A DNA stretch of 32,277 nt from Halobacteriales archaeon SW_8_68_21. GTDB taxonomy: Archaea > Halobacteriota > Halobacteria > Halobacteriales > Haloferacaceae. Every line of letters begins with the position of its first letter. Positions within the stretch are counted from its first letter, which is position 1. This document shows positions 1-32,277 of the stretch, piece by piece. The position numbers and the translations under genes were made by a program. The notes beneath the pieces are model-generated. The model was not told the DNA's origin. It ran no database searches and saw nothing but the letters and a program-made list of their open reading frames with translations. Location of the stretch: positions 1-32,277 of the forward strand of contig PXST01000045.1 in NCBI GenBank assembly GCA_003023405.1, given 5' to 3'.

Positions 1-1
1 G

Positions 2-187
2 GCCGCGGAGAGTCGGAAGCGAGTGCGTGAGGTCGCCGACTCGTACGGCGTCCCGGCGGTCACGAACGTCGGCCGGCGCGGCGGGTCCGGGCTGGCGGCC
101 GGCCTCACCAACGAACTCGTCCACGCCGCCAGCGATGTCCGAAGCGGCGAGACGACGCTCGAAGCGCTCCGCGGTGAAAGCCCATGA
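2..187 (+). CDS. cbiC: Precorrin-8X methylmutase CbiC, C-terminal end (partial)
   Basis: This is the last 61 codons of a gene that starts before the window. CbiC moves a methyl group from C11 to C12 of (cobalt-)precorrin-8 to give hydrogenobyrinate/cobyrinate in cobalamin synthesis. The fragment shows the characteristic CbiC/CobH tail: an AAES stretch followed by GVPAVTNVGRRGGSGLAAGL, where the family has an AES-K segment, a V-P-x-I/V strand and a GR-(R/K)-GGS-x-x-AA loop that lines the substrate pocket. The stop codon overlaps the cbiE start (ATGA), so the two are translationally coupled in one corrin operon. Identification rests on about 60 residues read by eye; the N-terminal two thirds are outside the window. 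Confidence 0.75.
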   Translation, partial: AAESRKRVREVADSYGVPAVTNVGRRGGSGLAAGLTNELVHAASDVRSGETTLEALRGESP

Positions 188-966
188 CGGACGAGTACGA
201 CCTCGACGAGGGGCCAGACCCGGCGGCGTACGCCGCTGACCGTCCGGAGCCCGACCGGGCGACTGAGTCGGTGACGACCGTCCACGCCGTCGGCATCGGA
301 CCCGGAAACCCCGAGTACCTCGTACCGCGGAGCGAGCGTACGATCCGGGAGGCGGACGTCGTCGTCGGGTTCGAGACGGTCGTCGAGTTCGTCCGCGATC
401 GCACCGACGCAGAGTGCCTGACGTGCGGGTATCGCGACGAGTCGGACGCGCTCGCCACGTTCGCCGACCGCGTTGCCCACGGGAAGCGGGGCACTGCGGT
501 CCTGATGGGCGATCCGAACCACTCCGGCTACCAGTTCGTCGGGAAGGTCGAACGAGCGGTCGACGACGCCACCGGTGGGTCGGTCGACGTGCGTGTCGTC
601 CCGGGTGTCTCTTCGGTACAGGTCGCGGCCAGTCGAGCGCGCACCCCCATCGAAGACGCCGCCTTCGTAACACTCCACAGGAGCGGTGACCTCACAGACG
701 GTATAAACCGGCTTCGCCGCAACGTCGGGAAGCGTCACCTGCTCGTGTTGCCCCGTCCCTTCGACTGGATGCCCGGCGATGTCGCCGCCGACCTGCTCGA
801 ACACGGCGGCGACCCGGAGGCGGGCGCGCTCGTCTGCGAACGACTCACCCACGACGACGAACGCATCACTCGAACGACGCTTCGCGATCTCGCCGGACAC
901 GCGGGCGGTGACGAGGCGGGTGACTCGCCGTTCTCCGATCTGTCCGTGTTAGTCGTTCGGCGGTAG
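184..966 (+). CDS. cbiE: Cobalt-precorrin-7 (C5)-methyltransferase CbiE
   Basis: Predicted SAM-dependent tetrapyrrole methylase that methylates C5 of cobalt-precorrin-7 in the anaerobic cobalamin pathway; cytosolic. After an acidic N-terminal extension of about 35 residues, the tetrapyrrole-methylase fold begins with VGIGPGNPEYLVPRSERTI and ADVVVGFETVV, which fits the GxGPG-x-PEYLT start of CbiE. MGDPNHSG and VVPGVSSVQVAASR match the G-D-P and PG-x-SS-x-Q signatures of the family. At 260 residues it is a stand-alone CbiE, not fused to CbiT (the family's partner decarboxylase), which must lie elsewhere. The start overlaps the cbiC stop by four bases. It is convergent with the CbiX-like gene 74 bases downstream. 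CbiE rather than another ring methylase is inferred from these motifs and from cbiC next door. Confidence 0.82.
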   Translation: MTDEYDLDEGPDPAAYAADRPEPDRATESVTTVHAVGIGPGNPEYLVPRSERTIREADVVVGFETVVEFVRDRTDAECLTCGYRDESDALATFADRVAHGKRGTAVLMGDPNHSGYQFVGKVERAVDDATGGSVDVRVVPGVSSVQVAASRARTPIEDAAFVTLHRSGDLTDGINRLRRNVGKRHLLVLPRPFDWMPGDVAADLLEHGGDPEAGALVCERLTHDDERITRTTLRDLAGHAGGDEAGDSPFSDLSVLVVRR

Positions 967-1040
967 TGAAACGGAACCAACGGACCCGGGCCGGCCCGCG
1001 AACGGCCCCGGACAGTTCAAAGAAAGAAAGGGAGAACGAG

Positions 1041-1790
1041 TTAGTTTCGTCCGCTCCCGTCCGTAGCCACGGGTTCTGCGTCGGCGACGAGATCCGGACT
1101 CGGCGTCGATACCTCCGCGTTCGCGCGGGCGCGCTCGATTGCGACGGCGATCGCATCAGTGACGACGTCGTCCGCCCCGAACGGGTCAGCGTAGTCGATC
1201 CCGCCGCGATGTAACTCGAGCTGTTCGGGAATTCGGTCTCGGGTCGCTTCACAGTCGCCGACGAACAGCGGACACGCCACCGCGTGGTCGGCCGCAAGCG
1301 TGTACCGCGCGCACTCGACGGCCGGACTCTGGAGGAGAAACGCGGTTCGGACTTCGTCGAACTCGGCCCGCAAACGGGCCGCATGGAACGTGGCAACCGT
1401 TCGCGCATGGTCGTCACGGCTATTCCCGAGGGCGACGAGCACGAGTGCGTCCGCGTCGCTCGCGGCCTCGGCTCGGTTCCGGATCGCTTCGGTCACGGCT
1501 CGACGCTTCCCGATCGGGTCGCAGTATCGCACCTCACCGGAAAGGCGGCTCAACGCTCTCGGAACGTCTTTCAGCGTCTCGTGGGTGTGTGCGAAACACA
1601 TCGGAACCGCGTAGACTCGGTCCCCACGAACGTCCGATAGCACCTCTCTGAGTTCCGATTCCGGCTCCACCTCGTACGTCGCAGTAGTGACTGCGTCGAC
1701 GACACCAGCGTTCCGCAACCGATCGGCGTGCCGCTCCGCGACCGATTGTACCTCGTTCCGTCCGACGAGGAGTAGTGTTTCTCGTGGCAT
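1041..1790 (-). CDS. CbiX-like sirohydrochlorin chelatase-family protein, divergent active site
   Basis: 249 residues in two related halves, the arrangement of a duplicated CbiX (class II chelatase that inserts Co2+ into sirohydrochlorin). Each half has the fold's rhythm: TLLLVGRNEVQSVAERHADR then VYAVPMCFAHTHETLKDVP, and ALVLVALGNSRDDHARTVATFH then AVACPLFVGDCEATRDRIP. The family's first metal-binding His (usually an HGS motif at the end of strand 1) is replaced by GRN in half one and GNS in half two; a His near the second site remains in half one (H68/H70) but is Cys/Glu in half two. So it may be a chelatase with moved ligands, a metal carrier, or inactive. The ATG at 1790 was chosen because homology begins at once (PRETLLLV); the frame stays open upstream without family resemblance. 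It ends facing cbiE, which supports a role in cobalamin metabolism. Confidence 0.65.
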   Translation of the reverse strand: MPRETLLLVGRNEVQSVAERHADRLRNAGVVDAVTTATYEVEPESELREVLSDVRGDRVYAVPMCFAHTHETLKDVPRALSRLSGEVRYCDPIGKRRAVTEAIRNRAEAASDADALVLVALGNSRDDHARTVATFHAARLRAEFDEVRTAFLLQSPAVECARYTLAADHAVACPLFVGDCEATRDRIPEQLELHRGGIDYADPFGADDVVTDAIAVAIERARANAEVSTPSPDLVADAEPVATDGSGRN

Positions 1791-1801
1791 GTGTACAAAT
1801 T

Positions 1802-1860
1802 TTGTTGTCCTACTACAATTGGACTTGTCACAGTCGTGGCGGGCTTCAGATAAATAATTT
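1802..1860 (-). promoter_or_regulatory. Promoter and 17-bp palindromic operator candidate of the CbiX-like gene
   Basis: Read on the minus strand, an AT box (AAATTATTTA, 1851-1860) could be the TATA element, placing transcription start near 1828 and leaving a short leader before the ATG at 1790. In that leader lies an imperfect inverted repeat TTGTTGT-CCT-ACTACAA (1802-1818, arms match in 6 of 7 positions). Its position just after the predicted start site suits a repressor site, possibly responding to cobalt or cobalamin. Both elements are by eye only. Confidence 0.3.
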
Positions 1861-2053
1861 GTCCACGTGTCTCGTCCGGGCCGGCAACGGACTCCAGTCC
1901 GTCTGGAAACGTTGACTTCCCGAGTTCGCTCTCGGGGACTGCCATCGCCTCGATCGAGAATCCCCGCGCGGTCAATCCCCCGTTTTCGGGGAGCGCCGTC
2001 CGACGCGACCGCCGCTGTAGTCGATGCCCCCGGTCGGAACGGATTCGTCCTCG

Positions 2054-2200
2054 ATGTCCCCGTTTGTCCGGAACGACGAAATCGAGAACTACGAGGACCT
2101 GATCGTGGGGAAATCTGGGATGGAACCGGATCGAGTAGCACAGTTCACCGATCTTCTGTTCCAGTACATCGAGGTCATCCCAGCCGGTAATGAGCAAGCG
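2054..2200 (+). pseudogene. PIN-domain toxin-like remnant
   Basis: The stretch 1862-2206 has no intact gene. In it, a plus-strand frame from 2054 reads SPFVRNDEIENYEDLIVGKSG followed closely by EPDRVAQFTDLLFQYIEVIP. This resembles the middle of VapC-like PIN-domain toxins (an S-P-x-x-x-x-E-Y-x-x-x-L segment, then a helix ending in a hydrophobic strand and P). The N-terminal part with the first catalytic Asp (L-D-T-N) and the C-terminal D-x-D part are both missing, and beyond about 2200 the frame runs antisense into the methyltransferase gene, so this is at best a fragment. No antitoxin is seen. A minus-strand frame over 1860-2020 also looks protein-like (MAVPESELGKSTFPDGLESV) but I do not recognise it. 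The zone looks like decay at the edge of an inserted block. Confidence 0.3.
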
Positions 2201-2206
2201 GATCCG

Positions 2207-3055
2207 CTACTTCACACCCGTTCGGTACAAAAAGTCGTACCTGTGTCCGACGTACGAGAGGCGGCCGTCCGCGAGCTGGTCACGTCTCGTTGACAGCCAG
2301 TCTTTGACCTCCGGGACCGTCTCTGCGGAGACCGACTCCTCGACGAATTCAAGTAAGCAATGTAAAAAGTAGCGCTCATCGTCAGGGTACTCACCGTTCT
2401 GGGGATGGACGACGGCGTCGGAGGCATCGACGGCGAGCAACGACCCGGCTCGGCCACCGAATTCGTCAATCAGGTGTCGACCCGCACGGACGTCTCGATC
2501 AGCCGAAGAGTCGATCGCCTCGTGGTACGCCCGCTGTACCTCGTCGTCGGCCGGGTGATCCGGCTGAAAAAGCGTCACACCGTCAAAAGTCAACGGGCAG
2601 TACACGAGACCGCCGTCCTTGACCGCCGCAGTTAACGAGTCGACGGCGGGCTCAAGTGAGACGAGATCCATAAATTGCTGTGCGATGACGATGTCGTAGG
2701 CCTGGTCGTTCAGGAGTTGTAACGCATCGCCGACCTCGAATTCGAACTGAAACGCTTCGACAGCGCCCCCGGTTTCATGATCGACAGCGTCGTACCCACG
2801 ATGCCGGAGTATGGCCGGCTGGGTAGACTGCGCGTGAGCGACTACTGTCGGAGAGAGGTCGATGCCTCGATACGATCCGGCAGTTACCCCTCGTTCAAGC
2901 AACCACGGTACCGTCGTCCCGGTTCCAGCGCCAGCTTCGCCGACGGTCGGTGCCTCGGGGAGAGCCTCGAATAATCGGTCCGATACTCGACGCGATCGCG
3001 ATCGCTTGTCGACGCTGTGTTTCGACTCCAAGTATCTAATACGGGCGTGTTTCAT
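2207..3055 (-). CDS. Class I SAM-dependent methyltransferase of the pterin-like operon
   Basis: 282 residues with a Rossmann methyltransferase core. Motif I is TVGEAGAGTGTTVPWLL (residues about 38-54), motif II is the acidic end of YRGIDLSPTVV, and motif IV is YDIVIAQQFMDLV. The C-terminal third (DERYFLHCLLEFVEESV and onward) is unlike ubiquitous methylases and probably shapes the substrate site. The start at 3055 is chosen because it overlaps the stop of the upstream PTPS-like gene as ATGA; an in-frame start at 3079 exists but fits less well. It is the last gene of a four-gene operon (GTP cyclohydrolase III, dehydrogenase, PTPS-like, this), so the substrate is inferred to be a pterin or pyrimidine derived from GTP. 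The substrate and methyl acceptor atom cannot be read from the sequence. Confidence 0.72.
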   Translation of the reverse strand: MKHARIRYLESKHSVDKRSRSRRVSDRLFEALPEAPTVGEAGAGTGTTVPWLLERGVTAGSYRGIDLSPTVVAHAQSTQPAILRHRGYDAVDHETGGAVEAFQFEFEVGDALQLLNDQAYDIVIAQQFMDLVSLEPAVDSLTAAVKDGGLVYCPLTFDGVTLFQPDHPADDEVQRAYHEAIDSSADRDVRAGRHLIDEFGGRAGSLLAVDASDAVVHPQNGEYPDDERYFLHCLLEFVEESVSAETVPEVKDWLSTRRDQLADGRLSYVGHRYDFLYRTGVK

Positions 3056-3468
3056 GATGTCCTCTGATGGCTCGCCCACGCGAGGTCGTCCTCCCAGATC
3101 CGAACTGTCACCTCGTCGGGATTGTTATCAAGGAGGTCCACACAAAATCGGTTACAGACGGTGCGAGCGAAGCGCTCGACGCTCGGGTTCATCCCCTCGA
3201 ACTCCGGGAGGTCATTGAGCAGTGTATCCCGGTATCGCTCCTCAACGTCGTCGAATAGCGTCTCAACCCTGTTGATGTTCACGAGATATCCGTACTCGTC
3301 GAGCGAGTCGGCGGCAAACTCGACCTCGATAGTGAAGTGATGACTATGGACCTCTCCTTCAGGTGGTTCCGGGTCAGGGACGGTCAAATAGTGCTGTGCG
3401 ATGAATTCCCGCTTGACCATCAGTTCGCACCTTCCGTCGTTGGTGTCTGTCGTAGTGTTGGTTGGCAT
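3052..3468 (-). CDS. 6-pyruvoyl-tetrahydropterin synthase/QueD-family protein with Glu for the catalytic Cys
   Basis: 138 residues of the T-fold PTPS family, whose members turn dihydroneopterin triphosphate into pyruvoyl-, carboxy- or hydroxymethyl-pterins. The zinc ligands are seen as H26 (FIAQHYL) and the H-x-H pair H41/H43 (EVHSHHFTIEVEF). The family's NPT-x-E-N-x-A segment appears as NPSVERFA and the late catalytic Glu as VRIWEDD. In QueD and PTPS a Cys sits four residues before the H-x-H pair (C-x3-HGH); here that place is E37 (E-x3-HSH). A Cys-to-Glu change is the hallmark described for PTPS-III enzymes, which release 6-hydroxymethyl-dihydropterin. The gene starts three bases after the dehydrogenase stop and overlaps the methyltransferase start by four bases. 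The context argues against archaeosine synthesis (no queC or queE here). Confidence 0.75.
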   Translation of the reverse strand: MPTNTTTDTNDGRCELMVKREFIAQHYLTVPDPEPPEGEVHSHHFTIEVEFAADSLDEYGYLVNINRVETLFDDVEERYRDTLLNDLPEFEGMNPSVERFARTVCNRFCVDLLDNNPDEVTVRIWEDDLAWASHQRTS

Positions 3469-3471
3469 AAT

Positions 3472-4485
3472 TCAGTCGTACGAGAGGAGCAGTTGAACTG
3501 TCTCTTCAGTCGTCTCATCAAGTCGTTCGTAGGCGGCTCCGGCCCGTTCGAACGGAACCACGTCGGTTATCAACGACTCGTGGTCGATCAGACGAAGATT
3601 ATCGAGACCAACCTGCGTACGTCGCTCCTTCGACCATCGACCGCGGAGTGTCGGATCGATCGTGCTCACTTGGCTCGAAATAATGTCGATACGGTCACGG
3701 TGAAACGACTCCCCGAGGTTGAGTGCCGACCGTTTCGAGCCGTACCACGAGCCGACTACGATCCGACCGTCGTAACCGACGACGTCAATTGCGTCGTTGA
3801 GCACTTCGGGCTGACCGGACAGCTCGTAAACGAGGTCAGCGGACCCGTAATCGTCCGCTACGGAGTCGAACAGCGTGTCGACTTCTCCCGGTGGTACCGT
3901 CTCGTCGGCCCCGAACGCCCGCGCTAACTCGCGCCGCGAGGAACGCGGTTCAACGACGACCAGCGAGTCCAGCGGAAACTCCGCGAGCAATCGAGTAGTA
4001 CACAGCCCGATGACGCCGGCACCAAACACGACCACCCGTTCGCCGACCTTCGGGGCACCGTCGAGCAGGAAGTTCGTGGCCGTCTCAACTGACGGGAACA
4101 GAGTACCAGCGCGTCGGTCAAGGTCCGGCGGGAGCGGCGTGAGGCTGTCCGTTGAGACCGTGAATCGAGTTTGATGCGGATGAAACGCGATGACCTCACG
4201 ACCCATCCAGGCGTCGTCAACGCCGCTCCCAGTGTCGGTAACGGTCCCAACCAGCGAGTAGCCGTACTGAAGTGGGTACGAAAGGTCGCCGTTCAGTGTC
4301 TCCAACGATGAGTCGGCCGTGATACCGGTCGGCGCTTCGTCACGGTAAATCAACAGTTCCGTCCCCGAACTGATCGCCGACACATCGGCGTCGATACTCA
4401 CCTCGTTCTCGCCAGGGGCAGGCGCATCGACCTGCTGGATGGTGACTTCTCGTTCACCGGTGAAGACGAGTGCCTGTTCAGTCAT
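3472..4485 (-). CDS. Medium-chain NAD(P)-dependent dehydrogenase, BchC/threonine-dehydrogenase-like
   Basis: 337 residues of the medium-chain dehydrogenase superfamily. The N-terminal GroES-like domain contains AISSGTELLIYRDEAP and SYPLQYGYSLVGTVTDTGSG; the central Rossmann domain has VVVFGAGVIGLCTTRLL (about 151-167) followed by a strand ending in E (LVVVEPRS), which favours NAD over NADP. The catalytic-zinc Cys of alcohol dehydrogenases is not present where expected: the usual C-G-T-D segment reads SSGTE. So this is the zinc-poor subgroup that includes the bacteriochlorophyllide dehydrogenase BchC, acting on hydroxyalkyl side chains of ring compounds. It overlaps the stop of GTP cyclohydrolase III by eight bases and lies three bases before the PTPS-like gene, so I infer that it oxidises or reduces a side chain of the pterin-like product. 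The exact substrate is unknown. Confidence 0.7.
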   Translation of the reverse strand: MTEQALVFTGEREVTIQQVDAPAPGENEVSIDADVSAISSGTELLIYRDEAPTGITADSSLETLNGDLSYPLQYGYSLVGTVTDTGSGVDDAWMGREVIAFHPHQTRFTVSTDSLTPLPPDLDRRAGTLFPSVETATNFLLDGAPKVGERVVVFGAGVIGLCTTRLLAEFPLDSLVVVEPRSSRRELARAFGADETVPPGEVDTLFDSVADDYGSADLVYELSGQPEVLNDAIDVVGYDGRIVVGSWYGSKRSALNLGESFHRDRIDIISSQVSTIDPTLRGRWSKERRTQVGLDNLRLIDHESLITDVVPFERAGAAYERLDETTEETVQLLLSYD

Positions 4486-5269
4486 CCGTTGCCCGTTTGT
4501 GAACCGTCATCGCCTCGTGGACCCTTGTTCCAGTCTCCCGACAGTGTTCAAGCGCCTGCTTCGCCCGTCCACCCGCCGCGTGAGCCGTCGGTCCCGAACC
4601 GATCCCGACTTGATATTCGACGCCAGTCCGGTCGTACACGTGGTCAACGATGTCTCCAAACGTCTCCTCACTTAGTGACGGGCAGACGGCGATCATGTTG
4701 TCTCCGCCGACGAACTGAGCGATACTGTTGTACTCAGACAGGAGTCGCTCTCTGAGAGCGACCATCGCCTTTTGTATCGTGAGTCCGGCCGCCGCAGCGT
4801 TCTCGTTGTCGGTGAACGATCCCGTCACATCGACGATGTCGAAGTGTCCGACCGTGATATCGCCGGTGGAATCGGTCGTTTCACTCGCGCGAAGTACTTC
4901 CCGTCTTTCGGGATCTTGGGCACTCCCCGCCGCCTGAAGCTGTATGCTCGCCGCTTCAACCGCTTCGACTGGTGTCTCCCGCTCCCCAATGCCGACGCTG
5001 ACAGTGACCGGATAGCGGTTGCGAACCCGCTCTTGAAACCGCTCGTACTCTTCGACATCGACGTTGTTGGTGACACCGAGCATATTGTCAAACCGGTTGA
5101 AAAATGCGTATCCGTCACTGCGGCCGACGAAGTCCGCGAAGTCAGCGTAGAGACGCGCTTGAAGCGCTTGTAGGTCCGTCTCTCGCCGCGGGGCTGGCTC
5201 GACAGTCCACGGGCCATACTCGTCAAGCTGGACGACTGAAATTCGAATCTTGTTCGAATTACTTGTCAC
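4478..5269 (-). CDS. gch3: GTP cyclohydrolase III (IIa)
   Basis: 263 residues. The archaeal enzyme hydrolyses GTP to the formylated pyrimidine FAPy and pyrophosphate, the first step of archaeal riboflavin/F420 synthesis. Two nucleotidyl-cyclase-like halves are visible: VVQLDEYGPWTVEPAPRRE with FFNRFDNMLGV (residues 57-66) and VSVGIG in the first, and AQFVGGDNMIAV (184-195) with YQVGIGSG in the second. RFDNM and GGDNM carry the metal-binding Asp as in GGDEF and cyclase folds. Start is GTG (5269), supported by strong similarity from the first strand and by an AT box about 30 bases upstream. It heads the operon with the dehydrogenase, PTPS-like protein and methyltransferase. No FAPy deformylase (ArfB) is adjacent. 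Because an archaeon of this group needs another copy for flavins, this copy may be dedicated to the operon's own product. Confidence 0.85.
   Translation of the reverse strand: MTSNSNKIRISVVQLDEYGPWTVEPAPRRETDLQALQARLYADFADFVGRSDGYAFFNRFDNMLGVTNNVDVEEYERFQERVRNRYPVTVSVGIGERETPVEAVEAASIQLQAAGSAQDPERREVLRASETTDSTGDITVGHFDIVDVTGSFTDNENAAAAGLTIQKAMVALRERLLSEYNSIAQFVGGDNMIAVCPSLSEETFGDIVDHVYDRTGVEYQVGIGSGPTAHAAGGRAKQALEHCRETGTRVHEAMTVHKRATDD
5240..5260. promoter_or_regulatory. Perfect inverted repeat AATTCGAA-5-TTCGAATT at the gch3 start
   Basis: Eight-base perfect arms (5240-5247 and 5253-5260) with a five-base spacer lie within the first codons of gch3, so with a leaderless transcript they sit just downstream of the start of transcription. 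The two TTCGAA cores are 11 bases apart, one helical turn, and a third TTCGAA occurs at 5327-5332 in the intergenic region. This suits a dimeric repressor, but it could be chance codon use. Confidence 0.3.
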
Positions 5270-5296
5270 GACTAAAGATCAAAAGGGGTTCAAATC

Positions 5297-5306
5297 AATT
5301 AAATTA
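5297..5306 (-). promoter_or_regulatory. TATA-like box of the gch3 operon
   Basis: On the minus strand the sequence TAATTTAATT is centred about 31 bases before the GTG start at 5269, the spacing expected for a leaderless haloarchaeal transcript. It would drive all four genes down to 2207. Confidence 0.45.
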
Positions 5307-5467
5307 CTCCCCTATATTAGGTACTATTTCGAACAAAAAATCGAAGAGAGCTACTCCCTTATAAAAGGCGACGGCCGACCCGACAGCAGAGACAGGGCGT
5401 TTTGCGTGCCAATCACGTGTTGGTAAGATTACTGGAAGCGACGGTCGCATGCGTCTGAGGCGACGCG

Positions 5468-5477
5468 ATATATATAT
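5468..5477 (+). promoter_or_regulatory. TATA-like box of the sulfatase-family gene
   Basis: An alternating ATATATATAT block lies about 30 bases before the GTG at 5502. This spacing is the reason to prefer 5502 over the in-frame GTG at 5478, which would touch the TATA box. A second TATA-like element, CTTATAAAAGG (5359-5369), lies further upstream without an obvious gene at the right distance. Confidence 0.5.
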
Positions 5478-5501
5478 GTGACACGACGTAACGCGAATGT
5501 A

Positions 5502-6881
5502 GTGACAAACATCGCGGTCATCGTACTGGACACCGTTCGCTCGGACGTTTTTACTGAGGCGTTCGAGTGGCTCCCCGGGACTTGGTTCGATGCGGCATAC
5601 TCGACGAGTCACTGGACGGGGGGCGCACACGCATCCTTGTTCACTGGCATGTATCCCAGCGAGGCAGACGTGACCGTTGCCGACTGGGCGCTCTCGACAC
5701 CGGATCGCGTTCTCGCCGAACAGCTCGGGGCAGCAGGCTACCGAACACACGCGTTCTCCGCGAACATCAACGTCTCGCCGGCATACGGATACGATCGCGG
5801 GTTCGACGTGTTCGAGGGAACGCGAGACACGGAGTACCCGAAATCGTCGGTGTTCAACTGGTATCGGCATCTCGAAGAACACGAGCATCCGCGACTGGCG
5901 TACCTGACGGGAGCGGCCGCGGCAATGGGCCGGGGATACGACACTGGACGCTCGCTTCGGTTCGGTGTCGCGGATGCGCTCGCGGGGACTTGGCTGGGCG
6001 ACGACGACGACGGAGCCGGGCGGTTCCGGAGCTTGGCGGAATCGCTGTCGCCGTCGGAACCAACGTTCCTGTTCGCGAATCTCATGGAGGCACACCAGCC
6101 GTACCGTGCGCCGCCGTCGTACCGGTCGGGTGAGCCGTACGACATGGGGCCCGCTTTCGAGGCGACGCTTCGCAACAGATTTGATGACCCCGACGACGCG
6201 TTGGTAGACGACGCTGACAGAGAGTACGCTCAACCGGACGCAGACCGAGCACGAACTGCCTATGAGGACTCTGTGCGGTACTTAAGTGATGTCTACCGCG
6301 AAGCGTTCGATGCGCTGTCAACAGAGTTCGACTATGTTGTCACGCTCGGTGACCACGGCGAACTGTTCGGCGAACACGGTGTCTGGGAACACGGCTACGG
6401 CGTGTACCCCGAGGTAACGAACGTCCCGCTGGTCGTTACCGGTCCTGACTTTTCAGACGAGCGGACGGACGCACCGGTATCGCTGCTCGACGTCTATCAC
6501 ACCGTGTTGTCGCTTGCCGACGGTACGGAGCCGGATCGGCGCGGTCGGGACCTCCGGACGGTCGACGACGAGCGGAGTGTGACGTATCTCACCGAGTACA
6601 ACGGCATCGCGACGATGCGTCGCGAAACGCTCCGCGAGCGGGGCTATACTCCCGCTACAATCGATAGCGTCGATGTAGAATACCGAGGGTTGGTCGCGGA
6701 CGGATATTACGGGTTCGAGACCGACGACGGATGGCGCGAGGTCGGCACGTCACCCATCGAGAGCCCACAAGAGGCTATGGCTACCCTTCGAGAGGCCGTC
6801 CCGGACAATCGTGACGGCGACGGGACGGGTTCTGTTCCTCCAGAAATTCGACGCCGGCTGGAAGAACTCGGCTACGCCTGA
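5502..6881 (+). CDS. Sulfatase/alkaline-phosphatase-superfamily hydrolase with Thr nucleophile position
   Basis: 459 residues. The protein has the metal-site Asp residues of the superfamily near the N-terminus (VIVLDTVRSD), the nucleophile loop (HWTGGAHASLFTGMYPSEAD, about residues 37-56) and the late metal motif VTLGDHGELFGEHG. True sulfatases carry Cys or Ser in a C/S-x-P-x-R motif that matures to formylglycine; here the loop offers Thr39 and lacks the P and R, so a phosphatase, phosphotransferase or non-classical sulfatase role is as likely. No signal peptide or membrane segment is seen, so it probably acts in the cytoplasm. In haloarchaea such proteins often sit with surface-sugar genes. 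Here it is divergent from the pterin-like operon and convergent with a ParB-fold gene eight bases beyond its stop. An alternative GTG start is at 5478. Confidence 0.75.
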   Translation: MTNIAVIVLDTVRSDVFTEAFEWLPGTWFDAAYSTSHWTGGAHASLFTGMYPSEADVTVADWALSTPDRVLAEQLGAAGYRTHAFSANINVSPAYGYDRGFDVFEGTRDTEYPKSSVFNWYRHLEEHEHPRLAYLTGAAAAMGRGYDTGRSLRFGVADALAGTWLGDDDDGAGRFRSLAESLSPSEPTFLFANLMEAHQPYRAPPSYRSGEPYDMGPAFEATLRNRFDDPDDALVDDADREYAQPDADRARTAYEDSVRYLSDVYREAFDALSTEFDYVVTLGDHGELFGEHGVWEHGYGVYPEVTNVPLVVTGPDFSDERTDAPVSLLDVYHTVLSLADGTEPDRRGRDLRTVDDERSVTYLTEYNGIATMRRETLRERGYTPATIDSVDVEYRGLVADGYYGFETDDGWREVGTSPIESPQEAMATLREAVPDNRDGDGTGSVPPEIRRRLEELGYA

Positions 6882-6889
6882 CAGAGAGC

Positions 6890-7543
6890 TTAACTCGAAG
6901 GGAACTCGCGGTCGGAACCCGCAGCCCACTCTTGATGTCGAACGATCACCCGCACCGGGACAGTATCCACATTGAGCATCTTCGCCATCGAGAGGCGGTG
7001 CTTCCCGTCATTAAACAGGAGGTGTCCGTCACGACCGACGTTGATCGCCACCTCGTCGTACTGGAGTTTTCCGTCTCTGAGTTCGTCGGCCGACCGGTAC
7101 CCCTCGCGGTCGATCCGCTCGTACAGTCGATCCAGTTCTTCACAGCGTTCACGGAACTCCGATTCGGTCTCACAGCCCCACAGCGGTGCTCCGTTCGTAA
7201 TACAGTCGACGATATTTTGGTAGTACCGCGTCGCCTCCCAGTCGACCCCGTCGGCGAAATGCCGACGGAGCCCCACGTATGGGATGTACTCGTCGAACGG
7301 GATCGATCGGCGGTCCCATTCACCCCGGAAGACGGTCCCCGCACGCGCAGTCCGGAAGAAGCCGGCAAATCGGGTATTTAACGGTGTAAAAACTGGGTGT
7401 CGCTCGCCGTCCTGTGCGTTATCCACCGTGTCGGTGTAGACAGTAACGTGTTCGATTCGGTCGGGGTTGACGTGCCGGATTGTAAATGGGTCGGCTGGTC
7501 GCTGGAGGCGCTTCGTTCGCTCGGTTTCGTATTTATAATCCAT
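6890..7543 (-). CDS. ParB/sulfiredoxin-fold domain protein
   Basis: 217 residues. The C-terminal part DEVAINVGRDGHLLFNDGKH followed by RLSMAKMLNVDTVPVRVIVRH matches the ParB N-terminal/sulfiredoxin fold: a strand, a G-x-H-R-like loop (GKHRL) that binds nucleotide in ParB and ATP in sulfiredoxin-like enzymes, then a helix and a V-P-V strand. There is no DNA-binding helix-turn-helix domain as in a chromosome-partition ParB, so this is one of the stand-alone members, some of which act as kinases or small-molecule enzymes. The rest (an aromatic-rich N-terminal half with a long helical section around EFRERCEELDRLYERI) is not recognised. It follows the HAD-like gene on the same strand after 36 bases, so the two are probably co-transcribed. 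Function is not predictable beyond the fold. Confidence 0.65.
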   Translation of the reverse strand: MDYKYETERTKRLQRPADPFTIRHVNPDRIEHVTVYTDTVDNAQDGERHPVFTPLNTRFAGFFRTARAGTVFRGEWDRRSIPFDEYIPYVGLRRHFADGVDWEATRYYQNIVDCITNGAPLWGCETESEFRERCEELDRLYERIDREGYRSADELRDGKLQYDEVAINVGRDGHLLFNDGKHRLSMAKMLNVDTVPVRVIVRHQEWAAGSDREFPSS

Positions 7544-7579
7544 TTGTTGGCATGCCGCGTCGAGTCCACTCAGTCGGCC

Positions 7580-8101
7580 TCAGTTCGAGAGTCGCCGTTC
7601 GAACCGTTCTAACTGCGGTCGGTAGCAGTCGCCGTGTTCCGGAGTTCGATACGGACTCCCGCTGACGGCGGCGGTGTCTGGTGTGGGAAATGCTCCGTTC
7701 TTCACGGCGATAACGAACTCCGCGGGTGAATAGTACGACCAAGACCGACCGTCCGTGTACTCGGTCACGTCGGTGTCGTCCACGACGACGAACTCAACGC
7801 TCCCGTCGTAGCTCTCCCCGTAAAGCTGGTTGAGGAGGCGAAGCCGGTCGATCCGCCCGGAGTTCATCCGGTCGTACGACGCTACTGGCTCGCAACCGGC
7901 GGTATCAAGTAGCTCCCGCGCCTCACGGGGGGAGGGGATTCCGGCCTCACGACACAGTCGTGGGTTCCCGGTCGCCCAAACGTCGTGTTCCGTACAGTGA
8001 GCGTAATACTGAACCCAGCTAAGCGGTACCGCAGGGCCGTTTTCCGGCGGGTTCACGTCGATCGTCTTGTCCCTGTCGAAACAAAACACGGGATCTCGCA
8101 T
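7580..8101 (-). CDS. HAD-like hydrolase family protein
   Basis: 173 residues. The N-terminus FCFDRDKTIDVNPP carries the HAD motif I pattern D-x-D-x-T, where the first Asp is the phospho-acceptor; VWATGN can serve as motif II (Thr after a hydrophobic strand) and FVVVDDTDV as motif IV (paired Asp for Mg2+). A motif III Lys is not obvious; an Arg-rich helix (NSGRIDRLRLLNQL) lies in its place. The cap domain is small or absent, so a large or macromolecular phosphorylated substrate is possible. It is the upstream partner of the ParB-fold gene. Phosphatase activity is an inference from the motifs; the substrate is unknown. Confidence 0.6.
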   Translation of the reverse strand: MRDPVFCFDRDKTIDVNPPENGPAVPLSWVQYYAHCTEHDVWATGNPRLCREAGIPSPREARELLDTAGCEPVASYDRMNSGRIDRLRLLNQLYGESYDGSVEFVVVDDTDVTEYTDGRSWSYYSPAEFVIAVKNGAFPTPDTAAVSGSPYRTPEHGDCYRPQLERFERRLSN

Positions 8102-8227
8102 GGGCTTTGTTGGAGTTGCTGATGATTAATTCTCGGTCCCACTGACAGCGGGGACCACGGACGGGTCGCGCAGTCGATGTCGTCAACGATGTTTACCGAC
8201 ATCCGGAGAACCACCCAGTGCCGGCCG

Positions 8228-8389
8228 CTAACTGTCGGCAAGAGGCGGATCTCCGCTGGGTGGATCGTAAAGCGTGACCCAGTGGTCGGTGTAGCGAGCC
8301 TCGTGTTCTTTCGCCTGTTTGTGAGCGGTAATACAGTCGTCTAAGCGTCGATTGAGGTCACATTCGTTACAGCGGATTCGACATGCCAT
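8228..8389 (-). CDS. Small zinc-finger-like haloarchaeal protein
   Basis: 53 residues, starting MACRIRCNECDLNRRLDDCI and then TAHKQAKEHEARYTDHWVTL. The pattern C-x3-C-x2-C, a further Cys at 19, and His residues in the following helix suggest a single zinc site, like the many small CPxCG-related proteins of haloarchaea. The ATG at 8389 is chosen because the frame upstream becomes Arg-rich and shadow-like. It lies on the same strand as the HAD-like and ParB-fold genes, 126 bases upstream of them. No function can be assigned; a role as a small regulator or protein-interaction module is typical of the class. Confidence 0.5.
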   Translation of the reverse strand: MACRIRCNECDLNRRLDDCITAHKQAKEHEARYTDHWVTLYDPPSGDPPLADS

Positions 8390-8702
8390 ATGGTAACATG
8401 CGTATGGGAAAACATCAACTTGACGGCTACGACGAGTGGTCTGTTCTCTCGAACGACGGCGACTGTGAGGACCTCCTACTGTTGGCACACACTGTCTGTC
8501 CGGGTCGACTCCACGGTTACGACGGCTCGCAATAATCACTCTCGGTCGATCTGTGATTGATCTTCTTGATGTAGAACAGTTTGGCTGTACACGAATCCCA
8601 GTGGAATCCACTCTCCCATTCGTCCATCAAACGAAAGCAAAATCTGACGCGTTCGACCAGTTATCGCCGCGCCATGTGGCGATTGTATTGTGCCAAATGT
8701 AT
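8390..8702. other. Intergenic region without recognisable gene
   Basis: About 310 bases between the small zinc protein and tRNA-Arg. Open frames here are short and lack haloarchaeal codon bias or known motifs. No repeat of the tRNA 3' end that would mark an attachment site was found. Confidence 0.5.
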
Positions 8703-8776
8703 GGGCGCTACAGGATTTGAACCCGTGGCAACTTGGTCCGAAGCCAAGCACTCTGTCCAAACTGAGCTAAGCGCCC
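8703..8776 (-). tRNA. tRNA-Arg (anticodon TCG)
   Basis: A complete 74-base cloverleaf on the minus strand, without encoded CCA. The acceptor GGGCGCT pairs with AGCGCCC, the D stem is GCTC/GAGT, the anticodon stem CTTGG/CCAAG encloses the loop CTTCGGA giving anticodon TCG (reads CGA), the variable loop is TTGCC and the T arm ACGGG-TTCAAAT-CCTGT is standard. A TATA-like ACTTAATACGG lies about 25-30 bases upstream (8798-8808). The 3' end faces the accessory block at 2.2-8.4 kb. Confidence 0.95.
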
Positions 8777-9107
8777 TTGATTGAGGTTATTTCCGAGACC
8801 GTATTAAGTCCCGCGATTCAAAATCGGCGTCGCGCACTCGGCCCGGTCCGGCTCCGTTTCTCTCGGGCTAAATTCGCGGATGTGACAGGTCGGGAATTTC
8901 CGGCGGCGGTCGGTTCCGCTCTCGCAACCGGATCCGGCGGCTCAATGGTTGCGGGAGCGCGCGCGGACGCGATGTCGGCTTGCGAGGGGCGATCAAAAAG
9001 AATATTATTCGGAGCGGGCATGCTTTGGTAGTAGATGTGTCCTGGTCGTACGGCCTCACGGCCGAACGAGCGGCTCGCGCCGACATCGTCGCCCCCGAGG
9101 TGCGTCC
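8777..9107. other. Intergenic region: tRNA-Arg promoter and upstream region of the RecA-fold gene
   Basis: About 330 bases. The right half of the tRNA promoter lies at 8798-8808. A near-palindromic AT box, AGAATATTATTC (8999-9010), is about 100 bases before the start at 9108 and could be a TATA element of a transcript with a leader, or an operator. No gene is supported here. Confidence 0.4.
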
Positions 9108-9707
9108 ATGTATGAGCTGACGCCGCATTTCGACGCCGAGGTCGAACCCGGGACCAACATCCTGTTAACCGGTCCACCGCTCAGCGGGAAGCGGTCCATC
9201 ATGATGGACGTCCTCGCCGCGGGGACCGACCGCGACGAGGGGGCCATCGCGGTCACCACGAAAGACGGTGCCGACCGGGTGCTCCGCGACTACGAGAAGC
9301 GGACGCCCTACGAGGGGAAACCCGTCGCGGTCGTCGACTGCGTCACGCGCCAGCAGGGCGGTGAGATCGTCGAGTCCGACCGGATCAAGTACGCCTCCTC
9401 GCCGGTGGACATGACGGGTATCGGGATCAAGCTCTCGGAGTTCCTTCAGGCGTTCGGCGACCGGGGCATCGAGCGGAACCGCGTGATGGTCCACTCGCTG
9501 TCGACGCTTTTGATGTACGCGGACCTCCAGACCGTGTTCCGGTTCCTCCACGTGTTCACGGGACGCGTCCAGAGCGTCGACGGGCTGGGCCTGTTCAGCA
9601 TTGACTCGACGGCCCATGACGACCAAGCGATGAACACGATCAAACAGCTGTTCGACGGGATCATCACCGTCACCGAGGACGGCGAGCCGGAGATCCGACT
9701 GGCCTGA
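9108..9707 (+). CDS. RecA-superfamily (KaiC/RAD55-like) ATPase-fold protein
   Basis: 199 residues, a single RecA-like core. The P-loop region is NILLTGPPLSGKRSIMMDVL (about residues 19-38), a GxxxxGK motif in which the usual Ser/Thr after Lys is Arg. ITTKDGADRVLRDYE-type sequence (AVTTKDGADRVLRDYEK), VAVVDCVTRQQGG and NRVMVHSLSTLLMY follow the order seen in haloarchaeal KaiC-like and chemotaxis-associated RAD55 proteins; the last holds a Walker-B-like strand (VMVHS) without a clear Asp. ATP binding may therefore be weakened. The ATG at 9108 follows a GTCC context and gives a compact domain. It stands alone upstream of the CoA-binding gene on the same strand with 70 bases between. Likely a cytoplasmic regulatory ATPase; no specific pathway is evident. 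Confidence 0.65.
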   Translation: MYELTPHFDAEVEPGTNILLTGPPLSGKRSIMMDVLAAGTDRDEGAIAVTTKDGADRVLRDYEKRTPYEGKPVAVVDCVTRQQGGEIVESDRIKYASSPVDMTGIGIKLSEFLQAFGDRGIERNRVMVHSLSTLLMYADLQTVFRFLHVFTGRVQSVDGLGLFSIDSTAHDDQAMNTIKQLFDGIITVTEDGEPEIRLA

Positions 9708-9777
9708 CCGGTCGGTCGCGCGCGAGGCCGCCGCCGCGGGGGAATCCACTTAATCGGGTCGCGCTCGAAGATCGGAC

Positions 9778-10200
9778 ATGCTCATCACCGACGACGGGGG
9801 ACTCGACCGGCTGCTCGACGCGGAGACGATCGCCGTCGTCGGATGTTCGACGACGCCCGGGAAGGCCGCCCACGACGTGCCCGAATACCTTCAGGACCAC
9901 GGCTACCGCGTGGTCCCGGTGAACCCGTACGCGGACGAGGTCCTCGGCGAGCCGGCGTACGACGCGGTCGGCGATGTTGAGGGAGCGATCGACCTCGTCG
10001 ACGTGTTCCGTCCGAGCGAGGAGGTGCCGGAGATACTCGACGCCGTCCGCGAGCGGCACGCGTCACGCGGCGATGCGGGCGCGGCGTGGCTCCAACTCGG
10101 GATCAGTCACGACGAGGCGGCCGCGGACGCGGCGGCCGACGGGATCGACGTGGTCCAAGACCGGTGTATAAAGGTCGAACACGGGCGACTTTACGGGTAG
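9778..10200 (+). CDS. CoA-binding domain protein (YccU-like)
   Basis: 140 residues forming one Rossmann-type CoA-binding domain. ETIAVVGCSTTPGKAAHDVP holds the nucleotide-binding loop, followed by YLQDHGYRVVPVNPYADEVL, AIDLVDVFRPSEEVPEILD, AAWLQLGISHDEAAADAAA and VVQDRCIKVEHGRL, all in the family order (V-G-x-S, P-V-N-P, D-V-F-x-P, W-x-Q-x-G, D-R-C-x-K). These are the landmarks of succinyl-CoA-synthetase-like CoA-binding proteins such as E. coli YccU, which lack a catalytic partner domain. The ATG at 9778 has a TATA-like CTTAATCG about 27 bases upstream, typical of a leaderless message. Biological role is unknown for the family in general; it may sense or carry acyl-CoA. Confidence 0.88.
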   Translation: MLITDDGGLDRLLDAETIAVVGCSTTPGKAAHDVPEYLQDHGYRVVPVNPYADEVLGEPAYDAVGDVEGAIDLVDVFRPSEEVPEILDAVRERHASRGDAGAAWLQLGISHDEAAADAAADGIDVVQDRCIKVEHGRLYG

Positions 10201-10235
10201 TCGGGAGACGACGCCCGCCCCGCCACGTATCCCAC

Positions 10236-11157
10236 TTACCCCTCCCACTCCTCGAAGCTCCGGTAGACGCCCTTCGAGAGGTAGCGCTCGGATGAGTCAC
10301 AGAACACGGTGACGACGGCGTCGTGCGGAGCATCGATCTCGGCGTCGCGGATGTCGCGCGCGACGCGCTTGGCGGCGAGTGCGTTCGTGGACATCGCGGT
10401 CGTCGATCGCCTGAACCTCGTCGACGAGGTCGGGCTCGAACAGCTCGTTCGTGTCGATGTCGTGGGTGCCGATCCCTTCGGTCTTGTACTCCTCGCGTTC
10501 GACGTTCTCGCCGAAGAACTCGCGGTACGCCGAGCCGGCCGGCTCGACCGCGGTGACGTGCGTGTCCGCGTCCGCCTCCCTGAAGTAACGGGCCGTGCCC
10601 ATCAGCGTCCCGGCGGTGCCGCAGCCGGCGACGACCGCACCGACCTCGCCGTCGAGCGCCTCGTCGATCTCGGGGGCGGTCGTCTCGTAGTGCGCCTCGG
10701 CGTTGAGCGGGTTCGAGAACTGCTGGGGAACGACGGCGTCGTTGAGTTCCTCCGCGATCTCGTGGGCGCGCTCGATGGCGAGCTCCATCCCGTCCTTGCT
10801 CGGGGTGTTCACGACCTCCGCGCCGAGGGCGCGCATGAGCTGTTGTTTCTCCACCGAGAACCGCTCGGGGACGACGAAGACCGCGTTCAGCCCGAGCTGT
10901 CCCGCTGCGACGGCGATCCCGATGCCGGTGTTGCCGGCGGTCGGCTCGATCACGGTGCCGCCCTCGTCGACATCGCCGCGCTCTAGCATCCGTTCGAGCA
11001 TGTACTTCCCGATGCGGTCCTTGATGCTCGCGCCGGGGTTGAACGACTCCAGCTTGGCGTACACCGGCACCTCGTCCGGCGAGTCGTGGACGCGGACGAG
11101 CGGGGTCTCGCCGACGGTCTCTAACACCGACGAGAGGGACTCGGCGTGGGTGGTCAT
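10236..11157 (-). pseudogene. cysK: Cysteine synthase (O-acetylserine sulfhydrylase), frameshifted by an internal deletion
   Basis: The gene encodes a PLP enzyme that makes cysteine from O-acetylserine and sulfide. GETPLVRVHDSPDEVPVYAK, SFNPGASIKDRIGKYM (Lys that binds PLP), EPTAGNTGIGIA and the GCGTAGTLMGTARY phosphate loop are intact. After AIDDRDVHERT the frame turns into Arg-rich nonsense, ending at 10297. In another frame the proper tail resumes with ALAAKRVARDIRD, then VTVFCDSSERYLSKGVYRSF, and stops at 10236. Between the two, the segment that normally reads like a T-S-S-G-A-N loop is missing, about 15-20 residues, and the length change is not a multiple of three. The joint is near 10375-10387. 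Start at 11157 follows the family N-terminus. Either a true pseudogene or an assembly error; the rest of the sequence shows no other decay. Confidence 0.75.
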
Positions 11158-11373
11158 GGTCCGGCAAAGGTTGCCGCGGGATTTGTGTGTTGTCATCGCC
11201 CTTTCGGGTTCCGGAAATCCGGGGCGGCGGCGTGACTTGCCGGGAGCCGCTCCCGGAGCGCGGCGCGGTCCGATTCCGAAACGGACGCGACGACGGGTCG
11301 GCGGTCGGACGCGTGTGCGAACCCGCGCCGCGGATCGAACACACTTATGACGGTCGTCCGGCTCCGACACTGT

Positions 11374-13323
11374 ATGAGCGAGACCGATGCGGAGGCCGAG
11401 GTGACGGTCGTCCTGCCGGACGGATCAGCGCTGACCGTTCCGGCGGGCTCGACAGTCGAGGACGTCGCCTTCGAGATCGGCCCTGGGCTCGGTCGCGACA
11501 CCGTCGCGGGGAAGATCGACGGCGAACTCGTCGAGAAGTACGCCGCGGTCCATGAGGGCGCGCGGATCGAGATCGTCACCGACCAGTCAGACGAGTACCT
11601 CACGGTGTTGCGCCACTCCGCGGCCCACGTGTTCGCGCAGGCGCTCCAGCGGCTCCACCCCGAGGCGACGCTGACGATCGGTCCCTCGACCGACGACGGA
11701 TTCTACTACGACGTCACCGATGTCGACCTCAACGAGGCCGATCTGGCCGCCGTCGAAGACGAGATGGACGAGATCGTCGCCGCCGACTACGACATCGAGC
11801 GCGAGGTCAGGTCTCACGAGGCGGCGACGGAGATCTACACCGACAACGAGTACAAACGCCAGATATTAGACGAGGAGGCCGACGACGAGGAGGTCACCTT
11901 CTACGTTCAGGACGGCTGGGAGGACCTCTGTCAGGGCCCGCACGTCGATTCGACCGGCGAGATCGGTGCGGCGACGCTGCTCGAAGTGTCGGCCGCCTAC
12001 TGGCGCGGCGACGAGGAGAACGACTCGCTGACGCGCGTGTACGGCACCGCCTTCCCGAGCGAGTCCGACCTCGAAGAGTACCTCGAACTGCGTGAGCAGG
12101 CTCAGGAGCGCGACCACCGGAAGATCGGTCAGGAGATGAACCTCTTTTCGATCCCGACGGTGACCGGACCGGGCCTGCCGCTGTACCACCCGCCGGGGAA
12201 GACGGTGCTCCGCGAGCTGTCGGAGTTCGCGAACGAGCTCAACCGCGACCACGGCTACGAGGAGGTCGAGACGCCCCACGTGTTCCGCACGGAGCTGTGG
12301 AAGCAGTCGGGCCACTACGAGAACTACAAGGACGACATGTTCCTCCTCGACGTCAACGACGAGGAGTACGGCCTGAAGCCCATGAACTGTCCGGGCCACG
12401 CGACCATCTTCGACCAGCAGTCGTGGTCGTACCGCGACCTCCCGCAGCGCTACTTCGAGAACGGGAAGGTGTACCGGAAAGAGCAGCGCGGCGAGCTGTC
12501 GGGGCTCTCGCGCGTCTGGTCGTTCACCATCGACGACGGCCACCTGTTCGTCCGCCCGGACCAGATCCGGGGGGAGATAGAGTCGGTGATCGAGATGATC
12601 TTCGAGGTGGTCGAAACGCTCGATCTGGAGGTCGAGGTCGCGCTCGCCACGCGCCCGGACAAGTCGGTCGGCGGCGACGAGATCTGGGAGTCCGCTGAGG
12701 AGCAGCTCCGCGACGTGCTAGAGTCCGGGGGGTACGACTACGATGTCGAGCCGGGCGACGGTGCCTTCTACGGCCCGAAGATCGACTTCGGCTTCGAGGA
12801 CGCCCTCGGCCGGGTCTGGGACGGGCCGACGGTCCAGCTCGATTTCAACATGCCCGAGCGGTTCGATCTGACCTACACGGGCGAGGACAACGAGGACCAC
12901 CAGCCCGTGATGATCCACCGGGCGCTGTACGGCAGCTACGAGCGCTTTTTCATGGTCCTGATTGAGCACTTCGACGGGAACTTCCCGCTGTGGCTCGCGC
13001 CCGAGCAGGTCCGGATCCTCCCCGTCTCCGACGAGACGCTCGGCTACGCGCACCGCGTCAAGAACGCCCTCGAAGACGAGGGGTTCCGCGTCGAGGTCGA
13101 GGACCGCGACTGGACCGTCGGCCGCAAGATTCGCGCCGGCCACGATGACCGGCTCCCCTATATGGTCATCGTCGGCGACGACGAACGGGCGGCCGGCACC
13201 GTCTCCGTGCGCGACCGCTTCGAGAACCAGCGCGGCGATGTCGACCTCGACGCGTTCGTCGAACACCTCGTAGACGAGCGCGACGCAAAGCGGACGGAGC
13301 CGGACTTCGTCGGCGAGCAGTAA
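11374..13323 (+). CDS. thrS: Threonyl-tRNA synthetase
   Basis: 649 residues, full length. In order: TGS domain ([20 protein letters not shown], about residues 10-70); editing domain with HSAAH (in [12 protein letters not shown]) and the CQGPH motif ([15 protein letters not shown]), the four zinc-like ligands of the bacterial-type tRNA-SAD proofreading site; class II catalytic core with [11 protein letters not shown], the motif 2 loop [18 protein letters not shown] and motif 3 [17 protein letters not shown]; and the anticodon-binding domain from [14 protein letters not shown]. It charges tRNA-Thr and clears mischarged Ser. The presence of HxxxH/CxxxH shows the bacterial-type editing domain rather than the archaeal D-aminoacyl-like one. 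The ATG at 11374 is preferred over 11347, which lies in the CTTATGA box about 28 bases upstream that may be the TATA element. Convergent with the kinase gene, 8 bases apart. Confidence 0.95.
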
Positions 13324-13331
13324 CTGTGGGG

Positions 13332-14867
13332 CTACAGCCGGTCGATCCCGGTGAACTCGAACCGCGCGCCGCCGTCTTCCGACTCGGTCGTGCGGACCGC
13401 CCAGCTGTGGCCGTCCGCGATCTTCGAGACGATGTCTAACCCGAATCCCGTGCCGTCGGTCGTCGTCGTGTAGCCGTTCTCGAACACTTTCTCGCGCTCC
13501 GTCTCCGGGATTCCCGGCCCGTCATCGGCCACGTAGAACCCGTCGTCCTCCGCCAGCGGGCCAACGGTGACCTCGACGCCGTCGGACGCCGCCCCCACCG
13601 TCCCGTGTTCGACGCTGTTCCGGAACAGGTTCTCCAACAGCTGTCGCAGCCGCAGTTCGTCGGCCCGGAGTTCGAACGTGTCGACCGCTGTTCGGAGCGT
13701 CCCGTCCCGGGCGTCGGTCGTCGCCCAGGCGTCCTCGGCGAGCGCCGCGAGGTCGACGCGGGTCGTCTCGTCGACACCGCCGCCCTCACGCGAAAGCGTG
13801 AGGATGTTCTGGACCAGCGTCTCCATCCGCGAGAGGGCGCGCTGGATCGGCTCGACGTGGTCGCTGTCGCAGTCGTCGGTGAGGAGGTCCATTCGTCCCT
13901 GAGCGGTCGTGAGCGGGTTCCGCAGGTCGTGGCTCACGACGCTCGCGAACTCGTCGAGGCGGTCGCGCTCGCGTTCGAGGCGGTCGGCCGCACGCCGTCG
14001 CTCCAGCTCGTAGCTCACCCACCGCGTCAACAGCTCGACGAACGTCTCTTCGTTGTCGGTGAATGGCTCGCCACGCGGCGTCGTGGCGGCGAAACAGAGC
14101 GTGCCGAAGCGGTCGCCGTCGACATCGACACGCCCCCCGATGTACGTCTCCAGCTCGAACGTCTCGTATGCGGAATCTCCGGCCCACCCCTCGTTCGACG
14201 CGTCGACGATCGTCAGGAGCTGTTCGCGGTCGACGGTCCGCCGACAGTACGCGTCGTCGAGCGGACACGTCTCGCCGGACTGTAACAGGGGATGGTCGGC
14301 GTGTGACGCCTCCACGTGTTGGGCTCCGTCTTCGATCCGCGTAACGAACCCGTTCGGCACGTCGAGGTACTCACAGCCGATCGCCAGGATTTCCTCGACC
14401 TTCTGTTCGAACGTCCGGTCGTGATCGGACGAAACGGCGTACAGCCGCTGGATAGCTCGTAGGCCCTCCGCCTGTCGCTGCTCCAGTTCGCGGCGTTCGG
14501 TGATGTCACGGAGGTAAACCGAAAGCCCCTCCTCGGACGGAAACGCGCGGGCTTCGAACCAAGTGTCCAACGGCTCGTAGTACGAGTCGAACGAGACGGA
14601 CTCTTGTGTTCCCATGGCGCGGTGGTACTCGTCGTAGAACTCCGTCTCCTCGGATTCGGGTATCGAGTTCCACAGGTCACACCCTTCGACCGACTCCGTC
14701 GGGCCGACGGCGTCGTCGCTCATCGCGGACCGGAGGATCCGACGCCCCTGCTCGTTCGCGTACGTGATCGTCCAGTCAGCATCGAGGGCAAAGAACCCGT
14801 CCGACATCCGATCGAGAACGTCCTTGAGGTCCTGATCTGATGCCGATTCGCGCGGGTAGCCGGACAT
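13332..14867 (-). CDS. PAS-GAF sensor histidine kinase (soluble)
   Basis: 511 residues with no membrane segment, so a cytoplasmic sensor. A PAS domain covers about 14-127 (RMSDGFFALDADWTITYANE to YLRDITERRELEQRQ), then a GAF domain about 145-290 (LDVPNGFVTRIEDGAQHVEA; DRFGTLCFAATTPRGEPFTD). The HisKA dimerisation helix contains the phospho-acceptor in DEFASVVSHDLRNPLTTAQG, and the HATPase domain shows the N box (LLENLFRNSVEHG), G1 (VADDGPGIPETE) and G2 (TDGTGFGLDIVSKI). All catalytic residues are present. Cys residues in the GAF part (ETCPLDDAYCRRTV) recall bacterio-opsin-activator-type GAF domains, but no ligand can be named. No response regulator is adjacent; its partner is elsewhere, as is common for haloarchaeal orphan kinases. 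Confidence 0.9.
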   Translation of the reverse strand: MSGYPRESASDQDLKDVLDRMSDGFFALDADWTITYANEQGRRILRSAMSDDAVGPTESVEGCDLWNSIPESEETEFYDEYHRAMGTQESVSFDSYYEPLDTWFEARAFPSEEGLSVYLRDITERRELEQRQAEGLRAIQRLYAVSSDHDRTFEQKVEEILAIGCEYLDVPNGFVTRIEDGAQHVEASHADHPLLQSGETCPLDDAYCRRTVDREQLLTIVDASNEGWAGDSAYETFELETYIGGRVDVDGDRFGTLCFAATTPRGEPFTDNEETFVELLTRWVSYELERRRAADRLERERDRLDEFASVVSHDLRNPLTTAQGRMDLLTDDCDSDHVEPIQRALSRMETLVQNILTLSREGGGVDETTRVDLAALAEDAWATTDARDGTLRTAVDTFELRADELRLRQLLENLFRNSVEHGTVGAASDGVEVTVGPLAEDDGFYVADDGPGIPETEREKVFENGYTTTTDGTGFGLDIVSKIADGHSWAVRTTESEDGGARFEFTGIDRL

Positions 14868-14977
14868 ACGTTCATGTACGCGCCGAGGTGGTTTAGTTGA
14901 CCCGGATCGGCGCTCACGATCCCGGTGACGTGGGCGTTTCCGTCGGGTTTTTGTCGGCGCTTGCCGAAATTGGACGC

Positions 14978-16055
14978 ATGCCGAACCGACACGCCGAGCC
15001 CGACGCCGCGGAGCGACCGCCCGACGTCGGGGAGCTGACGCCGCCGGATCGCACGCTGATGGGTCCCGGTCCGAGCGACGTTCACCCGCGCGTCCTCAAG
15101 GCGATGAGCACCCCGCTCGTGGGGCACCCCGACCCGTCGTTCGTCGATATCATGGATGAGGTCCAAGAGCTGCTGCGGTACACGTTCCGGACGGACAACC
15201 GGTGGACGATCCCGGTCTCTGGGACCGGCTCGGCGTCGATGGAGGCCGCGATCGGCAACCTCGTCGAACCGGGCGACACGATGTTAGTCCCGACGAACGG
15301 CTACTTCGGCGGGCAGATGAAGTCGATGGCAGAGCGCGCGGGCGGGGAGGCCGTCGAAGTGGACGCGCCGTGGGGCGAGCCGCTCGACCCCGTCGACGTC
15401 GAGCGCGCCTTCGACGAACACCAGCCGGACGTGTTCGGGTTCGTCCACGCGGAGACCTCTACGGGCGTCCGCCAGCCGGACGTTCCGGAGCTGACCGACA
15501 TCGCGCACGACCACGACGCGTTTGTGATCGCCGACTGCGTCACCTCGCTGGGCGGCGTCGAGCTGCGCGTCGGCGACTGGGACGTCGACGTCGCCTACTC
15601 CGGTCCGCAGAAGTGCCTCTCGTGTCCGCCCGGCGCGAGTCCGCTCACGCTCAACGATCGTGCGATGGACAAGATCCTCGACCGCGACCGGCGGCCGCGG
15701 TCGTGGTATCTCGACCTCTCGCTTCTGGAAGGGTACTGGGGCGACGACCGCTCGTACCACCACACCGCGCCGATCACGAACGTCTACGCGTTACGCGAGG
15801 CGCTCCGGCTCGTCGCCGAGGAAGGGATCGAGGAACGGTGTGAACGCGGTGCGGGTGCCCGACGGCGTCGACGATGGCGCGGTCATCGACCACCTCCTCG
15901 CGGAGTACGACTTAGAGATCGCATCCGGCTTAGGCGATCTGGAGGGCGACATCTGGCGGATCGGCTGTATGGGCCGCTCTGCCCACTCGAAGAACGTCGA
16001 GTACGTCCTCGCCGCGCTGGAGGCGGCGCTGGCCGAACAGGGCTACGAGGTCTGA
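14978..16055 (+). pseudogene. Alanine-glyoxylate/serine-pyruvate-type aminotransferase, frameshifted by an internal deletion
   Basis: The first 287 codons (14978-15837) encode a class V PLP aminotransferase: PPDRTLMGPGPSDVHPRVL, PVSGTGSASMEAAIGNLVEP, VHAETSTGVRQPDV, VIADCVTSLGGVEL and the PLP-Lys region YSGPQKCLSCPPGASPLTLN. Such enzymes interconvert alanine or serine with glyoxylate or pyruvate. After EEGIEER the frame becomes Arg-rich and has no family likeness, running on to 16330. From 15843, in another frame, the proper tail appears: NAVRVPDGVDDGAVIDHLL and GDIWRIGCMGRSAHSKNVEY, with a stop at 16055. About 35-40 residues that join the halves are missing and the loss is out of frame. As written the gene cannot make a complete enzyme. 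Start at 14978 (MPNRH) is chosen because upstream codons are unrelated. A T7 run at 16162-16168 may end the transcript. Confidence 0.75.
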
Positions 16056-16319
16056 GTGGGGATCGGACGGCGGGCCGGGAGAGTGGACGGAGAACGCCCG
16101 GTCGCACATCGAGGGCGGCGTCCGCCGCCGGGTCGCGGTTCGGTACCGACGCTCACGCTAATTTTTTTCGCCGGGCGGTGAGGGAAGCGGTACGACCTCG
16201 CGGTCGCGTGTACCGACGAAGTGTGTCCCGAGTGCGGCGCGCCGATACCGCAGCGGGCGAGGTGGCGGGGTCGGTGGCGGCCCGCCCTCGGCGCACCCGT
16301 TGGGGAGCGAGTCAGCGGG

Positions 16320-16550
16320 TCACTCCGTGAGCGGGAGGACGATCCCGAACACGAACGGGGCGAGGAGCATCACGAGGACGCCGAACAGCTCCGCGTCGAC
16401 GAACAGCGTCTGTTCCCACTCGGGAATCGGCCCGGCCGTCGAGCGGAGGTAGAGGTCGCCGAGCAGTCCGAACGCGAAAAGCACCACGCCGACCGCGAAC
16501 GTCCGTTTTGTCGCGCGCGAGTAGTCGATGTCACCGTAACGTCCCGTCAT
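16320..16550 (-). CDS. Small two-helix membrane protein
   Basis: 76 residues beginning MTGRYGDIDYSRATKRTFAV. Two hydrophobic segments are clear: FAVGVVLFAFGLLGDLYL (about 17-34) and LFGVLVMLLAPFVFGIVLPL (about 54-74). Between them is a short outside or inside loop with GPIPEWEQ. The GRYGDIDY start is typical of a small conserved haloarchaeal membrane family of unknown role. The ATG at 16550 is preferred; an in-frame start at 16577 would add nine residues. It is transcribed in the same direction as the HalX gene, 75 bases away, but there is no sign that the functions are linked. Confidence 0.6.
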   Translation of the reverse strand: MTGRYGDIDYSRATKRTFAVGVVLFAFGLLGDLYLRSTAGPIPEWEQTLFVDAELFGVLVMLLAPFVFGIVLPLTE

Positions 16551-16625
16551 ACCGGACAGTTTGGTCGTCGCGGACACAAATACCTCTCGGAGGCGTTCTC
16601 CGCCAGCGGCTCGGTCTCGGGCCCC

Positions 16626-17399
16626 TCAGCGCCTCGACGAGGTGACGTGTCGGTAGTTCGGGTCGGCGCGCATGTCCACGTGCCCGCAGTTGGCGCATCG
16701 CCACACGTAGGCACCGATCTTCGCGACTGCCTCGCCGCCGTCCACCGGTTCGCTCCAGTCTTGACCGCACTCGGCACACTCGTCGGGGCGGTACTTGCTC
16801 TCGACCGACCCCTCGGCGTCGGCCGCCGTGGCGTCGCTGACCGCGATCGCTTCCGCGACGGCGCGGACATCGCCGTCGTCCATCCGCGGCCGGAGCCTGC
16901 TTAGGTACTCTTGGAGGCACTCGGCGCGGTCTCGAAGCCGCTCGTACCGCTCGTCGCTCTCCGTGTCGTCGTCGGCCCGCCACTCGTACGTCGAGACCAG
17001 AGCCGTGGTCCGGTAGTACCGGTCGAGCAGCAGGTGGTAGTTCGCCCGGTAAAACAGCGTTTCGACGCGCTCAACGAGGTCCGCCTCGAACACCGGCCGT
17101 TCAAGCTGGTGATCGTACGGCGACCCCGAGCCGGCGTCCGACCGCTCTCGGATCCCGAGTACGCGACAGTGCGACGCCTCCGACTCGACCCGTTCGAGGA
17201 CCGTCGCCGCCGCCCCGTCGCCGAACGAGTCGTCCAACACGACGACCGCGACCCCTCCGTCGAACGCCTCGACGAACTGCGCGCTCGTCAGCGCTCGTCG
17301 GGGTCCGTGTTCGTCGAGCCAGAGCCCGTAGAGGTCCGCCCTCATCTTGTTGGCCTCGCAGACGACGACCGCCGAGGCGGGGAGTTTCACGCGGATCAC
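16626..17399 (-). CDS. HalX-domain response-regulator-like protein with degenerate receiver and C-terminal zinc ribbon
   Basis: 257 residues in three parts. The receiver-like domain (about 1-110) begins ASAVVVCEANKMRADLYGLW; where active receivers have an acidic pair (D-D/E) it has C-E, the phospho-acceptor strand VVVLDDSFGDG keeps an Asp, and the conserved Lys near the end is replaced (LERPVFEADL instead of L-x-K-P). A HalX helical domain follows (VERVETLFYRANYHLLLDRY onward), the family-specific unit of haloarchaeal regulators. The C-terminus adds an uncommon zinc ribbon: CAECGQDW and WRCANCGHVDMRA, two C-x2-C knuckles. It starts 48 bases after the multi-PAS gene ends, so the two are probably an operon. 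A phosphorylation-independent signalling adaptor or nucleic-acid-binding regulator is my inference. Confidence 0.75.
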   Translation of the reverse strand: MIRVKLPASAVVVCEANKMRADLYGLWLDEHGPRRALTSAQFVEAFDGGVAVVVLDDSFGDGAAATVLERVESEASHCRVLGIRERSDAGSGSPYDHQLERPVFEADLVERVETLFYRANYHLLLDRYYRTTALVSTYEWRADDDTESDERYERLRDRAECLQEYLSRLRPRMDDGDVRAVAEAIAVSDATAADAEGSVESKYRPDECAECGQDWSEPVDGGEAVAKIGAYVWRCANCGHVDMRADPNYRHVTSSRR

Positions 17400-17447
17400 C
17401 CGCTGACCCCGAACCGAGCGGCGGAGCTGGTCCGCGGTCGCGTCGTT

Positions 17448-19559
17448 TCACTCATCTCGGTCGGTGGCCGTCAGTTCCGATCCCCGCATCGATTCCGAGA
17501 GCCGCCGCGACTGCACCGAAAACGAGTGGACGGTCGCGAGGTCGTCGACGAGCGAGAGGGCGGTCTCCACCGAGCGCTCCGCCCGCCGAAGCTCCGTCTC
17601 CGACCCGTCGTCGGGCGCGGCGGCGAGCCGGTCTCGTGCCTCCCGCAGCGGCGTGCCGAGGTCCTCGGCGAGCACCTCGCCGAACTCCGTCAGGTGCCGC
17701 TCGATCTCCTGTGCGTGCTCCTTCGACTCGGTCACGTCCTGAAGGAAGCTGACGGCGTGTGTGACCCCTCCGTCCGACTCGACGACCGGCGCGACATCGA
17801 TCCGGCCCCAGAACGGCGTCCCGTCCGCCCGGTGGAGGACGACGGTCTCTGAGTAGTGTTCGCCTGCGTCGATCGCCGACGCTATTGCCCGCATCGCGTC
17901 GTCGTCCGTGTCGTCGCCGCCGAGGACGGAGATCCCCTCTCCGGTGACAGCGTCGCGGTCGTACCCGGTCGTCGACTCGAACTCGTCGTTCGCATACGTT
18001 ATCGGGCTGCTCGGCTCGGCCGTCTCGTGGATCGCGACCCCGACCGGCGCGGTCTCGACGGCGCGGTTCTTCAGTCGAAGCTCTCGTTCGCGCCGCTTCT
18101 GAACGGTGATGTCGGTCGCGATACCGACGATGCGCGTCAGATCGCCGTCCTCGTAGACGCCGGCCGACTGGTCGTGGACCCACCTAACCTCGCCGTCAGG
18201 ACGGACTACCCGGTACGTCTCCTCGTACGCGTCCGGATCCTCGCGCTGCTCCGCCAGCGCCGCTTCGACTCGGTCCCGGTCCTCGGGGTGGGTCGCCTCG
18301 ACGAACGACGTCAGACCCTCTTCGAGGCGCTCCGGGGGATATCCCCAGATGTCACCGTACGAATCGGTGATGAAGTCCATCGACTCCTTGCCAGGGGTGG
18401 ACAGCCAGATCACCTCGCCGGCGTTCGCCTGTATCTGGTCGAGCATGCCGGCCCGCTCCTCCCGCTCCGTTACGTCGAGCGCCAGGCCGATCACCCGGGA
18501 GACGCTGCCGGTCTCGTTCAGCGCCGGCTGGAGCCACGTCTCGAGCGTTGCGTCGCCGGTCTCGACGAGGCCGTGACTCGCCTCCCCGCCGAGCGCCGCC
18601 TCGACGTTCCGGCGCAGCGCGGATCGGTCAGTGAACGTCTCCGCGACGGAGTCCCCGCGGGTGATCCGCCGTTGTAACCGGTCAGAGAGCGTCTCGCCCC
18701 GAAGCGTTGATATCGTCCCGTCTGGCTCGACCTCGAACAGCGTCAGCGGCGCGCTGTCGACGACGGTCTCGACGGCCTGCCGGAGGCGGACGAGTCGGTC
18801 CTCGCGTTCGCGCCGTTCGGCGACGCTCCGCCCAATTCCGACGATCCCCTGCGGCGTCCCGTCGGTGTCAGTCACGAGAGCACCCGTGTACTCCACCGGG
18901 ATCGTCGCCCCGTCCGCCGCGACCAGCTCCACCTCGACGGTGGCGCTACCGCTCTCGAACACGGTCTTCATCGCGTCAGCGACCCTGTCCCTGTCGGCCC
19001 CCGCGAAGAAGTCCAGCGCGTCCATCCCGTCCAACTCCTCGTCGTTGTATCCGGTAAGCTCGCTGAACCGCTCGTTCCACCGCCGGAGCGCGCCGTCCGC
19101 GTCGAGCGTGTAAAACAGGTCGTCGATGGTGTCGAGGAGCCGCTCCGTCGGCTCCGCGGCGAGCGACGGTTCCACCGGCGTCGCCGCGACCGCGTCCATC
19201 CGACGAGCGAGAAGCGTCGAGAGGTCCACGCCGCTCCGGCGGACCAGCACGTCGGTCGCCCCCGCCGCGAGCGCCTCATCGACCGCGTCGTCGTCGGTGA
19301 CGATCGCGAGCGTCGGGACGCGAGGAACCGCCTCGCGGATCGCGGCGAGCGAGTCAGCCCCCGTCCCCGGCGTCAGTTCACAGACCGCCAGTCGAACGCC
19401 GGCCAAGCGGTCCGGAGAAAGCTCAGTGACGCCTCCCTCGACGGACCGGACGGCGTCGGACTCGTCGAGGACCGTCGACTCCGCGGCCGCGTCGCGCACG
19501 ATGCCCGCGTCAGAGCCGGAGTAGACGACGGCGTGAGTCGGCTCGCTCTGGGAGTCCAT
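17448..19559 (-). CDS. Multi-PAS signalling protein with vestigial histidine-kinase end
   Basis: 703 residues. An N-terminal receiver-like domain (about 1-125) lacks the phospho-Asp (AVCELTPG in its place) and the late Lys. Four PAS units follow: TIDDLFYTLDADGALRRWNE, a diverged one around TLFEVEPDGTISTLRGE, one around MDFITDSYGDIWGYPPERLE ending GIATDITVQKRRE, and TAPVGVAIHETAEPSSPITY ending FLQDVTESKEHAQ. After the last PAS comes EIERHLTEFGEVLAEDLGTP, which aligns with the HisKA helix of other kinases in the window (FASVVSHDLRNPL) but has Glu where the phospho-His should be. The protein ends without any HATPase domain. It therefore senses but cannot autophosphorylate. Start ATG at 19559 (MDSQSEPTH) is preferred over upstream in-frame codons. 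The HalX-like gene follows in the same operon and may be its output. Confidence 0.8.
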   Translation of the reverse strand: MDSQSEPTHAVVYSGSDAGIVRDAAAESTVLDESDAVRSVEGGVTELSPDRLAGVRLAVCELTPGTGADSLAAIREAVPRVPTLAIVTDDDAVDEALAAGATDVLVRRSGVDLSTLLARRMDAVAATPVEPSLAAEPTERLLDTIDDLFYTLDADGALRRWNERFSELTGYNDEELDGMDALDFFAGADRDRVADAMKTVFESGSATVEVELVAADGATIPVEYTGALVTDTDGTPQGIVGIGRSVAERREREDRLVRLRQAVETVVDSAPLTLFEVEPDGTISTLRGETLSDRLQRRITRGDSVAETFTDRSALRRNVEAALGGEASHGLVETGDATLETWLQPALNETGSVSRVIGLALDVTEREERAGMLDQIQANAGEVIWLSTPGKESMDFITDSYGDIWGYPPERLEEGLTSFVEATHPEDRDRVEAALAEQREDPDAYEETYRVVRPDGEVRWVHDQSAGVYEDGDLTRIVGIATDITVQKRRERELRLKNRAVETAPVGVAIHETAEPSSPITYANDEFESTTGYDRDAVTGEGISVLGGDDTDDDAMRAIASAIDAGEHYSETVVLHRADGTPFWGRIDVAPVVESDGGVTHAVSFLQDVTESKEHAQEIERHLTEFGEVLAEDLGTPLREARDRLAAAPDDGSETELRRAERSVETALSLVDDLATVHSFSVQSRRLSESMRGSELTATDRDE

Positions 19560-19756
19560 ACGCGTCCGAACCGTCGGCAAGTGAAAAGTCTATAGCGCAA
19601 ATTATCAGGAGTAAACACTGCCGCGACGGCTCGGTCCGATCCGGCCGCGCCGACGCCGGGAGACGAGACAGCAGTGGGACCGCCCAGCCGACCGACCCTA
19701 CAACCCGTCCTGCCGGAACCCCTGCGTTTTCAGGCGCGAACCCCCAGCGTCCGAAC

Positions 19757-20812
19757 GTGACCGCGAACGCGACGTTCGACTTCGACCTGCTTGCGCGCCT
19801 GACCGACACCCCCGGCCCCGTCGGCTACGAGGACCGCGTGCGCAACGTCGTGCGCGACGAACTCCCGGCCGTCGACGCGGTGCGGACGGACGCGATGGGG
19901 AACGTCGTCGCGACCGTCGACGGAAACTTGAACCCCGACTACGAGGTGCTCGTGGCCGCGCACATGGACGAGATCGGACTGATCGTGAGCGGCGTCGACG
20001 ACGACGGCTTCCTCTCCGTGGAGCCGCTCGGCGGCTGGAACCCGGACGCGCTCCGCGGGCAGCCGGTCACCGTCCACACCCGCGAGCGCGACTACGACGG
20101 GGTGGTGGGGATCAACGCCGCGCACACGGCCACCGAAGAGGCCCCCGACGACTGGACGCTCGACGACGCCCACGTGTTCACCGGTCTCGACCCCGACGAG
20201 GCGACCGAGGCGTTCGGCGTCGGCGACGTCGTGACGTTCGACAGCGACCTCCGCGAGCTGGGCGAGTGCGTCGCCGGCTCCTCGCTGGACGACCGGGCGG
20301 GCGTGTACGTGCTGTTGGAGGCCGCGCGGCTCGCCGACCCGGACGTGACCGTCAACTACGCCGCGACGGTCCAAGAGGAGGTCGGGTTGCGGGGCGCGGC
20401 GGCCCTCGGCGTCGACGTTGACCCCGACCTCATCGTCGCGCTCGACGGGACGCTCGAACAGTCGTACCCCGGCGTCGACCCGTCGAACGCGATCACGACG
20501 CTCGGCGACGGCGTCGGGATCAAACGGAAGGACGCGAGCGTCGTCCCGACGCCCGGGGTCGTGGACCGCCTCGAATCCGTCGCGGAGAGCCGCGACGTTC
20601 CGTTCCAGCGCGAGGTGTCGTGGAACATCGGGACCGACACCGCGGCGCTCCAGAACGCCGGCGGCGCGCGACCTGTCGGCGCGCTCTCGATTCCCGTCCG
20701 CTACCACCACTCCGCCGTCGAGACGGCCGACGCGCGCGACATCGAGGCCGCCGTCGACCTGCTCACCGCCTTCCTCGATAGCGAAGAGGGGACGAACTAC
20801 GCGCCGGAGTGA
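19757..20812 (+). CDS. M42-family aminopeptidase
   Basis: 351 residues of the M42 (TET/deblocking aminopeptidase) family: dinuclear metallopeptidases that assemble into large tetrahedral particles and trim peptides from the proteasome. Metal ligands are visible as H69 and D71 (AAHMDEIGLIV), the bridging Asp (SSLDDRAGVYVLLEA), the catalytic and ligand Glu pair (ATVQEEVGLRGAAA), an Asp (LIVALDGTLEQ) and the last His (PVRYHHSAVE). N-terminal TDTPGPVGYEDRVR and DAMGNVVA are also typical, as is the inserted PDZ-like domain between about 80 and 170. Start is GTG at 19757, since homology (LLARLTDTPGPVGYE) begins within ten residues. It stands alone, convergent with the PadR-like gene. Confidence 0.9.
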   Translation: MTANATFDFDLLARLTDTPGPVGYEDRVRNVVRDELPAVDAVRTDAMGNVVATVDGNLNPDYEVLVAAHMDEIGLIVSGVDDDGFLSVEPLGGWNPDALRGQPVTVHTRERDYDGVVGINAAHTATEEAPDDWTLDDAHVFTGLDPDEATEAFGVGDVVTFDSDLRELGECVAGSSLDDRAGVYVLLEAARLADPDVTVNYAATVQEEVGLRGAAALGVDVDPDLIVALDGTLEQSYPGVDPSNAITTLGDGVGIKRKDASVVPTPGVVDRLESVAESRDVPFQREVSWNIGTDTAALQNAGGARPVGALSIPVRYHHSAVETADARDIEAAVDLLTAFLDSEEGTNYAPE

Positions 20813-20874
20813 GGGGTGGGCGGTCGAAACGGTCGCAAGATCACCGCGCCGTCAGTTGGGGATGCGGTCGAAGT

Positions 20875-21174
20875 TCATGCGTCAGCGCCGGCGACCCACT
20901 CGTCGCGGCGGGCGAGCGCGTCGCGGGCCGCGTCGGTGAGGCCGTACTCGTTGGTGCGGCGGTCGCGGGCGCGCTTCGCGACGAGGCCGCGGTCGACGAG
21001 CTTGTCGAGGTTCTGGTAGAGCCGGCTGTGGTTGATCTCCTCGTCGTAGTAGTCGGCGAGGTCCGTCTTCAGTGAGAGTCCCTTTCGATTGTCGACCTTC
21101 GCGAGGACTCGCAGGAGGTCGCGCTGGAAAGCGGTGAGGTCGGCGACGACGTTCTTGTCGGTCGTCGGGCTCAT
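20875..21174 (-). CDS. PadR-like winged-helix transcriptional regulator
   Basis: 99 residues. The winged helix is visible: TAFQRDLLRVLAKVDNRKGL, then the recognition part EEINHSRLYQNLDKLVDRGL and the wing KRARDRRTNEYGLTDAARDA, followed by a short terminal helix. This is the common haloarchaeal PadR-type layout (L-T-x-F-Q-R at the start, a Tyr-Gln-Asn-Leu-Asp-x-Leu recognition helix). A strong Shine-Dalgarno-like GGAGGTG lies just upstream of the ATG (21180-21187 on the minus strand), so this gene, unlike most here, seems to have a leader. The signal sensed is unknown. It is convergent with the M42 peptidase gene. Confidence 0.8.
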   Translation of the reverse strand: MSPTTDKNVVADLTAFQRDLLRVLAKVDNRKGLSLKTDLADYYDEEINHSRLYQNLDKLVDRGLVAKRARDRRTNEYGLTDAARDALARRDEWVAGADA

Positions 21175-21420
21175 CCGGCACCTCCGAGAGCGTAGTCGCC
21201 GTCGTTTTTACTGAGCGGTGCCTCTGCCGTCGCGCGGGAGTTAATCCCCGCAGTTGCCATCGTTGGCATGGTTATGTGTTTGGGCACAGAACCCGACCCG
21301 GCCGGGGGGATTCCTACAGTTTCATCGCGAGCCGAGGGTTCGTCGCTCGGGCTCCGTGGATACATGTGACCACGTCTGTTACTTGAATGTACTGGAAGTG
21401 CTATGGAGTACGATCCGGCC

Positions 21421-21434
21421 TTATATTAAATATA
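21421..21434 (+). promoter_or_regulatory. TATA-like box of the PhiH1-type repressor gene
   Basis: TTATATTAAATATA lies 19-32 bases before the ATG at 21453, which fits a leaderless transcript and supports that start over upstream in-frame codons. The symmetrical AT block could also be a site of autoregulation. Confidence 0.5.
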
Positions 21435-21452
21435 GGTGCGTTTGTGTATCGT

Positions 21453-21782
21453 ATGAGATACGCGGGAGAATGGATGTCTGCGGCAGATGACCGGATTCTG
21501 GAGTATTTGTCTGAACATGAATCTGGCTCTCCAACGAAAATGAAGAAGGAAGGTCCAATCCGATATTCTCGCGTACAGGTCCATAGACGGTGTAAGAAGC
21601 TCGCAGAGAAGGGGCTGATCAAGGACCTCGGAAACGGCGTCTACATAATCACTGACGACGGCGAGGCCTACCTCGAAGGTCGACTTGACACCGAAAGCTG
21701 GCGCTACATCGACGAGGACGCCGACGCGGTCGAGGCGAACAAGTCGGCTGACGAGGAAACGTCGAACGGAGGCGCGAGTTAG
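21453..21782 (+). CDS. PhiH1-repressor-like winged-helix protein
   Basis: 109 residues. MSAADDRILEYLSEHESGSP followed by YSRVQVHRRCKKLAEKGLIK and the wing GNGVYIITDDGEAYLEGRLD is the layout of the haloarchaeal virus PhiH1 repressor family: a helix ending in an E-x-x-S/G-P stretch, an R-V-x-x-R-x-x-x-L recognition helix, and a Y-x-I-T-x-x-G-E-x-Y-L wing. The C-terminal tail is acidic and probably disordered. Such genes are frequent near proviruses and integrated elements and probably keep them silent. It marks the left side of the accessory region that reaches tRNA-Lys. A decayed relative follows directly. The target is unknown. Confidence 0.8.
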   Translation: MRYAGEWMSAADDRILEYLSEHESGSPTKMKKEGPIRYSRVQVHRRCKKLAEKGLIKDLGNGVYIITDDGEAYLEGRLDTESWRYIDEDADAVEANKSADEETSNGGAS

Positions 21783-21802
21783 ATGCGGGACTCCGTCTGT
21801 GG

Positions 21803-22138
21803 ATGGGCGGTCTTGACGAGCGCATCCTCGAACGGTTAGCCGACAACGGTGACGCGACCGCGTAGGAGATCGCGTTCGACCTGCTCGGTCGCGTGAGCCA
21901 AGGGTAAGTGAGTGACCGATGTGAGGTGCCGGCCGACGCTGAGCTCGTCGAGTGTCACGAGCGCGAGATTGTCGGTAGTCGTGTGGAGACTTACTGGTCG
22001 ATCACGACGTGGGGCGAGCTGTTCCTCCGTGAGGACGTTAATCCAAGTTTGGACGTGCCGGTACCGAGTCCGCGGCCGCCGCATGCTACGCGGCCGGGTG
22101 AATGGGCAGGATTCTATCTAAAATCCTCCTACCAGTGA
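21803..22138 (+). pseudogene. Decayed PhiH1-repressor-like winged-helix gene
   Basis: From 21803 a frame reads MGGLDERILERLADNGDATA, matching the start of the neighbouring repressor (DDRILEYLSEHESGS), but meets an in-frame TAG (21863-21865) and a TAA soon after. In a shifted frame from 21908 the sequence continues as RCEVPADAELVECHE and TYWSITTWGELFLREDVNP, the recognition and wing parts of the same family, then runs into unrelated codons until 22138. So one nonsense change and one frameshift have broken it. The last bases overlap the 3' end of the unknown minus-strand gene. Confidence 0.6.
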
Positions 22139-22803
22139 GGTTGTAGCTCGTTATGGATAAAGTTAACAATATATCTATTTCCGACAGACGGTTCTATGAC
22201 CCTAATAAATCCGTTCTTAGAGACTTCCATTTTTGTCTGACGACCATTGTAGGAAAATTGTAGTCCGAGTTGGTTCTTATCAGACCGATTTAGAACAGCC
22301 CCCATGTCTGGGTCCGAGACTACGTCTGTTCCATAGACCGTCCCCTTCTCTGCCTGTCTGCCAGCGTTATTGAATCCATACTTCCATGGGTCGGCGTTTG
22401 GCCGAGTTTGTGCGTATGAGTCTAAATCTATAGTCGGACGACTGAATGACTGTCCCGTTTGATTTTCCATAATATCAAACACAAATAAACCTTCAGTATC
22501 GTCCACAAGCACAAATTTTCCAGGGGCAATCAAGAATTCAGTCATGCTGGTAACCTTCTCCCACTGGTCATTTGTAACAATTTGTCCTCCCTGAACAGAT
22601 GGTACTGATAATTTCTCGGTATCCTCAATGAGTGCCCGACCTTTCTGGAGATTGATTTGGCTTCCAGTTGGTAGCGAAGTCTGTTGAACTGGGCCGACAT
22701 TAACACAGGTGTTTAGCGTAAACCCTCTGCTTTGCCGAGTAGTTTGAAGAGAACTAATCGAGCCAAAATTGCCCGAGGAAACGCCGATAATTCCGGATTT
22801 CAT
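22129..22803 (-). CDS. Unknown AT-rich protein divergent from the GHKL ATPase
   Basis: 224 residues that I do not recognise. It is rich in Ser, Thr, Asn and Gln (for example SSGNFGSISSLQTTRQSRGF) and has many beta-type segments (MTEFLIAPGKFVLVDDTEGL, FVFDIMENQTG, QFSYNGRQTKMEVSKNGFIR). There is no signal peptide, membrane span or Cys cluster. The protein is much less acidic than its haloarchaeal neighbours, and the gene has A/T-rich codons, as does the GHKL gene, so both probably arrived together from a lower-GC haloarchaeon or virus. It is transcribed away from the GHKL gene; the shared AT-rich space holds two inverted repeats. A partner, sensor or immunity role in a defence module is only a guess from location. 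ATG at 22803 is the first in frame. Confidence 0.55.
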   Translation of the reverse strand: MKSGIIGVSSGNFGSISSLQTTRQSRGFTLNTCVNVGPVQQTSLPTGSQINLQKGRALIEDTEKLSVPSVQGGQIVTNDQWEKVTSMTEFLIAPGKFVLVDDTEGLFVFDIMENQTGQSFSRPTIDLDSYAQTRPNADPWKYGFNNAGRQAEKGTVYGTDVVSDPDMGAVLNRSDKNQLGLQFSYNGRQTKMEVSKNGFIRVIEPSVGNRYIVNFIHNELQPHW

Positions 22804-22804
22804 A

Positions 22805-22831
22805 ATACCCTCTGCGTGAACTTCAGGGTAT
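22805..22831. promoter_or_regulatory. Inverted repeat ATACCCT-13-AGGGTAT before the unknown gene
   Basis: Perfect seven-base arms (22805-22811 and 22825-22831) end one base before the start codon at 22803. AT-rich TATA candidates lie at 22842-22852 and 22862-22872 on the minus strand, so the repeat falls where transcription would begin: an operator, or a hairpin masking the start codon. Confidence 0.35.
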
Positions 22832-23005
22832 CATTATTCATGATTTAATTTTAACCTATCCAATATATATGCTTTTCGCCAGATAAGAATTCATGCGTGT
22901 TGAGTGGTCCACCCCGGGGAGTACAAGTTACTGTGAGTTTAAAAACAGATTTACAGCAATATCGACTGAAAATCCAGCAAAATTGGGATCTAATTCGGCA
23001 CATTC

Positions 23006-23030
23006 GTTGTTAGATGATACAGTTAACAAC
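23006..23030. promoter_or_regulatory. Inverted repeat GTTGTTA-11-TAACAAC before the GHKL gene
   Basis: Perfect seven-base arms (23006-23012 and 23024-23030), 40 bases before the ATG at 23071. The location overlaps the likely TATA/BRE zone of the GHKL gene, suggesting repression of the module. AT-rich sequence makes chance repeats more likely. Confidence 0.3.
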
Positions 23031-23070
23031 ATCTCTCACACTCAAAACTGTTAATTGACATCAGTATAGA

Positions 23071-23207
23071 ATGTTTGTTATGGCAAGTTCAGCAGACGGT
23101 GAAGAACCAGAAATGGAATCTTCATTCGAACAGCTAGAATCCTTCAAGAAAAAAGTAGCTTAGATAATCGTGGCAATATCGATATAAATTTTGATTTTCT
23201 GGATCAG
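23071..23207 (+). other. 5' coding segment of the GHKL ATPase gene, out of frame by one base
   Basis: An ATG at 23071 (or 23080) opens a 30-codon frame, MASSADGEEPEMESSFEQLE then SFKKKVA, stopping at 23161. In the other frame, immediately overlapping, codons from 23152 to 23207 read SSLDNRGNIDINFDFLDQ and run straight into the annotated GHKL frame, but have no start codon. The two parts join if one base is read twice (or one A is restored) at the run of six A at 23149-23154. The joined protein would have the acidic N-terminus and first helix that GHKL ATPases need before the N box. So this is a broken gene, a programmed -1 frameshift or a homopolymer sequencing error. Confidence 0.6.
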
Positions 23208-25721
23208 GTGTCGAGTCAGTTGTATAGAAACCCTCGCAGAGCGGTCGAAGAACTGGTTTGTAACAGCTATGATGCTGGTGCGACAGAATGTGAGGTTATA
23301 TATCCCGAAGAGGAAGGGGACAGATTGTTTGTATTAGATAATGGTAGTGCGATGGATGACGAAGAGATGAACCGATTATGGGATATTGCAGATAGTCCAA
23401 AAAAAGAGTTAGAAAAGGATCCTAATGAAGATCGTATACAGAACGGGCGACAACAAATTGGAAAGTTTGGCATTGGTAAACTAGCTGCTTTCGCTGTAGG
23501 TAATGAACTCACGCACATTTCTACTATGGACGGTAGAACAAGAGTTGTTACGGTGGATAAGTCAGATATTAAGGACCGTAATTATGCTGACCCACCTAAG
23601 TGCGAAATATACGGGATGGATGAGGACGAGGCTAGACAGTATGTTGAAGAAGAGATCCTTCCAGATAATGTAACTAATCCTTGGGAAGAGGTTAGTGACG
23701 AATGGAATTCATGGACCCTTGCGATGGTAGATGAGATTAAGCCGTCAGTCGTTGAAGGTAGAACCTACTCATACCTTCTAAAACGGATGATCCGCACCGC
23801 GATTCCACTATCAACGAATTTCTCCGTCCAAGTCAACGGTGAGAGTATCGGCGAACGAAACCCTGATTCGGAAAAGCTGGCAAACCTAAAGATCGGTACA
23901 AATGATGAATTTCGCGAACATCTAGAGTCGGATCTTAAGCAAGCATGGGTGGACATTGACGAAGAAATTGACTCTGTGGATGAGGTCGAATCGGGTAGAT
24001 ATGAATGTGAGACTACCGAGGTCCAGAGCTATGAGGAGGGTCAGGAACCACGACTGGGCCTACAAGTTCCAAACTTAGGGCCTATTTCTGGGCAGGCTGC
24101 TATTTACGAGGATATACTAACCACGCCGAAGCGAGAAAAAAAGGATGTTCAGGACTATGGATATCGTATCTCAGTCCGAGGGAAGTTGGTGAATAGAGGT
24201 GAGCCGAATTTTGATACCCCGCAGAAATCATATAAATACTGGAGTCGTTTCCTAGCTACTGTTGAAATCCCTAACTTGGATGATGCTATTCTACTACAAA
24301 GAGACTCATTTGATGAATCAAAAATCGAGTCTCGTATCACACGAGAAGTTCTAGATAGCGTATTTAATTACCTGCGTGCCAAGGCCCGACATCAGCTAGA
24401 AGAGGAAAACCATGATCCGGGCACCTTTTTCAAACGTCTCAGTACCCTTTCACCACAAAAAGTACCTGAGGCGCTCCAGGGTCTGGTTGAGAATGATGAT
24501 GTACCCTTCCCGAGTGGAGGTTGGGATGACGTTGATGTGGAATTCAAGGCTTGCGGAACTGACGCTGATTTAGCTCACTACGAGTCAGAAGATCATGCCA
24601 TAATAATTAATACAGATCATACACTCCTGAACGCACTCAATGAGGAGAGTTTCCCTGACACGTCGCGTGAGGTAGTTGGAGAAGCTTTGGCTGGCCAACT
24701 TCTTGCTATTGGATATTTCAGACACAACAACGTCGATCCGAGCCTGATCGAGGGCGCAGTTGATATTATTGAAAATTCTGCCCGATCGGCAGCTAAACTA
24801 ATACAAGACCAACCGCAGTATTATGGAAATAAACTAACTACTACAGTACAGGAGGGTGACGATCCATTTGAGAAGGCTGTGGTTGATGCGTTTCTTAATT
24901 TAGGGTTGGATGTCGAACACTACGGCGCTTCGGATAAACCAGATGCTGTGGTAACGATATCACGTCCGGATCAGAATTTCAGAGTTGCTGTCGAAGCAAA
25001 AGGAGGGACCAGTACATCGGCTGATCATAAGGAAGTCAGTATTAGTACGATACACGAGCATGCTGAGGATTTTGAATGTCAACACTGCGTTGCAGTTTCT
25101 TCAGAAGAAATCTTCCAGCTACGTGGTGGCTCACCAGATGATGATAGTAGCCTAATTGAGCAAGTAAATTCCCATGAGGATGTCTCTATTATGACTGTCG
25201 ACATGCTTAAAGAGATGTTACGCCGACATCAACAGAACCCGTATGACTACACTCAACTAAAGAATATATTCAAATTGAACTCCCCGGACACTGATACGGA
25301 AGTTCAAATCAACCTCAAAAATGAGATCACGGGAGAAAATACAGGGAATGACCTTTTTGAACCTCGAGATGACGAGAACCGTCCTTTACTCGAAGTCTCT
25401 GATCTCCCCGAGTTAGTTCAGGCTTGGTGGCGGCAGATGCCGAGGAGTGAGAAGATGGTTCGAACAATATTAGAGGCAGCAAAGGAACAGCAAGACAATT
25501 TTGAGTCTAGAGGAGATCGTGGCCAGAGACCTCGTCTGGGTATGATATACAACACTGAGGAAATAATGAATGAAGGTATACAAGACCGTGATATTGAAGC
25601 TGTTCTCTCATCTGCCAGCCTGACAGGCCTTGCCACGCTTGGTGAGGACGGAAAGTATTACACTATCGAGCAATCTGTGGACGAAATTATGGACAAAATG
25701 GACGTGTCTGCCAGTCAATAG
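23208..25721 (+). CDS. MutL/MORC-like GHKL ATPase with C-terminal PD-(D/E)xK nuclease domain
   Basis: 837 residues from the GTG at 23208; the true N-terminus is probably upstream in another frame. The GHKL site is clear: N box AVEELVCNSYDAGATECEV (about 12-30), Mg/adenine loop LFVLDNGSAMDDEEM (40-54) and lid GRQQIGKFGIGKLAAFAVG (80-98). A transducer-like middle follows, ending in the Lys/Arg-rich QDYGYRISVRGKLVNRGEPN region and a helical stretch. Near 577-600, KPDAVVTISRPDQNFRVAVE then AKGG gives D-x(n)-E-x-K, a restriction-endonuclease-fold active site. The C-terminal 60 residues (GDRGQRPRLGMIYNTEEIMN on) may be a winged helix. GHKL proteins of this kind are described in restriction-modification contexts as relatives of eukaryotic MORC. 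The likely role is ATP-gated DNA clamping and cutting in phage or plasmid defence. Codons are AT-rich, unlike the neighbours. Confidence 0.8.
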   Translation: MSSQLYRNPRRAVEELVCNSYDAGATECEVIYPEEEGDRLFVLDNGSAMDDEEMNRLWDIADSPKKELEKDPNEDRIQNGRQQIGKFGIGKLAAFAVGNELTHISTMDGRTRVVTVDKSDIKDRNYADPPKCEIYGMDEDEARQYVEEEILPDNVTNPWEEVSDEWNSWTLAMVDEIKPSVVEGRTYSYLLKRMIRTAIPLSTNFSVQVNGESIGERNPDSEKLANLKIGTNDEFREHLESDLKQAWVDIDEEIDSVDEVESGRYECETTEVQSYEEGQEPRLGLQVPNLGPISGQAAIYEDILTTPKREKKDVQDYGYRISVRGKLVNRGEPNFDTPQKSYKYWSRFLATVEIPNLDDAILLQRDSFDESKIESRITREVLDSVFNYLRAKARHQLEEENHDPGTFFKRLSTLSPQKVPEALQGLVENDDVPFPSGGWDDVDVEFKACGTDADLAHYESEDHAIIINTDHTLLNALNEESFPDTSREVVGEALAGQLLAIGYFRHNNVDPSLIEGAVDIIENSARSAAKLIQDQPQYYGNKLTTTVQEGDDPFEKAVVDAFLNLGLDVEHYGASDKPDAVVTISRPDQNFRVAVEAKGGTSTSADHKEVSISTIHEHAEDFECQHCVAVSSEEIFQLRGGSPDDDSSLIEQVNSHEDVSIMTVDMLKEMLRRHQQNPYDYTQLKNIFKLNSPDTDTEVQINLKNEITGENTGNDLFEPRDDENRPLLEVSDLPELVQAWWRQMPRSEKMVRTILEAAKEQQDNFESRGDRGQRPRLGMIYNTEEIMNEGIQDRDIEAVLSSASLTGLATLGEDGKYYTIEQSVDEIMDKMDVSASQ

Positions 25722-25828
25722 TACATCCAGAGCAAGAAGTAAAGCTGGAAAAATATTTTAAATTGCTGTAGACAAACCACCACCTAACTTACTGGATCTC
25801 CCTCGGACAAGTGGTTCTTTATTAATAA

Positions 25829-26113
25829 CTAATCGTCAGAATTGCCTTCTGTAGCATTATTTTCAATAAATTCCCATTCAAGGGTGTCCGGGTCAACCCG
25901 CACCACACCAATGTTCATGCTGTTCTCGATTTCGTCGAGGATAACACGATCACGAACATGAGACTCCACGGAGAGTTCTTCGAGCCGCCATTCTTGCGTA
26001 TCTAACTCCGGAGGAACATCAGCTCCAGACACGATGTTCACCGATCGAAGTGTCCCGTACCGTTCCGACGTGACCTCCACTTTGATCGGGAGCTCGACGA
26101 GGTCACCGCTCAT
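25829..26113 (-). CDS. Small hypothetical protein
   Basis: 94 residues from the ATG at 26113 (MSGDLVELPIKVEVTSERYG). It is acidic and mixed alpha/beta: strands such as LVELPIKVEV and LRSVNIVSGA, a helix around SHVRDRVILDEIENSM, then GVVRVDPDTLEWEFIENN. No motif is recognised. An AT box (about 26139-26146 on the minus strand) lies 26-33 bases before the start, fitting a leaderless message and favouring 26113 over the in-frame start at 26134. It is divergent from the DNA methyltransferase gene. In this place a small regulator of the restriction-modification genes is possible, but nothing in the sequence shows it. Confidence 0.5.
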   Translation of the reverse strand: MSGDLVELPIKVEVTSERYGTLRSVNIVSGADVPPELDTQEWRLEELSVESHVRDRVILDEIENSMNIGVVRVDPDTLEWEFIENNATEGNSDD

Positions 26114-26238
26114 ACGTCGACTTCGGCGGTCCACGATATGAAATTTTCTCAGCGACAGCCGTCTCTCAGACGAGTCTCTCCCCTAACAGTTCTTCCAGTA
26201 CCAACGATTAAATACGGTTGAGGGGCACTCTCCGATAG

Positions 26239-27429
26239 ATGAGCCAGCAGGACCTGACCTATGTCGATCTGTTCGCGGGGGCTGGAGGGCTCTCCGTCGG
26301 CTTAGAGCGAGCCGGCTTCGAGCTCGTCCACGCCGTCGAGGTCGACGACGACGCCCGCACCTCGTTCGCGAACAATCGCGAGGGTCTGGAGCCGGAGGAG
26401 ATGACGCAGGACATCAGCGAGATCGACAACCAAGACATCACGGAAGTTGTCGGTCGCGACACCGTCGATCTCGTTGCCGGCGGGCCGCCCTGTCAGGGCT
26501 TCTCTGAAGTCGTCAGCCCGGACGGCAGTGACGACCGGAACCACCTCTTCGTGAACTTCATCTCGTGGGTGAACGAGCTGGACCCGAAGGCCGCGCTGTT
26601 CGAGAACGTCCGCGGGATGCAAAACACCGCGGACGGGAAGTTCTTCGACGCCGTCGAGGAGTCGTTCGACCAGATGGGCTACGATGTCACCCACCGCGTC
26701 GTGGAGGCCTCAGACTTCGGCGTTCCTCAGCACCGTCACCGACTCTTGGTCCTCGCGACGAAGAAGTCCGAAACCGAACTCCCCTTCGACGGCTTCGAGC
26801 TCGATCCCGTCGACGTTCCCGGCGTCATCGACGGGATCGGCGACCTTCCCGAAGTGGGTCCCGGGGAGACGAAGACCGAGTACGACACCGAGCCAGAGAC
26901 AGTTGTCCAGCGAGATCTCCGCGGCGATGTCGACGACCTCACCCACCATCAGGCCGCGAACCACTCTGACGACATGGTGGAGATGCTTTCACACATTTCT
27001 GACGGCGGAAATCGGACCGAGATTCCCGACGAGCTACAGCCGTCCTCGGGCTACCACAACTCCTACTCCCGACTGGATTCTGAGGAGCCCGCGGTCGCCA
27101 TCACGTCGAACATGTCAAAGCCGTCGAGCGCGCGATGTGTCCATCCGTTTCAGGACCGGGGGCTGACCCCGAGAGAGGGTGCCCGTCTCCAGACGTTCCC
27201 CGACTCCTACCAGTTTGAGGGTGCGCTCGGCGCGGTTCGCAAGCAGATCGGCAATGCCGTCCCGCCATACCTCGCCGAAGCAGTCGGATACTACCTCAAG
27301 CAGAGTGTCTACAATCAGCAACTCTCTGACGACGAGCGGGGTCGGATATACCAACTCCGGTGCGGCGGGATGCGTATCAGAGCTAATCTACAGTCTCATG
27401 GCCTGATATTAGAAATAAGTCCATACTAA
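26239..27429 (+). CDS. C5-cytosine-specific DNA methyltransferase
   Basis: 396 residues of the m5C methyltransferase (Dcm/HhaI) family, which transfers a methyl group from SAM to cytosine in a specific DNA sequence. Motif I is YVDLFAGAGGLSVGLERAGF, motif IV GGPPCQGFSEV with catalytic C85, motif VI FENVRGM, motif VIII VPQHRHRLLVLA, and motif X QIGNAVPPYLAEAVG. The target-recognition region is the acidic section between VIII and IX (about 165-300). A TATA-like TTAAATAC lies about 29 bases upstream. The last 40 residues after YLKQSVYNQQ look AT-richer and non-homologous, as if the 3' end had been joined to foreign sequence. With two nuclease-like genes downstream it probably provides self-protection. 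The recognition sequence cannot be read. Confidence 0.92.
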   Translation: MSQQDLTYVDLFAGAGGLSVGLERAGFELVHAVEVDDDARTSFANNREGLEPEEMTQDISEIDNQDITEVVGRDTVDLVAGGPPCQGFSEVVSPDGSDDRNHLFVNFISWVNELDPKAALFENVRGMQNTADGKFFDAVEESFDQMGYDVTHRVVEASDFGVPQHRHRLLVLATKKSETELPFDGFELDPVDVPGVIDGIGDLPEVGPGETKTEYDTEPETVVQRDLRGDVDDLTHHQAANHSDDMVEMLSHISDGGNRTEIPDELQPSSGYHNSYSRLDSEEPAVAITSNMSKPSSARCVHPFQDRGLTPREGARLQTFPDSYQFEGALGAVRKQIGNAVPPYLAEAVGYYLKQSVYNQQLSDDERGRIYQLRCGGMRIRANLQSHGLILEISPY

Positions 27430-27446
27430 TAGTAGAGAAGCGCAGT

Positions 27447-27899
27447 TTATATTCTCAGTTTTTGGAATGGACCAGGTCTGAACAGGCTCGCCACTGTCAA
27501 GAGGGTCAGCATTATCGCTACGATACCCAGTATTCTACCTGAAGACGGACCGGCTTCTGAAATAGTGGTGGATATATTTACTATTTCTACCATCGCAATA
27601 ATAAACGTGAACAACGCGATCCGCGTGTTTGTGTCGTTCTGAGCTTCTCTGAATTCTGAATCGCGTGCCACCTCAAACCCTTTTTGCGTGAGCTGATAGA
27701 CCCCTTCTCCGGAATTTTCGATGAGACCGTTGCGGTCGAGGAAGCGCACTGCCCCTTGAAATTCGGCTACTGACAGTGACCCAATCCTCTCTAATAGTGG
27801 ATGGGTCGTGTCAATATCCTGATCCCGGAGTCGGTAATACTTTCTCTCTAAATCCAGTTCGTAGAGGGTCCTAAGCACCACTTTCCAGTTTTGATCCAT
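27447..27899 (-). CDS. Winged-helix protein with two C-terminal membrane helices
   Basis: 150 residues from the ATG at 27899 (MDQNWKVVLRTLYELDLERK). The first 85 residues look like a winged helix: YRLRDQDIDTTHPLLERIGS, SVAEFQGAVRFLDRNGLIE and the wing GEGVYQLTQKGFEVA. Two hydrophobic segments follow: IALFTFIIAMVEIVNISTTI and ILGIVAIMLTLLTVASLF. A DNA-binding or sensor domain tethered to the membrane is implied; such wHTH-TM proteins are frequent in haloarchaeal defence and virus regions. An AT box near 27933-27944 and 13-base leader fit this start; an upstream in-frame TTG (27926) is less likely. It is tail-to-tail with the methyltransferase and divergent from the nuclease genes. Function is unknown. 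Confidence 0.6.
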   Translation of the reverse strand: MDQNWKVVLRTLYELDLERKYYRLRDQDIDTTHPLLERIGSLSVAEFQGAVRFLDRNGLIENSGEGVYQLTQKGFEVARDSEFREAQNDTNTRIALFTFIIAMVEIVNISTTISEAGPSSGRILGIVAIMLTLLTVASLFRPGPFQKLRI

Positions 27900-28028
27900 A
27901 GCTACAGGAACGTTTTCTTCTCTCAAATAATCTACGTATTATAACGAATCTAGGAGATTCAATTTGACTGATCCTATCCGTAATGCCAACTTTTCTAAGA
28001 GTGTCTGATAAGTGGATAGTATACTCAG

Positions 28029-29219
28029 ATGAGCAAATGGAGCGACGATCGTGCCGATCACGAAGACGAAGCGATCAAGACGTTTCTGACGACTCACTTC
28101 CCAACCCCTCCATTGGAGGATCAAGCCGATCTATCGGACTACAGTGGCTCAGAAGAGGATATCTCTGACGTTGAGCATGAGACGATCGACGCACTCCTCT
28201 CTGAGGCCGGCACACAGTTCACATCCTCAAAGGGGACGCTCGGACTTGCGATTGATTTCGTCGTCCTTGCCGAGGAGCTTGCCAATCACGACGACTGGCT
28301 CGCTGGCTTCGACCCGGATATCACCGTCGACGACATCCTCGGTCGGTACGAAAGCATGGCGAAGTCGTCGCTGACGCTGAAACGCGGCGATGTCCGTGAG
28401 GGGATTCGGACGTTCCACAACGAGCTGATCGAGCTGTTCCGTGAAGACTTGAATCGGACCAATTTCCCGAGTTCTCCGGGCCACCACACCGGCGAGTGGG
28501 AGCGATACGACGATATGCTCGAACTCGCGTTTCGACTGTCACGAAACGGTCGATACGTCGCCGCGCAGAAACTGTTCGACCTCGGATTGGAACGTCTGGA
28601 GTCGAGTGAATACGAGCGCCGGGACCCGCCATTCGAGGATCCCTTCCTGAAGGTCCTCCGTGACTACGAGCGGAAGGCACCCAACGAGCAGGGCGGCTCG
28701 GCGTATCAAGCGCTCTGCTACGGCTACGTCAAGGCTGAATGGCCACATCTCTCACTCCGCGCGAGCAAGGTCCGAACGGGCTCGTCACGCCAGCAGCGGT
28801 ACGGTGACATCGACGGCTACCACGGCCCGGACCTCATGATCTCAATCGAGGTCAAGGACCGGGTGATCGACGGCTCAAACGTCCGCGCTGAGCTCGGCAC
28901 GATGATGAAGGTCGCTGAGAACACGACCGCGATCGCCGTTGCGATCTGTACCGAGGTAGGTGCGGAGGCCCGCAAGACACTCGAAGAAGCTGGGGTCAGA
29001 GTTCTTGACGACACAGATCTTGAACGCCAGCTCCGACTGTGGGACTATCATAAGCAGAACCGCGCTCTCCACGGGATGGTCCACTTCTTCGCGAACATCG
29101 AAGAGAACCCTGACGGCGTTCAGCGATTACTGCGATTCGTTTCGAGCATCGATCCGAACAACCGCGTGCTTGATCATCTCGCTGACTCTGACGTACAGAC
29201 GGGGGCTGACGGAACATGA
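28029..29219 (+). CDS. PD-(D/E)xK restriction-endonuclease-like protein
   Basis: 396 residues. The catalytic motif is seen at about 260-277: RYGDIDGYHGPDLMISIEVK followed by D, giving a P-D-x(n)-E-V-K signature, with preceding RASKVRTGSSRQQ as a likely DNA-contact loop. N-terminal two thirds are helical (DFVVLAEELANHDDWLAGFD; YDDMLELAFRLSRNGRYVAA). The C-terminal part AIAVAICTEVGAEARKTLEE and GVRVLDDTDLERQLRLWDY is typical of nuclease-fold ends. The arrangement (helical domain, then D/ExK core) resembles some type II enzymes such as the SacI type, but I cannot confirm a family. Its stop overlaps the next gene's start (ATGA), so both are made together, and the C5 methyltransferase lies upstream across one opposite-strand gene. 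Likely the cutting part of a type II restriction-modification system. Confidence 0.7.
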   Translation: MSKWSDDRADHEDEAIKTFLTTHFPTPPLEDQADLSDYSGSEEDISDVEHETIDALLSEAGTQFTSSKGTLGLAIDFVVLAEELANHDDWLAGFDPDITVDDILGRYESMAKSSLTLKRGDVREGIRTFHNELIELFREDLNRTNFPSSPGHHTGEWERYDDMLELAFRLSRNGRYVAAQKLFDLGLERLESSEYERRDPPFEDPFLKVLRDYERKAPNEQGGSAYQALCYGYVKAEWPHLSLRASKVRTGSSRQQRYGDIDGYHGPDLMISIEVKDRVIDGSNVRAELGTMMKVAENTTAIAVAICTEVGAEARKTLEEAGVRVLDDTDLERQLRLWDYHKQNRALHGMVHFFANIEENPDGVQRLLRFVSSIDPNNRVLDHLADSDVQTGADGT

Positions 29220-29935
29220 AGCGGCCAGTGGTCCAAGAACGATTCGTCAACCCGGATGCGGAGCTCCCCTACGGACTCGAAGTCCCCCAAGTTGTAAACG
29301 CCATTGAGAGCTTCTACGAATACTGGCACCAGGTAAACGAGTGGCATCTCGAACAGGGGTATGGGCGGTTCCACGAGCAGTTCCGAGCGAACAACGCGAT
29401 TGGTGGATTCGTCAGTCACCGTCTGACGACTCGTTTTGTCGAAGAGTCGCCGGATTTCGTTCTCAACCGTCTCGACGACGGGTACCCAGACCTACTCTAC
29501 GACGGGACAGATTACGAGTGGCCCAACGATTACGCCATTAAGGATTCCGACAACGGTCCCGGATTAGAAGTCAAAGCGTCGAAAGGGAACACTTTCTATG
29601 CGCACCACAATGTCGAGGGCTGGCTCCTCGGAGTCCACTATCTTATAAACGCTCGAAGCGAGTCTACCACAGACGACGCACCTGCCCCGGATAACACACC
29701 ACCCATCAAAATTACACAGGTATTGTGCGCAGGTATGGATCATGATGATTGGGAGTACCGCGACGCCGAGGGTTCGAATCGGACGAACACCAGCGAACTG
29801 AAAGCACAAGTCGGGCTCCACGAGATGCGGAAGAACCCTATCATCGAAATGGAGCCAGCGATTACCGGTGAAGGCGATCTCCTACGAGAGTACAAACAGA
29901 CCCACGCCAAGTTCGATCCAGACTACTCAGTGTAA
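29216..29935 (+). CDS. Second PD-(D/E)xK nuclease-like protein, coupled to the first
   Basis: 239 residues. After an aromatic-rich helical start (VVNAIESFYEYWHQVNEWHL), the motif pair DGYPDLLYDG (about residue 90) and GPGLEVKASKGNTFYAHHNV (about 113-132) gives P-D-x(n)-E-V-K, the restriction-endonuclease fold. NNAIGGFVSHRLTTRFVEE earlier supplies the helix with a Glu that often assists the site. The rest (ITQVLCAGMDHDDWEYRDAE, KAQVGLHEMRKNPI) is not recognised. Translational overlap with the preceding nuclease-like gene suggests subunits of one enzyme, a nicking pair, or one protein for DNA specificity and one for cutting. Codon use is mid-GC, unlike the AT-rich GHKL module. Confidence 0.65.
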   Translation: MKRPVVQERFVNPDAELPYGLEVPQVVNAIESFYEYWHQVNEWHLEQGYGRFHEQFRANNAIGGFVSHRLTTRFVEESPDFVLNRLDDGYPDLLYDGTDYEWPNDYAIKDSDNGPGLEVKASKGNTFYAHHNVEGWLLGVHYLINARSESTTDDAPAPDNTPPIKITQVLCAGMDHDDWEYRDAEGSNRTNTSELKAQVGLHEMRKNPIIEMEPAITGEGDLLREYKQTHAKFDPDYSV

Positions 29936-30073
29936 CTAGACAGAAACTCTCACAGCGCTGTACACGCGACAGAAGGAAGCCGTTTCTCGTTACTGCTCAT
30001 GACTCCTTCTCTTGAACGGGTGTATAACTGCTGATAAATGTCACTGAAAGGAGAAAAAGTATTTACAAGGAGC

Positions 30074-30146
30074 GGGCCGGGCGCGATTTGAACACGCGAC
30101 CGACGGATTAAGAGTCCGTCGCTCTCCCTAACTGAGCTACCGGCCC
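30074..30146 (-). tRNA. tRNA-Lys (anticodon CTT)
   Basis: A complete 73-base cloverleaf on the minus strand, without encoded CCA. The acceptor is GGGCCGG/CCGGCCC, D stem GCTC/GAGC, anticodon stem ACGGA/TCCGT with loop CTCTTAA giving anticodon CTT (reads AAG), variable loop CGGTC and T arm GCGTG-TTCAAAT-CGCGC. A TATA-like TTTTACGA lies about 25-30 bases upstream near 30169-30176. Its 3' end faces the accessory island, a usual integration target, but no second copy of the 3' end was found to the left. Confidence 0.95.
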
Positions 30147-30310
30147 TCACGAGTTCGTACCGCCGTCATCGTAAAAGGCCTTTTCATTCGGTACCGATAC
30201 CGGTCGAGACGGTCCGGTCGAATTACACGGAATCGGCCCGTAGATCCCTCGATCGGGTCGCTCGAAGATTATGGGAACGATTATGAACTCCCGGGCAGTA
30301 TATCGGTCGT

Positions 30311-31297
30311 ATGTCAGACAACCGAATCAGCGATCGGATCGACCGTCGGACGCTCCTCCGCGGAGCGGCGGCCGCGGGAATCGTCGGCGTCGCGGGCTGC
30401 TCAGGCGACGGCAGCGACGGCGGCGACGGCGGCGACACGGACGTCGTCCGCTGGCACGCCGGCGGCACGGGCGGGACGTACTTCCCGCTGTCCGGCGAGT
30501 TCGAGGGGATCATCGAGGACACCACCGACTTCCCCATCGAGGTCTCCTCGACGGGCGCGTCGGTCGAAAACGTTGGCAGCTTGGGCAACGGCGACGCCGA
30601 CTTCGCGCTGATCCAGAACGACATCGCCTTCTTCGCCCGCAACGGCGAGGGACTCGACGCCTTCGAGGGCGAGCCGGTCGAGAACCTTCGCGGCGTCGCG
30701 ACGCTGTACCCGGAGACCATTCACGTTCTGATCAACCCCGAGGCTGACGTCAGTTCGCTGTCCGATCTTGAGGGGATGCGCGTCAACACGGGCGACCTCG
30801 GCAGCGGGACGCAGGTGAACGCGCTCCAGATACTCGAGTCGGCCGCGGGGCTCACCCCCGACGACTTCGACGAGCAGAACACCGACTTCACGCAGGCGTC
30901 CAACCAGCTCCGCGACGGCGACGTGGACGCGGCGTTCGTCGTCGGCGGCTGGCCCGTGGGCGCGGTTGAGGAGCTGGCGACGACCACGGACGTCCAGATC
31001 CTCAATCTGTCCGACGAGGAGCGGCAGGCCGCCCGCGACGACGCCTCGTGGTTCGCGGACGACACCATCCCCGGCGGCACCTACGACGGAATCGACGGTG
31101 ACGTCGACACCGTCTCCGTACAGGCGATGATCGCGACCCAGTCGGAGTTCTCCGCCGACACCGTCGAGGCGGTCACCGAAGCCATCTTCGAGAACCTCGG
31201 CCAGCTGTCGATCAAGACGGACTTCATCAGCGCCGACTCGGCGCAGGACGGCATGTCGATCGAGCTACACGAGGGCGCGGCCCGCTACTTCGAGTAG
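30311..31297 (+). CDS. TAXI-family TRAP transporter substrate-binding lipoprotein
   Basis: 328 residues. The N-terminus SDRIDRRTLLRGAAAAGIVG is a Tat signal with the twin Arg, followed by a lipobox VAGC (Cys30), so the protein is exported folded and lipid-anchored outside. A Gly/Asp-rich linker leads to the TAXI fold: WHAGGTGGTYFPLSGEFEGI, EVSSTGASVENVGSLGNGDA, DFALIQNDIAFFARNGEGLD, and RVNTGDLGSGTQVNALQILE are the ligand-site and hinge segments typical of the family. TAXI proteins deliver glutamate or other small carboxylates to a fused TRAP permease using the ion gradient. The DUF1850 gene follows after two bases and the permease gene after that. Ligand is unknown. Confidence 0.9.
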   Translation: MSDNRISDRIDRRTLLRGAAAAGIVGVAGCSGDGSDGGDGGDTDVVRWHAGGTGGTYFPLSGEFEGIIEDTTDFPIEVSSTGASVENVGSLGNGDADFALIQNDIAFFARNGEGLDAFEGEPVENLRGVATLYPETIHVLINPEADVSSLSDLEGMRVNTGDLGSGTQVNALQILESAAGLTPDDFDEQNTDFTQASNQLRDGDVDAAFVVGGWPVGAVEELATTTDVQILNLSDEERQAARDDASWFADDTIPGGTYDGIDGDVDTVSVQAMIATQSEFSADTVEAVTEAIFENLGQLSIKTDFISADSAQDGMSIELHEGAARYFE

Positions 31298-31298
31298 C

Positions 31299-31802
31299 GT
31301 GACGTTCGGATCGCGAGTTCCGGTCGAGGGGAGGACGCTCGCCGCGGCGGTCGTCGTGGTCGGCTCCATCCTCGCGATCTCGACCGGAGTCGGTCTCGGC
31401 GGGGCCGTAGACGCCGTCGCCGGGGAGCCGACGCTCGTCGTGACCGACGAGAAAGGGACGGAACTGCTCGCCGACCCCGTCGGCGACGAGACGGAGATCG
31501 CGATCGAGTACACTCACAGCGTCGAGAAGACGCCCGTTCGCGACGTGTACGTCGCCGACGACGGGGCGCTCGTCATGACGCGAATGGAGTTCAGCTCGTT
31601 CGGAGCCGGGCTCCCGTCGCAGGCTGACGTGACGGAGCGGGACGGTCGGTACGTGTACGACCCCCCGGCCACCAGATACGAGACGCTTCACCTGAAGACG
31701 GGGTCGGTCGCCGGTCACGACCTCGTCGTCGGCGGCGAGCGATACGACGTCGCGGCGATGAGCGACTACGGCGCGGTCGAACTGACGATCGAACGACGAT
31801 AG
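31299..31802 (+). CDS. DUF1850 protein of the TAXI-TRAP operon
   Basis: 167 residues. One N-terminal hydrophobic segment (TLAAAVVVVGSILAISTGVG) serves as a membrane anchor or uncleaved signal. The domain contains TEIAIEYTHSVEKTPVRDVY, the Y-T-H-S-V-E/Q-x-T-P-V signature of DUF1850, then ALVMTRMEFSSFGAGLPSQA and a closing YDVAAMSDYGAVELTIERR. DUF1850 proteins are regularly encoded between TAXI binding proteins and their permease and are thought to help the transporter, though the role is not defined. Start is GTG at 31299, one base after the binding-protein stop. The conserved neighbours on both sides give confidence. Confidence 0.88.
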   Translation: MTFGSRVPVEGRTLAAAVVVVGSILAISTGVGLGGAVDAVAGEPTLVVTDEKGTELLADPVGDETEIAIEYTHSVEKTPVRDVYVADDGALVMTRMEFSSFGAGLPSQADVTERDGRYVYDPPATRYETLHLKTGSVAGHDLVVGGERYDVAAMSDYGAVELTIERR

Positions 31803-31985
31803 TTCCCGGCGACGAGGCGGGCTCAGCCTCGGCGACGGGGACGCTCTTGCCCACGGCGTGCGATGGGCGTTCGCCGGCGGCGTGTGGGGTGATATCGTCC
31901 AGCACGCCCGGACTCGTTCGGAGGCGTCGATCCGAACATCCTTGCTTCGCGGCCGGCCTGCGACAACCCGGAGGCGACCACAACC

Positions 31986-32277
31986 GTGACCACGAACACA
32001 TCGAACTCGATCGAACCGGACTCGGAGGGGAGCAACGCGGCAGACGAGGTCTTCGAAGAGATCGACGACCGGCGGTCGCTGACGGGGGTCTCACTGGTCA
32101 CAGTGGCGGTCGTGGGGATCCTCTTTTCGGCGTTTCAGCTGTGGCTCGGCGCGCGCGGGTTTGTGTTCGAGTTCACGGTTCCCGGCTTCGGCGCGGTGCG
32201 GCTCGCGTCGCTCGCGTCGCTACAAATCCGCGCGATACACGTCAACTTCGCGCTCGTGATGGCGTTTCTCCTGTTCC
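31986..32277 (+). CDS. TRAP transporter fused permease, N-terminal part (partial)
   Basis: 97 codons, cut by the window end. GTG at 31986 begins MTTNTSNSIEPDSEGSNAAD, an acidic cytoplasmic tail, then a first membrane helix SLVTVAVVGILFSAFQLWLG and the conserved start of the second, LQIRAIHVNFALVMAFLLF. The R-A-x-H-V-x-F-A-L pattern is typical of the 4TM/12TM fused permeases that work with TAXI binding proteins. It lies 183 bases after the DUF1850 stop, an interval with no other gene recognised, and completes the transporter set. Confidence 0.85.
   Translation, partial: MTTNTSNSIEPDSEGSNAADEVFEEIDDRRSLTGVSLVTVAVVGILFSAFQLWLGARGFVFEFTVPGFGAVRLASLASLQIRAIHVNFALVMAFLLF

Follow-up and report, generated by a model that had tools for sequence, protein, structure and literature searches.

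A GHKL ATPase-nuclease gene beside a type II restriction-modification unit in a haloarchaeal island at tRNA-Lys

Results

A 9-kb Island Inserted at a tRNA-Lys Gene

The window analyzed here, 32,277 bp long, is a whole contig of Halobacteriales archaeon SW_8_68_21, whose assembly comprises 2.44 Mb in 55 contigs and is about 80% complete. In its genus group are genomes with GHKL genes that agree in score and length with those of Halorubrum salsamenti and Halorubrum lipolyticum, which points to Halorubrum as the genus. The window carries an island of 9,236 bp (20837..30072, no strand assigned), flanked by an M42 peptidase gene on one side and by the 3′ end of a tRNA-Lys gene (30072..30146, minus strand) on the other. 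A blastn comparison showed that positions 19704–20836 and the sequence from 30073 onwards are matched in two other genomes (G119 and G150), with 163 unmatched bases between the flanks and a spacing of 415 and 426 bp between the peptidase and TRAP genes. Identity in these genomes was 92–93% for the M42 peptidase gene and 88–89% for tRNA-Lys and the following gene. On the right, the island ends at the 3′ terminus of tRNA-Lys, and such tRNA termini are the usual site for integrated elements. Neither direct repeats at the borders of the island nor copies of the tRNA end turned up convincingly in our searches. The island is a 9-kb block inserted at tRNA-Lys.

The left end of the island is marked by a conserved 99-codon ORF (20875..21174, minus strand), of which the stretch 20904–21146 is about 79–80% identical in two further genomes, G152 and G133, and is also matched in Halorubrum lipolyticum (L036). 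It is followed by the gene of a winged-helix regulator, WH1 (21387..21782, plus strand; phrog_2440 at 8e-34), and by the remnant of a second winged-helix gene (21791..22114, plus strand), which contains two in-frame stops and is 68% identical over 108 residues to positions 5380–5715 of L036. The same kind of winged-helix pair, followed by a GHKL gene of the family described below, was observed in H. lipolyticum and in Haloarcula pellucida (L031), and homologues of WH1 precede the GHKL gene in both.

Two genes come next, one for a 224-residue protein of the phrog_18169 group (22129..22803, minus strand) and one for a GHKL ATPase-nuclease (23208..25721, plus strand; 837 codons open from a GTG start at 23208). 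The right part of the island begins with the gene of a 101-residue protein (25829..26134, minus strand) and a gene for a C5 cytosine DNA methyltransferase (26239..27429, plus strand; DNA_methylase at 3.3e-67), whose start lies 518 bp beyond the GHKL stop codon, with the 101-residue gene on the opposite strand as the one small gene between them. Then follow a gene for a small winged-helix/membrane-like protein with weak HTH/Mrr_N matches (27447..27926, minus strand), the gene of a PD-(D/E)xK type II restriction enzyme that belongs to the C5 methyltransferase (28029..29219, plus strand; PADLOC REase_II at 1.3e-33), and a gene for a second nuclease-like protein (29216..29935, plus strand), which shares 4 nt with the gene before it, shows a PD...EVK pattern by eye and is represented by a homologue in the corresponding position of G152 and G133. 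A preliminary description of this DNA had proposed a compact module of the 224-residue and GHKL genes; its GHKL core stands, and its boundary was too narrow, as the island also contains the C5 methyltransferase, the restriction enzyme and the second nuclease-like protein.

Comparison with G152 and G133, where the neighboring gene is tRNA-Val and not tRNA-Lys, revealed blocks conserved at 72–83% DNA identity: 20904–21146, 21228–22115 (to 21775 only in G133), 25869/25948–27372 and 27982–29958/29936. Positions 27372 and 27982 are less than 200 bp apart in both genomes, the 27447–27926 gene being absent from between its flanking genes, and this gene is likely a later insert. The slot 22116–25868 is interchangeable. 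In the window it holds the 224-residue and GHKL genes; in G152, about 5.2 kb separate the regulators from the 101-residue gene and include a 224-family gene together with one for a 455-residue protein; and in G133 almost nothing lies between the same two landmarks.

The GHKL Protein Combines a MORC-Like ATPase With a Putative Nuclease

The N-terminus of the 23208–25721 product carries GHKL ATPase motifs that are conserved across its family, followed by an S5-type second domain; the MORC-like ATPase module spans residues 1–402 (23208..24413, plus strand). A candidate E-D-ExK nuclease domain occupies about residues 551–664 (24858..25199, plus strand), and its residues E555, D579, E596 and K598 are kept in 47 to 61 of 62 family sequences. 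A 35-sequence profile of this region matched HindIII at E 0.0012, and no nuclease was matched with a haloarchaeal-only profile of seven sequences. Arenavirus nucleoproteins were further hits of the wider profile, at E 0.0086 and weaker, aligned with its final stretch; we set this likeness aside because it is confined to profile positions 90–154 (89–152 in one case). The domain PF09254, which we take to be the FokI cleavage domain, is annotated for relatives P0001–P0004, P0006 and a few others, and we do not rely on it because the hmmscan results for the window protein do not include it.

The predicted fold of the protein is MORC-like, and the lists obtained with the full-length model were filled with ATPase matches. 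An hhalign comparison with a phage protein annotated as ParaMORC3 gave a probability of 98.0 over columns 25–364 of 840 only, which is the ATPase part. We conclude that the protein is a GHKL ATPase-nuclease, as had been proposed, the nuclease part being predicted from its conserved residues and the profile match. Four relatives were found in viral contigs at 24–35% identity, and partial matches in three phage records; there is no sign that this subfamily is virus-borne.

The 5′ end of the gene deserves attention. Relatives P0002–P0007 start 26 to 44 residues upstream of the window GTG, and the match to the start of P0002 places the conserved N-terminal codons at 23080..23163 (plus strand), in another frame than the rest of the gene: the frame of the ATG at 23080 encodes the first part of the conserved N-terminus and that of 23208 the second. 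A profile search extends the GHKL match upstream to 23139 without a stop. The start of the 837-codon ORF is therefore not the conserved gene start. Intact relatives exist. Since its 5′ end is split between frames, the window copy may either lack activity or contain a sequencing fault; the split could reflect a true lesion, slippage of the frame or misassembly. That the window copy is a decaying or dead gene, broken near its start, in a family that functions as proposed below, would agree with the two frames of its N-terminal codons and with the broken second winged-helix gene nearby. We consider this rather unlikely, as 837 codons remain open, the protein is 81% identical to P0002 with the catalytic residues kept, a start at GTG 23208 retains the GHKL motifs, and the split lies in an A-rich run, a setting in which misassembly or frame slippage could produce it.

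The 224-Residue Protein Is Not Linked to the GHKL Gene

The preliminary description had cast the 224-residue protein as a sensor, partner or control protein of the GHKL-nuclease. The two genes do adjoin, are divergent and are similarly AT-rich, as it had stated. However, no family GHKL gene was found in 20 regions around homologues of the 224-residue protein (16 from the 67 genomes with a match and four from the phrog_18169 search; L156 and L158 are without a 224 ORF call), so that the expected recurrence of the two genes side by side was not seen. Conversely, the GHKL loci searched contained no 224 match apart from the window copy; three genomes carry both genes and have them together only in the window; and the G152 slot holds a 224-family gene with the 455-residue protein instead. 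On linkage, the 224-residue protein is ruled out as a partner of the GHKL protein and is not part of its system, and a two-gene system formed by this pair is highly improbable.

Close homologues of the 224-residue protein are few (nine at E ≤ 0.001 in the protein database); of the 392 genomes of the order, 67 matched its profile and 87 matched phrog_18169. Among the 20 regions, winged-helix regulators of the island kind occurred in nine, an integrase-like cluster (identified by Pfam on one exemplar) in nine, and two further unassigned genes accompanied the 224 gene in five. The window protein itself matched no phage record and no viral contig directly. Its homologue L157 matched proteins of haloviruses BJ1 and Humcor1 at 35–36% identity, and these share 18–19% with the window protein in alignment A4. 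In both viruses the relative follows a regulator gene and lies near Orc1, integrase and MCM genes, a setting that lends no support to a virus structural protein, the role named beforehand as one that would overturn the two-gene proposal. Of the structural comparisons suggested at the outset, that of the GHKL protein gave the MORC-like model, but the 224-residue model had a mean pLDDT of 47 and was left unused, and profile A4 matched no PDB entry at E ≤ 5. The most fitting view of the 224-residue protein is that integrative elements or viruses carry it as cargo, and that it sits independently in the variable slot.

Methyltransferase Genes Accompany the GHKL Family

In 57 of the 70 genome loci of the GHKL family that we examined, the GHKL gene has a methyltransferase gene from one of four clusters no more than 2.5 kb away. 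The clusters were defined by BLAST from the same GHKL loci and identified by Pfam on exemplars, with ORFs chosen by a simple length or composition rule. The partners comprised 46 permuted N4/N6, five C5, five beta N4/N6 and one type-I-like N6 methyltransferase, and in 29 of the 57 loci the two genes share a strand and are at most 20 bp apart. Thirteen loci lack a methyltransferase of these clusters within 2.5 kb; L053, L077 and L078, which are among them, have less than 300 bp of downstream sequence. With the same profiles, the side-windows that contain a methyltransferase gene numbered 55 of 119 within 2.5 kb of the GHKL gene, 9 of 105 at 2.5–5 kb and 4 of 78 at 5–7.5 kb. In a second control, the regions around the 224 family, such genes were found in 2 of 18.

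In a quick tree of 65 GHKL proteins, which came with a long-branch warning, the methyltransferase class changes at least seven times among the labelled rows and C5 partners fall on three separate branches. The window protein groups with that of H. pellucida (support 100), and both have a C5 enzyme.

The C5 methyltransferase of the window also has a partner of its own. The 28029 gene was detected in 20 genomes; leaving out partial matches in G432 and G169, we examined 17 regions, with the window as the eighteenth, and found the methyltransferase and restriction enzyme genes next or almost next to each other in all 18 (the L186 methyltransferase being two ORFs). The GPD...ExK residues of the restriction enzyme are invariant in 19 of 19 aligned rows, which represent 18 distinct loci, as L031 is the L189 locus. 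Homologues of the 101-residue protein precede the same methyltransferase in 3 of the 17 relatives' regions (L181, L182 and L183). A GHKL gene joins the unit in 3 of 18 regions, those of the window, H. pellucida and G379, and the G379 protein is a different GHKL of 646 residues beside an OLD-like ATPase. The pair therefore does not need the GHKL enzyme, and since the latter supplements a type II system that is already complete, the claim that the C5 methyltransferase serves it is weakened.

Discussion

The conserved GHKL motifs and four nuclease residues, the MORC-like predicted fold, the methyltransferase linkage of the family and the position in the island suggest that the 23208–25721 product could be a restriction nuclease that is gated by ATP, was recruited into a type II restriction-modification island and spares DNA marked by the linked methyltransferase; we consider this reading the most probable one and give it an even chance. 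ATP binding would lead the MORC module to dimerize and close a clamp around DNA, and closure would bring together two C-terminal nuclease domains, which would then cut the bound DNA. The target would be virus or plasmid DNA. Host DNA would be spared because the linked methyltransferase marks it, the adjacent C5 enzyme protecting it both from the GHKL nuclease and from its own restriction enzyme. Against this reading stand the restriction enzyme that the C5 methyltransferase already has in every region, the rarity of GHKL genes near that pair (one of the three being the different protein), the opposite-strand gene that separates the GHKL and methyltransferase genes, the 13 loci with no methyltransferase of the four clusters within 2.5 kb, the split 5′ end, the haloarchaeal-only profile with no nuclease match and the arenavirus matches of the wider one.

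Some of the same observations would fit a self-contained defense nuclease, similar to VcSduA/Shedu, whose clamp senses phage DNA structure or replication, with the methyltransferase not required and the type II unit as co-cargo. This alternative is possible, if somewhat doubtful. The constant pairing of the 26239 methyltransferase with its own restriction enzyme and the interchangeable slot speak for it, and so do the accessible text of PMC12137116, where VcSduA is a functional single gene, and that of PMC2292703, where a subset of nuclease-bearing paraMORC3 genes is described as solitary. It is opposed by the methyltransferases near 57 of the 70 loci, often operonic and with a clear fall-off with distance, and by the Shedu signature DUF4263, which had no match at E ≤ 1 in sequence searches of the window protein, its C-terminal piece and five relatives (L031, L035, L037, L058 and L094).

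Returning to the methyltransferase-linked restriction nuclease, a bolder version would be that the GHKL family consists of ATP-gated restriction nucleases that recognize no fixed site: the MORC clamp would load on DNA, and an exchangeable methyltransferase of at least four classes would give specificity for both marking and cutting. We think this unlikely, but if true, the same cutter could be re-aimed by swapping its methylase. Prokaryotic MORC-like clamps are likely cousins of the eukaryotic MORC chromatin proteins; one clamp-nuclease repeatedly paired with different methyltransferase classes offers a testable link between DNA methylation and clamping of the MORC type. The island also illustrates a route by which haloarchaea swap defense genes, namely through a slot that adjoins a tRNA-anchored restriction-modification unit.

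What is new here is how strongly the family is linked to methyltransferases, how its methyltransferase class shifts, and the occurrence of two nucleases next to a single C5 methyltransferase in a haloarchaeal island. We found no paper on a haloarchaeal GHKL-nuclease with a C5 methyltransferase in the open-access collection searched, and the terms GHKL, ATPase and MORC do not occur in the archaeal survey PMC10609329.

Regarding known systems, MORC-like ATPases with fused nucleases were proposed in 2008 to be part of restriction-modification neighborhoods (Iyer, Abhiman and Aravind, PMC2292703). As far as the accessible text of that study describes it, paraMORC3 resembles the GHKL protein in its N-terminal GHKL ATPase with an S5-type domain, its C-terminal restriction-endonuclease fold with E-D-ExK residues and its restriction-modification link; in contrast, a nuclease-bearing subset is reported there to be solitary, with no conserved neighbors, whereas the family analyzed here lies mostly near methyltransferases. 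The motif GhXhhpXXRhl, which the same text gives for the S5 domain of the MORC family proper, differs from window residues 318–328 (GYRISVRGKLV), where by eye a Lys replaces the Arg. The BbrUII/HgiDII family (NCBIfam NF050001) likewise consists of GHKL-bearing restriction enzymes, and M.HgiDII and M.BbrUII are C5 methyltransferases according to the available part of PMC5867850; however, NF050001 aligned only with residues 4–219 of the window protein, scoring 63.7 bits against a cut-off of 550. VcSduA (Shedu type I-D), as presented in the available part of PMC12137116, shares the fusion of a GHKL ATPase with a PD-(D/E)xK nuclease and stops phage with both activities needed, but it is a one-gene Vibrio system, and the window protein has no DUF4263 match. 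Finally, the 26239 and 28029 genes are of the classical type II restriction-modification kind, with a methyltransferase next to a nuclease as in such systems (at 518 bp for the GHKL gene, and in 57 of 70 loci for its family), and to this island the GHKL protein would add an ATPase clamp and a second nuclease.

Neighboring genes and other settings of GHKL genes

The second winged-helix gene of the window (21791-22114) is a remnant containing two in-frame stops, and its intact counterpart was found in Halorubrum lipolyticum (L036, 5380-5715), with 68% identity. Regarding the 224-residue protein, we observed that in five genomes (loci L144, L146, L147, L149, and L151) the gene of this family is located in a run with two further genes, encoding proteins of approximately 357 and 215 residues; this arrangement could possibly represent a conserved operon.

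Downstream of the restriction enzyme, and overlapping its gene by 4 nt, positions 29216-29935 of the window encode a 239-residue protein in which a PD...EVK pattern was spotted by eye. Homologues of this protein occupy the equivalent position in two related genomes, G152 and G133. In G152, the place of the window's GHKL gene is taken by a gene for a 455-residue protein (L182, 7349-8716) with a weak likeness to the CoiA nuclease (E 0.02).

GHKL genes were also observed in other settings. In genome G379 (L186, 3037-8162), a distinct GHKL protein of 646 residues and an OLD-like ATPase with a TOPRIM domain adjoin counterparts of the window's C5 methyltransferase and restriction enzyme. A further haloarchaeal pair is present on a plasmid of Halobaculum magnesiiphilum (L282, 2875-5953), where the genes for a C5 methyltransferase and a distant GHKL ATPase overlap by about 100 nt. 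In three haloarchaea (L032, L033, and L034), the GHKL gene is adjoined by a multi-gene set that includes a ResIII helicase, an SMC/AAA_23-type ATPase, and an N6_N4 methyltransferase.
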